Positions 1-48,107 of a DNA stretch of 48,107 nt are shown in pieces. Made by a program: the position numbers and the translations under genes. Origin of the DNA: a virus; IMG/VR virus record IMGVR_UViG_3300037460_000370, positions 1-48,107 of that record. The stretch is one strand, 5' to 3'. Each line of letters begins with the position of its first letter. The stretch's first letter is position 1. The notes beneath the pieces are model-generated. The model was not told the origin of the DNA. It searched no databases and was given only the letters and a program-made list of their open reading frames with translations.

Positions 1-127
1 TTGTTGGGAATTGTGGAATCATTAGCTACCTTAGAGCTTTGGGGTGAATTTTTCTCGTTGAATTCATCTAAGTATTTGCTAACCTTCCAAATTGTTATTT
101 TTTCAGCATTACTAGTATGACCCTTAT
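1..127. repeat. Terminal direct repeat, left copy
   Basis: This stretch is identical to 47981-48107. An exact 127-bp end overlap is what a de Bruijn assembly with k=127 leaves on a circular contig, so I read it as a circularity signature and not as a biological terminal repeat. It means the window is a full genome of 47,980 unique bases, opened inside a gene. Confidence 0.95.
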
Positions 128-155
128 TGATTAAAAACAAACTTGAACTTATCAT
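1..155 (-). CDS. Cassette gene C, N-terminal part (gene crosses the genome junction)
   Basis: The ATG at 155 follows AAAGGAG and opens a frame that runs off position 1 and continues at 47980, ending with TAA at 47857. The joined protein has 92 residues. It begins MISSSLFLINKGH and has a central SSKVANDSTIPNK stretch shared with neighbouring cassette genes. I recognise no domain. The leader upstream of the ATG (156-205) is nearly the same as the leaders of genes B, D and E, while the protein itself is unrelated to theirs. The part of the gene after STIPN lies inside an attC-like inverted repeat. Function unknown. Only the first 51 codons are read from this end of the window. Confidence 0.75.
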   Translation of the reverse strand, partial: MISSSLFLINKGHTSNAEKITIWKVSKYLDEFNEKNSPQSSKVANDSTIPN

Positions 156-205
156 AAAAATTCTCCTTTACAATATTCGTTCTTAATGATGGAATTGTTC
201 CCAAC
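156..205 (-). promoter_or_regulatory. Conserved cassette leader upstream of gene C
   Basis: On the minus strand this reads GTTGGGAACAATTCC, then an AT-rich stretch with AATATTGTA, then AAAGGAG and the ATG at 155. The same order (GTTGGG core, ATTCC, AT-rich box, ribosome binding site) occurs before genes B, D and E. The GTTGGGAA at its 5' end is also the outer arm of the inverted repeat at the end of gene B. Confidence 0.7.
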
Positions 206-351
206 TTATGGCAAACGGTTGTCGTTAAACCGGCCTATGATAAGTACACCCGCCACTCGAAATATTGCTACACATTGGGTCTATATGCAAACACCCATCA
301 CCGTTATAGCGACACCATCCAGGTTTAATGAAAACCTTTGCTTGTTGGGTT
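198..351. repeat. attC-like inverted repeat, site B
   Basis: Outer arms are TTCCCAAC (198-205) and GTTGGG (344-349). Inner arms are CAAACGGTT (212-220) and AACCTTTG (333-340), which pair fully except for one extra C in the left arm. Pairing continues inward (TTAAACC against GGTTTAA) for about 20 bases with G-T tolerance. Spacers are 6 nt on the left and 3 nt on the right. The hairpin encloses the last 40 or so codons of gene B. The same design recurs at three other sites. Confidence 0.75.
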
Positions 352-551
352 GATGTGGAACGCGGTGCTACCTTAGAGCTTTTAGGAGTGCGCTTTTTGC
401 CGAAATGACGCTTTGATTTACCAAGCTCGGACAACACCCCTGAAAAGAAATTGCGGGCCGTGTTTTCCTGGTACATTAAATTAACCATTTCAACCAAAGC
501 CTTTCCGAGCGCCACCCCTGCCAGATAAGCCCTACTTGTTCGTTTTAACAT
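225..551 (-). CDS. Cassette gene B, Cys-rich small protein
   Basis: A 108-residue protein starting at ATG 551 with AAAGGAG upstream. The N-terminal half is partly hydrophobic (AYLAGVALGKALVEMVNLMY), followed by a basic middle (KSKRHFGKKRTPKSSKVAP) and a Cys-rich C-terminal tail (PGWCRYNGDGCLHIDPMC, then GGCTYHRPV) that could bind zinc. The SSKVAPRST stretch is the counterpart of SSKVANDST in gene C, and the DNA there (GCTACCTTAGAGCTTT, 367-382) is identical to 25-40 in gene C. The last 40 residues lie inside an attC-like inverted repeat. It is the first member of the array after gene A in the direction of transcription. No family recognised. Confidence 0.7.
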   Translation of the reverse strand: MLKRTSRAYLAGVALGKALVEMVNLMYQENTARNFFSGVLSELGKSKRHFGKKRTPKSSKVAPRSTSTQQAKVFIKPGWCRYNGDGCLHIDPMCSNISSGGCTYHRPV

Positions 552-598
552 TTAGCACTCCTTTATAATAATCGTTTACAAGTGGAATTTTACACAAC
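552..598 (-). promoter_or_regulatory. Conserved cassette leader upstream of gene B, with a diverged core
   Basis: On the minus strand it begins GTTGTGTAAAATTCCA and then has ACGATTATTATAAAGGAG before the ATG. It matches the leaders of genes C, D and E except that the core is GTTGTGT and not GTTGGGA. No partner arm is visible upstream in gene A, so this looks like the entry end of the array and not a full inverted repeat. Confidence 0.6.
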
Positions 599-819
599 TA
601 GTTATTGTGTGACATTCCCCTGTAAAAGTCATTGAATTTACTAGACATAATATTCAATGGATATTTCTTTCTAATCAATAATCGTATCGCGGCGTATCGT
701 AAAAATTGAGAACGAGATATATTTAATTTTCCTGCTTCATGGTCGCAAGCTGTTAATAGTAATGGTTCCATGTACCCCTTATAGTCTTTTCTAAATTTAT
801 CAGAATACTTTGCAAACAT
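598..819 (-). CDS. Small basic protein downstream of the primase-helicase
   Basis: A 73-residue protein. The start is taken at ATG 819, which overlaps the TGA of the primase-helicase gene as TGATG, so translation is probably coupled; a TTG one codon upstream is possible. It is Lys/Arg-rich, with YSDKFRKDYKGYMEPLLL at the front and LNISRSQFLRYAAIRLLIRKKY in the middle. The latter resembles the second half of a ribbon-helix-helix fold (a polar helix, a turn and an amphipathic helix), so a DNA-binding role is possible but unproven. It is the last gene before the cassette array and lacks the array's inverted repeat. Confidence 0.7.
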   Translation of the reverse strand: MFAKYSDKFRKDYKGYMEPLLLTACDHEAGKLNISRSQFLRYAAIRLLIRKKYPLNIMSSKFNDFYRGMSHNN

Positions 820-3581
820 CAAAACCTCTCCAACTCAACATCCTCTTCAATCTCTTCTGTAAATATTACGTTATAGGGTATCGCTATTGCCGGACATCTT
901 CTTTTGTCGGCGAACACTGCCGTTTTTGCCTTCGCTCCTTTGTGTCTCATTAATACCAATTTGTACCCGTTATTCCAAGGTGTTTTTTCTAATAGTTTAC
1001 TTAAGATACTATGATTCTCTGCAAAGGCTACCTCGTAAGTCAACAACTCTCTGTTTTTAATGGTGGTTATTCCATATTTGCGGAGCGTTTCCCTTGCCCT
1101 GCCCCGCTCGGTTTCTATTCTGTTGTATTCCTCACCATCAACAGTACTCGTTGTCCTTCGTCCGGCCTTTTCGATTAACGATCCCATTGCTTCCGTATTG
1201 GTTCCCTCATCATTTTTAACTACCTGTTGCAAAATAGTTTCAAGGCATTTCTCTTGATCTGTTTTTTCTTCAATGGTAGTTTCTGCAATCCAGTCAATGG
1301 TTTCGGCCCACGCCCTCGCATCTATTGTTTTAACAATATCGTCAGATTTCAAGGCGAACGCTCCCGCAAGTAATGTACCTAACTGGTCACCGTGGCGTTT
1401 ACTTTTCATTATCTTTGACATTACAGCTGAAAACACATCTATATTTTTTCTAATTACCGGAATTAATTTAACTGATCTCGCCCTTAATTTTCTGCAATAA
1501 TCTTCTGTCAATGTGTCCATAACCAACTCTCGTAATATGTCAAATTTATTACCGCTTTCATAATCATCTCTTTTGACCAATCTCAAAACAGATATTCTAC
1601 TTTGATCTGCTGCGAGTATTAATTTTGGATTGATTGAAGAAAACAAAAAGCATGACCTAATACAATATGACTGTGCTTTTCCCCCGGCGGTCCCTTTCAC
1701 TATGGACGCGCTCTGGTTACTCGAAGATTGCCTGGCGAGTTCAATTATTTTCTGTATTCGGTAAAACGAGTCCCGGTCTTCCGTTTCGCATTCATCAAAT
1801 ACAACCGGAAAGCTATCATTCTGCAAGCTCTGTCTAATCCCCGCCTCTGTTGAACTCGCATTTGCATTTAACGCAAAGCGTTTTAATAATTGCGATATAA
1901 CATTATCCTGTATCCACGTTTTACCGGTTCCGGTTTCGCCTGTCAACCAGATGTGCGGTCTCCAATCGATAGCGCCACATATCGGAGCGATTACAATCCA
2001 CCCTGAAAACAGTTTAGAATTTATTTTATTTTCCCATGAAAACAGTTCCGTTATTTCGAGTAATTTACCAGCCTCTTTAATGCATAACGATTCCGCCATA
2101 AAACCTACCGCCCCCTCGGTAGGGATTTCAGCTTCATATATATAATATGAATCGATTTCATCTATTTTTATTTCTTTGCTATCAACGATCAATTTATTTC
2201 CCATGTGTAAAACTGTTCTTTTGGCATCAAACCATGCTCCCCGGCCACGGCATCGCATCGGATCATATATCCCCACCTTTTCACATTGCCGGATACAATC
2301 ATTTGCGGCGGCAGTATAATCAGCACCACTTTTCATGGGGTATTCCCGTTCAAAATATTGTACTGGGGCCAAAGATAGTAAAGTCATTTTAGTGTGGCCG
2401 GCGGCTGACAACGCTGTTACTTTGTGCGTTCCCACTGGTAAATAATAATAAGTTATGTTCCCACTGTATGAATTGTATCCCAGGCATTGAAACGGCTGAC
2501 GAAGCGCTGATACTGCTGGTTTCTGTGATAAACTATCGAATTTAATTATATTATCGGTTATAAACTTAAGTACCTTTTTAACATCCCATCCGTCTTTTAT
2601 CGCGTCATCTATATCCCAGCCGTCTTTATATTCTTCAGGCGGTTTAACGAGTCGAGCGCTTTTAATTTTCTTTTTATTCATGTTGTAAATCTTAATCATT
2701 GCAGCAGGGCCAGATTGCTCCTGAAAATCCATAACCTCGCCTGCCCGTTCGTGCCTGTCTTTATATTTTTGCGTATCTGCGTCAGGCCAGGATATCGTTT
2801 TCCTTCCTTTAAGGTAATCCCATTTTGTTGTAGTTGCTCCCTTGTCGCCTCCGATCCAAGATATTACAACAACATTTTTAATATCAATAAATAATTTTTC
2901 ACCTGCATCAGCGCATTTCTCACCACTAACAATTATAACTTGTGCGTCTGGATTTTCTATTAATTTATCAAGTTTGTAAATAGGCCGTGGTATCGGAAAA
3001 GATTTAAATCTCCATTCTTTATTTGAACCGTTTTTGCAGTATGTCAATGGAACTATTTCTTTTTCATGCTTACCATTTTTCTTAATTTCTGGATATATAA
3101 CTAAACAACCGTATCCTGCAGGTTCACCATTCTTTGTTCGATAGGTATAATAAGTATTAATTTTAAACCGTTTCCATGATTCATCTATTTTTTTCGGGTA
3201 TTCAACAGGCCTTGGCGGCGCTGTGTCCGGTACCGGTATTATCGGAGACCATTGACCGCCGCGCTTTTTCTTTTTGAATTCATCCGGCAATATAACGTTG
3301 AATTCTTTCTGCAGAGCGATAGCAGCGTCTCCCTGGGAGAGATTGCTAATATACGCATACAAAGACACCGGATCTGACCCCCCTACGTCATCGCAGGCGA
3401 AATCAGTCCATAGGCCTGTTTTTGTATTTACCTTGAAAGATCCCTCGTGATTGTCCGGACGCTGAGGGTTGCGCACAACGTATTCAGCACCCTCAAAGCG
3501 TCCACCGGGTATCCAGGACGGGATAACTCCCTTGAGGCTCACAATAACAGCCTGATTGATTCGGTCGAAGTCGATAGGCAT
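819..3581 (-). CDS. Primase-helicase, Toprim plus DUF927-like P-loop ATPase
   Basis: A 920-residue replication protein. Residues 1-100 look like the fold before Toprim in phage primases (GSFKVNTKTGLWTDFACDDVGG), but the zinc cysteines are missing. Toprim motifs follow: VIIVSGEKCADA with E221, and WPDADT with D267 and D269. The C-terminal half is a DUF927-like helicase domain with Walker A GETGTGKT (548-555), Walker B VVFDECE (593-599) and a downstream FSSINP stretch. It probably primes and unwinds DNA at the phage origin. The gene begins one base after the TAA of the RHH gene (TAACCATG) and ends overlapping gene A. Fusion of primase and helicase in one chain is common in phages and mobile elements. 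Confidence 0.88.
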   Translation of the reverse strand: MPIDFDRINQAVIVSLKGVIPSWIPGGRFEGAEYVVRNPQRPDNHEGSFKVNTKTGLWTDFACDDVGGSDPVSLYAYISNLSQGDAAIALQKEFNVILPDEFKKKKRGGQWSPIIPVPDTAPPRPVEYPKKIDESWKRFKINTYYTYRTKNGEPAGYGCLVIYPEIKKNGKHEKEIVPLTYCKNGSNKEWRFKSFPIPRPIYKLDKLIENPDAQVIIVSGEKCADAGEKLFIDIKNVVVISWIGGDKGATTTKWDYLKGRKTISWPDADTQKYKDRHERAGEVMDFQEQSGPAAMIKIYNMNKKKIKSARLVKPPEEYKDGWDIDDAIKDGWDVKKVLKFITDNIIKFDSLSQKPAVSALRQPFQCLGYNSYSGNITYYYLPVGTHKVTALSAAGHTKMTLLSLAPVQYFEREYPMKSGADYTAAANDCIRQCEKVGIYDPMRCRGRGAWFDAKRTVLHMGNKLIVDSKEIKIDEIDSYYIYEAEIPTEGAVGFMAESLCIKEAGKLLEITELFSWENKINSKLFSGWIVIAPICGAIDWRPHIWLTGETGTGKTWIQDNVISQLLKRFALNANASSTEAGIRQSLQNDSFPVVFDECETEDRDSFYRIQKIIELARQSSSNQSASIVKGTAGGKAQSYCIRSCFLFSSINPKLILAADQSRISVLRLVKRDDYESGNKFDILRELVMDTLTEDYCRKLRARSVKLIPVIRKNIDVFSAVMSKIMKSKRHGDQLGTLLAGAFALKSDDIVKTIDARAWAETIDWIAETTIEEKTDQEKCLETILQQVVKNDEGTNTEAMGSLIEKAGRRTTSTVDGEEYNRIETERGRARETLRKYGITTIKNRELLTYEVAFAENHSILSKLLEKTPWNNGYKLVLMRHKGAKAKTAVFADKRRCPAIAIPYNVIFTEEIEEDVELERF

Positions 3582-3583
3582 GG

Positions 3584-3754
3584 TTATCGTTTGTTTAGAG
3601 TGTCAACCGCGGCTTCGATAGCTTCAGTGAGATAAATCGTCTGTGTTGTATTTTTTACAGCGCAGAATATTTTGAACTTCCGTTTCATTTCCAGCGGGAT
3701 CTCAACCGTCACCCTGCCGACCTGGTCCTCTTCATTATTGGTTGTTTGAGGCAT
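3584..3754 (-). CDS. Ribbon-helix-helix DNA-binding protein
   Basis: A 56-residue protein with ATG 3754 preceded by AAGGAG. The segment GRVTVEIPLEMKRKFKIF, then a helix ending in TLNKR, has the strand-helix-helix layout of small MetJ/Arc/ParG-type repressors: an alternating V-T-V-E-I strand that would sit in the DNA major groove, followed by two helices. It lies between thyX and the primase-helicase with 1-11 base gaps, so it is co-transcribed with them and could regulate the replication genes. No operator was identified. Family assignment is from pattern, not from a search. Confidence 0.72.
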   Translation of the reverse strand: MPQTTNNEEDQVGRVTVEIPLEMKRKFKIFCAVKNTTQTIYLTEAIEAAVDTLNKR

Positions 3755-3765
3755 TAAAAATCTCC

Positions 3766-4560
3766 TTATTGTAAGTATATGGCTCGTTCGATGAAATTAT
3801 AAAACTCACCCACCAATTCATGAACAAAATCTTTATCATAATCATATTTCGCAATATCCCGCACCAACTCTTTCCTCTTCACATCGATATCCAGATTATC
3901 AAATATCTCCGGCAAAATATCGCTGAATTTATCATAAATTTTTTCCATAATCTCAACCATTTGAGGGTGCGGTTTTCCGGCGGTACCAAGCGCCCGGAGC
4001 GAGAGGACGTGCCTCCATTCTCTTAAATTGAAAGTCATAACGATTTCAGTCTTTGTACTGTTCGGGAGGACGGAGCGCGCTTCCTGGGGAGAACAACCAT
4101 AAGCGGTTAACGCTTCGTAATCTGACGCGGCATTGAACATACTACTAAGCCATGTCTGTTCTTTGGCATTCAAATCACAACGGGCGATTATATTCGAGTC
4201 AAAAGTCCCGACCGGAATGCCAGGGAAAAACAAAGGCTTAATAAACACACAACCGCCCTTTTTGACGTAGTTACAATACCGGGTACTCTCCTGAGAGTAT
4301 GCAGCTATTCTGTGCCTGACGAGCTCATGTGATACACCACGGTCAAGAATAGCGTTTACCGTGATACTGACGTGTTCTATCATTGAATGGTGTCCGGATT
4401 TAATCTTATCTTTGACAAACTTCGAGGCTGAATCATCCATAATCTTATCTTCGGATTTATAACATTTTCGCCCGCACCATTCTATTTTCTTCAGTGCGGT
4501 CTTAATTGTCTCGAGATCATATTTGCAAATCTCGTATGAAGGTTCTACTATTGTTATCAT
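3766..4560 (-). CDS. thyX: Flavin-dependent thymidylate synthase ThyX
   Basis: A 264-residue protein that converts dUMP to dTMP using FAD, NADPH and methylene-tetrahydrofolate. The ThyX signature RHRxxxxxxxSxRY is present as RHRIAAYSQESTRY at residues 82-95, preceded by the HHSMIEH stretch near 57-63 seen in the family. The C-terminal EARSVLPNSTKTEIVMTFN and REWRHVLSLR stretches are also typical of the substrate-binding half. Length is within the family norm. ATG 4560 follows AGGAGG and overlaps the preceding stop codon. Phages carry thyX to raise the dTTP supply during replication, which fits its place directly upstream of the primase-helicase. Confidence 0.96.
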   Translation of the reverse strand: MITIVEPSYEICKYDLETIKTALKKIEWCGRKCYKSEDKIMDDSASKFVKDKIKSGHHSMIEHVSITVNAILDRGVSHELVRHRIAAYSQESTRYCNYVKKGGCVFIKPLFFPGIPVGTFDSNIIARCDLNAKEQTWLSSMFNAASDYEALTAYGCSPQEARSVLPNSTKTEIVMTFNLREWRHVLSLRALGTAGKPHPQMVEIMEKIYDKFSDILPEIFDNLDIDVKRKELVRDIAKYDYDKDFVHELVGEFYNFIERAIYLQ

Positions 4561-4799
4561 TGACGCCTCCTGTTTTTATATTTCAAACTACCATTTTTAA
4601 ACTCCATAGTTTCCGGTAAATCTTGAAATCCGGGCGGGATTTTATCGGGATCAAATTTAATGTTATGCTGGAATCTCCTTACCCTTTCAATCGAGAGCTT
4701 CACAATCGCTCCGATAGTCACAACCATAAGCAGTAGTATAATTACAGGTGAAAGACAGAGCATGATTACAGCTGCTAAAAAAGTTTTAATTTGTTTCAT
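4557..4799 (-). CDS. Small single-pass or double-pass membrane protein
   Basis: An 80-residue protein with a hydrophobic segment FLAAVIMLCLSPVIILLLMV (about residues 7-26) followed by more hydrophobic residues (TIGAIVKL) and a basic C-terminal tail rich in K and R. The ATG at 4799 lies inside the end of the preceding gene (stop at 4786) and has no clear ribosome binding site, so translation is probably coupled. A much longer reading frame is open upstream, but that part overlaps the preceding gene and is compositionally unlike it. A role in lysis is conceivable because no other lysis gene is obvious, but nothing proves it. Confidence 0.65.
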   Translation of the reverse strand: MKQIKTFLAAVIMLCLSPVIILLLMVVTIGAIVKLSIERVRRFQHNIKFDPDKIPPGFQDLPETMEFKNGSLKYKNRRRQ

Positions 4800-5193
4800 T
4801 GCCAGTACCGTTGCAATATGAGCAATCTCTTGGTATTCCGTGCATTGATGGTGTGCCATCTCCGCTACCCGCACAATGAGGGCAAAGGCTTTTCTCTGTC
4901 TGGCTTTTCTCCCTTTCTTTGAGCATTGCGTCGGCTGATTCATAGGACAACTGGGCATTGAGTTTAAATAAATCTTTTAGCTTACCATCCATACCGGCTT
5001 CTTTGAGGTCTATTTTCGATATCAACGTACTATTTACTTTCCCTGCGAAATAATCCCGGAGAGTCATTCCGGGTTGCATCGGTGGCCATTGATTTTTATC
5101 GACATTACAATACTTTGGAAACGCGCTCGGATTCGCAGGCTTTTTATTCTCTGCAGGTACAGCGGCGTCCGGATTTACAAATCTCTCACTCAT
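4786..5193 (-). CDS. Conserved-type phage protein with DnaJ-like zinc motif
   Basis: A 135-residue protein. The middle has PGMTLRDYFAGKVNSTLI, a stretch I have seen in many short phage proteins of unknown role. The C-terminus has CPHCAGSGDG and, 16 residues after the first Cys, CSYCNGTG: two CxxCxGxG motifs as in the DnaJ zinc-binding region, so one zinc site is likely. ATG 5193 overlaps the preceding stop (ATGA). It lies in the leftward early operon. Function unknown; a nucleic-acid or protein-binding adaptor is the most that can be inferred. Confidence 0.78.
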   Translation of the reverse strand: MSERFVNPDAAVPAENKKPANPSAFPKYCNVDKNQWPPMQPGMTLRDYFAGKVNSTLISKIDLKEAGMDGKLKDLFKLNAQLSYESADAMLKEREKSQTEKSLCPHCAGSGDGTPSMHGIPRDCSYCNGTGNETN

Positions 5194-5384
5194 AATACCT
5201 TCTCAGTTAAATCATGTATTGATTGCAGCCTACGTTTAAGCTCGTCAATCTCTTCCTTGAAAATTGTCAAGTCCTGAGCCATTACCACCGACGCACCATC
5301 TTCCGAGTGTGTGGACGATTCCAGTTTATATTTTTTGAGTGTTGCATCAACTTCTAAATACGATATATCACTTCTTTTCTTCAT
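5190..5384 (-). CDS. Small coiled-coil protein, early operon
   Basis: A 64-residue protein preceded by AGGAGGGG at a good distance from ATG 5384. The C-terminal half (DLTIFKEEIDELKRRLQSIH) has heptad spacing and should form a short coiled coil; the N-terminal part is charged and polar. It overlaps both neighbours by four bases, the usual coupling pattern in this operon. No domain recognised. Confidence 0.7.
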   Translation of the reverse strand: MKKRSDISYLEVDATLKKYKLESSTHSEDGASVVMAQDLTIFKEEIDELKRRLQSIHDLTEKVL

Positions 5385-5566
5385 AAACCCCTCCTCAGCT
5401 TGTCTTCAGTGTCAGTAGAACAGAATGCTATTCTTATAATCTTTTGCCTCATCACCTCCAGGCAATAAAACAATTGTGCTTTGGGAATTTCACCGTTTAC
5501 CATCAAGTTATCACGTAGGACTTCTAATACCTTGTTTGTGATCGCATTATAGTCAGGCTCTTCCAT
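5381..5566 (-). CDS. Small hypothetical early protein
   Basis: A 61-residue mainly helical protein (DYNAITNKVLEVLRDNLMVN, then a second helix with CLEVMRQKIIRIAFC). The start at ATG 5566 has a strong GAGGAGG in front. It is the second gene of the leftward arm and overlaps the next gene by four bases. No recognised family; the strong translation signal and tight packing support it being real. Confidence 0.7.
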   Translation of the reverse strand: MEEPDYNAITNKVLEVLRDNLMVNGEIPKAQLFYCLEVMRQKIIRIAFCSTDTEDKLRRGL

Positions 5567-5644
5567 TGTTACCTCCTCAGTTTACGGATAGGACGTCTAA
5601 AAACTTACAGTTTTACAGTTATTACAAAAACTACATTATGGTAT

Positions 5645-5887
5645 TTAACCGCGCAAGGCTTTTTTAACTCTTTTTTTTCTGCCTATGTATTCTGCTATTC
5701 TCTGCTCTTTCGGAGAATCAAGCCTTTTAATTTTTCCCTGTTCCCAATCCAAAAACCTGACTGAAGTGAGAAAATTACTACACCACTTGCACCGATTTAG
5801 AAAATATTCTTTCCCTTCATATTTCGCAACATAAAATTTTGACACCTTTTTTTTCTCTCCACACAGGTTACAGACCTTTTTTTCCAC
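5645..5887 (-). CDS. Small zinc-finger protein, first gene of the leftward arm
   Basis: An 80-residue protein with two Cys pairs: CNLCGEKKKVSKFYV near the N-terminus and RCKWCSN about 30 residues on. The layout CxxC, a short beta hairpin with SKFYVAKYEGKEYF, then CxxC is that of a zinc ribbon often found at the front of phage HNH-type proteins, but no HNH nuclease motif follows; the rest is a basic tail. The start is GTG 5887, with AAGGGG upstream. It would be the first product of the promoter proposed at 5937-5965, so it may act early. Confidence 0.72.
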   Translation of the reverse strand: MEKKVCNLCGEKKKVSKFYVAKYEGKEYFLNRCKWCSNFLTSVRFLDWEQGKIKRLDSPKEQRIAEYIGRKKRVKKALRG

Positions 5888-5936
5888 TTTATTCCCCTTT
5901 TTTAAGGTTAAAAACGTATAGAGTAATACCTATAAA

Positions 5937-5965
5937 ATTACACTCAAACCATTAATATATCACAA
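5937..5965 (-). promoter_or_regulatory. Candidate promoter for the leftward early arm
   Basis: On the minus strand TTGTGA (5960-5965), a 17-base spacer and TGTAAT (5937-5942). It matches the sigma70 consensus at 4 of 6 and 5 of 6 positions with ideal spacing and lies about 50 bases before the GTG of the first leftward gene. The region is AT-rich, so chance matches are likely. Confidence 0.4.
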
Positions 5966-6221
5966 TATAATTCATGGCAAGCAAAAGGGCATTCCTAATG
6001 TATTATTATTTTATTCCTATAAAAAACACCTTTACTTATTACCCTTAAACAACTTACAATCCAAAACTGTGTAAAGTAACCGATTTCCGGGAAAAAAAAT
6101 ACACTATATACAATACATTTATTTATAAACCTATAAACACATTAGAGAAAAGCCTCGCGTATAGTATGTATTTATTTTATTACCTTTTATTATTATTATT
6201 ATTATTATTATGGCTTTACAA

Positions 6222-6301
6222 ATCAACAACTTATCATGAAATTATTAGTTATTACTATAGTATTACCTTTTTTTAAATCTCTTTTATATCAACAACTTAT
6301 C
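6222..6301. repeat. Direct repeat pair ATCAACAACTTATC
   Basis: Two exact 14-base copies at 6222-6235 and 6288-6301, 66 bases apart, with a related AAACAACTTACAAT at 6047-6060. Each later copy is preceded or followed by ATTACC elements. They are candidate iterons or operator sites. Confidence 0.6.
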
Positions 6302-6379
6302 TCTCTACATTAGTACCAATCTTGATTACCTTTTCCCAATTACTACCCCCCATTATAATAGTATAACCTGAAATTCCGG

Positions 6380-6408
6380 TTGACTTTCTAACGTTCTGTG
6401 TGTATTGT
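6380..6408 (+). promoter_or_regulatory. Promoter of the rightward virion arm
   Basis: TTGACT (6380-6385), a 17-base spacer, TATTGT (6403-6408). It is a good sigma70 match about 50 bases upstream of the first rightward gene at 6460. It is the best promoter on this strand in the control region. Confidence 0.65.
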
Positions 6409-6459
6409 ATTGATAAGCCGCTATCTGTCGATAACTAAATTTTTCTCACTGGACTTCAT

Positions 6460-7053
6460 TTGACTGCCAAGCCAAGAATCAGACCACCCTACAAGAACTA
6501 CGAAGAGAATCAAAAGAGGATACTAGACACTCTGGGAGAGCTGGAAAAAGAAGGTAATTCATTTCCCTCATATAGGCAGATAGCAGAACACTCCGGACTC
6601 TCGAAGCGAACCGTAGAGCGCCATTATGAACGCCTTGACTTTGGATATATCTGTGAAAGGGAAAAGATACATACACCTAATGTGATTAAGGCCATAAGAG
6701 AAACGGCTCACAAAGACAAGAAACCACGCGCTCAAAAGCTCTACGCTCAAATAATGGAAACCTGGATTGAGAAGAAAGAGGAAAGGCGCGATATCGTCGG
6801 TGACCTGGAAATCAACGCGAACATATCCGGTGAGTTAAATGTGAATGTTAAGCGCAGTATTATACGGTCCCGCGAAGAGTTGGAAGCGTTGCAGAATATC
6901 GCTGATGCGGTTAAGCAGAAGTCAAGCCCTGGAGAGCAGGCGGGTAAAGGTGGCGAGAAGGATGCCCATAAGTTCGATGATATATTGCAGAACGTGCCGG
7001 GTCTGGGAGGCACTGTAATTGAGAACGTTGACACTATGATATTTTTTGAATAA
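6460..7053 (+). CDS. Helix-turn-helix DNA-packaging protein, probable small terminase
   Basis: A 197-residue protein that probably binds phage DNA at the packaging site and loads the large terminase. Residues about 35-65 form a helix-turn-helix (FPSYRQIAEHSGLSKRTVER). A helical stretch follows, then ELEALQNIADAV, matching the oligomerisation region of small terminase subunits. Position as first gene of the virion arm, shortly before the large terminase, supports the call. The start is TTG 6460, because the frame is closed by a TAA at 6436 and has no other usual start before residue 90; the ribosome binding site is weak. A transcription regulator of the late arm is the alternative. Confidence 0.62.
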   Translation: MTAKPRIRPPYKNYEENQKRILDTLGELEKEGNSFPSYRQIAEHSGLSKRTVERHYERLDFGYICEREKIHTPNVIKAIRETAHKDKKPRAQKLYAQIMETWIEKKEERRDIVGDLEINANISGELNVNVKRSIIRSREELEALQNIADAVKQKSSPGEQAGKGGEKDAHKFDDILQNVPGLGGTVIENVDTMIFFE

Positions 7054-7071
7054 CTTAACTGAGGGGGAGAT

Positions 7072-7305
7072 ATGGATGCTGGTAAGCTGTATGTTACAGA
7101 GAGGCACCCGCTTTACGGAATGGAAAAGAGTTATAATAACAACATCAAATTAAGGGAACATATCTACAAACAGACAGAAGAGAGAAACCTGATATTTGTT
7201 GGGGGGCGTGACTGTCCAGAGTTGATGTATATCAAATTGGATGAACTGGCGAAGTTGATATCAGAACAAGTACACAATCAATTGAAAGGAGAAAACGATG
7301 TCTAA
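7072..7305 (+). CDS. Small hypothetical protein
   Basis: A 77-residue protein with GAGGGGGAG before ATG 7072. It contains IFVGGRDCPELMYIKLDELA followed by an amphipathic helix (KLISEQVHNQL). It overlaps the next gene by eight bases. It sits between the terminase subunits, where Mu-like phages often carry small unrelated proteins. No domain recognised. Confidence 0.7.
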   Translation: MDAGKLYVTERHPLYGMEKSYNNNIKLREHIYKQTEERNLIFVGGRDCPELMYIKLDELAKLISEQVHNQLKGENDV

Positions 7306-7492
7306 CATCGCAAAGCGTAAACAAGTGAAGATTAATTTCTGGCGGTTGTTGAGTAAGGCCGGGAGAATCAAGGATCTGGTTGAAACTATCATTGACCTGG
7401 TTGCGTATCTCAGGAACGCGTCTAAGGATCCGATACTTAAGGCTCTCGTTGACAAGCTCGACGAACAGATGGATGATATTTTGGGGAGGTGA
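7298..7492 (+). CDS. Small helical protein
   Basis: A 64-residue protein with AAAGGAG before ATG 7298. Basic N-terminus (KRKQVKINFWRLL), then two predicted helices (IKDLVETIIDLVAYLRNA and PILKALVDKLDEQMDDIL). Amphipathic rather than clearly membrane-spanning. The end of the gene supplies the GGGGAGG site for the following one. Function unknown. Confidence 0.68.
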   Translation: MSNIAKRKQVKINFWRLLSKAGRIKDLVETIIDLVAYLRNASKDPILKALVDKLDEQMDDILGR

Positions 7493-7494
7493 GT

Positions 7495-7737
7495 ATGGAT
7501 AAGAGAAGGAAGATATATGTGTTACCAGCCAGCAAGGCATTATATGTGTTCGGTCGTCGAAGTGGTATAACCAATATCCCAAAAAACTCTCAACTGGTTA
7601 CTGTGTACTATGAACACATGGCCGATTCTTTTCATTTAATCGTAGAATGTGAAGACTTTCCACCCGTCCCCGAAGGTGTATTATACGAAAGGGTAATATG
7701 TGAAGTCGAGATTGTAAAGCGCAGGGATACCAAGTAA
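7495..7737 (+). CDS. Small hypothetical protein upstream of terL
   Basis: An 80-residue protein. ATG 7495 is preferred over GTG 7489 because GGGGAGG lies at the right distance from it. The sequence alternates hydrophobic and polar residues (KIYVLPASKALYVFGRRSG, QLVTVYYEH, ERVICEVEIVKRR), so it is likely a small beta-rich protein. It ends one base before the large terminase start. No family recognised. Confidence 0.68.
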   Translation: MDKRRKIYVLPASKALYVFGRRSGITNIPKNSQLVTVYYEHMADSFHLIVECEDFPPVPEGVLYERVICEVEIVKRRDTK

Positions 7738-7738
7738 G

Positions 7739-9202
7739 ATGTCTGACTCAATCACCGTAGACGGCAGGGACTTAATAATCCCATTCACAGAACAGCAGAA
7801 CGAAGTGTTCTATGAGACTGTAGAGCGCTTCCTGTGTTTACCCAAAGGCCGACGCTTCGGAGCGACGAGCGGCTGCGCTGGTTTTTGTATTGATAACTTA
7901 CTTGATAATAAAAAAATCCTCTGGGTAGATACTATACAGACCAATCTTGACAAATACTTCTATCGTTATTTCATGCCTGTACTGAGACAAATCAAAACAG
8001 AGTACTGGGGATATCGGCAAGCGAAAGAGCTTCGTTTGCTAAATGGGTTTATCGATTTTAGGTCGGCAGAGAAACCACAGAACATTGAAGGTTTCGCATA
8101 CGACATAATCATAATCAATGAAGCTGGTATAGTTCTCAAAGGGCAAAAAGGACGCGACCTCTGGTATAATACAATCTATCCTATGATACTGGATTTTAAA
8201 GCTAGGGTTTACTTTGTGGGAACGCCGAAAGGTAAGAAAGCAAAGAAGGACGAGGCACCCGCAAAGACATCGCTGTATTATGAACTTGCTCTTAAGGGTG
8301 GACTTGAAGACCCGGAACATGACTGCCATTTAAAAACGAGTACTTACAAACCGAAAGATGATATTGAGGAATTGCTCGAAGATAAACGTGAGGCCGACGA
8401 CAAAGCTACCAAAGAGGCTTTACATAAGAAAGAACCGAACTGGAAAACGATTCAGGTTACTTCGTTCGACAACCCACTCCTTGATCCGATTGAGATAGAG
8501 GAAATGGAAGCGGACGTTCCCCGTGTGACAAGGGCACAGGAGATACATGGTAAATTCAAAGACATCGGAGACGAAGAGATATTTCACGAAGAGTGGTTCA
8601 GGATAGTGTATGAACTCCCACCGGACCATCTATGGTTGCGTAAAATAATATCATTTGACACAGCATTTAAGAAGGGTGCTGAGAATGATGACACAGCGGG
8701 AATCTGCGTTCTTGAAACGAAGAATTTTGAAACGGGTGGAGAGATAGCTAACTATTTTATAGTTGATTGTTTTTGTGAGAAGTTGGAGTTTCCGGAGCTT
8801 GTCAAGCGGGCAAAGGAATTTTATTTAAGGCATGAAAGACAATCACAGGTACATAGATTCTTAATAGAGGACAAAGCGACAGGTACGCCATTGATACAGA
8901 CATTTAAGCGTAGTGTAAACTTTCCGGTCAAAGATATCAACCCGATTACTGACAAAGTAAATAGAGCCGTTGCGATTACACCTACGTTTGAAGATAGGAA
9001 AGTCGCTTTGATGTATGGGTGGTGGAATGATATGTTAGTTGACCAGCTCTGTGATTTCAATGCAAAGCTGGACACACCTGATGATATAGTCGATGCGGTT
9101 TCACAGGCTTTTAATTATCTTAGAGATAGATCAATACCGTCCTCAACAGGCGCACATCGCAAACGTCAATATAAATCAAAAGTATTGAAAGGGTATGAAT
9201 AA
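7739..9202 (+). CDS. terL: Large terminase subunit, Mu gp28-like
   Basis: A 487-residue packaging motor and nuclease. The N-terminal ATPase has a variant Walker A, GRRFGATSG (37-45), and Walker B YDIIIINEAG with E128; the motif III-like FVGTPKGK follows near 159. The C-terminal RNaseH-like nuclease has acidic residues D307 (ISFDTAF), D378 (LIEDKATG) and D449/D452 (PDDIVDAV). Lack of the classical GKT loop is usual in the Mu gp28/Terminase_6-type group. Order after it (portal DUF935, morphogenesis protein, protease, capsid) is Mu-like. It ends overlapping the portal ATG by one base. Confidence 0.93.
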   Translation: MSDSITVDGRDLIIPFTEQQNEVFYETVERFLCLPKGRRFGATSGCAGFCIDNLLDNKKILWVDTIQTNLDKYFYRYFMPVLRQIKTEYWGYRQAKELRLLNGFIDFRSAEKPQNIEGFAYDIIIINEAGIVLKGQKGRDLWYNTIYPMILDFKARVYFVGTPKGKKAKKDEAPAKTSLYYELALKGGLEDPEHDCHLKTSTYKPKDDIEELLEDKREADDKATKEALHKKEPNWKTIQVTSFDNPLLDPIEIEEMEADVPRVTRAQEIHGKFKDIGDEEIFHEEWFRIVYELPPDHLWLRKIISFDTAFKKGAENDDTAGICVLETKNFETGGEIANYFIVDCFCEKLEFPELVKRAKEFYLRHERQSQVHRFLIEDKATGTPLIQTFKRSVNFPVKDINPITDKVNRAVAITPTFEDRKVALMYGWWNDMLVDQLCDFNAKLDTPDDIVDAVSQAFNYLRDRSIPSSTGAHRKRQYKSKVLKGYE

Positions 9203-10485
9203 TGAAACGAAGAAACAGGCGGTTTCAGAATTTGACTAACCAGGCACTCACGGCAATAGAGAAGCCTGCGACGCGGAAGGGGTTGACGAAAGAGATTGCA
9301 TCACGGGAATACACGATTGATTTTATGTCGGTCATTCTCGGAGGTCTCCCGAATCCAGATCCGATATTGAGGAAACTAGGAAGGGCGATAGATGTTTATG
9401 AAGACCTTGCCTTTGATTCCAGGGTTAGTGCGTGTGTCACATCTCGGAAGTCGGCTGTCAAGGCTATGGAGTGGGATTTGGTTGGAGAGGATGTCAACGA
9501 AGCGGATATTGATTTTCACAAGGAGTATATAAATAATTATAAGCTGGAAGACATATTCTCTGAAGTGCTTGACGCATGGATGTACGGGTACAAGCCGATG
9601 GAGATTATATGGGAAACTGACGGCGGGAAGATTATCCCTAGTAAATTTGTCGGCAAGCCTCCGCGCTGGTTTAAGTATGACGAAGACAATGAACTGAGAT
9701 TCTTGTCAATGGAAGACATGATATCAGGCGAGGAGTTGCCAGAGAACAAATTTATCATTGCCCGGAACGAAGCGACGTATGATAATCCGTATGGGAGAGC
9801 GGTTCTATCTGCATGCTATTGGCCGGTCACGTTCAGGAGAAATGGCATGAAGTTCTGGACAATCTTTGTTGAGAAATATGGAATGCCCTTTCTTCATGCG
9901 AAAGCGGAGGCGGGGGCGAAAGAAGAAAGAATAACAGAAATCGCAGATATGCTTGAAAATATGGTGCAGGATGCAATTGCGGTTACTCCTGAAGAATTTG
10001 AGGTCGAGCTGTTAGAGACAAGTAAAGGCAAGGGGGGTGAGCAGTCAGCGCATAAAACTTACATTGACACAATGAACGTCGAGATTGCAATGGCAATACT
10101 GGGAACGAATCTCACAACCGAGGTGAGTGGCGGTTCATTCGCTGCAACAAAGTCACACATGGAAGTTCGGGATGATATTGTCGAAGGTGACGCTAAGATT
10201 ATCGAAGGTGCATTCAGTGAGCTAATAAGGATTACGCATAATTTAAATATTGGTTCGAGCCGTCCGGCGCCTACGTTTAAGCTATTTGCAGAAGAGAAAG
10301 TAGAGGAAACGAGAGCGAAGCGGGACAAGGACATTCAGGATGCAGATAAGCGGGTTAAGCTTACGGCTGATTATTATAAACGGGCATACAACTTTACGGA
10401 TGACGACTTTGAGTTGATAGAGGTGCCTGAGGCGGTACCTGAGGCGGTACCGGTCGGCACTGGTGATGGAGGTAAGAATGACTGA
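9202..10485 (+). CDS. Portal protein, Mu gp29-like (DUF935)
   Basis: A 427-residue portal that forms the ring through which DNA enters the head. Recognisable features of the DUF935 family include the N-terminal DPILRKLGRAIDVYEDLAFD, SRVSACVTSRKSAVKAMEW, then the YGYKPMEIIW and KFIIARNEATYDNPYGRAVL stretches, and the FVEKYGMPFLHAK core. The C-terminus is acidic and has two nearly identical VPEA units (EVPEAVPEAVPVG), encoded by a repeat of GAGGCGGTACC. It follows terL directly, as in Mu. Confidence 0.93.
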   Translation: MKRRNRRFQNLTNQALTAIEKPATRKGLTKEIASREYTIDFMSVILGGLPNPDPILRKLGRAIDVYEDLAFDSRVSACVTSRKSAVKAMEWDLVGEDVNEADIDFHKEYINNYKLEDIFSEVLDAWMYGYKPMEIIWETDGGKIIPSKFVGKPPRWFKYDEDNELRFLSMEDMISGEELPENKFIIARNEATYDNPYGRAVLSACYWPVTFRRNGMKFWTIFVEKYGMPFLHAKAEAGAKEERITEIADMLENMVQDAIAVTPEEFEVELLETSKGKGGEQSAHKTYIDTMNVEIAMAILGTNLTTEVSGGSFAATKSHMEVRDDIVEGDAKIIEGAFSELIRITHNLNIGSSRPAPTFKLFAEEKVEETRAKRDKDIQDADKRVKLTADYYKRAYNFTDDDFELIEVPEAVPEAVPVGTGDGGKND

Positions 10486-10690
10486 TAAAGATACGTGGAA
10501 CGAATGGAGTAAGTACGTACTTGAAGAATTGAAGAGAATAAACGGTTGCTATGTTGAGATAGATAAGAAGGTTGACAAGATAAGCATAGACATTGCAACG
10601 CTTAAAGTGAAAGCTGGTATCTGGGGATTAATTGGAGGCGCGGTACCGGTATTAATCGGATTTGGTATATTGTTATTAAAGGGGGTTTGA
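10478..10690 (+). CDS. Small membrane protein, holin-accessory (XhlA) type
   Basis: A 70-residue protein. ATG 10478 is preferred to GTG 10463 because GGAGG (10468-10472) precedes it. The soluble N-terminus forms a heptad-spaced helix (EIDKKVDKISIDIATLKVKA), followed by one C-terminal membrane segment (WGLIGGAVPVLIGFGILLL). This arrangement is that of XhlA-like proteins that help holins, and also of small phage membrane proteins next to portals. It overlaps the end of the portal gene. A role in lysis is plausible because no endolysin or classical holin is recognised elsewhere. Confidence 0.65.
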   Translation: MTDKDTWNEWSKYVLEELKRINGCYVEIDKKVDKISIDIATLKVKAGIWGLIGGAVPVLIGFGILLLKGV

Positions 10691-10691
10691 T

Positions 10692-10856
10692 ATGGCGGCA
10701 GGGATTGAATGTCCGAAATGTCACAGTGAGAATGTTAATATAACTGACAGGGCAATACGTTGTATGAATCCAGAATGTGGGTATGTGGTCCTTGTAGAAT
10801 TAACTCAACGCGGTTCTCCCCAGGATGTTGAACCTTCACTTGATGCGAGGTGTTAG
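10692..10856 (+). CDS. Short zinc-ribbon protein (Com-like position)
   Basis: A 54-residue protein starting at ATG 10692, one base after the previous stop. It has CPKCHSENV near the N-terminus and CMNPECGYVV 14 residues later, a zinc-ribbon layout of two Cys pairs joined by a beta hairpin. Its end overlaps the GTG start of the next gene. Too short for most gene finders but well supported by spacing. Mu Com is a similarly small zinc-binding translational regulator, but the sequence does not allow that identification. Function unknown. Confidence 0.68.
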   Translation: MAAGIECPKCHSENVNITDRAIRCMNPECGYVVLVELTQRGSPQDVEPSLDARC

Positions 10857-11266
10857 TGATAATACGGACGAAAGTTAACCAGGCAGCGGCACGGCATCGC
10901 TTGCGTATATTGATGAGAGCTATTAATACGTTGCCCTGGCGTCAAGCCGGTGGAGTGGTAAAGGAATCGGTTCAGGAAAATTTTATCATTGGAGGCTCAC
11001 CGTCTTACGGTGGAAAATGGAAACCGAGAAAAGTAGATCAACTGTGGCCGATACTGCGAAAATCAGACACCCTCATGAACTCAATTTATGTTGAACCTGT
11101 ACCGAACGGGGTAGCGATCGGAACGCGAGTCCCATACCAGGCAGTGCATAATTTTGGCTATCCCGCAAGAAATATCACACAGAGAAAATATTTATTTGCT
11201 AAGAATAAAGATATCATAACTATAAATGCGATGTTCAAAAAGCACTTGCGAAAGTCAAGGGCATGA
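10850..11266 (+). CDS. Virion morphogenesis protein, Mu gpG-like
   Basis: A 138-residue protein of the phage virion morphogenesis family (Mu G, P2 S), which helps complete tails or join heads and tails. Family features seen are the front helix ending in a NTLPWRQAGGVVKESVQENF stretch, GGSPSYGGKWKPRK, the LRKSDTLMNSI helix, then GTRVPYQAVHNFGYP and the basic end RKYLFAKNKD. Start GTG 10850 overlaps the preceding stop; GTG 10856 is a possible alternative. The position after the portal agrees with Mu. Confidence 0.85.
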   Translation: MLVIIRTKVNQAAARHRLRILMRAINTLPWRQAGGVVKESVQENFIIGGSPSYGGKWKPRKVDQLWPILRKSDTLMNSIYVEPVPNGVAIGTRVPYQAVHNFGYPARNITQRKYLFAKNKDIITINAMFKKHLRKSRA

Positions 11267-11375
11267 AAAAAATAGAATTATTTTATGAGTTTTGTATTAT
11301 ATTTAGGTTATTAATCGGAATTTAAAACCAAGAAGCGAAGGTTTATAAATGGCCTGCAATTAAAGCATGTACCAC

Positions 11376-11412
11376 GTGGAAAGCTCCCTTGTGAAAACAG
11401 GGGAGCTATCAT
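11376..11412 (+). other. Hairpin in the leader of the protease gene
   Basis: AGCTCCC (11382-11388) and GGGAGCT (11401-11407) form a 7-bp stem with a 12-base loop, in a 164-base gap between genes. No T run follows, so it is not a typical terminator. It lies about 25 bases before ATG 11431 and could influence translation or RNA processing. Nothing else is visible in the gap. Confidence 0.5.
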
Positions 11413-11430
11413 TATTTAGGGGCTTAACAA

Positions 11431-13023
11431 ATGCCATACCTCGGAGAACATTCCGCGAATCTAATCAGTGTCACTACGGAACATACCCGCGTTAACCGGA
11501 CCAAAGGCTCAGGAAACCGCAAAGTACAAGGTGTCATAATCCCGGAGAATATATCCGTAATATGGTTTGTTCAATCGAAAGATAATAAAGAGACTCTCAT
11601 TCCGCAAGCTCTCCGATTCCAGGAAAAAGAATGGACACCTGTTTCAACTGCAAGCTGGTTAAACAGGCATAAAGTAAAACACAGCGAACTCGAATTAGCT
11701 ACCCCCTCAAAGAGATCGGAAGAGAATCCAGTCCCATGCTATACGCACTATCTTGACAAGACTAAAAAGCAACTGGATATAATACTTCATGACGAGATAG
11801 GTTTCTGGGGAATGCAATCGAAGGAATTTCATAAATTGCTATTAGACAACAAAGATGTATCTGTAATCTCTATTGATATAAACAGTCCAGGGGGATCGGT
11901 CTTTGATGGTTTTTCAATATACAACGCATTGAAATCTCACAGGTCGGAGGTGAGAGTCAAAGTCTCCGGGGTAGCCGCTTCGATAGCGTCAGTTATCGCT
12001 ATGGCCGGAGACATTATTGAAATGCCTGAAACGTCAATGATGATGATGCACAAGCCCTTCATTGACGGTATCTTTGGTGCTGATTCGATTAAATTGAGAA
12101 AGCAAGCCGAAGCGCTTGATAAAATGGAAAAAAGTATTATATTAGCATATAAGACACGTTTAGGGAAAACCAACAAAGAAATTGAAGGCATGCTCGCAGA
12201 AACCACCTGGCTATCTGCAAATGAAGCGCACGAGTTAGGGCTTGCCGACCTGGTAACTGAGGAAGGGGACGTGCTTGATTGTTTCGACTTTAACAATTAC
12301 GAATATGGAGAGATACCAGAAACCGTGATGAATCTCTATGACATTGAACGCAATGATAACATAGAGGAATATACAGAGCCGACAAACGGCAAAACTGAAA
12401 TAAGCAAATTAATTGATGTTATCAAGAAAATGTTAAACTCTAAAAAGGAGAGTGACACAATGGCAGATAAAGAGCTGGAACAAGAAGTCAAGGATCTCAA
12501 GGCGAAAAACGAAAAGTTGCAGGGAAGCGTTGAGAAGTTGACTGATACAAATAATACTCTTACGACCACCGTTCAGAACCAACTTGCATCTGCGGAAACG
12601 TCAGCAGTCGAAGGTCGCAAGGTTGATTTTAAGTCGTTCTGTGACAAACTCGTAGGCGAAGGCAAAATAAGACCTGCCGACGTTGATACCCATGTGGATA
12701 CGATGGAAGAGAAGTATCAAAAGGATAAAGAAGGCCACAAGGACGGCAAGACAGAGACTCCGAAAGTTGACACATACAAAACGATGTTGTCAGAACTCCC
12801 GAAGTCACTCATTGTTGGTGACAAACACGTTGCCGACAAACACAAGCGGGGAGACGGTCAGAATAACCAGGGTACAGTTGATCCGGTTGACGTCGCAGCA
12901 AAAAAATTGTTGTCTGAAATGAATAAGGCCGGAACACCGATTACATACTCGCAGGCTGTTAGCCAGGCGTGTCAGGAAGACCCATCGCTTTACGATGCTG
13001 CGAACCAAACAATTGAACAGTAA
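11431..13023 (+). CDS. Head maturation protease (ClpP/S14 type) fused to scaffold
   Basis: A 530-residue protein with three parts. Residues 1-100 contain PQALRFQEKEWTPVSTASWL, a stretch common in front of phage proteases. Residues about 105-280 are a ClpP-like serine protease: catalytic S184 in GVAASIASVIAMAGD, H207 in MMMMHKP and D273 in ELGLADLV. From about 344 on it is a charged coiled-coil scaffold (EQEVKDLKAKNEKLQGSVEK) that directs capsid assembly and is then cleaved. A second in-frame start at 12460 with its own ribosome binding site should give the scaffold alone, as in the Mu I/Z and lambda C/Nu3 gene pairs. Confidence 0.9.
   Translation: MPYLGEHSANLISVTTEHTRVNRTKGSGNRKVQGVIIPENISVIWFVQSKDNKETLIPQALRFQEKEWTPVSTASWLNRHKVKHSELELATPSKRSEENPVPCYTHYLDKTKKQLDIILHDEIGFWGMQSKEFHKLLLDNKDVSVISIDINSPGGSVFDGFSIYNALKSHRSEVRVKVSGVAASIASVIAMAGDIIEMPETSMMMMHKPFIDGIFGADSIKLRKQAEALDKMEKSIILAYKTRLGKTNKEIEGMLAETTWLSANEAHELGLADLVTEEGDVLDCFDFNNYEYGEIPETVMNLYDIERNDNIEEYTEPTNGKTEISKLIDVIKKMLNSKKESDTMADKELEQEVKDLKAKNEKLQGSVEKLTDTNNTLTTTVQNQLASAETSAVEGRKVDFKSFCDKLVGEGKIRPADVDTHVDTMEEKYQKDKEGHKDGKTETPKVDTYKTMLSELPKSLIVGDKHVADKHKRGDGQNNQGTVDPVDVAAKKLLSEMNKAGTPITYSQAVSQACQEDPSLYDAANQTIEQ
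12460..13023 (+). CDS. Nested scaffold protein (internal start in the protease gene)
   Basis: AAAAAGGAGAG (about 12442-12452) lies eight bases before an in-frame ATG at 12460, codon 344 of the protease gene. The product would be 187 residues: MADKELEQEVKDLKAKNEK and the rest of the coiled coil, with a low-complexity middle and a helical C-terminus (AVSQACQEDPSLYDAANQTI) that may contact the capsid protein. Nested scaffold starts are an established feature of Mu and lambda-like phages; here it is inferred from the start signal. Confidence 0.65.
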   Translation: MADKELEQEVKDLKAKNEKLQGSVEKLTDTNNTLTTTVQNQLASAETSAVEGRKVDFKSFCDKLVGEGKIRPADVDTHVDTMEEKYQKDKEGHKDGKTETPKVDTYKTMLSELPKSLIVGDKHVADKHKRGDGQNNQGTVDPVDVAAKKLLSEMNKAGTPITYSQAVSQACQEDPSLYDAANQTIEQ

Positions 13024-13057
13024 TTATTTATTCACATAATAAACAGGAGTAAAAAAC

Positions 13058-13912
13058 ATGGCTTCAATTCAGGATGGTGATTACAGATCGAAACCTGCGG
13101 GGGAGGATTTGACTGGCTCGCAATATCTTTTTGTAACAATTGAAAGTGACAACGCTCTTGACCTTGCTGACAATATTACCGATAAAATACTCGGAGTATT
13201 GCAGAATGCTCCTAATACCGGGCAGGAAGCAAATGTCAAGGTTAACAATATGACGAAGGTTGTTTCGAAGGAAGCGCTTGCGGTCGGTGATTATGTTGGT
13301 CCTGCTACTGACGGTAAGGCACAGATTGCCGTAGCCAGTCAGTACGCCTGCGGTTTCGTAACAAAGGCAACCGGTGCAGAGGATGACCTCGCTGAAATTG
13401 AACTCTTCAGAACTGCTGATGATTTACAGGGGGCAGAGACATTGCAGTCGTTGACGGTTACCGGAGTCGTGACACTTGCGTCTGCGTTAATGACATTCCC
13501 TGATGCTGTCAATATCGTTTGTCATACTACGTCAGGCACAAAATTCGGAACTGATCCCAGTCAAAAAATCGGTTTATGGGATGCGACGCCGGTTGTTCAG
13601 CCGACGCATAATGCAGATCCGACGGCACAGGCAGCAATGACCGGTGCCGATCCTGGAGCGCCAACCGGAGTCGTTATCGGTGATACTAATTCTGTTCAAA
13701 ATACCGGGTGGGGAGCAACTGCCGAGGCTGACGCTGATAAAATCCATACAAACATTGACGCGCTTGTCGTTGATGTCGCCGCGCTTCGTGTATCGGTTCT
13801 CGCTCTCATAGCCGATGTCGGAGAACTTGACGGAGCGGTTGACAATAACAAAGCAGCTATCGACGCATTGAACGCAGATGCAGCAGCTACCGGACTTTCG
13901 GCAGCTTCGTAA
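13058..13912 (+). CDS. Capsid decoration protein (DUF2190-like) with coiled-coil tail
   Basis: A 284-residue protein. Residues 1-125 match the DUF2190 type of small head protein that sits between scaffold and capsid genes (SQYLFVTIESDNALDLADNI, ILGVLQNAPNTGQEANV, a VGDYVGPATDGKAQIA turn). The remainder is Ala/Asp-rich; residues from about 215 (ADADKIHTNIDALVVDVAAL) have hydrophobic residues at heptad spacing and should form a trimeric coil. Usual decoration proteins stop near 110 residues, so the extension may be a head fibre. GGAGT precedes ATG 13058. Confidence 0.72.
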   Translation: MASIQDGDYRSKPAGEDLTGSQYLFVTIESDNALDLADNITDKILGVLQNAPNTGQEANVKVNNMTKVVSKEALAVGDYVGPATDGKAQIAVASQYACGFVTKATGAEDDLAEIELFRTADDLQGAETLQSLTVTGVVTLASALMTFPDAVNIVCHTTSGTKFGTDPSQKIGLWDATPVVQPTHNADPTAQAAMTGADPGAPTGVVIGDTNSVQNTGWGATAEADADKIHTNIDALVVDVAALRVSVLALIADVGELDGAVDNNKAAIDALNADAAATGLSAAS

Positions 13913-13953
13913 ACAATTAACTGAAACATAAATTTAAACGAGGAGAATAAAAC

Positions 13954-14955
13954 ATGACAATAGCGAATCCAGCAAGTTTAATTGTGCGAGGCGCTTTACA
14001 GAACGTAAGTATTGCCTATCGAAACCTTGGCTATGTTGCTGACGAGGTGTTCCCTATTATTGATGGAGTCCATAAGCAGGCGAAAGTTGCAAAGGATGTC
14101 AAGGGGGCATGGTATCGGGATGAGGCACAGGTAAGAGCGCCCGGAGGAGTTGCACCGATTATCGAGGTTCGGATAACGACCACAAATCTTAATCCGATTA
14201 ACTATGCCGCTGCTGCAATGGTCACAGATGAAGAAAGGCAGATGGCAAGAGAACCGGGATCATTACCGATTCAACCGGACATTGACACAATAGAGTTGAT
14301 ATCTGACAAGCTCGATCTTAAGCGCGAAATAAGAACAGCTGCCGTTATACAAGCTGCATCGTGGAGCGCTCAATCTGCCGGTGGAGTAGACGCTGAAGGT
14401 GGGTGGGGACATGGTACTGCTTCGAGTGATACGTTTCTTGCCGATATCAGAACCGGGAGAGATACCATTCTTGCCAATACCGGCGTATTGGTAAACAGTT
14501 TATTTCTGGACTGGCCTGCATGGAGCGCCTTACAGGTAGCGCCCGCATTGCTTGCACTCATGAACCCGCGCGAATTAAGCGCTGACGCACTTGTCACGCT
14601 TAGTGCGTTGAAGTCTTTGATTAATATTGAAAATATTATCATAGGCGCGGCTGTAAAAAATACTGACGAAGAGGTAATCGCAGATACTTTTACGAGCCAG
14701 TGGATATGGGCAAATGCATCAGCTCCAACTAAAGGCATGGGCTTTTTGTATTACAAACCACCTCGCGCTGGACTCAAAATTCCGTCAGCCGGATATCAAT
14801 ATCGGCTTAAAAAGATTAACGGGCAATCTCGATTGTCAACGACATGGCGGGAAAACGCTCGTCATTCAGATATGTATGATACCGAGGAAGACGTCGACAT
14901 CGCAGCAGTCGGCGCTGACCTTGGCTATCTGTGGAAAGATACCGCTCTTACCTAA
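13954..14955 (+). CDS. Major capsid protein
   Basis: A 333-residue protein that forms the head shell, probably with the HK97 fold. The position after the decoration protein, the strong GAGGAG start and a dedicated terminator after it support high expression. Sequence features fitting this group are NPASLIVRGALQNVSIAYRN and EVFPIIDGVHKQAKVAK at the front, the central ADIRTGRDTILANTG and LFLDWPAWSALQ stretches, and the end with ARHSDMYDTEEDVDI. No cleaved N-terminal propeptide is obvious. Related to Mu gpT only by position. Confidence 0.83.
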   Translation: MTIANPASLIVRGALQNVSIAYRNLGYVADEVFPIIDGVHKQAKVAKDVKGAWYRDEAQVRAPGGVAPIIEVRITTTNLNPINYAAAAMVTDEERQMAREPGSLPIQPDIDTIELISDKLDLKREIRTAAVIQAASWSAQSAGGVDAEGGWGHGTASSDTFLADIRTGRDTILANTGVLVNSLFLDWPAWSALQVAPALLALMNPRELSADALVTLSALKSLINIENIIIGAAVKNTDEEVIADTFTSQWIWANASAPTKGMGFLYYKPPRAGLKIPSAGYQYRLKKINGQSRLSTTWRENARHSDMYDTEEDVDIAAVGADLGYLWKDTALT

Positions 14956-14989
14956 CGGCGGCTTGTTCATATTACTTCCTAACAGTGAA

Positions 14990-15020
14990 AGGCCAGGTCT
15001 CACACGGCCTGGCTTTTTTT
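14990..15020 (+). terminator. Rho-independent terminator after the capsid gene
   Basis: GCCAGG (14992-14997) and CCTGGC (15008-15013) form a GC stem with a 10-base loop followed directly by seven T (15014-15020). A partial stop here would set capsid mRNA above the downstream tail genes. Confidence 0.8.
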
Positions 15021-15035
15021 AAATAAGGTTGATGA

Positions 15036-15464
15036 ATGGCATATACGACACTAGCAAACATTAAAAAATACATGCCTGCAAAGCAGATTGAGCAGTTGAC
15101 CGATGATTATGGTACGGGTTCGATTGTTCAGGAGATTGCTGATGACGTTATTGCACAGTCACGGAAAACTATTGACGCAAGCATGAAAGGCCGATACCCC
15201 GATGATATTGAGGATGTCGATTTACCTGCAATGATAGTTGATCTGGCAACGCGGTTATCTGTTTATTATTTATTCCGCCGTAAGTTGCAAACGACTTTAC
15301 CGGAGGCAATTGCAAGGGATCATAAAGATTGCATGATTACTTTGAAAGATATACAATCCGGAAAAATAACACCTTTCCCTACGGCAGACGAGCCGACAAT
15401 AATTAAAACAAACAAGGAATCAACAGACAGGATATACGATAGTACATTATGGGCGACATATTAG
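15036..15464 (+). CDS. Head-tail connector, Mu gp36-like (DUF1320)
   Basis: A 142-residue protein of the DUF1320 family, thought to join the head neck to the tail. Features are the front AYTTLANIKKYMPAKQIEQL, the IAQSRKTIDASMKGRYPDDI turn and the LATRLSVYYLFRRKL helix. The position after the capsid protein and before the gp37-like protein is the Mu order. The end overlaps the next gene by 16 bases. Confidence 0.85.
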   Translation: MAYTTLANIKKYMPAKQIEQLTDDYGTGSIVQEIADDVIAQSRKTIDASMKGRYPDDIEDVDLPAMIVDLATRLSVYYLFRRKLQTTLPEAIARDHKDCMITLKDIQSGKITPFPTADEPTIIKTNKESTDRIYDSTLWATY

Positions 15465-16123
15465 TCGAAGAAATGGGAGAAAGAGTCTCTAACGGGATTC
15501 TTAACAAGCTAAAGTCAGCGGGCTTAAAGGTTGATCAAATTGACTTTAATGAACTCGTTGACCGTAATACCGGTGCGCTTGAACGTCCTGTCGTTAATAT
15601 ATCTATAAATGCAGGTGCTTTTCAAAAGGTAACATTGACAACTTACAAACAGAGTGTTATTGTAAGTTTATTTATCATGATACAACACCTGGGAAGTGAA
15701 GAGTCGCGGCGGTTTATGTCTTACCGGTTGGTATCTGCAATAGCGAAAGTACTATTGCTTGAAAAGTTAGGTTTACCTCTTCAAGATTCTTTGAAACCGA
15801 TGTCATTCAATAATGTAACTGACGCAAAATATGGCGCTGCAAAATATCTCATCTATCAATTAGACCTTTCATGCTCGTTTAACATACACAAGGATACAGA
15901 GAAAGACCTCGGAGAATTGGAAACGATAGTAAATCATTATTTTCTGCAGGACCCGGTTGACGACGGGGTGCAGGATATAGAGGGGCTTGTCACCATACTC
16001 GGTATTTATGGCGGAGATCCATTTTCAACAAACAGTGTATTGCCTGGTATATATGGTGGGCATCCAGGTTCTAAATTGGGAGGCAATCCGATATATGGCG
16101 GATTCCCGGGGAGTTCATCATAA
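15449..16123 (+). CDS. Mu gp37-like neck protein with Gly-rich tail
   Basis: A 224-residue protein placed and patterned like Mu gp37 (DUF1834): an initial helix (ILNKLKSAGLKVDQIDF), RPVVNISINAGAFQ, then alternating beta strands (SVIVSLFIMIQHL) and ISAIAKVLLLE-type helices. Residues about 186-224 are unusual: GIYGGDPF, PGIYGGHPGSK and PIYGGFPG form three IYGG-x-P repeats rich in Gly. This tail is not typical of the family and may be a flexible contact surface. The stop and the next ATG overlap by one base. Confidence 0.75.
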   Translation: MGDILVEEMGERVSNGILNKLKSAGLKVDQIDFNELVDRNTGALERPVVNISINAGAFQKVTLTTYKQSVIVSLFIMIQHLGSEESRRFMSYRLVSAIAKVLLLEKLGLPLQDSLKPMSFNNVTDAKYGAAKYLIYQLDLSCSFNIHKDTEKDLGELETIVNHYFLQDPVDDGVQDIEGLVTILGIYGGDPFSTNSVLPGIYGGHPGSKLGGNPIYGGFPGSSS

Positions 16124-16440
16124 TGGCATCTAAATGGCAACCGATACAATTAAAAATAGGTACATCGGCACAGTGGACGGCCGCTAATCCTACTTTACTT
16201 AAAGGTGAGGGGGGCATAGAATCGGACACAGGCTGCATGAAAATCGGTGACGGTTCGACGGCATGGACATCGTTAATATATTTTCCAAGGTTAAAACGCT
16301 ATACAGTTGCGACGCTACCAAATGCAACGAGTAACATAAGCGGAATGGTAGCGGTCACTGACGAAACCGGCGGAGCGGTACCCGCATTCTCTGACGGTAC
16401 AGACTGGCGGCGGGTAACAGACAGGGCAATCGTTTCATAA
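16123..16440 (+). CDS. Small protein with a tropism-determinant-type N-terminal domain
   Basis: A 105-residue protein. Residues 5-50 (QLKIGTSAQWTAANPTLLKG, then ESDTGCMKIGDGSTAWTSL) match the short beta domain found at the N-terminus of the Bordetella phage tropism determinant and many tail fibres. Residues 75-100 (VAVTDETGGAVPAFSDGTDW) match a fibre-end motif common in other phages. It is thus a miniature two-part fibre protein. Its place between the gp37-like neck gene and the sheath is unusual. No reverse transcriptase or variable repeat was found, so a diversity-generating system is not indicated. Confidence 0.65.
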   Translation: MASKWQPIQLKIGTSAQWTAANPTLLKGEGGIESDTGCMKIGDGSTAWTSLIYFPRLKRYTVATLPNATSNISGMVAVTDETGGAVPAFSDGTDWRRVTDRAIVS

Positions 16441-16452
16441 AAGGAGTTTACA

Positions 16453-16641
16453 ATGAAAGTAATGGTAAAAACAGCAAGCAAAGATTTAAGGTTTAAAGTT
16501 CAGGGAAAAATGCAGGATTCTGAAACGTATCGACCTGTCAACCTTGACCACAATGTCACGGTTAAATTGAATGAGGGAACGCTTGTACTGGCCGTATCAG
16601 TGGCCAACAAAAAAGCAACGAAAGATAATTTAAAACCATAA
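16453..16641 (+). CDS. Small protein in the Mu gp38 position
   Basis: A 62-residue basic beta-rich protein (KVMVKTASKDLRFKVQGKM, then LDHNVTVKLNEGTLVLAVSV) just upstream of the sheath gene, with AAAGGAG before ATG 16453. In Mu-like phages this place is taken by a DUF2635-type protein of similar size. The sequence similarity to that family is weak by eye, so the call is mainly positional. Confidence 0.65.
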   Translation: MKVMVKTASKDLRFKVQGKMQDSETYRPVNLDHNVTVKLNEGTLVLAVSVANKKATKDNLKP

Positions 16642-16656
16642 ATCTAGGAGTTTACA

Positions 16657-18102
16657 ATGGCGAGTGAAAATATTACATTTGATAATATTGGGTCAGGAAT
16701 TCGGAAGCCGGGGCGTTATACAGAATTCAATACGTCGCTTGCTGTCCGGTCTTTACCATCCAACGCTCAAAAGATGGTTATTATCGCGCAAATGACTGCG
16801 AGTGGTTCAGCGACAGTGGAAACGCCTTACCGGATATTTTCTGAAGAAGACGCGGTGTTGTATGCTGGTCTGGGATCACACGGGCATCTATGTTGTCGCG
16901 CTGCATTAAAGGCGAACCCACGTGTCAAGCTATGGCTTATATTGATGGTTGACGCATCTGGCACGCCAGCAGAAGGAACTATTACCGTATCAGGTATTGC
17001 AAGTTCAACAGGAAGCTTTGAAATCTGGATAGGGAACGAGCGTGTTGAAGTTACGGTCACGAGCGGGGACGCGGTAAATGATATCGCGTCGGCGGTTGAT
17101 GCTGCGATAAATGAAAAGGAACATAATATGCCGGTTACTGCGGCGGTTGCGACGGCGGTTGTTACATTGACAGCGCGAAATGACGGATTGCTTGGAAATA
17201 GCATTCCCATATCATTCAAAAACAATAATGTCGGAACGACTGATTTTTCAGTAGTCCAGCCAGCATCGGGCGCTACCGATCCAAGTATAGCAAATTGTTT
17301 AACGGCAATCTTCCCAGGAGATTATGATATTATATTTGCTGCGAACAACGATGCGACAAATCTCGCGCTTCTAAAGGCGCACCTCGTATCAAGGATTGCA
17401 CCCGTTGAAGATCGTCCAGCTATGGGTTATTTTGGTTATACCGGAGTACAGGCCACACTCGAGACGCTCGCGGGAACAACTCTAAACAGTGAATGGATGT
17501 CAGTTGCATATCATAAATATACGAAGACAACTGAGATCGGTCATTCTCTTGATTATGAAATCGGTGCCGCGTATGCCGCTGTTGTCGCGGGGGAAGAAGA
17601 TCCGGCCCGTCCTTTGAATACGCTCGTATTAACCGGCATCGCTCCGGCGGCGCTTGCTCAGAGATTGTCCAGGAGTCAGCAGGAATCTTGCCTCGAAAAT
17701 GGTGTCACACCTCTTGAAGTCCAGGCCGGTGAGGAAGTTGGAATTGTTCGCGCCATAACTACCTATACCCTTGATGCAAACAGTATACCCGATGTGAGCA
17801 TGTTGGATATCACGACTCCGAGGACGTTGTTTTATGTCAAGCTTGCCATTGAGACACGGCAGGCGCAACGATTCCCCAGAGCGAAGAAATCAACCAAGAC
17901 GCCTGCAAGAGTCAAGACACAGATACTTAACGTGCTGGGACAGCTTGAACAACTTGAAATAGTCGAAGAAGTCGAAGCAAATAAAGACGGTGTAATATGT
18001 GAATCTGATTTACAGGACGCAAATCGAATTAACGCCAAGATACCTGTTGACGTAGTTAATGGATTGCATATAATCGCAAATCGTATTGATCTTTTATTAT
18101 AA
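16657..18102 (+). CDS. Tail sheath protein, Mu gpL-like
   Basis: A 481-residue contractile sheath protein. Family features are the start with RKPGRYTEFNTSLAVRSLP, the early QKMVIIAQMTASGSA strand, FSEEDAVLYAGLGSHGHL, a central Ig-like insert (GTITVSGIASSTGSFEIWIG), the NDGLLGNSIPISF stretch, and a C-terminal assembly domain with ITTYTLDANSIPDVSMLDI and GVICESDLQDANRINAKIPV. Its presence is what shows that the virion has a contractile tail. GGAG precedes ATG 16657. Confidence 0.95.
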   Translation: MASENITFDNIGSGIRKPGRYTEFNTSLAVRSLPSNAQKMVIIAQMTASGSATVETPYRIFSEEDAVLYAGLGSHGHLCCRAALKANPRVKLWLILMVDASGTPAEGTITVSGIASSTGSFEIWIGNERVEVTVTSGDAVNDIASAVDAAINEKEHNMPVTAAVATAVVTLTARNDGLLGNSIPISFKNNNVGTTDFSVVQPASGATDPSIANCLTAIFPGDYDIIFAANNDATNLALLKAHLVSRIAPVEDRPAMGYFGYTGVQATLETLAGTTLNSEWMSVAYHKYTKTTEIGHSLDYEIGAAYAAVVAGEEDPARPLNTLVLTGIAPAALAQRLSRSQQESCLENGVTPLEVQAGEEVGIVRAITTYTLDANSIPDVSMLDITTPRTLFYVKLAIETRQAQRFPRAKKSTKTPARVKTQILNVLGQLEQLEIVEEVEANKDGVICESDLQDANRINAKIPVDVVNGLHIIANRIDLLL

Positions 18103-18118
18103 TTAAAAGGGGTTTACA

Positions 18119-18475
18119 ATGGAATATGTAAATACGTGTGTGCTGGAGGTGGATGGGCAACTGTTTGAAGAATTTGAGTCATTCACTGATAATTCGGTCA
18201 CGAAATCGAAACAGGTCAACTTAATGAACAAGACCGGATTCGCAAAAATGACTCCTCGATATGGTTTCTCTGTAAATGTAAAGAAACCGATACCGAAATC
18301 ACCGATCGACCTTGACAATGTGGAAAACGGCACTATGACGGTGGAATATCCCGACGGGTCAAGGAGAACGTACGGCGGCGTTCATACAATGGAAACTGGG
18401 GACGACACCACTGACGGTGAAACTGAAAATACAGCAACGAAGACTTTCGGCGCTGAAACCAGAGTCGATGAATAG
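18119..18475 (+). CDS. Tail tube protein, Mu gpM-like
   Basis: A 118-residue tube subunit directly after the sheath gene, as in Mu. It begins VNTCVLEVDGQLFEEFESF and contains the beta-rich SVNVKKPIPKSPIDLDNVEN and GTMTVEYPDGSRRTYGGVHT, the usual pattern of Mu M-type tubes, and has an acidic C-terminus. AAGGGG precedes ATG 18119. Confidence 0.88.
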   Translation: MEYVNTCVLEVDGQLFEEFESFTDNSVTKSKQVNLMNKTGFAKMTPRYGFSVNVKKPIPKSPIDLDNVENGTMTVEYPDGSRRTYGGVHTMETGDDTTDGETENTATKTFGAETRVDE

Positions 18476-18497
18476 TTTAACTGAGGAGTAAATTATT

Positions 18498-18932
18498 ATG
18501 CAGAAAAAGAAACAAGACACTCGGAAACAACTTGACCCTGAACTATCAAAGGCAAAGGGTAGGATTAATGAACTCGAAAAGGATATGGAAACGTTCAAAG
18601 ATAAATTGATATATGAAATTAATGAGCGTAATCAAGATCGCAATGGATACAATAAAGTCAAGCTTGACCTGGAAATCAAAAACGGTGCATTGGTTGAGAG
18701 AATTAACGAGCTTGTCGTAATCAACGATACCCTCATAACAACACATAAGGGAATCAAGCAGGAGATTGCTGCTATTGATTACGGGAAAATTCAAGAGATC
18801 CTCGTCCCGGCATTCGCTAATAAAGCCAGGGTAATCAAGGCATGTAGAGCGGTAGAGGGATCTCAGACAATGCAGCATGGAAAAAAGTTTATCGAAGCGC
18901 TGAGATTGTATATCGAAGATCATTGTACTTAA
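18498..18932 (+). CDS. Coiled-coil protein between tube and tail chaperone
   Basis: A 144-residue protein. The first 85 residues are strongly helical with heptads (GRINELEKDMETFKDKLIYE, then LVERINELVVINDTLI), followed by a more globular end (IQEILVPAFANKARVIKACR). It has TGAGGAG before ATG 18498. The position between tube and chaperone is sometimes occupied by a tail assembly factor. No family recognised. Confidence 0.65.
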   Translation: MQKKKQDTRKQLDPELSKAKGRINELEKDMETFKDKLIYEINERNQDRNGYNKVKLDLEIKNGALVERINELVVINDTLITTHKGIKQEIAAIDYGKIQEILVPAFANKARVIKACRAVEGSQTMQHGKKFIEALRLYIEDHCT

Positions 18933-18958
18933 CAGATCGTATTAACTGAGGAGTTATA

Positions 18959-19441
18959 ATGAGTTTACTTGACAGAATAAAAGCAGGTACCGCGGTCAGG
19001 GGTGATGCTGAATGGCCTGGGATTGAGGATGGTTCAGTTAAGATGCGTCTGTGTACCGAGAATGATAATTTACAGGCGACCATTGCGACTGATAAAATAT
19101 TCAGTGATATTAAAATCGGAATCGAAAATGTAGATTCTTATAACGCTGAAAGGGAAACGCAGTTATTATGCAAATCAATAGAAGATCCGGAGACGAAGAA
19201 ACAACTATATAAGAACATTACCGATTTCCGTTCTGTGTTAACGGTTGACGCAAAAAATTATTTCGCTGACAAGCTTGACGAATTGCATGAAAAGTATTCA
19301 CCGAGTCCGTCAACAATAAGTGATGAAGAGTTTGACAAGCTTGTACTCGACGTAAAAAAAAACACAGACGAGGCGATTTCGGAATTATCAGATATCAATA
19401 CGCTGAAAAGGCTCGCGCTTTTTTTGGCAAAGAAGCAATAG
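18959..19441 (+). CDS. Tail assembly chaperone, short form (Mu gp41 position)
   Basis: A 160-residue acidic helical protein located just before the tape measure gene, the usual place of tail assembly chaperones, which coat the tape measure during tail building. TGAGGAG precedes ATG 18959. Near the end, the codons ctt ttt ttg include the slippery run T TTT TTG (19420-19426). A share of ribosomes is expected to shift back one base there and make the longer form described separately. No enzymatic motif. Confidence 0.72.
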   Translation: MSLLDRIKAGTAVRGDAEWPGIEDGSVKMRLCTENDNLQATIATDKIFSDIKIGIENVDSYNAERETQLLCKSIEDPETKKQLYKNITDFRSVLTVDAKNYFADKLDELHEKYSPSPSTISDEEFDKLVLDVKKNTDEAISELSDINTLKRLALFLAKKQ

Positions 19442-19569
19442 ATTTAACCGACGGCCAGATACTATACTTGCATGTAATGCAGAAGGCCGTTGACGACTTC
19501 AGTAAATCCTCGGATAAAAAGCCCGCCGGTAAGACTTATCGTGTTGGTAAACATTCAAAAGAAAGTTGA
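18959..19569 (+). CDS. Tail assembly chaperone, -1 frameshift fusion (predicted)
   Basis: If the ribosome slips back one base at T TTT TTG (19420-19426), the frame stays open to TGA 19567-19569 and adds GKEAIDLTDGQILYLHVMQK and about 28 further residues, giving roughly 203 residues. This extension has no start codon or ribosome binding site of its own, fills exactly the space before the tape measure ATG (19572) and ends three bases before it. Paired chaperones made by frameshift are conserved in long-tailed phages, and Mu gp41/42 is an established case. The shift itself is inferred from sequence. Confidence 0.68.
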
Positions 19570-19571
19570 CA

Positions 19572-21329
19572 ATGGCTGACGATGTAAGAATAACGATGAC
19601 CGGAGACGCTGACGATCTCAAGCGTGAGTATAAGAAAATGCTCAAGCTTATGGATAAGTTTGACAAAGCGAACAAGAAGTCAACACAGCGCCGGGAGAAA
19701 CAAGCTCAAGCGTCATCCAAAAAAATAGAACGCATAACCGCTTCCGAAGTCCGTAAAACAATGGCTATTCGTAAACGTGCCAATATGGCCGTTGCGAGAG
19801 ACCGCAAGCAACGTGAGCGCGAAGCGATACGCTCAGAGAGAAGGGAAGCCAGGGCAAGGGAGAGGATATTAAAACGATTCGCAGCGCGTAGACAAAGGAT
19901 AATGCGGGGGGTCGGGCGGTTTGGGATGCGTGGGCTTGGATTGCTTGGTATCGGTGGAGGTATCGGGGTTGTGATGAAGGCCAGGGAGATATTGCAGTTT
20001 GACGTTGCGCTTGCCAGGATAGCCGGCGCAATGGACATTACCAATAAAAGACAAATGGAAATCCGGAAAAATATAATGGGAACATCGTTAGCGTTTGGTG
20101 TGCAACGAGATGTAATAATGGAAACCTTTGAGGAAATAGTTGACAAGTCGGGAAAGATAGATTTAGCTGTAGATAATTTTGAAGTATTGGCAAAGATTTT
20201 AAGAGGTACAAAAGCGGAGGCTAAGGACGTCGGCGCTCTCTTTGCTTCTATCAGTAATGCATTCAAGGGGACTGGTAGGAATTTAAAAAATAGTGAAATA
20301 GCAGAATATGTTGAAATCCTGGCAGCGCAAGGTGATATTGCGCAGATAAACATTGCCAATCTTGCATCACAAGGGGAAAAGCTATTCGGAGCATTCAAAG
20401 GCGCCGGGTTTGGTACTCGCCGGGATTTGATTAATTTCGGTGCTTTAATTCAAACCGCTGGAGAGACCGGGACTCCAGAGGAGGCTGCGACATCGGCGGT
20501 CAGAGTTTTAAGTGCATTGTTTGAAAAAACAGATTTACTTAAAAAGAAATTCAATGTTAACGTGTTTGGGAAAAAGGGGGAGTTAAGACCATTAGATGCT
20601 ATAATGAAAGAAATAATGTTGGCGACAGGACAGAAAACCGCTAAAGATGCTACAAAATTAATTGAAATATTTGGGAAGCGTTCAATAAAAACAATGAAAG
20701 TACTCGCTGCTGAATTTAGGAACAACAATGAAGAATTCTCTGAATTTGCAAGGTCTTTGAGGGTAGGCGAAAATGCAACCGAAAACTTCGAAAGAAAATT
20801 CCAGCGCGTTGCTGAAACATCCTCGCAAGGGTTTGAGCGTATGGCCGCTGCATTGACTATGTTTGCAGATGAGGCTCTTGTTGGTATACTTAATGATATA
20901 GCCGATTCTATCGGTAGAATGATTGATGACCCGAAGGGATTGCAGGAATTGAAAGATACCTTCAAGGTTATAGGGGATACGATCAGGTTTATTTACAAAG
21001 GGGGAAAAATAGCGGCGCTACCATTTAAACTTGCCGGAAAAGCGGCGGAGGAATTGGCACACGGATATCAAAACATAGCAGAGATCGGACGCAGATTAAC
21101 CCCGGTAGGTCAATCAATATCAGGAAATAAAGCGGCGTTGCGAGAAAGATACGGAAAAGAAATGATTGACAAGATAGAATTAAACTTAAACACGCAAACG
21201 ACTGTCGATGAGTCGGGCAACGTATTAAAAGAAGGGGCAACATTACAAACACAGATTAATAGTGACAGGGGATCGGAAAGCAAAACGGTTTCAGCATTCG
21301 GAACCAGGGGAAGGATAGGAGGATTCTAA
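19572..21329 (+). CDS. Tail tape measure protein
   Basis: A 585-residue protein that sets tail length. ATG 19572 is preferred over TTG 19566. Residues 15-115 are highly charged and helical (Arg/Lys-rich). A Gly-rich membrane-like stretch follows (GRFGMRGLGLLGIGGGIGVV), then the TP901-type core, recognisable in QFDVALARIAGAM, then LAFGVQRDVIMETFEEIV, SISNAFKGTGRN and TGTPEEAATSAVRVLSALF. The C-terminus is polar. It overlaps the gpN-like gene by one base. The modest length suggests a fairly short tail. Confidence 0.88.
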   Translation: MADDVRITMTGDADDLKREYKKMLKLMDKFDKANKKSTQRREKQAQASSKKIERITASEVRKTMAIRKRANMAVARDRKQREREAIRSERREARARERILKRFAARRQRIMRGVGRFGMRGLGLLGIGGGIGVVMKAREILQFDVALARIAGAMDITNKRQMEIRKNIMGTSLAFGVQRDVIMETFEEIVDKSGKIDLAVDNFEVLAKILRGTKAEAKDVGALFASISNAFKGTGRNLKNSEIAEYVEILAAQGDIAQINIANLASQGEKLFGAFKGAGFGTRRDLINFGALIQTAGETGTPEEAATSAVRVLSALFEKTDLLKKKFNVNVFGKKGELRPLDAIMKEIMLATGQKTAKDATKLIEIFGKRSIKTMKVLAAEFRNNNEEFSEFARSLRVGENATENFERKFQRVAETSSQGFERMAAALTMFADEALVGILNDIADSIGRMIDDPKGLQELKDTFKVIGDTIRFIYKGGKIAALPFKLAGKAAEELAHGYQNIAEIGRRLTPVGQSISGNKAALRERYGKEMIDKIELNLNTQTTVDESGNVLKEGATLQTQINSDRGSESKTVSAFGTRGRIGGF

Positions 21330-22573
21330 TGCCCGATAGATACATTCCTAAACTAGACAACTATTATCTTGACATTGAAAGAGTTCGTGATGACTTTGAA
21401 GCGTCTTTGGCAATATATGAATTCCCATTTACTAATAAAAATAAGATAAATCATCTTGGCATGCGTCCCCGGAGAATGTCGGTTGATTGTAGTTTTCAGG
21501 ATAATCCCCCATTAACTCCCGGATGGAGTACAAGCGGCAATATTGTCATGCCAACTTATAATGAACACTTTTTCTTCCTTGAATATATCCGTAGCAAAAG
21601 AGACAACTATACATTTACGCATCCGAAATATGGTGAGATAGTTGGAAAAATTAATAGCGTGTCAAGCTATCATGATGATACTGACGAGTATGTAAGGATA
21701 ACATTTGAATTCATCGAAGAAACGACGACTGAAGAAATATCTCAAATCAAGTATATCGTTGCTGATATGACTAAAGCCTGGACGGACGGGAATGCCAAAG
21801 TAACCGATAAGATAGAGGAGTCTCAGGCCGACGCAACAAGCGCGGTACAATGGACGGCTGGCGCACAATTGTTTATAGCTGATATGAATACTTATTTAAA
21901 CACACTGACAACGCCTGCAAATTCAATTGTCAATACAATTAATTATGGTACGAGTACTCCGGGGCTTATGATGCAATCATTAAACAGGTCTATTGACAGG
22001 GTGGTACAACTATACCAGACAGGCAGGAATGCCCCCGCGTCTTTTATAAACAATCTCATTGTAGGTGTCAGAGATTTAAAAGCAACGCTATCGGGAGCGA
22101 ATGCTAGGAATGTACATATAATGGGAGCGTCAAGGGTAGCTTACGAGGCGGGCGTTATATATGACGAAGATGACCAAAATTTTCGGCAGATCAAAACGAA
22201 GGAAGGTGCGATATCATTTGATATTATGGGTAATTATATCGGAGCGGTGGTCCTTCCTGACATTATGACATTGACAGAATTAGAGTTTTCATTATATGAA
22301 GTGAGAAAATTAATCAATGAAGCTATATTATTAGACCGGGATAACAGGCCACTTCAGGAGCAGTCACGTAAGCTGCAAGATTATATCAGCAGAATAAAGC
22401 TTGACAGGGATAGAATAGAAACTAAATCATATCCATTGCAGAGCATGCACCAAGTAACAATGGATAACGGATTAACCTATAACGCAGCAGAGAGAATATT
22501 GAAATTGAATCCAGATATATTGAATCCTAATTTTACAAATGGTGATGTCAAAGTATTGGTGCCGGCGAGTTAA
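21329..22573 (+). CDS. Baseplate/tail protein with DNA-circulation N-terminal domain, Mu gpN-like
   Basis: A 414-residue protein. Residues about 25-120 carry the DNA_circ_N pattern: EASLAIYEFPFTNKNKINHL, RPRRMSVDCSFQDNPP and then FTHPKYGEIVGKINSVSSYH. The middle is helical. The final 45 residues (SMHQVTMDNGLTYNAAERIL, then KVLVPAS) look like a LysM-type peptidoglycan-binding unit. The family acts in the tail hub despite its name. It follows the tape measure and precedes the gp44-like hub, as in Mu. Confidence 0.83.
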   Translation: MPDRYIPKLDNYYLDIERVRDDFEASLAIYEFPFTNKNKINHLGMRPRRMSVDCSFQDNPPLTPGWSTSGNIVMPTYNEHFFFLEYIRSKRDNYTFTHPKYGEIVGKINSVSSYHDDTDEYVRITFEFIEETTTEEISQIKYIVADMTKAWTDGNAKVTDKIEESQADATSAVQWTAGAQLFIADMNTYLNTLTTPANSIVNTINYGTSTPGLMMQSLNRSIDRVVQLYQTGRNAPASFINNLIVGVRDLKATLSGANARNVHIMGASRVAYEAGVIYDEDDQNFRQIKTKEGAISFDIMGNYIGAVVLPDIMTLTELEFSLYEVRKLINEAILLDRDNRPLQEQSRKLQDYISRIKLDRDRIETKSYPLQSMHQVTMDNGLTYNAAERILKLNPDILNPNFTNGDVKVLVPAS

Positions 22574-22575
22574 TT

Positions 22576-23748
22576 ATGTTTCAAGATGTAAAAATAATAA
22601 TAACGAAAAGAAACGGTGAAATGGTATCTGACAATAACCAATACAGTTCGTACAGCTTTGATATGCAGTATGGCGTTGTTGCAAGCGCATTCTCATTAGT
22701 ATTAATCGACCTTGACGCTGATATACAGACAGGATATGGAATACAGTTTCTTGTTAATAATAGAGTTTATTTTCGAGGTATTATTCAACGTAAGAATAAA
22801 ATAGTCAATAAGAATCAAAGAGGTATTCAATTGTCCGGGAAAGATCGGGCTTCAATTTTAGTCGAAAGCTATTGTAACAATTTTAAAGACTTCAATGACC
22901 ATGACCAGTCAGATATCATTGAAACGCTTATAGCTCAAACTAATTTTTACACTAAAGTCAAGGGTACGATCGATGAAAGTACAGATACAACCGGATTTAA
23001 TCTTGCAGCAGATATCACCGATAGAAATGCGGCGGTATTGTCAGATGTAAATGAAAGTGATACGGCAAGCTCCCGCAATGATGTGACGTCATACGATGCG
23101 GAATTTACAGCGCTCGCAAATAAAAAGCATTTTAAAATAGAGATTGGTGATAAAGTATTTTCAAAAATCCATGAACTCGTTGACGCGGCGGGATACGAAA
23201 TATTATATCAAGAGAATGGAACGCTTTACATTGGTGATCTAAATAAAAAACGATATGCCGATACCGTGGTATATAATATTGTTAATAGAAAAGACGGCAA
23301 AGGAAACAATGTATTAAGCGCAACCGAGAATGATGATATCTCCGGACGTTATTCAACGATATCGGTAACAAGCCAAAGCGAGGGAAAAGCATTCGATAGT
23401 GGTTCGCATGTAAACAAAGAATCAATTGCAACCGATTCGACTTTGCCAGGTAAAAAATATTTTGCACAACATATTAATAGCGATGAGGGAGACCCTGAAA
23501 AGATCGCAATTATGACGCGGGAAAATCAACGGATAGCGGGTTATACCGTCACGTATGAAGTCCCTGGACACGTTGCGGATAACGGACACGTATGGACAAT
23601 TAATCGATATGTCAATGTGTATGATGATATCATTGATGTATATCGGCATCTTGTATTGTATGGACGCACTTTTATTTTTGATCAAAATGCCGGTTCAAAA
23701 ACTATATTAAGATTATCACATGAAAAATTATTCATTCAGGACTTATAA
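22576..23748 (+). CDS. Baseplate hub protein, Mu gp44-like (late control D)
   Basis: A 390-residue hub protein similar in layout to Mu gp44 and P2 gpD, which form the trimer under the tail tube. Features seen are the beta-rich start (YSSYSFDMQYGVVASAFSLV), VYFRGIIQRKNK and GIQLSGKDRASILVESYCNN near residue 100, and SKIHELVDAAGYEILYQENG before GTLYIGDLNKKRY. The last third contains the ITSQ/VTSQSEGKAFDSG strand and VNVYDDIIDVYRHLVLYG. It starts two bases after the preceding stop. Confidence 0.87.
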   Translation: MFQDVKIIITKRNGEMVSDNNQYSSYSFDMQYGVVASAFSLVLIDLDADIQTGYGIQFLVNNRVYFRGIIQRKNKIVNKNQRGIQLSGKDRASILVESYCNNFKDFNDHDQSDIIETLIAQTNFYTKVKGTIDESTDTTGFNLAADITDRNAAVLSDVNESDTASSRNDVTSYDAEFTALANKKHFKIEIGDKVFSKIHELVDAAGYEILYQENGTLYIGDLNKKRYADTVVYNIVNRKDGKGNNVLSATENDDISGRYSTISVTSQSEGKAFDSGSHVNKESIATDSTLPGKKYFAQHINSDEGDPEKIAIMTRENQRIAGYTVTYEVPGHVADNGHVWTINRYVNVYDDIIDVYRHLVLYGRTFIFDQNAGSKTILRLSHEKLFIQDL

Positions 23749-24267
23749 ATGAGAATGTTTAAATGTATCATTACCGATGTGACTGACGGGGATTATCAAA
23801 AAGTCGTCAATGCACTTGGCAGGCCGAATGAACAGATAGTCAATAGGTCATATTTTCAGCATGTAGGATTCACTTCTATTCCTCCTGAGGGATCAATAGG
23901 AATAATAATACATGAAGATAACAACCTGTCTATGATTGCGACTGCCGATCCCGCAACGAATAGACCTGCATTGACGAACGAAAGAGATGTTGCGGTTTAT
24001 GCGGATGCTAATAAATATATAAAAATCGATGTTGACGGTAAGATAGAGATTAAAAATAATAATAATACAATCACATTAAAAGCTAATGGAGATATTGAAC
24101 TGGGAAAAGCAGCGCTTGACGCATTGGTAAAAGCGGCGGCACTTTCTCCTTTGGCTATTCATACTCATCCGGTATCTGGGGCGGCAGCGGGGCCCTCGAC
24201 CGATCCTGCAATGGCAGCGCTTACAACAACGCCAGGAAATAAGACGCAGAAAGTGACAGGACAATAA
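23749..24267 (+). CDS. Baseplate spike protein, Mu gp45-like
   Basis: A 172-residue membrane-piercing spike. The N-terminal OB-like half (CIITDVTDGDYQKVVNALGR, VGFTSIPPEGSIGII) leads to a beta-helical stalk (KYIKIDVDGKIEIKNNNNTI, LKANGDIELGKAAL) typical of gpV/gp45 needles. The tip has LAIHTHPVSG; such HxH pairs hold an iron ion in related spikes. It starts immediately after the hub gene and overlaps the next gene by one base. Confidence 0.9.
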   Translation: MRMFKCIITDVTDGDYQKVVNALGRPNEQIVNRSYFQHVGFTSIPPEGSIGIIIHEDNNLSMIATADPATNRPALTNERDVAVYADANKYIKIDVDGKIEIKNNNNTITLKANGDIELGKAALDALVKAAALSPLAIHTHPVSGAAAGPSTDPAMAALTTTPGNKTQKVTGQ

Positions 24268-24650
24268 TGCACTTTTCAATAACACAAGGCGCGAACGGCA
24301 ATCCTGTAATGTCATGGGATCAACCGGAAGATATTTCGACGAATATATATACAACACTGGGTATCAAAAAACGTAGTTGGTTTCTTAATCCATCATTCGG
24401 GCTTGACCTTAGCGACATCAAAAAAGTAACTGTAAACAATATCGATTTAATTAAATCGAGAATAATTAAAGCTTTACAATGGTTACTTGATTCCGGGAAA
24501 GCAAAGAGCATTACCGTAATAGTTGAAAAAGACCTAAGAGATACCGGTCGAATAAATTATAAAGTCGAAGCAATACAAGCTAACGGGATACCGGTAACGG
24601 TCTCATATTTTAGAACAGTTGGAGGGCCTGATGACGACTTTACCATTTGA
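24267..24650 (+). CDS. Baseplate wedge protein, Mu gp46-like (GP46/gp25 type)
   Basis: A 127-residue protein of the GP46 family related to T4 gp25. It has the ISTNIYTTLGIKKRSWFLNP stretch, GLDLSDIKKVTVNNIDLIKS and IIKALQWLLDSGKAKSITVI found in this family. It nucleates sheath and baseplate wedge assembly. It overlaps the start of the gp47-like gene by 20 bases. Confidence 0.88.
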   Translation: MHFSITQGANGNPVMSWDQPEDISTNIYTTLGIKKRSWFLNPSFGLDLSDIKKVTVNNIDLIKSRIIKALQWLLDSGKAKSITVIVEKDLRDTGRINYKVEAIQANGIPVTVSYFRTVGGPDDDFTI

Positions 24651-25677
24651 GAAAGATTTCGATGATTTATTGACAGATGTATTGACAGATTATAGTAACC
24701 TTGCCAGCTCTCCTGACGTTTCTATCGGATCACCGGTATTCATTCAAGGCTCTGTTCTTTCCTCGATGCTCTGGGGATTATATCGTTATCAGGACTGGAT
24801 AGCGAAACAGCATTTTCCCGACCTTGCGAATACTGTTAATTTAAATCACTGGGGAGCGCTTTACGATATCACACGGACGGGTGATGATACTGACGCGACA
24901 TATTTAAATAAAATACTCGCTTTCATGAGACAACCGCCGGCCGGGGGAAACAAACAGGACTTTGAAAATTGGGCTTTGGATCAAGATAATTCATACGTGA
25001 TTTACGGAGGTGTGACATATTACAATGCGCTTGTCAAGGTAACGCCCAATCCTGACGGCGTACTTGGCACTGTCGGAATATATACTATACCGAATGATGA
25101 AACGATTGTAAATGATCTAATATCAAGCGGGACGAATACGAGCACTACCGCAAATAAATTGGTTGATTCCGGCGCTGACTTTGTAACCGACGAAGTTGCC
25201 GTCGGTGACGCGGTTACTAACACGGCTGATAATACTACCGCACTTGTTACGGCTGTTGACGATTTAAACACATTGGCATTAGATACGGATATATTTACCT
25301 CTTCACCGGTAGCCTATGAAGTTGACGGCCCAGAGGAACTGTTAAGACGGGCAACCGAGACATACATAGAATCAGTCCGGCCCCTTGGCATGCTGTCAAT
25401 TTCTGTGCATTCATCCGACCCGGTTACTCAGGCAGTAACCATAACAGTCACAGCGCCGGAGGGTGGAAACGTTGATACCGATGCAATTGAGGATGCGATT
25501 GAGGCATTAATGAACGCGATGTCTCCCGGAGAGACATTATATAAATCATCATTGGCATGCACTGCATTGACATACGGGGCATTTGCGGCGGCGGTGACGG
25601 TGCCTGCTTCAGAGGCGACAACCGTTGACGATGACGAACATATACGACCTGGATTAATAACGATAACTGAATTATAA
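24631..25677 (+). CDS. Baseplate wedge protein, Mu gp47/P2 gpJ-like
   Basis: A 348-residue protein. ATG 24631 is chosen because TTGGAGGG precedes it (the frame is open 12 bases further to a TTG). Family features are the initial acidic helices, SIGSPVFIQGSVLSSMLWGL, NLNHWGALYDITRTGDDTDA and FMRQPPAGGNKQDFENWALD, then a beta domain insert rich in Thr, and the end ALMNAMSPGETLYKSSLACT. It completes the spike-wedge-hub set of the baseplate. Confidence 0.9.
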   Translation: MTTLPFEKDFDDLLTDVLTDYSNLASSPDVSIGSPVFIQGSVLSSMLWGLYRYQDWIAKQHFPDLANTVNLNHWGALYDITRTGDDTDATYLNKILAFMRQPPAGGNKQDFENWALDQDNSYVIYGGVTYYNALVKVTPNPDGVLGTVGIYTIPNDETIVNDLISSGTNTSTTANKLVDSGADFVTDEVAVGDAVTNTADNTTALVTAVDDLNTLALDTDIFTSSPVAYEVDGPEELLRRATETYIESVRPLGMLSISVHSSDPVTQAVTITVTAPEGGNVDTDAIEDAIEALMNAMSPGETLYKSSLACTALTYGAFAAAVTVPASEATTVDDDEHIRPGLITITEL

Positions 25678-25692
25678 CAAAAGGAGGACGGT

Positions 25693-26052
25693 TTGAGCGT
25701 AATTAATATGACTGTCATATCAGATGACAAGCTCCAGAAAATGAGTTATGACGAACTCAGAAAAGAAAGGGAGATTGCACAGGGAGTGCGACGGGATTCT
25801 AAAATCTATCTCCATAAAATAACCATATTGATTAATGGTATTTTACAGGAGAATGAAGCGTTGAGAACGTTGACGCCGGAAACCGCAAAGGCGCTCGGTA
25901 TGCCTGACGAAAAAATAAAATTGCTTAAAGAATTGCAGGCAAAGAGAAAAAAGGCAATCAAAGAGGGTAAAGGCGATGTAATCATTCAGCATGTAAAGAC
26001 GCTGACAATCGGCCCTAAAGCTGGTAATCATACAACAAAAGGCGGTAACTAA
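25693..26052 (+). CDS. Coiled-coil protein at the start of the fibre block
   Basis: A 119-residue protein, starting most likely at TTG 25693, which has AAGGAGG at the right distance; ATG 25708 is an alternative. Helical and charged (YDELRKEREIAQGVRRDSKI, then KLLKELQAKRKKAIKEGKGD) and probably a coiled coil. It overlaps the next gene by one base. In Mu, gp48 would come here, so this gene and the following five form an insertion relative to Mu. Confidence 0.62.
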   Translation: MSVINMTVISDDKLQKMSYDELRKEREIAQGVRRDSKIYLHKITILINGILQENEALRTLTPETAKALGMPDEKIKLLKELQAKRKKAIKEGKGDVIIQHVKTLTIGPKAGNHTTKGGN

Positions 26053-26501
26053 TGGCTGATATAATTCCTCACAATTTATTTTTTCTCATGATGAAAGGCG
26101 AAGTTGACTTGGAGGATGATACGTGTTATATCGACTTGATAGATGATACGTACACTCCGAACGCTGACGATGATACATTTGAGACCGGATCAGATCCGTA
26201 TGACTCAATGTGCGGTACTGGGAATGGGTACACACAGAAAACAAAAGAAGTCGCGTTTACTGCGACTGATGACGACGGTAACGATCTTGCCTATATTGAC
26301 GCTGTTGATATCACCTGGACGGCAGGCGGCGGGAATCTACCAGGGACAGCGGCATATTATTATACAATATGGGATGATACCGCAACGAACGACCCACTCG
26401 TTTACATTGGGGATATGGGAGCAAACAAGCAGGCGGCGGACGGTGCTGACTTTAAAATAATCTGGGATGCGACTGGTGTCTTTGATATGGCTCAGGCTTA
26501 A
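26052..26501 (+). CDS. Structural protein of a common phage type
   Basis: A 149-residue acidic beta-rich protein (ADIIPHNLFFLMMKGEVDLE, then EVAFTATDDDGNDLAYIDAV and YYYTIWDDTATNDPLVYIGD). The layout of a short front, alternating strands, a WD-DTA-x-x-P-L turn and an I-W-D-A-T-G-V-F end recurs in tail or head-associated proteins of many environmental phages. A receptor-side or fibre-attachment role is inferred from its place in the fibre block. Not assigned to a named family. Confidence 0.65.
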   Translation: MADIIPHNLFFLMMKGEVDLEDDTCYIDLIDDTYTPNADDDTFETGSDPYDSMCGTGNGYTQKTKEVAFTATDDDGNDLAYIDAVDITWTAGGGNLPGTAAYYYTIWDDTATNDPLVYIGDMGANKQAADGADFKIIWDATGVFDMAQA

Positions 26502-26551
26502 TCAATAACAGTGATGGAGAAATCCGCTCATTAAATTTAAGGTTTGACATA

Positions 26552-27007
26552 ATGGCAGAAGCATTGATATACGCAAGGCAATCACACTGGTTTGATGAAG
26601 AGACTATTGCCATTAGTAATCAATCGACGGGGTATGAGTATAACCGCGAAAAAATTTTAAACAACCCCTTTTTGGGAGTGATTGAAAAAGCTAAATATTT
26701 ATCAAATTTAGAGGATAAATATAACGCCAAATTTGTAAAAGGAGATTTCGTAGAGGTTCGCAAAAATAGAGGCTTTGCGACAGAGGAAAACCCAACTGGC
26801 GCAGGTTGGCGCAAAGATGTATTTGCTTTATTAATAATTGAAGATGCGGGTTATTCTGATTTGAAAAAAAAGCAAACTCCATACTATTATGATGAAAAAA
26901 GAATAATGTATAAATCCCGTTACAAATTAGATGGAAATTTTACAGCCGGGGATATCATAAAAGTTAAAATTTTAACCGATGTTACTATTATCGACAAAGT
27001 AGAATAA
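26552..27007 (+). CDS. Hypothetical protein in the fibre block
   Basis: A 151-residue protein that I do not recognise. It has a basic, aromatic-rich composition (YEYNREKILNNPFLGVIEKA, then GDFVEVRKNRGFATEENP and KKKQTPYYYDEKRIMYKSRY). It overlaps the large fibre gene by one base, so it may be translated with it. The base composition around it is more AT-rich than the baseplate genes, in line with recent exchange of this block. Confidence 0.62.
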   Translation: MAEALIYARQSHWFDEETIAISNQSTGYEYNREKILNNPFLGVIEKAKYLSNLEDKYNAKFVKGDFVEVRKNRGFATEENPTGAGWRKDVFALLIIEDAGYSDLKKKQTPYYYDEKRIMYKSRYKLDGNFTAGDIIKVKILTDVTIIDKVE

Positions 27008-29082
27008 TGGCTGAAGATATTACATATACAGATACGGATGTGGTGGGCGGCGGTGGTACAGGTGCAGACTGGACCAATGCCTATTCGTCAATGGCAGCAT
27101 GGGAAGCCGCTGAGGAAACCGATCTTGATACAGCCAACAACTGGCACCATGCTTATTTTAGAGCTTCAAGCGGAACTGCTGATACAACAGGGGTTACTAT
27201 GATTGGCTGGACTACCAGCGCCACTGATTATATACAAATTGAAGCCGCCAGCACCGATAAGGCTGTTAAAACAAGTTGGGATACTGATAGATATAGACTG
27301 GAAGAAACAGATTCAGAAAGTTTGAAAATATATGAGGATTATGTAAGAATAATAGGGTTACAAATAAAAGAAATTTATTCTTCTAGTTCTAAAAATGCCA
27401 TTTCAATTGGATTGATAGGCACTTCAGATATTAGATTTGGTAATTGTAGGATTACATCTCCTGCAAGTGCCTATAACGCTTTTCGCGTTGACGATGCCGA
27501 ATTGCAATTGACAATATATTGTTCTATCATTGAAAATTGTGGGCTTGACGGTATAAGAGTTGATAACGGTAATGTAGATATTTATAATAGCATTTTCTAT
27601 GGGGCTGGTGCGGATGCCATACAATACGACAATGGAACAACGGGCAATGTAAAAAACTGTGCCGTCTTTGGAAATGGTGATGATTGGGAAATAGATGGCG
27701 GTGCGGTTGTAACAATTGATCATAACGCTGATGATGATGGAGATACAGGAACTAATATAATATCTCCTAGTGGGGGTAATTGGGCTAATGAATTTACAAA
27801 CGCGGCAGCGGGAGATTTTACATTAGTACCGGGCGGTAATTGTGAAAATGCGGGTGTTGACAATCCGTCAAGCGGTATTTATTCCACTGATATTGACGGT
27901 GATTCTTTTACTTCGGTATGGAGTGTCGGGGTTGATGAACCCGTCGGAGTCGAGGACGTCGAAATCAATCACACAAAAACATCCATCGAAGCAACGCCGG
28001 GAACGCATACAGCACTACTTGACGAAGCGATATCGCAAAGCAAGACATCTATCGTTACTACCCCCGGCACCCATTCCCCATTAATCGACGTCGCTTTTTC
28101 CCATAGCAAGAAATCCGTAACGGTGACTCCCAAATCGCATACAATATTATTAGGAGTCGCCATTCCTCACACAAAGAAATCTATTACAATAACTCCGGGG
28201 ACACATACACCTTTGCTTGACATAGCAATTAGTCAGATAAAGAAATCCATTAAAGCGACAACCAAATCGCATTCGATAGCGATAGATATTTTAATGAATC
28301 AGATTAAAAAAAGTATCACAGTAACGCCCGGCTCCCATGTTGTAGCTCTTGACGAAGTAATTGACCAGACAAAACAGAGCGTTACCGCAACGCCTGGGAC
28401 GCATTCTGCATTAGTTGGTATTACTATTGAGCATATCAAAGATTCTATTATAGCAACGCCCGGCACACACAGACTCGCATTAGATCAATTTATAACACAG
28501 GTCAAACAGTCTGTAAATATTACTCCCGGTACTCATTCAATTATAGTAGTTCCTGAAGTAAACATTTACCACACATTGAAACATATTTTAATAAACGCCA
28601 AAAGTCACACGATATTTATAACGAGTGGTTTTATAATCATTATCGGAAAAGGATTACGAACAATGTCAAAAAAAGTTATATTTGATTTCGATTACCCGCA
28701 AAATATTTTACCCGTCATTGAATTAAATCAGGACTCTACAGCTCACGGTGAAATAACTTTGAACGTTGACGATCTTGAAGAGGTGACAACCTTGACAGCT
28801 ATTTTATATATAATGACACCTCCGAGTTCAACTAGTGACAACTGGCAAGGGACTGGCGACGATCTTTATTCAGCCGCCAGATTATATTTAACATCTAAGA
28901 AATTGTCAAGCGGTCGAATGGCTGTAAAATATTCTTTTGATCCGTCAGCTATTACCGGTATAGGTGACGGCCAATTTTACGGAATAGTAATAAAAGTCAA
29001 TGCGGGTGATGACGCAGTGAATGCACAGGCCGGAATTGAAATGATAATGAAAATAAATAATAATATTGCTATACCAGCGTAA
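27007..29082 (+). CDS. Tail fibre/spike: parallel beta-helix plus 22-residue repeats
   Basis: A 691-residue fibre. Residues 1-317 look like a right-handed parallel beta-helix (repeating ND, NG and IxNC turns such as CSIIENCGLDGIRVDNG and YNSIFYGAGADAIQYDN), ending with a FTSVWSVGVDE cap. Residues about 322-545 are nine clear repeats and one weaker repeat of 22 residues (pattern [HQ]xKxS[IV]xxTPGTHxxxLDxxI). The C-terminal domain begins near residue 553 (MSKKVIFDFDYPQNILP) and resembles a small beta sandwich; an internal start there is possible. Probably binds the host surface. Whether the helix is enzymatic is not visible. Confidence 0.78.
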   Translation: MAEDITYTDTDVVGGGGTGADWTNAYSSMAAWEAAEETDLDTANNWHHAYFRASSGTADTTGVTMIGWTTSATDYIQIEAASTDKAVKTSWDTDRYRLEETDSESLKIYEDYVRIIGLQIKEIYSSSSKNAISIGLIGTSDIRFGNCRITSPASAYNAFRVDDAELQLTIYCSIIENCGLDGIRVDNGNVDIYNSIFYGAGADAIQYDNGTTGNVKNCAVFGNGDDWEIDGGAVVTIDHNADDDGDTGTNIISPSGGNWANEFTNAAAGDFTLVPGGNCENAGVDNPSSGIYSTDIDGDSFTSVWSVGVDEPVGVEDVEINHTKTSIEATPGTHTALLDEAISQSKTSIVTTPGTHSPLIDVAFSHSKKSVTVTPKSHTILLGVAIPHTKKSITITPGTHTPLLDIAISQIKKSIKATTKSHSIAIDILMNQIKKSITVTPGSHVVALDEVIDQTKQSVTATPGTHSALVGITIEHIKDSIIATPGTHRLALDQFITQVKQSVNITPGTHSIIVVPEVNIYHTLKHILINAKSHTIFITSGFIIIIGKGLRTMSKKVIFDFDYPQNILPVIELNQDSTAHGEITLNVDDLEEVTTLTAILYIMTPPSSTSDNWQGTGDDLYSAARLYLTSKKLSSGRMAVKYSFDPSAITGIGDGQFYGIVIKVNAGDDAVNAQAGIEMIMKINNNIAIPA
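27970..28640 (+). repeat. 66-bp coding repeats in the fibre gene
   Basis: About ten consecutive 66-base units encode 22-residue repeats with the core SIxxTPGTH. The protein pattern is better conserved than the DNA, which shows many silent and conservative changes, so the array is old or selected. Tenth copy is degenerate (HTLKHILINAKSHTI). Confidence 0.8.
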
Positions 29083-29091
29083 GGAGTTATT

Positions 29092-30915
29092 ATGGCAACC
29101 GGATATAAAGGATTTACATTAAATCAACCAGGAGATGCACTCCCGTGGGGGTCTGTTGAATACCAGGCATGGCAGGATATAATCAATACTGTCGTCGAAG
29201 ATTGCGTTGAGGAAACCATTTACACGGCGGGACATCGGCATTTTAAGTTGTACGCTCCCACCTCTAAAGAGCTTGCTGTAGAGGTAGTCGATGGCGGCGA
29301 TGTGGGTGTAGGCATTACCTCATTCACACCCGCTTCGATGTTAGAGATATTGTCCGATAGCGCTGATCCTGTTTTAACTATTACCGGAAAGCTTGATACT
29401 GATCTTAGCCCGCAGATTCAATTTCGGACTGATGCGACTCCTACGGCAAAGTTTAGCATTGGAGTCGTTGGAACGACTGATAATTTAAATATCTATCATG
29501 GTAGCGGGATTGTCAGTACTCCTGGGTTTGTTATTGATACGGATGGGAAAATAGGAATTAAAACAATTCCCCATACAGATTGGAAGCTGGGCGCCGGAGG
29601 AATAGATTATTGTGTGATTGAATTTTCAAAAGGTTCAAGTACTCAAAATGCAGCCATTCATTCTTATAATGGGGATATGTATCTATTAAATAATGCATAT
29701 AACAGTGAAGCTGATAGTAGGTATAATTATTATAGTACAGCGTTAGCAAATAGGATGTACATGTCTGCTAGTTCATGTTATTTACAAGCAGCTCCATCTG
29801 GCACGGCAGGGGATGAAGTTCTTTGGACAAATGCAACTGCAAACAGTTTTCTGGTTGCTTCCGGTATAGGTACTCATGTAAATTTTAATGGAGGGGATCA
29901 CGATTTTGTTGTTCATGCCAATGGTATAGCTAATGCCCTTATCGTTCAGGGAAGTGATGGGTTTGTTGGTATGGGTGCAGGCGCGGCAGTACCCGTCTCT
30001 CAATTAGAAATTCACTCAAGCATAGCTGATCCTATCTTGTCAATAACCGCCGCACATGCAGACCTCTATGATCCTCAAGTACAATTCAGGTCAGATGTTA
30101 CCGATGGTATCAAGTGTTCTATCGGTACCGATAGCGGAGATAGTGACAAATTTAAAATATATATGGGTGCTGGAATTGGGGGGACAACGGAATTTGCAAT
30201 AGCTTCGGGTGGGAAAATTGGAATAGGAATAACGCCAGGCGATCCGATGGTATCTATTTATTCCGCTACCGCTGTTAATGCTTTGAATATAACAAAAGCT
30301 AATGCTGGAAATGTATTATTTGTAGAAGGGCAGAGTGCGAGTGTTGATGAAATTGTATTAATTGGTCAATTATCAACTACATGGTCTGGGGTTACACAAT
30401 TAAAACTAAGAAATATATTGACTGGAGCTAATACTTGGAATTTTTTACAATGTTATAATGATCCAGATGAAAGCGGTGATTATGATAGTTTGGTTGTTGA
30501 AATTGATGGACTTGGCGGTAGTTATTTCGCAGGTTCTATGGGAATAGGTAAAGTAGCCACCTGTAAATTAGATGTCGATGGTGCAATTGCTTCAGCAACA
30601 TTGACCTTGACAGCAGCCGGACCAACTGACAATCTTGATGTCTCAGGTGTCAATACAATAATTATTGATACGAATGCTAATAATGTTATTTTAGGAGGTA
30701 CTGTTGGAGGTGTTGCTGGTCAATTACTTGCTGTAGTAATACATGATTCGACTAATGATACTACAATAGAACATGCAGAAGGTACAGGTAATCAAGATTT
30801 TTATTTACATAAAGGAGCTGATGAAACTTTAAATTCAGAATTTGGTGGATGGATGTTTGTTAATATGGGAGGTAATCATTGGCATGATTGTAGTCATGCA
30901 CAACATGTAGGTTAA
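29092..30915 (+). CDS. Tail fibre protein with repeated beta modules
   Basis: A 607-residue fibre. The front (GYKGFTLNQPGDALPWGSVE) probably anchors to the baseplate. Then a module is repeated: GVGITSFTPASMLEILSDSA with DPVLTITGKL near 68-100, and PVSQLEIHSSIADPILSITA near 300, each followed by a xPQIQFRxD strand and an Nxx-I/KIYxGxGI turn. A third weaker copy has GIGKVATCKLDVDGAIASAT. The end (GWMFVNMGGNHWHDCSHAQH) is His-rich and may be a trimer tip. GGAG precedes ATG 29092. The 3' half is clearly richer in A and T than its neighbours. Confidence 0.75.
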   Translation: MATGYKGFTLNQPGDALPWGSVEYQAWQDIINTVVEDCVEETIYTAGHRHFKLYAPTSKELAVEVVDGGDVGVGITSFTPASMLEILSDSADPVLTITGKLDTDLSPQIQFRTDATPTAKFSIGVVGTTDNLNIYHGSGIVSTPGFVIDTDGKIGIKTIPHTDWKLGAGGIDYCVIEFSKGSSTQNAAIHSYNGDMYLLNNAYNSEADSRYNYYSTALANRMYMSASSCYLQAAPSGTAGDEVLWTNATANSFLVASGIGTHVNFNGGDHDFVVHANGIANALIVQGSDGFVGMGAGAAVPVSQLEIHSSIADPILSITAAHADLYDPQVQFRSDVTDGIKCSIGTDSGDSDKFKIYMGAGIGGTTEFAIASGGKIGIGITPGDPMVSIYSATAVNALNITKANAGNVLFVEGQSASVDEIVLIGQLSTTWSGVTQLKLRNILTGANTWNFLQCYNDPDESGDYDSLVVEIDGLGGSYFAGSMGIGKVATCKLDVDGAIASATLTLTAAGPTDNLDVSGVNTIIIDTNANNVILGGTVGGVAGQLLAVVIHDSTNDTTIEHAEGTGNQDFYLHKGADETLNSEFGGWMFVNMGGNHWHDCSHAQHVG

Positions 30916-30948
30916 AATAATATTTAACAATTTAACTGAGAAGGAGTT

Positions 30949-31353
30949 ATGGCAAAACAATTTAAGATTTACTTTTCGAAGTCGAAGGAAAAGGTAACGG
31001 AGATTTTTGATCCTGCAATCGGTGAAGAAAAATGCACCGTGAGGCGGGCGGAAATTGAATTATTAACAACGATGTTTAAAATTGCAACCAGCATTCAGAC
31101 CGACATTGGTAAAGGGCAAGATTGCCGAGAGTGTGTTTCACAGGTTTCAAACATTGACAAAGAAAAGCATGCCGAGTTCACAAAGGATGATCTGAAATAT
31201 GCCAAGGAAGGATACGCTAAGTTCAATGGTCGAATAGGATATGATACTATTGATAATTGTAATTCAATGTTGGCACAAATAGATTCGCCTTTTGATCCGG
31301 ATGAAGAAATTGAATGGGATACCAAATTAAACAAATTTAAGGCGCGTAAATAA
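30949..31353 (+). CDS. Hypothetical protein between fibre and gp48-like genes
   Basis: A 134-residue Lys-rich helical protein (MAKQFKIYFSKSKEKVTEIF, RAEIELLTTMFKIATSIQT, then KGQDCRECVSQVSNIDKEKH) with three cysteines that do not form an obvious metal site. AGAAGGAG precedes ATG 30949, and the stop overlaps the next start region. Possibly a fibre chaperone or assembly factor; this is inferred from position only. Confidence 0.62.
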   Translation: MAKQFKIYFSKSKEKVTEIFDPAIGEEKCTVRRAEIELLTTMFKIATSIQTDIGKGQDCRECVSQVSNIDKEKHAEFTKDDLKYAKEGYAKFNGRIGYDTIDNCNSMLAQIDSPFDPDEEIEWDTKLNKFKARK

Positions 31354-31988
31354 TGGCCATTTATGGTAGTAATTTTGCTTACGGGCAATCGATTTACAAA
31401 GACGAAGGACCGGGCAGTCAGCCCCCGCGTCATGAAATCGCAATGCGTAAGCTTGATCCCCTTGAAAAATTAAAAGAGGATGGCATATTTATCGGTAACT
31501 ATGAGGTATCCGGTCACTATCTTGATATATGTGAGGATAACGGCGGGGTATTATTAAATGAATTGTTTTCCGATACAGCGAATTTATTACTGCCGTATTA
31601 TGAAACCACCTATGATTTAGTTGTCGATCCTGCCGACTCGGTAACTATCCGACAGAATAGAATAGTCGCAGCGATGAGAGCGCGGGGTGGATTATCGAAA
31701 GCTTATTTCGAGGGACTTGGCAACGCGCTCGGAGATGGTGAGTACACTGTGTCAATCGCTGAGGGAAGTGGAAGTATAGGATTTATAGTCGCGACATACT
31801 CAATCTATACAAGCCCGCAGGGACCTGCAACTATTATTCCCGGATTAGTTACATCCGGCCCTTTCGATGAAAGTCACTATATGATAACAGTTACAGTCAC
31901 CGGCGTTGCAAGCGCGCCAGAACTTGAAATAATGTATGAACGATTAAAACCGGCATGGACTGAATTTCAATATACTTATGTACCATAA
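31353..31988 (+). CDS. Baseplate protein, Mu gp48-like (DUF2313)
   Basis: A 211-residue protein of the gp48/DUF2313 type that links baseplate and fibres. Recognised by SDTANLLLPYYETTYDLVVD, then SVTIRQNRIVAAMRARGGLS and the YFEGLGNALGDGEYTVSIAE stretch, and the C-terminal EIMYERLKPAWTEFQYTYV. In Mu this gene follows gp47 directly; here six genes intervene. Confidence 0.88.
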   Translation: MAIYGSNFAYGQSIYKDEGPGSQPPRHEIAMRKLDPLEKLKEDGIFIGNYEVSGHYLDICEDNGGVLLNELFSDTANLLLPYYETTYDLVVDPADSVTIRQNRIVAAMRARGGLSKAYFEGLGNALGDGEYTVSIAEGSGSIGFIVATYSIYTSPQGPATIIPGLVTSGPFDESHYMITVTVTGVASAPELEIMYERLKPAWTEFQYTYVP

Positions 31989-32002
31989 CAAAGAGGATTA
32001 CA

Positions 32003-32584
32003 ATGGCTAAAAAACAATGGCAAACAGAGACGCAGCATATAGACCCGACTTTTGCAATTGCCCAATTTGGGAACAGCGCAGGTACCGGGCACGATCACGA
32101 TGGTGCTGACGACGACGGGCATTGCCCTAAAGTTAACCTTGCGTCTCATGTTACGGGGTTATTGCCGGTTGCTAATTTGGGGTCACGTACCGCCTGGGCT
32201 GCAATTAGCGTCGATGTTATCAATACATATTTTACGACTCCTGTGAATGCCTCATGGCTATATAATGTATTTGACGATATAGTTACCATTCGAATACCTG
32301 AGATGTTAGGTGCACATGGCTCCAATGTTGCATTACAATTTGAGCCAAATTCAGGCAACTGGCCTGCCGAGATAATACCTGATACGCCCCAATATGTAGG
32401 TGGTGTGGTGATGAAAGAACCAGGTGCTGCAAATGATTTCAGGCATGGCATGTTGTTGATACCTAATGCAACGTCCACCGATATTATAGCAGCGATTACA
32501 ATTGAAACCGCTGAACTTCAATCAGGTGGATTTGCTACAGCCGCGAAAGGGATATACCGACAAACGATATGCTATAAGAGGTAA
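32003..32584 (+). CDS. Fibre-tip or fibre-associated protein
   Basis: A 193-residue protein. Residues 27-60 (SAGTGHDHDGADDDGHCPKV) match a His/Asp-rich motif found in fibre proteins that bind metal at a trimer interface. The rest is beta-rich (DDIVTIRIPEMLGAHGSN, ATSTDIIAAITIETAELQ). Last gene of the rightward arm, ahead of the terminator. AGAGGA precedes ATG 32003. Confidence 0.72.
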   Translation: MAKKQWQTETQHIDPTFAIAQFGNSAGTGHDHDGADDDGHCPKVNLASHVTGLLPVANLGSRTAWAAISVDVINTYFTTPVNASWLYNVFDDIVTIRIPEMLGAHGSNVALQFEPNSGNWPAEIIPDTPQYVGGVVMKEPGAANDFRHGMLLIPNATSTDIIAAITIETAELQSGGFATAAKGIYRQTICYKR

Positions 32585-32610
32585 ATACAGCCGATCTGAG
32601 AGAGGGAAGG

Positions 32611-32638
32611 AAAAGGCGACCATTGGGTCGCCTTTTTT
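32611..32638. terminator. Bidirectional terminator between convergent arms
   Basis: GGCGACC (32615-32621), a 4-base loop and GGTCGCC (32626-32632) with flanking AAAA and TTTTTT on the two sides, so it works on both strands. It ends the rightward virion arm and sits 36 bases past the stop of the last leftward gene. Confidence 0.88.
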
Positions 32639-32673
32639 AATTGGATGGATTTTTAATATGCTCTCGTATCTGA

Positions 32674-32856
32674 CTATCGCCTTTTCAGCTTCCGTTCATA
32701 TTTCAACACATCAGACAGCAGATATTTAGGTTTTTGCCCGATTTTCACGTATCGCGGGCCTTTACCCTGATGCCTCCAATTTCGGAGTGTCCCAGGCGTC
32801 GGAGATCCTCCCCACCGGTCCGAGAGCTGTTTCTCGGTTAGATATTTATTTTCCAT
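32674..32856 (-). CDS. AlpA/excisionase-like helix-turn-helix protein
   Basis: A 60-residue DNA-binding protein with the compact winged-helix pattern of HTH_17/AlpA proteins: YLTEKQLSDRWGGSPTPGTL, RNWRHQGKGPRYVKIG, then PKYLLSDVLKYER. Such proteins act as excisionases or small activators. No integrase is present, so regulation is the more likely job. It is the last gene of the leftward arm. The 130-base gap upstream contains three GC-rich palindromes that are candidate binding sites. Confidence 0.82.
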   Translation of the reverse strand: MENKYLTEKQLSDRWGGSPTPGTLRNWRHQGKGPRYVKIGQKPKYLLSDVLKYERKLKRR

Positions 32857-32924
32857 TATTCTCCTTTTTTGCGATTATAATCAATTTTAGATAGTTAATT
32901 TACGATTAATTCAGGACATATGCT

Positions 32925-32967
32925 CGCCGGCGGAAGCCATGGCCGTCCAAATCCGTCCGCCGGCGGA
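32925..32967. promoter_or_regulatory. Cluster of GC-rich palindromes upstream of the AlpA-like gene
   Basis: CGCCGGCG (32925-32932), GCCATGGC (32936-32943) and TCCGCCGGCGGA (32956-32967) are each perfect palindromes, within 43 bases of an otherwise AT-rich gap; CGCCGGCGGAA occurs twice in the same orientation. They are candidate operators, possibly for the downstream AlpA-like protein. Confidence 0.55.
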
Positions 32968-32988
32968 AAATAATTGCCGTTTTTGATA

Positions 32989-33498
32989 TCATTTTCGCCG
33001 GTTTTGCTGCTCAGTTTTATTTACGATATTCGTAACATCCTCCCCGAAAGCGAAAAACGGACACACGAATTTACGGATATCCCCCTCAATGTCGAACTCC
33101 ATTGGATTTTCCATTAGTTTTTTCATACGGGAATTGATACAATGTCGCTGAATAGAACCTGGGATTTCTTGATATTTTCCGTCTCCATTGACACATTGCG
33201 AACCACCAATGAAACCATGAGGAATGTCTAGTCTTGTTCTATCGCCACACTCATTACAACATAACATAGGTTGAGTCTCTTCCAAGGACTCACAATTCTG
33301 ACAGCACCTCCGATTGTGGTGTCTTTTATCTCGGAGGCGCTTGCAGACCTCTAATAATATCTCGGTTTCCTCAATGAAATTATCCAAATCCCAGTGAGTT
33401 TGTATTCCTATTTTTTTAAGCGTAATTGTATCGGGAGGTGGAGGTGTTGGTTGTGGTCTTTTCCCAATATCTACAGGTGGATCTTTTTTATGTTTCAT
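32989..33498 (-). CDS. Cys-rich protein encoded with the SMC-like ATPase
   Basis: A 169-residue protein. The front has a Pro-rich linker (PQPTPPPPD). A helix follows (DNFIEETEILLEVCKRLRDK), then CCQNC and CCNECGDRTRLD, likely zinc ligands, with further cysteines at GSQCVNGDGK, QRHC and FVCPFFAF. ATG 33498 overlaps the stop of the Rad50-like gene (ATGA). Function unknown; metal binding is likely. Confidence 0.68.
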   Translation of the reverse strand: MKHKKDPPVDIGKRPQPTPPPPDTITLKKIGIQTHWDLDNFIEETEILLEVCKRLRDKRHHNRRCCQNCESLEETQPMLCCNECGDRTRLDIPHGFIGGSQCVNGDGKYQEIPGSIQRHCINSRMKKLMENPMEFDIEGDIRKFVCPFFAFGEDVTNIVNKTEQQNRRK

Positions 33499-35165
33499 AC
33501 CACCTTCCCTTCATCAATCCAGTATGCCTTACCGTTTATTTTTGAGAGATCAGGCATATCCTCTCGATTATCAAGAGCGGTCACAACGATTGATTGAGTA
33601 TCCGATCTCAATATTACTTTTAACAAATCATTTCGTATGCTCTTTGTCAATTCGTCAGTATCATCAATGATAACGAATCTAGAGTTCTCTGCCATAGCTA
33701 CCATTAACTGAAGCAATACCCTTGCCCGGTATCTTTCCGATTTCGCAATCAGGCGACCGTATGGAGTCCCGGAAACTGTTATGTTACAATCCGGGGTGAC
33801 TTCGATCATTCCCCACCCGACGGGATCGGTTAATAATTTCATAGAGTTATTTATCTTTGCCAGTGCAGTTGTCAACTTTTTATTTCGCAATCCAGCAGGC
33901 GCAAGGATATCGCACAGCTTTTTACTCAGCTTTATATCACCCGATATCTTGTGCGCTTCTTTATACTGTCGAAATGCTGCGAGCCTATCTTCTGCATAGG
34001 CAAGTTTATTCTTGACATCCTCAACGTTCGCGCCTTTGTCACCGTCCTGCTTGAGTTTGACATTCTTTAATTTCAGCGCCGCGTCCCTTGCAACTTTCAA
34101 CGACGACTTTTCCGCTCCCCAGGCCGATAGCAATTCATTGTTTTGCACCTGTAAAGATTTAATATCTTTCTCATGCTGTGCAATTTCAGCTTTATTTTTT
34201 CCGGCTGTTACATGGTCAGATTTTGGAATCTTTTTCAGCTCACCGCCGGAGAGTGTGAGCGTTTCCTGGCATGAAGGACATATTAACCCGCGCACCTCTT
34301 TCGCGCTTGTTAAATCACGGATGCGTGTTTTCTTGATGTTCATTTCATCTTCACAGATATCCTGCTGTTTTTTTAGAGAGTCCAATTTCTTTTTGATACC
34401 ATTGATATTACAGGAGATTGATTCAAGGCGCTCGACTTCAAAGTCAGAAACAGCAGTATCTTTAATTGCAGCCTCAGTCCATTCTTTGTGTTTATTGACT
34501 TCTGCAATTAAATCTTTCTCGGATGTTTTTTCGAGGTCAGGTTCCCATTTAGCAGGGAGGTAGGCATCTGCTTTCCTTTTACCATAATCCTTTACATCGG
34601 AAACAATCTCCCACTTAGCTTTATACTTTGCCCCTCTCCCTTTTGCCTGTGTGTGCATCGCGTCCCATCCGTTAAGGTCTATTCCTTCCCAGAGACGTTT
34701 GAAGAAATCAGTGTTTAATATATCAACGCCTGGATTGAAAATCTGCGATTCCATTAATTCATCTTTGAGATCATCGGCAGTCGGTGACGCTTTCATTAAA
34801 TTGACAATGTAATTGGTACGCTCTGGTAAGTTCATATCAACAAGGGATTGTATTCCGCTTGCGACATCGGAAACGGTTACCGCTTCACCTCTGGTTATGT
34901 AGTCACATTTCGGCCAGTCAATACGGGACTTATTATCCCCTTCGTTAATTTCCGCATAAGCCGAAGGACTTCCTGACCTGACAAGCATTGATATTTCCTT
35001 CTTTGTTATTTCCTTGAATGGGTTAAACTGTGCTGACGCGACAGATCGTATCGCGTCAATCAATGACGTTTTCCCCACTGCATTCTTGCCACAGATTAAA
35101 GTTAGCTTTGACAACTCAATGTCAGCGGCTGAAATTTTACGGTAGTTTCTTATTTTGAAATTCAT
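33495..35165 (-). CDS. Rad50/SbcC-like ATPase with zinc hook
   Basis: A 556-residue compact SMC-type ATPase for DNA end processing or recombination. Walker A is GKNAVGKTS (26-34). Coiled coils flank a zinc-hook motif CPSC at 296-299. The C-terminal lobe has a degenerate signature (AKSERYRAR, 474-482) and Walker B FVIIDDTDE with D501-D502. It is smaller than host SbcC and lacks a partner SbcD nuclease nearby, but RecT and a Cas4-like nuclease are in the same operon. It overlaps the 49-residue gene upstream by four bases. Confidence 0.85.
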   Translation of the reverse strand: MNFKIRNYRKISAADIELSKLTLICGKNAVGKTSLIDAIRSVASAQFNPFKEITKKEISMLVRSGSPSAYAEINEGDNKSRIDWPKCDYITRGEAVTVSDVASGIQSLVDMNLPERTNYIVNLMKASPTADDLKDELMESQIFNPGVDILNTDFFKRLWEGIDLNGWDAMHTQAKGRGAKYKAKWEIVSDVKDYGKRKADAYLPAKWEPDLEKTSEKDLIAEVNKHKEWTEAAIKDTAVSDFEVERLESISCNINGIKKKLDSLKKQQDICEDEMNIKKTRIRDLTSAKEVRGLICPSCQETLTLSGGELKKIPKSDHVTAGKNKAEIAQHEKDIKSLQVQNNELLSAWGAEKSSLKVARDAALKLKNVKLKQDGDKGANVEDVKNKLAYAEDRLAAFRQYKEAHKISGDIKLSKKLCDILAPAGLRNKKLTTALAKINNSMKLLTDPVGWGMIEVTPDCNITVSGTPYGRLIAKSERYRARVLLQLMVAMAENSRFVIIDDTDELTKSIRNDLLKVILRSDTQSIVVTALDNREDMPDLSKINGKAYWIDEGKVV

Positions 35166-35311
35166 AAATTTACTCCTTGTTTTAAATATTTCTCTCCAAA
35201 TTTATGTTTTAAATTCCAGGGAGTTTTAGTATATCTGCGTTTCAATTCCTTTTCAGGTATCCCTGTAGATTCACTGATTGTTCTTATCAACTTAACTATT
35301 TTTTTATTCAT
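35162..35311 (-). CDS. Short helix-turn-helix-like basic protein
   Basis: A 49-residue protein from ATG 35311, ending in TGA that overlaps the ATG of the SMC-like gene. Sequence MNKKIVKLIRTISESTGIPE and then KELKRRYTKTPWN looks like a helix-turn-helix or a short basic DNA-binding piece. The ribosome binding site is weak (AGAAG). Coding is supported mainly by exact stop-start coupling and the absence of another gene in this gap. Confidence 0.5.
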   Translation of the reverse strand: MNKKIVKLIRTISESTGIPEKELKRRYTKTPWNLKHKFGEKYLKQGVNL

Positions 35312-35322
35312 GAGACTTCTTT

Positions 35323-35517
35323 TTAAGTAGTGAGATATAAATATAATTGTTCTTGCAATTGTCGTTTTCTATGAGCAAGGATGTCAAATCTACTTTGTTT
35401 AATTTCCTCGACTGATATTATCTCGTCTATCCGAGCTGTAAAATATGCGTATATTTTAATAGCTCTTTTTTCAGGAACGGGATTTTCTTTGACAACAATA
35501 TCGTCTATTTTAATCAC
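35323..35517 (-). CDS. Small hypothetical protein
   Basis: A 64-residue protein. GTG 35517 is preferred because AAAGGGG precedes it; a TTG at 35544 would overlap the upstream gene. Contains KIDDIVVKENPVPEKRAIKI and an amphipathic C-terminal helix (ILAHRKRQLQEQLYLYL). No domain recognised. Confidence 0.58.
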   Translation of the reverse strand: MIKIDDIVVKENPVPEKRAIKIYAYFTARIDEIISVEEIKQSRFDILAHRKRQLQEQLYLYLTT

Positions 35518-35530
35518 ATATTCCCCTTTG

Positions 35531-35779
35531 TTAAACCTTAACAATCTGAATTAATTCCGCGACTCCATATACTTCAGAGCCGGGCGTAATGCTAATAGAC
35601 GGATCGATTGATGCAAGGTATCCATTATCACATTTATGTAATCTGAAATGATCAGTCTGAACACCGTGATCGAGGAGGTTATCTATCGTGGCCGGGTTAT
35701 CACCGCGTTCTTTCTGTGAATCTACTGTAACAAACCTTCCACAGACTCTACATTTAAATATTGCCCTTATGTCTTCCAT
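35531..35779 (-). CDS. Small zinc-binding protein
   Basis: An 82-residue protein with FKCRVCGRFVTV near the N-terminus and a later HxxxHxC group (TDHFRLHKCDNGYLASID), likely a zinc site of two Cys plus His/Cys. The rest is beta-rich (SEVYGVAELIQIVKV). ATG 35779 has AAGGGGGAAG upstream. One of many small zinc proteins in this operon. Confidence 0.68.
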   Translation of the reverse strand: MEDIRAIFKCRVCGRFVTVDSQKERGDNPATIDNLLDHGVQTDHFRLHKCDNGYLASIDPSISITPGSEVYGVAELIQIVKV

Positions 35780-35825
35780 TCTTCCCCCTTGAGAGTGTTA
35801 ATAATATGTTGATTGTCTACACTGA

Positions 35826-36164
35826 TTAATCGAATATGTCGGCAGATGGTTCGGAGTCGTCGTCCGAGGCTGCCAATTCTGTTATCGGAATGTCAACATC
35901 TTTAATGGGCTCTACCTTATCATCGTGATTCATTACTTTAGACAATTTTGACATCCTTTTATTTTCAATGTTTTGTTCCATTATACCAGCGGCGCTTTTA
36001 GCTTCAATCCTCTCGTCAACAATCTTATCAATAACCGTTTTCAATTTCAATTTTGCGATGTCAAGGTCAGGTTTTAATATACTCTTTTGATTATCCGGCA
36101 TGCGCATATAGTTGTCGCGCTTTCGGTGATAGTTCATTCCTGCTCTGAATAGTTCGTCAATCAT
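35826..36164 (-). CDS. Hypothetical helical protein next to RecT
   Basis: A 112-residue protein with a basic helical front (LFRAGMNYHRKRDNYMRMPD, then KLKLKTVIDKIVDERIEAK) and an acidic disordered end (ELAASDDDSEPSADIFD). It lies 18 bases after RecT, whose own C-terminus is similarly acidic and ends in LF. The acidic aromatic end (DIFD) resembles tails of proteins that contact single-strand binding proteins. Function unknown. Confidence 0.65.
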   Translation of the reverse strand: MIDELFRAGMNYHRKRDNYMRMPDNQKSILKPDLDIAKLKLKTVIDKIVDERIEAKSAAGIMEQNIENKRMSKLSKVMNHDDKVEPIKDVDIPITELAASDDDSEPSADIFD

Positions 36165-36182
36165 AATAACTCCCTGTTAAGA

Positions 36183-37121
36183 TTAAAATAAGTCTGGAAT
36201 TTCTTCCATTTCTTCCGGTTCTAATTCCTGTTCTTTATTGCTGAATATATCTTCCTGGGTATTTTCGATTACGTCGGAGGGTGGGGATAGGTCAGCTTCG
36301 TTTTTGTCAATTTCAGCATCCTGCGTCTCGGTATCTTCAGGGGACATCGCTGACGACTCATCGTGCAATCCATCTAACACATCGTTAGGTGGTATCTCCC
36401 CCAGCTGTAACTTCTCTTTCGGAGCCTCCGGCACTGTCTCGTTGTCGGTATTGATCTGACTTACAGTATCCGGCGCGTCGATTTCTTTCTCCCTGTTAAT
36501 CTCCAATTCGAGCGCGTCGTCTATGCGTTCGGCTTCGTCAAGGTCGACCGCCTCGTTTACTCCGAAAGCTACGCGGACGCCCTGTATAAGCGTTTTATGT
36601 CTGTGCATACGTCTTGTGTGCGAATCCCACGGGCTTGAGTATTTACGTTCGACATAACACTCGTCAAGATATTCACGAACGACAGCAGGATATTTTCGAT
36701 CCTTGACATAGATAATTATTTCTATCCATTCAAATCCTAACTTAGATTTACCGACTTTAATCGTTTCTTCAGAATAACGGAACTCAAACCCATCAAACTG
36801 AGGATGCGTATTCATTATCTTAATCCATCCATCGACACTAACGATAGGCATTAATACGCCTTTTTTATTCCGAAAGGCAAATATCTCCCTTGTAAATGGA
36901 TTGAGTTTGTATTTTTCCGCGACTGATAACAGGGATATCATTTCCGATGAATTCGCTTCCGCTTCTTTTTCATCAGTTTTAAATGCGGTATTCCTCAAGA
37001 CAGTTGCAATCTGATTCGAAGGTATATTGTAATTCTGAGACATTTTCTCGAATACAGAATCAAGAATATCGTCCTTTGTTTCTGTGACGGTGGTTTTTTT
37101 TGTTTCTTTCTGTTTTGCCAT
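36183..37121 (-). CDS. recT: RecT/Bet-type single-strand annealing protein
   Basis: A 312-residue recombinase that anneals complementary single strands. Residues about 60-215 carry the RecT family pattern: SEMISLLSVAEKYKLNPFTR, EIFAFRNKKGVLMPIVSVDG, WIKIMNTHPQFDGFEF and the SPWDSHTRRMHRHKTLIQGV region followed by RVAFGVNEAVDLDEAERI. The last 80 residues are acidic and disordered and end in MEEIPDLF, a form that often binds host SSB. It pairs with the nuclease at 38287-39105. AAAGGAG precedes ATG 37121. Confidence 0.92.
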   Translation of the reverse strand: MAKQKETKKTTVTETKDDILDSVFEKMSQNYNIPSNQIATVLRNTAFKTDEKEAEANSSEMISLLSVAEKYKLNPFTREIFAFRNKKGVLMPIVSVDGWIKIMNTHPQFDGFEFRYSEETIKVGKSKLGFEWIEIIIYVKDRKYPAVVREYLDECYVERKYSSPWDSHTRRMHRHKTLIQGVRVAFGVNEAVDLDEAERIDDALELEINREKEIDAPDTVSQINTDNETVPEAPKEKLQLGEIPPNDVLDGLHDESSAMSPEDTETQDAEIDKNEADLSPPSDVIENTQEDIFSNKEQELEPEEMEEIPDLF

Positions 37122-37162
37122 AGATACTCCTTTGTTAACGTTTAAAATGGAATTTGTTTCTA

Positions 37163-37654
37163 TTAATTATTCTGAATAAACTCATTTATAATATTACGAA
37201 TAGCGCCAACAAGTCCGCGCTCCCTTTCGTTTAGTGTGCCGAAATAATTAGCTAAACTTAATACTATTTCCGACACTTCCGGCAAATTAATCTTTTTATC
37301 AATATAAAAGCCTCCGATGTATGTCTCCGCCCCGTAGAGTTTGCCTACCACTTTGTCAGCATCGTATACTCCGTCAGAAAAAAAAGCGCGCTTCCCGATA
37401 GAATGAATATTCTCTAACTTTTGTAAAGTTGTTATTTTATTAACAACACCTGTTTTAGTCAGTTCTGTATACATTCTAGCATTTTGCATAATTCTAATTA
37501 TCAATATTATAAATACTTCCGGATGTTCGGATCTATATTCCTTAATCATTTGTATCAACGTTGTTGTTTTACCTATCCTCCTGAGTATCCCGCAATTGAT
37601 ATTTTTAATCCCTCTGGTTTCAGAATTGATTGCATAATTTTCTAATAAAGTCAT
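37163..37654 (-). CDS. Small P-loop-like protein
   Basis: A 163-residue protein. The front has GILRRIGKTTTLIQMIKEYR, a Walker A-like GKTTT preceded by RRI, as in the packaging and helicase-type P-loops, followed by a strand (VFIILIIRIM). No convincing Walker B follows (the EVSEIVLSL region lacks acidic pairs). It could be a minimal ATPase or a remnant of a larger one. It lies between the RecT gene and a tiny membrane protein. Function unknown. Confidence 0.62.
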   Translation of the reverse strand: MTLLENYAINSETRGIKNINCGILRRIGKTTTLIQMIKEYRSEHPEVFIILIIRIMQNARMYTELTKTGVVNKITTLQKLENIHSIGKRAFFSDGVYDADKVVGKLYGAETYIGGFYIDKKINLPEVSEIVLSLANYFGTLNERERGLVGAIRNIINEFIQNN

Positions 37655-37666
37655 GATTGCCCCTTG

Positions 37667-37777
37667 TTAACGTTTAAAAAAATGATAAAATAACGGTATG
37701 AATATCGTTATAGATAAAATGAATACTACTAATAAACCTGATACTGCCGTTCCGATTGCGATTATTAAGAATGGCAT
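37667..37777 (-). CDS. Tiny membrane protein
   Basis: A 36-residue protein from ATG 37777, whose A is shared with the TGA of the upstream gene (TGATG), ending at TAA 37667. It is nearly all hydrophobic (MPFLIIAIGTAVSGLLVVF, then ILSITIFIPLFYHFF) with a basic KR end, so it is a single membrane-spanning peptide or a hairpin. Small size is the main doubt. A lysis or membrane-remodelling role is possible but untested. Confidence 0.58.
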   Translation of the reverse strand: MPFLIIAIGTAVSGLLVVFILSITIFIPLFYHFFKR

Positions 37778-38106
37778 CACTGCACCCCCTGATGTTGAAA
37801 CGCCGCCATTATATGTTTGTCAAGTTTATACTTTAATTCCTCTAATTGTTTTTGAGAATTTATCACCACTCTCTCAAGGTTCTTTTCCAGAGTCTCAATT
37901 CTCATTTTCAAAGCTTCGACTTCGTCGCCGGGTTCATTGGGTAAGTCTTCGACAGTGTTGTCGCTCAATGACAACACATACGACATACATACCGGATCAC
38001 AGAACTTGCCGTTTGGCCTGAGTGTTTTACCGGTATTAACCCACCCGCAATCCTTACACTCAAAATAATTAACCTTCATTCCTTTGTAAATTACTGCTTT
38101 TGGCAT
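37777..38106 (-). CDS. Zinc-finger coiled-coil protein
   Basis: A 109-residue protein. Two Cys pairs near the front (FECKDCGWVN and FCDPVCMSY) form a zinc ribbon; a coiled coil follows (EALKMRIETLEKNLERVVIN, then LEELKYKLDKHIMAAF). GGAG overlapping the previous stop precedes ATG 38106. It may be a dimeric nucleic-acid-binding protein; no named family. Confidence 0.68.
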   Translation of the reverse strand: MPKAVIYKGMKVNYFECKDCGWVNTGKTLRPNGKFCDPVCMSYVLSLSDNTVEDLPNEPGDEVEALKMRIETLEKNLERVVINSQKQLEELKYKLDKHIMAAFQHQGVQ

Positions 38107-38115
38107 GGTTGACTC

Positions 38116-38274
38116 CTATTTGTCTGTGGTTACAGCGTCAGGATGATAACGACAACAAATGTTACCAGTTCCATTTATTCGATACGTTTTTGGATCAATG
38201 CACATTCGATTTCTCCAATCTGTACAGCTTCGTTTTTTGCACAATGATCTGTCGTAATAATCTTTACTATTCAT
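38116..38274 (-). CDS. Short Cys-rich protein
   Basis: A 52-residue protein from ATG 38274, preceded by GGGGAGG, ending at TAG 38116. It contains SLCKKRSCTDWRNRMCIDP and NGTGNICCRYHPD, five cysteines and one histidine in two groups, likely a zinc knuckle. The strong start signal and tight packing (9 bases to the next gene) support it. Function unknown. Confidence 0.66.
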   Translation of the reverse strand: MNSKDYYDRSLCKKRSCTDWRNRMCIDPKTYRINGTGNICCRYHPDAVTTDK

Positions 38275-38286
38275 TCTGTACCTCCC

Positions 38287-39105
38287 CTAATGATATTTAC
38301 AAAATTCAGTTTTAAAAGCCCGGCAATATATTTCATTGCATAGCGTGCTCTGTGGATTCGCTTGAAAGTGAGCTGGATTCCCTGCCTCTTTAAAATTGTT
38401 TACATCACGGATTAATTGATTTATGACATACCAGCCTTCATTCATACTGAAATCTACAGGGTAACATTCTGTTTTGGTGCCGGGGTATGGCTTATCCATG
38501 TGAACCCTTGGTAGGTAGTCAGCGATTAAATATTTAGGCTTCTTATACCCATCTGTTATTGACAGATTAGCATACCCTCCGAGCTGGCTGTGATACGGTC
38601 GCATTATTTTACCAGACTTAGTATCACGAATGGAGTCTATCGGCCTGACGTCAATGTGTCCTGATATCCTAAAGCCTTTCAAAGTATGTTCCGTTGCTAT
38701 TTCCAGGCAATCTTCCGGCTTTGCATTCTCCGGGAATACAAGGCGCGGCGCTATATCGTGTTGATAATACTTTACATGCCGCATGATCTGAAATTTACCG
38801 GACGCTTGATTATAGGTGATATCATCATATAGTATGTCGCTAGAGTCCTTCAGTTTTTTCTCATACTCCGCAATACCTGCCTGTATGTTTTCATCCACAG
38901 AGTTTAATTCTCCGGTCTTAATCTTATGTGTCAACATGTTGTGAACACCTGTATGTGTCCCGGTACCGACCACGGAATATATCCCGTTACGCTTTTCGTT
39001 GAGCTTGTAGCCTGCATCTTCGATTAACTCTGAGAATTGACCGGATACCGCTCTACGGCAACAATCAAGGGCGTTTGGTAGCATGCTTATTCGTATTGTT
39101 TCCAT
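38287..39105 (-). CDS. Cas4/RecB-like PD-(D/E)XK nuclease with probable Fe-S cluster
   Basis: A 272-residue nuclease. ATG 39105 is chosen because it follows the upstream stop by one base. Motifs are GTGTHTGVH (H51, H55), GHIDV (D152), DTKSGK (D161 and K163) and QLGGY (Q174, Y178), the full set of the RecB/Cas4 fold. Cysteines at 15-16 and three near the end (C256, C261, C269) match the one-plus-three layout of iron-sulphur ligands in Cas4 and AddB. It probably resects DNA ends to make strands for RecT. No CRISPR array is present. Confidence 0.85.
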   Translation of the reverse strand: METIRISMLPNALDCCRRAVSGQFSELIEDAGYKLNEKRNGIYSVVGTGTHTGVHNMLTHKIKTGELNSVDENIQAGIAEYEKKLKDSSDILYDDITYNQASGKFQIMRHVKYYQHDIAPRLVFPENAKPEDCLEIATEHTLKGFRISGHIDVRPIDSIRDTKSGKIMRPYHSQLGGYANLSITDGYKKPKYLIADYLPRVHMDKPYPGTKTECYPVDFSMNEGWYVINQLIRDVNNFKEAGNPAHFQANPQSTLCNEIYCRAFKTEFCKYH

Positions 39106-39106
39106 A

Positions 39107-39373
39107 TTAAGCGCTCTTCCATACTGGACTAAACAATTTGGCTGTCGTTTCACTTTCACAATAATCAATTATATCGTGAAAATATCTACTTTCCAAATTG
39201 CTGTTGAAATCACCATCTTTTTTACGTTCAATTTCGTATTCTTTCCATGATAAAGGCCTGAATCCATCGCCAGTGCGCTTTAAAATTTTCATTACATTTA
39301 AAGCAACAACTTCGGCTTCACACTTGTTCATTACAGACATATTTGGGAACTGTGTAAAATCACTTGGTTTCAT
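39107..39373 (-). CDS. Hypothetical protein upstream of the nuclease
   Basis: An 88-residue protein with AAAGGAGAG before ATG 39373. It is charged and helical (MNKCEAEVVALNVMKILKRT, then RPLSWKEYEIERKKDG), with two cysteines. It ends one base before the nuclease start, so the two are probably co-translated. No family recognised. Confidence 0.65.
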   Translation of the reverse strand: MKPSDFTQFPNMSVMNKCEAEVVALNVMKILKRTGDGFRPLSWKEYEIERKKDGDFNSNLESRYFHDIIDYCESETTAKLFSPVWKSA

Positions 39374-39423
39374 AATCTCTCCTTTGTGAATGTCTCCTAT
39401 GTATACTCAGTATTTGACAAAGG

Positions 39424-39438
39424 ATGCTGTGACAGCAT
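39424..39438. promoter_or_regulatory. Perfect 15-bp palindrome in a gene gap
   Basis: ATGCTGT (39424-39430), one base and ACAGCAT (39432-39438). It lies in the 153-base gap between the stop at 39527 and the start at 39373, which otherwise contains only very short frames. A small hairpin, CCTCG/CGAGG, is also present near 39471. It is an operator candidate. Confidence 0.45.
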
Positions 39439-39526
39439 TAGACCTATGACGCTACACATAGTAACCCTCGTTTCAGGCGAGGAACGCTCGTGTCAATACT
39501 GTCAGTCATGGCACCCCTTGTATAAG

Positions 39527-39772
39527 TCATTTTTTAACTTTCTGAGAGTTGTTGGCTTCAAAGATTTTATCACAGAGGCAATTGTCACACAAATGATATA
39601 CTGCCGGACTACTGCAATTTTGACACTTTTTAACACCAACAACCTCGCTGTTAATTTGCCGGTCTCTATAATCACAGCCATTACACAAGCAATCTTCACC
39701 GTCTGAATTTCGTAATTTGCAAACATCTAACGGACCTATTTTATAATGATATTCGCATCCCCTATAGTCCAT
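39527..39772 (-). CDS. Cys-rich zinc protein
   Basis: An 81-residue protein. ATG 39772 is chosen because GGGGAG lies seven bases in front; it overlaps the previous gene by 11 bases. It has at least nine cysteines: YRGCEYHYK, DVCKL, DCLCNGCDYRD, KKCQNCSSPAVYHLCDNCLC. Several CxxC pairs suggest two zinc sites (a ribbon and a RING-like end). Function unknown. Confidence 0.68.
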   Translation of the reverse strand: MDYRGCEYHYKIGPLDVCKLRNSDGEDCLCNGCDYRDRQINSEVVGVKKCQNCSSPAVYHLCDNCLCDKIFEANNSQKVKK

Positions 39773-40157
39773 AATACCGCTCCCCACGTTTCGCAACGAG
39801 TATCTTGTATATTTCCGGATGGACTCTCTTGATACATTCAACACAATAGGTATGTGATATTTCATTGCTATCGACTGCCATTATTCGCCATTTCCCGTCA
39901 GCTTGGCGTATCCTGCCACACACTGCACACATACAGCAGGAACCGCATGCTTGACAGACTCCACATATCATTAATCCATGACAAGTCTTGCAGCGCGAAA
40001 ATGTCCCGTTCTTACTCCATTCCCCCCGCATGACGGTATAAACTAAATCCCCAGACCTGGCACGAACGCGGGAGAACATATCTTTAATCAAAAACCTTGC
40101 CCGCTGGTCCTTGTGATAATACTTTTTCCATTCTTCGAGGGTGCATTGTTTGGTCAT
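39762..40157 (-). CDS. Cys-rich zinc protein, larger
   Basis: A 131-residue protein. The front is basic (CTLEEWKKYYHKDQRARFLI). The core has CKTCHGLMICGVCQACGSCC and MCAVCG, an unusual density of CxxC pairs, and a later HTYCVECIKRVH. It is probably two or three zinc modules, as in some nucleic-acid adaptors. ATG 40157 overlaps the preceding stop (ATGA). Function unknown. Confidence 0.7.
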   Translation of the reverse strand: MTKQCTLEEWKKYYHKDQRARFLIKDMFSRVRARSGDLVYTVMRGEWSKNGTFSRCKTCHGLMICGVCQACGSCCMCAVCGRIRQADGKWRIMAVDSNEISHTYCVECIKRVHPEIYKILVAKRGERYYGL

Positions 40158-40375
40158 GGCTTAATCCTTTTAAATTTCTGTTTGTGTTCCTTGAAGTTCA
40201 TTACCTTATTAATCTCTTTCCTGCTGGCATTGTTACAGATTAAGCTATATAACCTATCAGACCGCGTTGACTGTCTTGCTCCTGACGCTCTGCAATGCTG
40301 TTTGTGATAATCATTCAATCTGGCACCGCGCAACTTCTCTTTGACTCCATCTGGGAATTTAAAACGGTTAGACAT
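40154..40375 (-). CDS. Small basic protein behind the ribozyme
   Basis: A 73-residue strongly basic protein (FPDGVKEKLRGARLNDYHKQ, then ASGARQSTRSDRLYSLICNN and KEHKQKFKRIKP). CAGGGAG precedes ATG 40375. Its mRNA leader is filled by a hammerhead ribozyme; self-cleavage would leave a 5' end 27 bases before the ATG. Likely nucleic-acid binding by charge. No family recognised. Confidence 0.65.
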   Translation of the reverse strand: MSNRFKFPDGVKEKLRGARLNDYHKQHCRASGARQSTRSDRLYSLICNNASRKEINKVMNFKEHKQKFKRIKP

Positions 40376-40396
40376 ATTTTCTCCCTGGTTAAAATT

Positions 40397-40452
40397 GTCT
40401 GCGACCGGACACCTCCATCCGGTTTCGATTGTTGAAATCTCTTCAGGCAGAC
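40397..40452 (-). ncRNA. Hammerhead ribozyme, type I
   Basis: Read 5' to 3' on the minus strand: stem I GTCTGC, core CTGAAGA (CUGANGA), stem II GATT-TCAAC-AATC, core GAAA, stem III CCGGA with an 8-base loop and TCCGG, then T and C, then stem I GCAGAC. Stem I has 6 bp, stem II 4 bp with the preferred G-C closing pair next to A9, and stem III 5 bp plus the A15.1-U16.1 pair. Cleavage is expected after C17, between 40403 and 40402. Stem I is the open one, hence type I. It fills the gap between the stop at 40454 and the ATG at 40375. Confidence 0.9.
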
Positions 40453-40453
40453 T

Positions 40454-40639
40454 TTAAAAAGGTTTGTTTATAAATGGATCATACGTTGACTTTGCATCAA
40501 AACGACATGGCGATGTGATAGAAAATATACCTCTCTTTTGCAATTTAATTTTCTTTGCATATGAAGAATCCGAATTGGGATCGTATTGATCTCCGAACAT
40601 TGTCTTTTTAATCTTTCTTGATAGCTTTTTCCGTTTCAT
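40454..40639 (-). CDS. Small basic protein before the ribozyme
   Basis: A 61-residue Lys/Arg-rich protein (MKRKKLSRKIKKTMFGDQYD, then SYAKKIKLQKRGIFSI) with AAAGGAG before ATG 40639. The stop lies one base before stem I of the hammerhead ribozyme, so cleavage would separate its mRNA from the next gene. Function unknown. Confidence 0.62.
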   Translation of the reverse strand: MKRKKLSRKIKKTMFGDQYDPNSDSSYAKKIKLQKRGIFSITSPCRFDAKSTYDPFINKPF

Positions 40640-40671
40640 AACACACTCCTTTATAAATGGTAAATACTATA

Positions 40672-40857
40672 TTAATAAGTTGACATACAATGTTCTAAAT
40701 GACTCTGTTTAGCTTTATCTAAAAGCAATTTTTTGATTGTAATGTCCTTTTTGTCTTTGGAATCTTTAACTTTGTCATACAACAAAGAATCCTTCCGGGA
40801 CATATAATAATAACTCTTTTTATCAAACATATTTCTTTCTAATTTGAATTCACTCAT
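40672..40857 (-). CDS. Small charged protein
   Basis: A 61-residue Lys/Asp-rich protein (FKLERNMFDKKSYYYMSRKD, then KVKDSKDKKDITIKKLLLDK). The start at ATG 40857 follows GGGAGTC, just after the stop of the preceding gene. No domain recognised. It is part of the early leftward run. Confidence 0.6.
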   Translation of the reverse strand: MSEFKLERNMFDKKSYYYMSRKDSLLYDKVKDSKDKKDITIKKLLLDKAKQSHLEHCMSTY

Positions 40858-40866
40858 TTTGACTCC

Positions 40867-41016
40867 CTATACTCTCTTTTCACATTCGATATTATAACAA
40901 TCCCAGCAAATTAATTCCGGGTCGCTCTCATCGCAATCTTTCGGATCTCCGTAAAAATCAGGTGCGTCGGCCGGTGATAATCCAGGCTCGGTTTTTATTG
41001 GTGTGTATGTGGTCAT
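40867..41016 (-). CDS. Short acidic Cys-containing protein
   Basis: A 49-residue protein from ATG 41016 with TTGGAGG upstream, ending at TAG 40867. The end has KDCDESDPELICWDCYNIEC, four cysteines that could bind one zinc ion. The stop and the next ribosome binding site (GGGAGTC) overlap. Function unknown. Confidence 0.65.
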   Translation of the reverse strand: MTTYTPIKTEPGLSPADAPDFYGDPKDCDESDPELICWDCYNIECEKRV

Positions 41017-41017
41017 T

Positions 41018-41167
41018 TTAATCCTCCAATTCTTTTCTGATTTCTTTTATCATTTTTTCCATACCATCCCTTACCCGTGATTGCAGTTGCAGATATTGGG
41101 TATCTCGTGGGCATGTCTCTGCTATTATTCCGACCAAAATATCAACTGCTATTTGGTATCTGTCCAT
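41018..41167 (-). CDS. Short helical protein, first gene after an internal promoter
   Basis: A 49-residue protein from ATG 41167, preceded by GAGGAGG, ending at TAA 41018. It is a helix-rich peptide (MDRYQIAVDILVGIIAETCP, then RVRDGMEKMIKEIRKELED). It is the first gene downstream of the strong promoter at 41208-41236. Function unknown. Confidence 0.66.
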   Translation of the reverse strand: MDRYQIAVDILVGIIAETCPRDTQYLQLQSRVRDGMEKMIKEIRKELED

Positions 41168-41207
41168 GCTGCCTCCTCAGCTTATTGTTTGTTTTCTTTC
41201 TACCTTA

Positions 41208-41236
41208 AATATAGCACAATAAATCAGGCTTGTCAA
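41208..41236 (-). promoter_or_regulatory. Strong sigma70-type promoter inside the leftward arm
   Basis: On the minus strand TTGACA (41231-41236), a 17-base spacer and TATATT (41208-41213): full -35 match and 5 of 6 at -10. It lies about 40 bases before the gene at 41167. Four phased 10-bp repeats lie directly upstream. Confidence 0.78.
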
Positions 41237-41276
41237 CACTTTTAATCACTTTTAATCACTTTTAGTAATTTTTAAT
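41237..41276 (-). repeat. Four phased 10-bp repeats upstream of the promoter
   Basis: On the plus strand CACTTTTAAT twice (41237-41246, 41247-41256), then CACTTTTAGT (41257-41266) and AATTTTTAAT (41267-41276). T tracts recur once per helical turn, so the DNA should be bent, as in UP elements or activator sites. The last unit overlaps the stop codon of the VRR-NUC gene. Confidence 0.78.
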
Positions 41277-41688
41277 CACGGCCCGTAATTATTGGTAACG
41301 ACATAATTCTAGTAATATCGGCTGGACTCCTTACTACGCCTGCGATTCCGCCCGATTCGAGTATCATATTTTGGTAGTTTTTTTGCTGCGGTTTTAATCG
41401 ATCTGTCCCGGCTTTTATTTCGAGCGCACAGAAACGAGGGATATTATATCCTGAGAGCTCTACACTTTTGAACCCGATGCAATCAGAGGAGCCTTTCGCG
41501 AGTCCAAATTTCATTCTTCGGGGATTCTTCAGGACAATAAAATTGTCTTTCCCTTCCTGGTATTCACTGACAACCGTTCCCAGATATCCAAGCCCGACAG
41601 GATTCGGCCACAGCTTTACACCTGGCATTTTGTTCGCCTCAATTAATGTCTGGGATCGGATGTTGTGGTGTGATTTATAGGTTTTCAT
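41272..41688 (-). CDS. VRR-NUC nuclease
   Basis: A 138-residue nuclease of the VRR-NUC branch of PD-(D/E)XK enzymes. ATG 41688 is chosen because AGGAG precedes it. Motifs are GSSDCIGF (D69), CALEIKAG (E90, K92), then LKPQQKNYQ (Q101) and GGIAGVVRSPAD. Stand-alone VRR-NUC proteins in phages are thought to cut branched DNA such as Holliday junctions during packaging or recombination. The stop lies in the repeat array of the next promoter. Confidence 0.88.
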   Translation of the reverse strand: MKTYKSHHNIRSQTLIEANKMPGVKLWPNPVGLGYLGTVVSEYQEGKDNFIVLKNPRRMKFGLAKGSSDCIGFKSVELSGYNIPRFCALEIKAGTDRLKPQQKNYQNMILESGGIAGVVRSPADITRIMSLPIITGRD

Positions 41689-41933
41689 TTTATACTCCTG
41701 AATATCCATATGAATAATTTCAATTTATTAATCCAGTATGCAAAAATTGTAAAACGTTTTGAACCGAACAACGCCCTATACATACCGTTTTCCATCAATA
41801 GTATAGTATGCTTGACAGATTTCGGTTTTGCTTCTTTATATTCCTGTTCGTATTCTACATATGGATTTTGTAAATCACCTGGGAATGCGTTTTTGCATTC
41901 TTTTATTTTTATATCTACATCGTCAATATTCAT
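41685..41933 (-). CDS. Small hypothetical protein
   Basis: An 82-residue protein. ATG 41933 is chosen (GGGGATG in front); it overlaps the ASCH gene by 11 bases and the VRR-NUC start by four. Acidic front (MNIDDVDIKIKECKNAFPGD) and a hydrophobic basic end (FTIFAYWINKLKLFIWIF) that may touch membrane. No family recognised. Confidence 0.6.
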   Translation of the reverse strand: MNIDDVDIKIKECKNAFPGDLQNPYVEYEQEYKEAKPKSVKHTILLMENGMYRALFGSKRFTIFAYWINKLKLFIWIFRSIK

Positions 41934-42294
41934 AATTAAACATCCCCAATTGTCCTTTAAGTGGAATAAATGGCACTGGCACAGGATTTTCAAAAACAAA
42001 TCCATACTCCCCAAAAAACCATTTGCTATCGTGATTTCGAACGCAATCGATCATATTTACTTTGCCGATAATACCACCTGTTTTGATAATAGGGTTTGGA
42101 TTGGTGAGAACATCGCCGATGCTTACATGTCCCATTATTGACTTTATCGCATCGAATCCCTGGCGGTCAATCGTTTTTCCTGTATGTATCAATAATTCAC
42201 CTCTATAATGGCTATACCAATCTCGATTCTCAACATCTTTCCTTGCATGAATTACGCACCATGCCCACGGTTGACGAATGCTTAATACTTTCAT
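41923..42294 (-). CDS. ASCH domain protein
   Basis: A 123-residue protein. ATG 42294 is chosen because GGAGGGG precedes it. The front MKVLSIRQPWAWCVIHARKD followed by VENRDWYSHYRGELLIHTGK is the typical start of ASCH domains, a PUA-like fold that binds RNA or modified nucleotides; some members are ribonucleases or amidohydrolases. GGIIGKVNMIDCV in the middle also fits. It overlaps the upstream stop (ATGA). In a phage it may act on host RNA or modified bases; this is inference. Confidence 0.82.
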   Translation of the reverse strand: MKVLSIRQPWAWCVIHARKDVENRDWYSHYRGELLIHTGKTIDRQGFDAIKSIMGHVSIGDVLTNPNPIIKTGGIIGKVNMIDCVRNHDSKWFFGEYGFVFENPVPVPFIPLKGQLGMFNYEY

Positions 42295-42479
42295 TTCTTC
42301 CCCTCCATTTCCTTCAATCCCGCTCTCCATTTTTTCAGATATTCATAATGGTATTTTTTATTTTCCGATGCCCAACGCCCCGCCCCGCGCTTCTTAAAAA
42401 TTTCCGCATGGTAATTACACCATTTCGCATTACCATGATTCGGCTTATCTTTTTTACAATAGGGAATGTCACATTTCAT
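42291..42479 (-). CDS. Small zinc-binding basic protein
   Basis: A 62-residue protein. CDIPYCKKDKPNHGNAKWCN-YH supplies Cys and His ligands for one zinc, followed by a basic helix (AEIFKKRGAGRWASENKKYH). It resembles the start of HNH-type endonucleases and small phage zinc proteins but lacks a catalytic HNH triad. AGGAG precedes ATG 42479. Confidence 0.68.
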   Translation of the reverse strand: MKCDIPYCKKDKPNHGNAKWCNYHAEIFKKRGAGRWASENKKYHYEYLKKWRAGLKEMEGKK

Positions 42480-42480
42480 A

Positions 42481-42687
42481 TTAACTCCTTTTCGTAAAAA
42501 ACCGTCTCAACAAATAACTTCTTAATATAGAAATTATAGTGAAATAAAATCCTATCATAACATTATCCTTGATAGTGATATCGATGCCAAAGAATGGAAA
42601 TATAACCAATTGACTCATGAGGGCTATGAAAAAACCGACAGAGACGTTTGAAATTGATTCTATAAGGCTGTGTTTTTTTGATTGCAT
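42481..42687 (-). CDS. Small membrane protein (DUF7220-like type)
   Basis: A 68-residue protein with a polar start (QSKKHSLIESISNVSVGFFI), one membrane segment (ALMSQLVIFPFFG) and a second (VMIGFYFTIISILRSYLLRR), plus a basic end. This layout is common in a family of phage membrane proteins of unknown role. It starts one base before the methyltransferase stop. Lysis cannot be excluded. Confidence 0.72.
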   Translation of the reverse strand: MQSKKHSLIESISNVSVGFFIALMSQLVIFPFFGIDITIKDNVMIGFYFTIISILRSYLLRRFFTKRS

Positions 42688-42688
42688 G

Positions 42689-43657
42689 TTATAATATACT
42701 CAACTGTTCATTCTCTACTTTGTCATATATCCCTACTTCACATTCTTCCATATTTCTTGACATCTGCCTGAAGTATGATTCCTTCAATTCTGCTGCAATA
42801 CCTTTTCTTCCTAAAGATACCGCCGAATAAGGCTCGGAACCAATACCACCAAAAGGGGAAAAAACCTTTTCTTCAATGTTTGACCTCAATATAATTACTC
42901 TATCTATTATATCAAGTTGCAATGGATGTACATGTTTTTCGTCATCGGGTTCTTTCCCTTCTTTGTATGGGAGTACACGCCCCATTCTTACGTCATCCCA
43001 AACACTTGAAGCGTATTGTCTCCATATCCAATGGGAATACCTGTTTTCAGTTTGTTTCCCCTGCCAATTTTTATATTTTAACAATTCGCTTGGAACGGGC
43101 GCTTCGCCAGCATAATACGAGAGTCCTGTAGTATGTGCAACTGGTATAGAATTCTCACCTTTTTTTCTAAATAATATTAAATAATCACCACTTGCCACCC
43201 CTCCGTAAACCCCATCTTCAACTATTGTCCTATGCGACAAGTTATGAGTCATGGTTCTGTTTCGTACCCACAAAGGCTCTTTCCAAATAACATGTCGAGC
43301 GATATAATCCCATCCGATTTTTTTATGGAGTTTGATTATATCCCCTGGAAGATCAATTAAAGAATCTCTTCCAGAATTACCAGAGGGAATATCTGTACAA
43401 TGCACAGCGGTTATCCGGCCTTTCATGGTAATCCTATGTAAAGCTTTTACAGCATAGCCATAATGTTCAAAGAATTCATCATAGTCATAACAGTTTGATA
43501 TGTCAAGAGGATCACTGCTGTAATTATATAATCCCCCGAATGGAGGGGAATATACAGATAAATGTATTGACTCTTCAGGCATTGCATTCATGATCTCATT
43601 ACAATCCCCACAATATATAGCATAATCATCTGTTATTATTTGATCCTTTACAGCCAT
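42689..43657 (-). CDS. DNA methyltransferase, beta-type motif order
   Basis: A 322-residue amino-methyltransferase. Catalytic motif IV is SPPF (37-40) in VYSPPFGGLYNY; motif I, FSPFGGIGSE (266-275), comes near the C-terminus, so the order is that of beta-class enzymes. SPPF in place of DPPY or SPPY leaves open whether the target is N4-cytosine or N6-adenine. It overlaps the helicase gene by 10 bases, a pairing seen in phages. No cognate restriction nuclease is present. It probably protects phage DNA from host restriction. Confidence 0.88.
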   Translation of the reverse strand: MAVKDQIITDDYAIYCGDCNEIMNAMPEESIHLSVYSPPFGGLYNYSSDPLDISNCYDYDEFFEHYGYAVKALHRITMKGRITAVHCTDIPSGNSGRDSLIDLPGDIIKLHKKIGWDYIARHVIWKEPLWVRNRTMTHNLSHRTIVEDGVYGGVASGDYLILFRKKGENSIPVAHTTGLSYYAGEAPVPSELLKYKNWQGKQTENRYSHWIWRQYASSVWDDVRMGRVLPYKEGKEPDDEKHVHPLQLDIIDRVIILRSNIEEKVFSPFGGIGSEPYSAVSLGRKGIAAELKESYFRQMSRNMEECEVGIYDKVENEQLSIL

Positions 43658-45012
43658 GATGGTGTCTCCTGTTTTAATATGATTTTATTTACATGTTTAA
43701 TTGTCAACTCATTATTCATTTCCGCTACAAGATTTTTAAACATTTCTTCCGCTTGCTTCATTTTTCTTTGCATGTTTTTCATTACCAATTCGTCACCCTC
43801 TGTCATTACAAGATCAACACGCACCGGTCTCTTTTGCCCAAATCTCCAGCATCTTCTGACTGTTTGATAATATTGTTCGTAGCTATGGGATGGAAAATAA
43901 GCAACATGATTACAATGCTGATAATTCATACCCCACGCGCCTATTTTGGGCTTTGTGATTAAACATTTTATTTTACCATCTGCAAAGTTAAATAACCTTT
44001 CTTCTTTTTGCTCTATTTTATGTCGTCCATGAACCTGCACCGAATCCTTTATTAATTTCTCTAACAAATCCCCTTCTTGATTTAATTGACACATCACAAA
44101 AGAAAAGTCATTTTTGTTATTTATAATCTCTGCAACTTTTTCGCATCTTTCATTAATCGTTCGTCTCCGCTCTTCTCTTTGTTCATCAAGTTTTTTTGCA
44201 GGTAGAGGCAAAAAAGTTCCCTCTGCGCAAGTTCTTGTATCTACAACTATTGTATTTTCTGTTAGTTTTGGTAATATAAATTTACCATTATCAAAACCTA
44301 AATCTGACGGCATACGACAAGCTCTTGACCAGGAACATACCCAGCGCCAGAAAGCTTGTTCAGAATGTCCACAGAAACGCCATTTGGGAGCTTCCCCGTA
44401 TTGTCGCCTTAATGCTGAATTGTTAGAATCATTTTTAAAGAATCTGTTAAGCATATCCATGAAACCTAAATATCCTAAAGCTTCCGATGAGGTGCCAAGT
44501 TCTATATAATCATTTGGTGCTGCTGTCGCGGTTGTCAATAGTCGATATGGTATTTTTTTGAGAAACTGTGTTATCTCATTTTTTATCTTACCATTGAATG
44601 ATTTTAATATACTGGATTCATCACAAACTACTCCACCGAAATCCTGCCAGTTAAAATGTTTTAATTTCTCATAATTTGTAGTTATTATTTTTTTACTGTA
44701 TTTTCCTGATGAGACTTCACATTCTATATCAAATTTATTTGCCTCTTTAGATGTCTGCATTGACACAGCAAGTGGAGCAAAAATAATTACCGGTTTGTTT
44801 GTTTTTATGACAACATTCTGTGACCACACAAGAGACATAACAGTTTTACCCATTCCACAATCGGCAGCTATTAATCCACGCCCTTTCTTAATCCCCCATT
44901 CTGTCAATGCTCCTTGAAAATCAAATAGATAACTAGGCATAAAAAGAGGCTTGAAACCAGAATTGATATCAAGTTGCCTTTTCGTTTTCAGAAATTCATC
45001 GTACGGTTTCAT
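43648..45012 (-). CDS. SNF2-type helicase paired with the methyltransferase
   Basis: A 454-residue superfamily 2 ATPase. Walker A is DCGMGKT (51-57), motif II is CDESS (130-134) and motif III resembles LLTTATAAPND. The C-terminal lobe has ITKPKIGAWGMNYQHCNHVA and motif VI QTVRRCWRFGQKRPV. This variant of the SNF2 motif set is common in phage proteins encoded next to a methyltransferase. It may move along DNA to find modification sites or open DNA for replication. ATG 45012 overlaps the previous stop. Confidence 0.88.
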   Translation of the reverse strand: MKPYDEFLKTKRQLDINSGFKPLFMPSYLFDFQGALTEWGIKKGRGLIAADCGMGKTVMSLVWSQNVVIKTNKPVIIFAPLAVSMQTSKEANKFDIECEVSSGKYSKKIITTNYEKLKHFNWQDFGGVVCDESSILKSFNGKIKNEITQFLKKIPYRLLTTATAAPNDYIELGTSSEALGYLGFMDMLNRFFKNDSNNSALRRQYGEAPKWRFCGHSEQAFWRWVCSWSRACRMPSDLGFDNGKFILPKLTENTIVVDTRTCAEGTFLPLPAKKLDEQREERRRTINERCEKVAEIINNKNDFSFVMCQLNQEGDLLEKLIKDSVQVHGRHKIEQKEERLFNFADGKIKCLITKPKIGAWGMNYQHCNHVAYFPSHSYEQYYQTVRRCWRFGQKRPVRVDLVMTEGDELVMKNMQRKMKQAEEMFKNLVAEMNNELTIKHVNKIILKQETPSWL

Positions 45013-45197
45013 TTTTTATCCTTATATGTTTCATTAACAATTGCAACAACCTTTAATTTTTCAATAAATTCAATAACTTGCTTTTGATCGCAATGCTCTA
45101 TATCTTGACAATATTCATAGAATATTCTATTACAAAATTTAGGACAAATATATACATCAACCGCTTCCTTAACCTGCTCAATTGATACGTATTCCAT
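45009..45197 (-). CDS. Small hypothetical protein between the helicases
   Basis: A 62-residue acidic helical protein (IEQVKEAVDVYICPKFCNRI, then EHCDQKQVIEFIEKLKVVAI) with four cysteines. AAGGA precedes ATG 45197. It overlaps the SNF2 gene by four bases. No family recognised. Confidence 0.65.
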   Translation of the reverse strand: MEYVSIEQVKEAVDVYICPKFCNRIFYEYCQDIEHCDQKQVIEFIEKLKVVAIVNETYKDKK

Positions 45198-45208
45198 AAT
45201 ATCCTTCC

Positions 45209-46651
45209 CTATCTATATTTATGAATGCCATTCTCATCGAGTAAACCTTTATCTTCCCATGATTTATATATATATCCGGCCCACCCGTCCTTATACGGCG
45301 GTACCTGCATTTTTCCAAACTCTTTCAAGTCATCGAGCGTCCGGCATTGCCTGCGCTTATGTTTCATGTCATGTTTTTCTAAATCTTCCTTAATACGTGC
45401 GGTCTCTATTTCCTGTAGTTCTACCCGTTCGTCAACTTTAGGAAGTTTGAAACCGTTTACGTATTTGTAGCCACATTTAGGACACATAGGGCATGGAGCG
45501 TGAACGTTGAAACACATCGGGCAAGTACGCACTAATAATCTACCTTCTTCGTCTAATATGTTTTTGCTATACCTTGAACCTTCCAGGCTCCACGTTCTCA
45601 TTGCGTCGGGCATGCCGTGCCGTGTATAGTTCCCTACATGGTCAAGTATATACGCATATTCCTTGCCGGGATACGGACGGGACGCGCGCCCCCACTGTTG
45701 TAAGCAGAGCGTTAACGATTGCGTGTGACGTAGATTAATTGCACAACCGCACACAGGCACGTCGAATCCCTCCGATACTAAATCGCATGAACATAGTACC
45801 ATGATGCGGCCACGGGCAAGGGACTCAAATAAATATTTCCTTTGCTTTTCAGGAGTTTTCCCTGAAACGGAAGCGGCGGTAATTCCGGCATCTTTAAATT
45901 CATCTGCGGCCCATTCGGCATGTTTGACAGTTACGCAAAATGCTATTGCAGGAATACCATAACATATCTTTTTATAATGTCCGGGAACAGAGCCGTATAT
46001 CTTTTTCCGTTCATAAATAGCCGCCAATTCTTTTCTATCCCAATCCCCACCTATCCTTTTAACTTCTGATACGTCAACATCTAATTTAGGAGCGAATAAT
46101 TTATAAGGTGCAATATATTCAGGTGTCAAGTCAAGCATCTGTGATCCGAGGATTAATTCATCAAAGAACCCGCCCGACTGTAAACCGAGTCCCTGGCCGT
46201 TCGTTCTACATGGCGTTGCTGTGACTCCTAATAATGGAACATCCGGCCAATATTCCGCGACTTTTCCCCACTTATTATTTCGTATAACATGGTGAGCCTC
46301 GTCATATATTATAATATCCGGTTTCTGCATTTTGTCAAGCCTGCGGATTAATGTATCAATAGATGCAATTTGTATTTTGTCAGCGGTGCGTGTGTGCCCA
46401 GGAGCTATTATCCCGTGATGCACTCCGATGTCTGTTAGTTTATCTGAAACCTGTTTCCACAGGAAGGACCTGTGTACTATAATTAGGGATCGGTTACCTT
46501 TTTGCTCTGCCTGCGTTGCTATCGATGTAAATATGTGTGTTTTTCCTGAACCGGTCGGCATGACTAATAGAGGAGCCTTACGCCCCTGTCGGAGCGCTAA
46601 ACGGATATTGTTTTCCGCTTCTTTTTGGTATGGTCGGAGGATGTGGTTCAT
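45209..46651 (-). CDS. DEAD/DEAH superfamily 2 helicase with zinc ribbon
   Basis: A 480-residue helicase of the SSL2/type III restriction subunit kind found in phages. Walker A PTGSGKT (32-38), DEAH box (117-120), motif III GVTATPCR, motif V LVSEGFDVP and motif VI QQWGRASRPYPGK are all present. A C-terminal zinc module follows (CPMCFNVHAPCPMCPKCGYK), then a basic tail. It probably unwinds DNA for replication or recombination. ATG 46651 overlaps the previous stop. Confidence 0.92.
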   Translation of the reverse strand: MNHILRPYQKEAENNIRLALRQGRKAPLLVMPTGSGKTHIFTSIATQAEQKGNRSLIIVHRSFLWKQVSDKLTDIGVHHGIIAPGHTRTADKIQIASIDTLIRRLDKMQKPDIIIYDEAHHVIRNNKWGKVAEYWPDVPLLGVTATPCRTNGQGLGLQSGGFFDELILGSQMLDLTPEYIAPYKLFAPKLDVDVSEVKRIGGDWDRKELAAIYERKKIYGSVPGHYKKICYGIPAIAFCVTVKHAEWAADEFKDAGITAASVSGKTPEKQRKYLFESLARGRIMVLCSCDLVSEGFDVPVCGCAINLRHTQSLTLCLQQWGRASRPYPGKEYAYILDHVGNYTRHGMPDAMRTWSLEGSRYSKNILDEEGRLLVRTCPMCFNVHAPCPMCPKCGYKYVNGFKLPKVDERVELQEIETARIKEDLEKHDMKHKRRQCRTLDDLKEFGKMQVPPYKDGWAGYIYKSWEDKGLLDENGIHKYR

Positions 46652-46818
46652 TTTTTTACTGGCTTTTCAGATGATTCTATTTTAAGAGATCGTTTTTCTA
46701 TAAATGGACATATCGATTCCGCACAGTCAGCATAGTCAAGATATTCGTCGCTTAAATCACAATGTTTACCAAAATGACAGTTGCAATGCAATTGAAATAG
46801 TTCGAATTTAATTTCCAT
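46648..46818 (-). CDS. Short Cys/His-rich protein
   Basis: A 56-residue protein from ATG 46818, preceded by AAAGGAG, ending at TGA 46648 inside the helicase ATG. LHCNCHFGKHCDL and DCAESICPF supply up to five cysteines and three histidines, a likely metal site. It starts the tight cluster with the helicase. Function unknown. Confidence 0.66.
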   Translation of the reverse strand: MEIKFELFQLHCNCHFGKHCDLSDEYLDYADCAESICPFIEKRSLKIESSEKPVKK

Positions 46819-46882
46819 ATCACACTCCTTTTTGTATTATATTATTAACATCTACCCGTGATTACCAGAGAGGGCGGCGACA

Positions 46883-47083
46883 TTACGAAGGTTCCCTCAG
46901 TGCCTTTTTGTCAATGTCCTCTTTGATTTTATCCCCTTCGGGTATCGTTAAATCATTTTCAATTCTTATTCTGATATTATCAATCACTAAGTCGATGTCA
47001 TTTACCCTGCTTTTAGCAAATATTTCAAGCTCATCCTTCACGATATCACAGATTTTATTTATATCCTTCATTGTTCCCAACAT
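46883..47083 (-). CDS. Gene F, helical protein after the cassette array
   Basis: A 66-residue charged helical protein (KDINKICDIVKDELEIFAKS, then IDLVIDNIRIRIENDL). The start is uncertain: ATG 47083 or ATG 47071, the latter lying directly after the GTTGGGAACA core of the last cassette site. No ribosome binding site is seen, so translation may be coupled to the stop at 47095. It has no inverted repeat at its 3' end, so it marks the far boundary of the array. Function unknown. Confidence 0.58.
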   Translation of the reverse strand: MLGTMKDINKICDIVKDELEIFAKSRVNDIDLVIDNIRIRIENDLTIPEGDKIKEDIDKKALREPS

Positions 47084-47222
47084 TCCGCAAAGGGCTATTG
47101 TTGCGCTATTTTTTCCAACTTTTCTATTACAGCCCAAATTTGAATTAACCCATTACCATGACGCTTCCTGTCATTCAATTCCTCAACATACAAAGCAATT
47201 GTAGCCTTTGTCGTGTTGGGAA
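47074..47222. repeat. attC-like inverted repeat, site E
   Basis: Outer arms TTCCCAAC (47074-47081) and GTTGGGAA (47215-47222). Inner arms CAAAGGGCTA (47088-47097) and TAGCCTTTG (47202-47210) pair apart from one extra G in the left arm; TTGC/GCAA pairing continues inward. Left spacer 6 nt, right spacer 4 nt. Total 149 bp, enclosing the last 40 codons of gene E. Confidence 0.75.
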
Positions 47223-47400
47223 TTGTGGAGTTGGCAGCTACCCCTTTTTCTGAGGCGCGTTTTTCTTCAGGTGAAAGCCTTGACAATGCTCGTTCCCCCA
47301 CTTGAATCCTATTAGCAGCCCACTCTGGATATAAACTCCCCGCTTGCAAAATATTTATCTTATTGCCAACATCGTCTTCGTATCGTTTTTCTAAATCCAC
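47095..47400 (-). CDS. Cassette gene E
   Basis: A 101-residue charged protein. The start is GTG 47400 with AGGAGG in front. The N-terminal half (LEKRYEDDVGNKINILQAGS, then WAANRIQVGERALSRLSPEE) looks like a small DNA-binding fold: an ILQAGSLYPEWAANRIQVG stretch, a turn, then a basic RLSPEEKRA helix. Next comes the shared peptide GVAANSTIPN (compare KVANDSTIPN in gene C). The last 40 residues are helical and lie in the inverted repeat. Function not assigned. Confidence 0.72.
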   Translation of the reverse strand: MDLEKRYEDDVGNKINILQAGSLYPEWAANRIQVGERALSRLSPEEKRASEKGVAANSTIPNTTKATIALYVEELNDRKRHGNGLIQIWAVIEKLEKIAQQ

Positions 47401-47447
47401 TTAGCGCCTCCTATAATAATCGTTTTGACAACGGAATTGTTCCCAAC
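47401..47447 (-). promoter_or_regulatory. Conserved cassette leader upstream of gene E
   Basis: Minus strand GTTGGGAACAATTCCG, then ACGATTATTATAGGAGG before the GTG. Its last part, ACGATTATTATA, is identical to that of the gene B leader although genes B and E are unrelated. Confidence 0.7.
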
Positions 47448-47590
47448 GTTCGACAAATGGGTTTAGTTAAACCCGCTCTTCAAATTTATCTAACCCACCA
47501 CATACAACACATTTACGATAAGCAGCACTCCACGCATTAGGTTTCGGATTGCAAGTACAGGGTTTTATTAAATCCCTTTGTTTGTTGGGA
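47440..47590. repeat. attC-like inverted repeat, site D
   Basis: Outer arms TTCCCAAC (47440-47447) and GTTGGGA (47584-47590). Inner arms CAAATGGG (47454-47461) and CCCTTTG (47574-47580) pair except for one extra T in the left arm; TTTAGTTAAACCC and GGGTTTTATTAAA continue the pairing with some mismatches. Left spacer 6 nt, right spacer 3 nt; total 151 bp, enclosing the last 38 or so codons of gene D. Confidence 0.75.
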
Positions 47591-47793
47591 GATGGGGAAT
47601 GAGTAGCTTCCTCTTCTTCCCGAGTTTTTTTATCAAGACCATGTAACAATACTCGTATTTTCCGCAAACTCTCAATATGATCTAAACCAAAAGGACAACT
47701 GTTTGCATCTTCATCGGCTCCCGCTTTATACCCCTTAATCCACCAAATTATGTCAGCAAGATTATCAATGTCTGTTTGAACTATTTTTTCCAT
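47467..47793 (-). CDS. Cassette gene D, Cys-containing small protein
   Basis: A 108-residue protein from ATG 47793, with TAGGAG upstream. The front is acidic and helical (VQTDIDNLADIIWWIKGYKA, LDHIESLRKIRVLLHGLD). Then EEATHSPSPNKQ is the counterpart of the shared STIPNK peptide. The end has CTCNPKPNAWSAAYRKCVVC, four cysteines as in a zinc ribbon, and lies in the inverted repeat. It is unrelated to genes B, C and E outside the shared segments. Function unknown. Confidence 0.72.
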   Translation of the reverse strand: MEKIVQTDIDNLADIIWWIKGYKAGADEDANSCPFGLDHIESLRKIRVLLHGLDKKTREEEEATHSPSPNKQRDLIKPCTCNPKPNAWSAAYRKCVVCGGLDKFEERV

Positions 47794-47842
47794 AGATAAA
47801 AACTCCTATAATATTCTCTTGACGAATGGACTTTCTCCCAAC
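47794..47842 (-). promoter_or_regulatory. Conserved cassette leader upstream of gene D
   Basis: Minus strand GTTGGGAGAAAGTCCATTCG, then GAATATTATAGGAG before the ATG. It is the most diverged of the GTTGGG leaders but keeps the same order and spacing. Confidence 0.65.
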
Positions 47843-47990
47843 GTCCGATCAAGTGTTTAGTTTCCGACTATAATGTCACGAGTACTACTCATAATTAATC
47901 TATCCCTGTCACTCAATTTACCATGTTTTGCAATAAGTGACTTCCGCACTTCCCCATAATTAGGAAATTTAATACTTGATTTGTTGGGAA
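47837..47990. repeat. attC-like inverted repeat, site C
   Basis: Outer arms CCCAAC (47837-47842) and GTTGGG (47983-47988). Inner arms ATCAAGTGTT (47848-47857) and AATACTTGAT (47971-47980) pair fully with one G-T; GTTTCC and GGAAAT extend it. No unpaired base here, unlike the other three. Left spacer 5 nt, right spacer 2 nt; total about 154 bp. In the circular genome the right arm is at positions 3-10. Confidence 0.72.
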
Positions 47991-48107
47991 TTGTGGAATC
48001 ATTAGCTACCTTAGAGCTTTGGGGTGAATTTTTCTCGTTGAATTCATCTAAGTATTTGCTAACCTTCCAAATTGTTATTTTTTCAGCATTACTAGTATGA
48101 CCCTTAT
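47857..48107 (-). CDS. Cassette gene C, C-terminal part
   Basis: This is the continuation of the gene that starts at 155; bases 47981-48107 repeat positions 1-127. The C-terminal region, after the shared STIPNK peptide, reads KSSIKFPNYGEVRKSLIAK and ends in RDIIVGN. The stop TAA (47857-47859) falls inside the left arm of an inverted repeat (CCCAAC at 47837-47842, ATCAAGTGTT at 47848-47857). Charged, about 92 residues in total, no recognised domain. Its placement in a run of unrelated same-strand genes with common flanks is the informative feature; no function can be assigned. Confidence 0.75.
   Translation of the reverse strand, partial: KGHTSNAEKITIWKVSKYLDEFNEKNSPQSSKVANDSTIPNKSSIKFPNYGEVRKSLIAKHGKLSDRDRLIMSSTRDIIVGN
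47981..48107. repeat. Terminal direct repeat, right copy
   Basis: Exact copy of positions 1-127; see the left copy. It should be counted once in the circular genome. Confidence 0.95.

Follow-up and report, generated by a model that had tools for sequence, protein, structure and literature searches.

An array of four attC-like hairpins closing small genes in a circular tailed-phage genome

Introduction

By definition, the attC sites of integrons combine AAC/GTT cores with a central spacer that stays unpaired and a terminal structure that varies, and extrahelical bases on their R''-L'' arm select the strand (PMC2727003). Integrase-less clusters of attC sites have been described in virulent phages, and IntI1 is able to recombine them (PMC9892861). 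Two further systems in phages are built on inverted repeats. The ESAS elements of cluster K mycobacteriophages are phage-specific imperfect repeats of 17 bp, with a spacer mostly of 4-13 bp, that lie upstream of start codons (PMC3203893). CTX is a filamentous single-stranded DNA phage whose attP(+) hairpin, which contains dif-like sequences, serves as its single integration site and is recombined by the XerCD enzymes of the host (PMC3089051).

Here we describe a tandem array of four hairpin sites in a tailed double-stranded DNA phage from a metagenome (IMG/VR record IMGVR_UViG_3300037460_000370; the whole stretch of 48,107 nt that was analyzed is called the window). The sites share several features with integron attC and CALIN sites, including those of the virulent phages TJE1, P12002L, and PH101 (PMC9892861): a variable interior enclosed by two pairs of boxes, cores of AAC/GTT, a spacer that is asymmetric and unpaired, and a bulged base (in three of the four sites here). 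In both, the strand opposite the genes folds more strongly, each site goes with one ORF, and no integrase lies nearby. Unlike attC, they are missed by an attC model, their bulge is on the opposite arm, their spacers are of about 3 and 6 nt, most of their boxes read GTTGGGA, coding sequence runs through the interior, and conserved leader and linker blocks lie outside the boxes. They resemble ESAS in being phage-specific imperfect inverted repeats with a variable spacer and no known function, and in their tie to a series of non-structural genes and the starts of those genes (PMC3203893), but the arms here are about 30 nt long and the interior of about 80-90 nt encodes the end of the previous gene, and short-spacer inverted repeats directly upstream of a start-associated sequence are not found. 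The CTX hairpin is similar in size, about 150 nt with arms about 90 nt apart, and shows that a phage hairpin can be served by a recombinase from the host (PMC3089051). It differs in being one integration site instead of an array, in belonging to a filamentous rather than a tailed phage, and in its dif-like sequences, which are not apparent in the window sites.

Results

The source record is a circular phage genome of 47,980 bp. Positions 1-127 of the window are identical to 47981-48107, and since 127 bases is the size of a common maximum assembler k-mer, this exact end repeat indicates a circular assembly in which the repeat is the assembly overlap. Because the genome is circular, the sites at 47076-47220 (A), 47442-47589 (B), 47837-47988 (C), and 200-349 (D) are consecutive and make up a single tandem array, with a helicase gene (45209-46651) on one side and a primase-helicase gene (819-3581) on the other. 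The arbitrary break in the assembly cuts through site C and gene C.

A first-pass annotation had described four inverted repeats built on CCCAAC/GTTGGG at spacings of about 340-400 bp, and all four are present at the places and with the arms reported, their starts being 366, 395, and 343 bp apart. The proposed R-L-variable-L-R layout is likewise present, with an asymmetric unpaired spacer. The remark that the boxes read GTTGGGA, one base off the integron consensus GTTRRRY, holds for most of them, the right box of site D being GTTGGGT. On the plus strand the CCCAAC outer boxes start at 47076, 47442, 47837, and 200 and the GTTGGG outer boxes end at 47220, 47589, 47988, and 349, bounding imperfect inverted repeats of 145-152 nt with arms of about 30 nt and an interior of about 80-90 nt. 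All four share one geometry on this strand: an outer box of 6-8 bp, a 3-4 nt bulge, 6-7 bp, and then the stem, which in A, B, and D is interrupted by a 1-nt bulge in the left inner arm; further pairing follows in all four, with a G-T pair about 25 nt in. Site C, whose right end is repeated at window positions 1-8 through the 127-bp end overlap, has no such single-base bulge. Conserved sequence reaches about 45 nt past the outer boxes on either side, and the sites, rather than being intergenic, overlap the 3' halves of four minus-strand ORFs. When all conceivable 6-mers were scanned as outer arms of a site with an inner stem, the CCCAAC family (with its one-base-shifted overlap TCCCAA) was the only cluster of at least three sites in the 14 kb around the array, and clusters of that size appeared in 0 of 5 first-order Markov sequences. 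Genome-wide, the largest cluster has four sites, compared with at most two in 40 of 40 second-order Markov genomes. We conclude that the array of four attC-like hairpins is a real element that could be a cassette-like gene-shuffling system or a hairpin-control system.

Each site forms the 3' end of one small ORF, and all four ORFs run in the same direction. Read along the minus strand, which carries the genes and all of the features described in this paragraph and the next, a unit consists of a leader, the start codon, a variable N-terminal part, a linker block, the box CCCAAC, a spacer of 3-4 nt, an inner arm, the interior, the second inner arm, a spacer of 6 nt, and the box GTTGGGA, directly after which, within the array, comes the leader of the next unit. 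The interior continues the ORF and encodes its C-terminal part, and the stop codon sits in the inner stem of the hairpin. Gene A (47095-47400; 101 aa, GTG start) ends in the inner stem of site A, which has one bulged base, and its C-terminal part lies inside the site. Genes B (47467-47793; 108 aa) and D (225-551; 108 aa) have Cys-rich C-terminal parts encoded inside sites B and D, and gene C (92 aa in all) runs across the window ends, with its 3' part at 47857-48107 and its 5' part at 1-155; its start codon is at position 155 and 1-127 duplicates 47981-48107.

The leaders of genes A (47401-47441; ACAATTCC...ATTATAGGAGG, with a ribosome-binding site), B (47794-47836), and C (156-199) are conserved, and the general form is GTTGGGAACAATTCC...TATAGGAG with a ribosome-binding site. 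The leader of gene D (552-611) includes a short degenerate hairpin, ACACAA...TTGTGT, that replaces a full site and marks where the array ends upstream; its downstream limit is marked by the gene after site A (46883-47075), which starts directly after the box GTTGGGA and lacks the conserved leader. The linker blocks, of the general form GTAGC......TTCCACA, are conserved in gene A (47221-47265; GTAGC...CTCCACAATT, before box R''), gene B (47590-47634), and gene C (47989-48033, with a copy at 9-53). In the linker block of gene D (350-394), CCCAAC is in another reading frame than in A-C, and its retention despite this difference indicates that it is the DNA motif, not the peptide, that is constrained.

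Between these conserved blocks, the N- and C-terminal coding parts of the four units are unrelated and cannot be aligned. Genes A, B, and D have no Pfam match above the cut-off, and genes A-D have no significant match among the PHROGs, the one collection searched with gene C. The single-sequence AlphaFold model of the gene D protein (mean pLDDT 63) predicts a helix at the N-terminus, followed by a linker of low confidence and then a small C-terminal part of higher confidence (about residues 80-108) that corresponds to the part encoded in the hairpin; the model of the gene B protein is of low confidence and uninformative. The leader, linker, and arm blocks favor conflicting pairings of the units, although this signal is weak (permutation p ~0.04, with paired arm columns counted as independent).

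Both strands were folded, as the first-pass annotation had suggested. Compared with dinucleotide shuffles, the sites fold more stably, and the difference is clearest on the plus strand with RNA parameters. For the full sites A-D, these parameters gave z values of -3.2, -3.7, -5.2, and -2.6 on the plus strand and -2.0, -1.5, -3.0, and -1.5 on the minus strand, with outer-box pairing probabilities of at least 0.98 on both strands; under DNA parameters the sites exceed shuffles by a smaller, modest margin (plus-strand z of -1.4 to -2.8). For the arms only, the energies are -28.8, -31.1, -27.3, and -30.2 kcal/mol on the plus strand and -23.4, -21.7, -16.3, and -25.3 kcal/mol on the minus strand. 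Hence the strand opposite the genes has the better arms-only fold at all four sites, which is the bottom-strand preference of attC, and class 1 attC sites showed the same bias in five of six cases. G-T pairs occur on the plus strand at matching stem positions across sites, and one of them recurs in every site at about 25 nt from the 5' end (21-22 nt from the 3' end), while the three minus-strand G-T pairs lie deep in the stem at scattered positions. Some of the plus-strand G-T pairs are probably common by descent, so their count is suggestive and does not amount to a formal test. RNAalifold on the plus-strand arms gives 19 pairs, eight of which have two-sided changes that keep the pair. Taken together, the arms-only folding, the G-T pairs, and the covariation point to the strand complementary to the genes as the probable folded molecule of interest, in the form of either single-stranded DNA or antisense RNA.

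The layout, the asymmetric spacer, the bulge in three of four sites, the folding, and the presence of one ORF per site all agree with the first-pass suggestion of integron-like recombination sites; the position of the bulge and a search with an attC covariance model do not. The model, built from 15 real attC sites (8 class 1 and 7 from Vibrio anguillarum), recovered all three held-out attC of phage TJE1 (28.3, 22.0, and 18.5 bits), held-out attC in a Shewanella phage (up to 25.2 bits), and held-out attC in other cassettes. With filters off and on both strands of 46500-48107 (sites A-C), its scores did not exceed 4.8 bits, with nothing at the sites, and a default scan of the whole window gave no match at site D either; as it was trained on only two attC types, a rare type could escape it. 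All four sites have AAC/GTT cores in CCCAAC/GTTGGG outer boxes. In terms of the full RYYYAAC/GTTRRRY boxes, TCCCAAC/GTTGGGA is one base off and only the right box of D, on the plus strand, fits. A gene-concordant extrahelical base on the R''-L'' arm is not seen: the bulge is on the L' arm in A, B, and D, and C has none. The spacers are of about 3 and 6 nt compared with 5 and 6 in attC (PMC2727003), whose left inner arm is one base longer. Because of the failure of the model, the bulge on the opposite arm, the differing spacers, and the failure to find a recombinase, Y1 transposase, or reverse transcriptase in the record, the sites were not filed as attC. They resemble attC in layout and, by these tests, are not members of the integron family.

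Searches for relatives covered viral contigs and prokaryotic genomes. Box and flank patterns gave about the number of matches expected by chance among the viral-contig matches listed, none of them with a hairpin or two sites, and the linker-box pattern gave 22 single matches in 84,980 prokaryote species (one genome each), all without a hairpin. Neither the closest primase relatives (at most 41% identity) nor their surroundings contain such an array, and scans of viral contigs with the neighboring genes found array-free loci. Against 50,697 phage records, tblastn gave no match for the gene D protein and a sole match at E ~3 for the four small proteins joined, and the DNA of 46700-48107 (sites A-C) gave short chance matches to phages. 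Provisionally, therefore, we consider the array to be absent elsewhere among the viral contigs and the 84,980 species genomes searched. A second covariance model, of the four arms alone, is too weak to find the sites it was built from when their long interiors are included, and its negatives were not used. Across other phage and plasmid loci totaling 1.3 Mb, it had one match, in Polaribacter phage P12002L (L261:32224-32280, minus strand; 18.6 bits, E 0.11), which is probably due to chance.

The phage record contains no tyrosine recombinase (PF00589), and thus no intI near the array, which CALINs also lack. No serine recombinase, HUH (Y1) transposase, or reverse transcriptase (PF00078), the last pertinent to a DGR or retron, was found in it. 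It does encode a Bet/RecT-like annealing protein (36183-37121, minus strand).

Discussion

The sites, their geometry, their strand bias, their place at gene 3' ends, and their failure in the attC test are established, and we now put forward a tentative reading of them, in which the array is a row of four gene cassettes that each end in an attC-like, non-integron site. While single-stranded during replication, the plus strand would fold into the hairpin, on which a structure-reading recombinase from the host would act or at which, alternatively, the annealing protein of the phage would carry out exchange. By either route, small genes could be gained, lost, or swapped between the conserved blocks, whether whole or as N- and C-terminal modules, in the manner of integron cassettes yet outside that family by the tests run. 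Indeed, unrelated segments alternating with conserved ones, together with covarying stems, are the pattern expected from exchange at structured junctions. The cassette reading is consistent with four sites of common geometry that stand out against Markov genomes, the eight of 19 covarying plus-strand pairs, the better folding of the gene-opposite strand with G-T pairs at matching positions, and a strand bias shared with class 1 attC. It also accommodates one ORF per site, all of them codirectional, unrelated coding parts set between conserved blocks, the CCCAAC kept although gene D reads it in another frame, the Bet/RecT-like protein encoded by the phage, and, weakly, the conflicting block relationships; integrase-less attC clusters recombined by IntI1 provide a precedent in virulent phages (PMC9892861). 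Against it are the attC model, which does not recognize the sites, the lack of a recombinase, transposase, or reverse transcriptase gene in the record, a single bulge on the arm opposite to that of attC (with none in C), and ORFs that span the whole site with conserved flanks that pass the boxes, unlike ordinary cassettes. Moreover, the same sites with other genes were seen in no relative found, and the folding excess with DNA parameters is modest. A more specific version, in which a tailed phage has a non-integron cassette system of folded single-stranded DNA whose hairpin interiors encode exchangeable C-terminal domains, and a recombinase acting in trans shuffles both genes and protein halves, we regard as distinctly unlikely. 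If the hairpins are recombination sites, attC-type cassette exchange on a folded strand exists outside integrons and phages build islands of small genes in this way, with the site doubling as coding sequence.

The cassette reading has two close rivals, RNA hairpins and duplication with homology-driven exchange. According to the first, which is possible although doubtful, the sites are regulatory or processing RNA elements, either plus-strand antisense RNAs over the gene 3' halves or hairpins in a polycistronic mRNA from the minus strand, such as sites between small early genes at which ribonuclease III would process the transcript. The base-pair covariation would be explained in this way, as would outer boxes that form with high probability on both strands and a folding excess that is larger with RNA than with DNA parameters. 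The G-T pairs, however, favor the plus strand, antisense to the genes, and so argue against the mRNA version. TATAAT-like sequences precede the hairpins on the plus strand in some units, but they overlap the ribosome-binding site, and a scan found no clear excess of promoters and no terminators; Rfam gave no match. If the hairpins do act as RNA, they represent a new conserved class of phage hairpin tied to early small genes.

The second rival, a platform for homologous recombination or a plain tandem duplication, takes the leader and linker blocks as the homology for module exchange, with a hairpin that engages no recombinase. These blocks do share direct-repeat homology, the phage has its RecT/Bet-like protein, and the block relationships conflict, if weakly; phages with repeats tied to the starts of small genes exist and are comparable in spirit (PMC3203893). 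We nevertheless consider it unlikely, as it leaves unexplained the covarying inner stems, the matching bulges, and the conserved plus-strand wobble pairs.

It is improbable that the units form a divergent CALIN, with true integron cassettes of an unusual attC type that were captured from a chromosomal integron of a host. The AAC/GTT cores, the one-ORF cassettes, and the virulent-phage precedent (PMC9892861) would fit, and in some sites box R'' is followed by AA(A/N)CAA, as in Vibrio attC. Yet the covariance model that recovers the TJE1 and Shewanella attC fails here, the bulge polarity and GTTGGGA differ, and the pattern matches in the 84,980 species genomes lead to no similar sites.

It is similarly improbable that the hairpins are single-strand replication or packaging signals, such as priming or origin structures, repeated beside the primase and helicase genes. 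The location between the primase-helicase (819-3581) and helicase (45209-46651) genes and a single-strand hairpin on the plus strand fit such a role, but no strand-skew switch is present at the array in the skew across the window, and known iterons do not resemble sites 343-395 bp apart inside four genes. The remaining candidates were rejected: a MITE or palindromic mobile element by the unrelated interiors, an invertible shufflon by the lack of a recombinase and of identical arms, a XerCD dif-type hairpin by the absence of dif similarity by eye, a retron or DGR by the lack of a reverse transcriptase, and transcription terminators by the scan, which found none.

Other features of the genome were noted in passing. 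The early region includes genes for a ThyX thymidylate synthase (3766-4560) and an N6/N4 DNA methyltransferase (42689-43657) and also holds the Bet/RecT annealing protein gene (36183-37121), all on the minus strand. A (TTA)8 run (6187-6211) lies between divergent genes, ahead of an HTH replication-initiation-like gene (6460-7053). A tandem array of the 10-bp unit CACTTTTAAT (41237-41279; 4.3 copies), which is found nowhere else in the window, overlaps the end of a VRR-NUC-like nuclease gene (41272-41709). A minus-strand gene for an AAA_15 ATPase (33495-35165), with weak similarity to defense ATPases of the AriA, PtuA, and GajA type (PADLOC best E 1.4e-16), lies at the convergent end of the early operon, adjacent to a gene for a 169-aa protein (32989-33498, minus strand).
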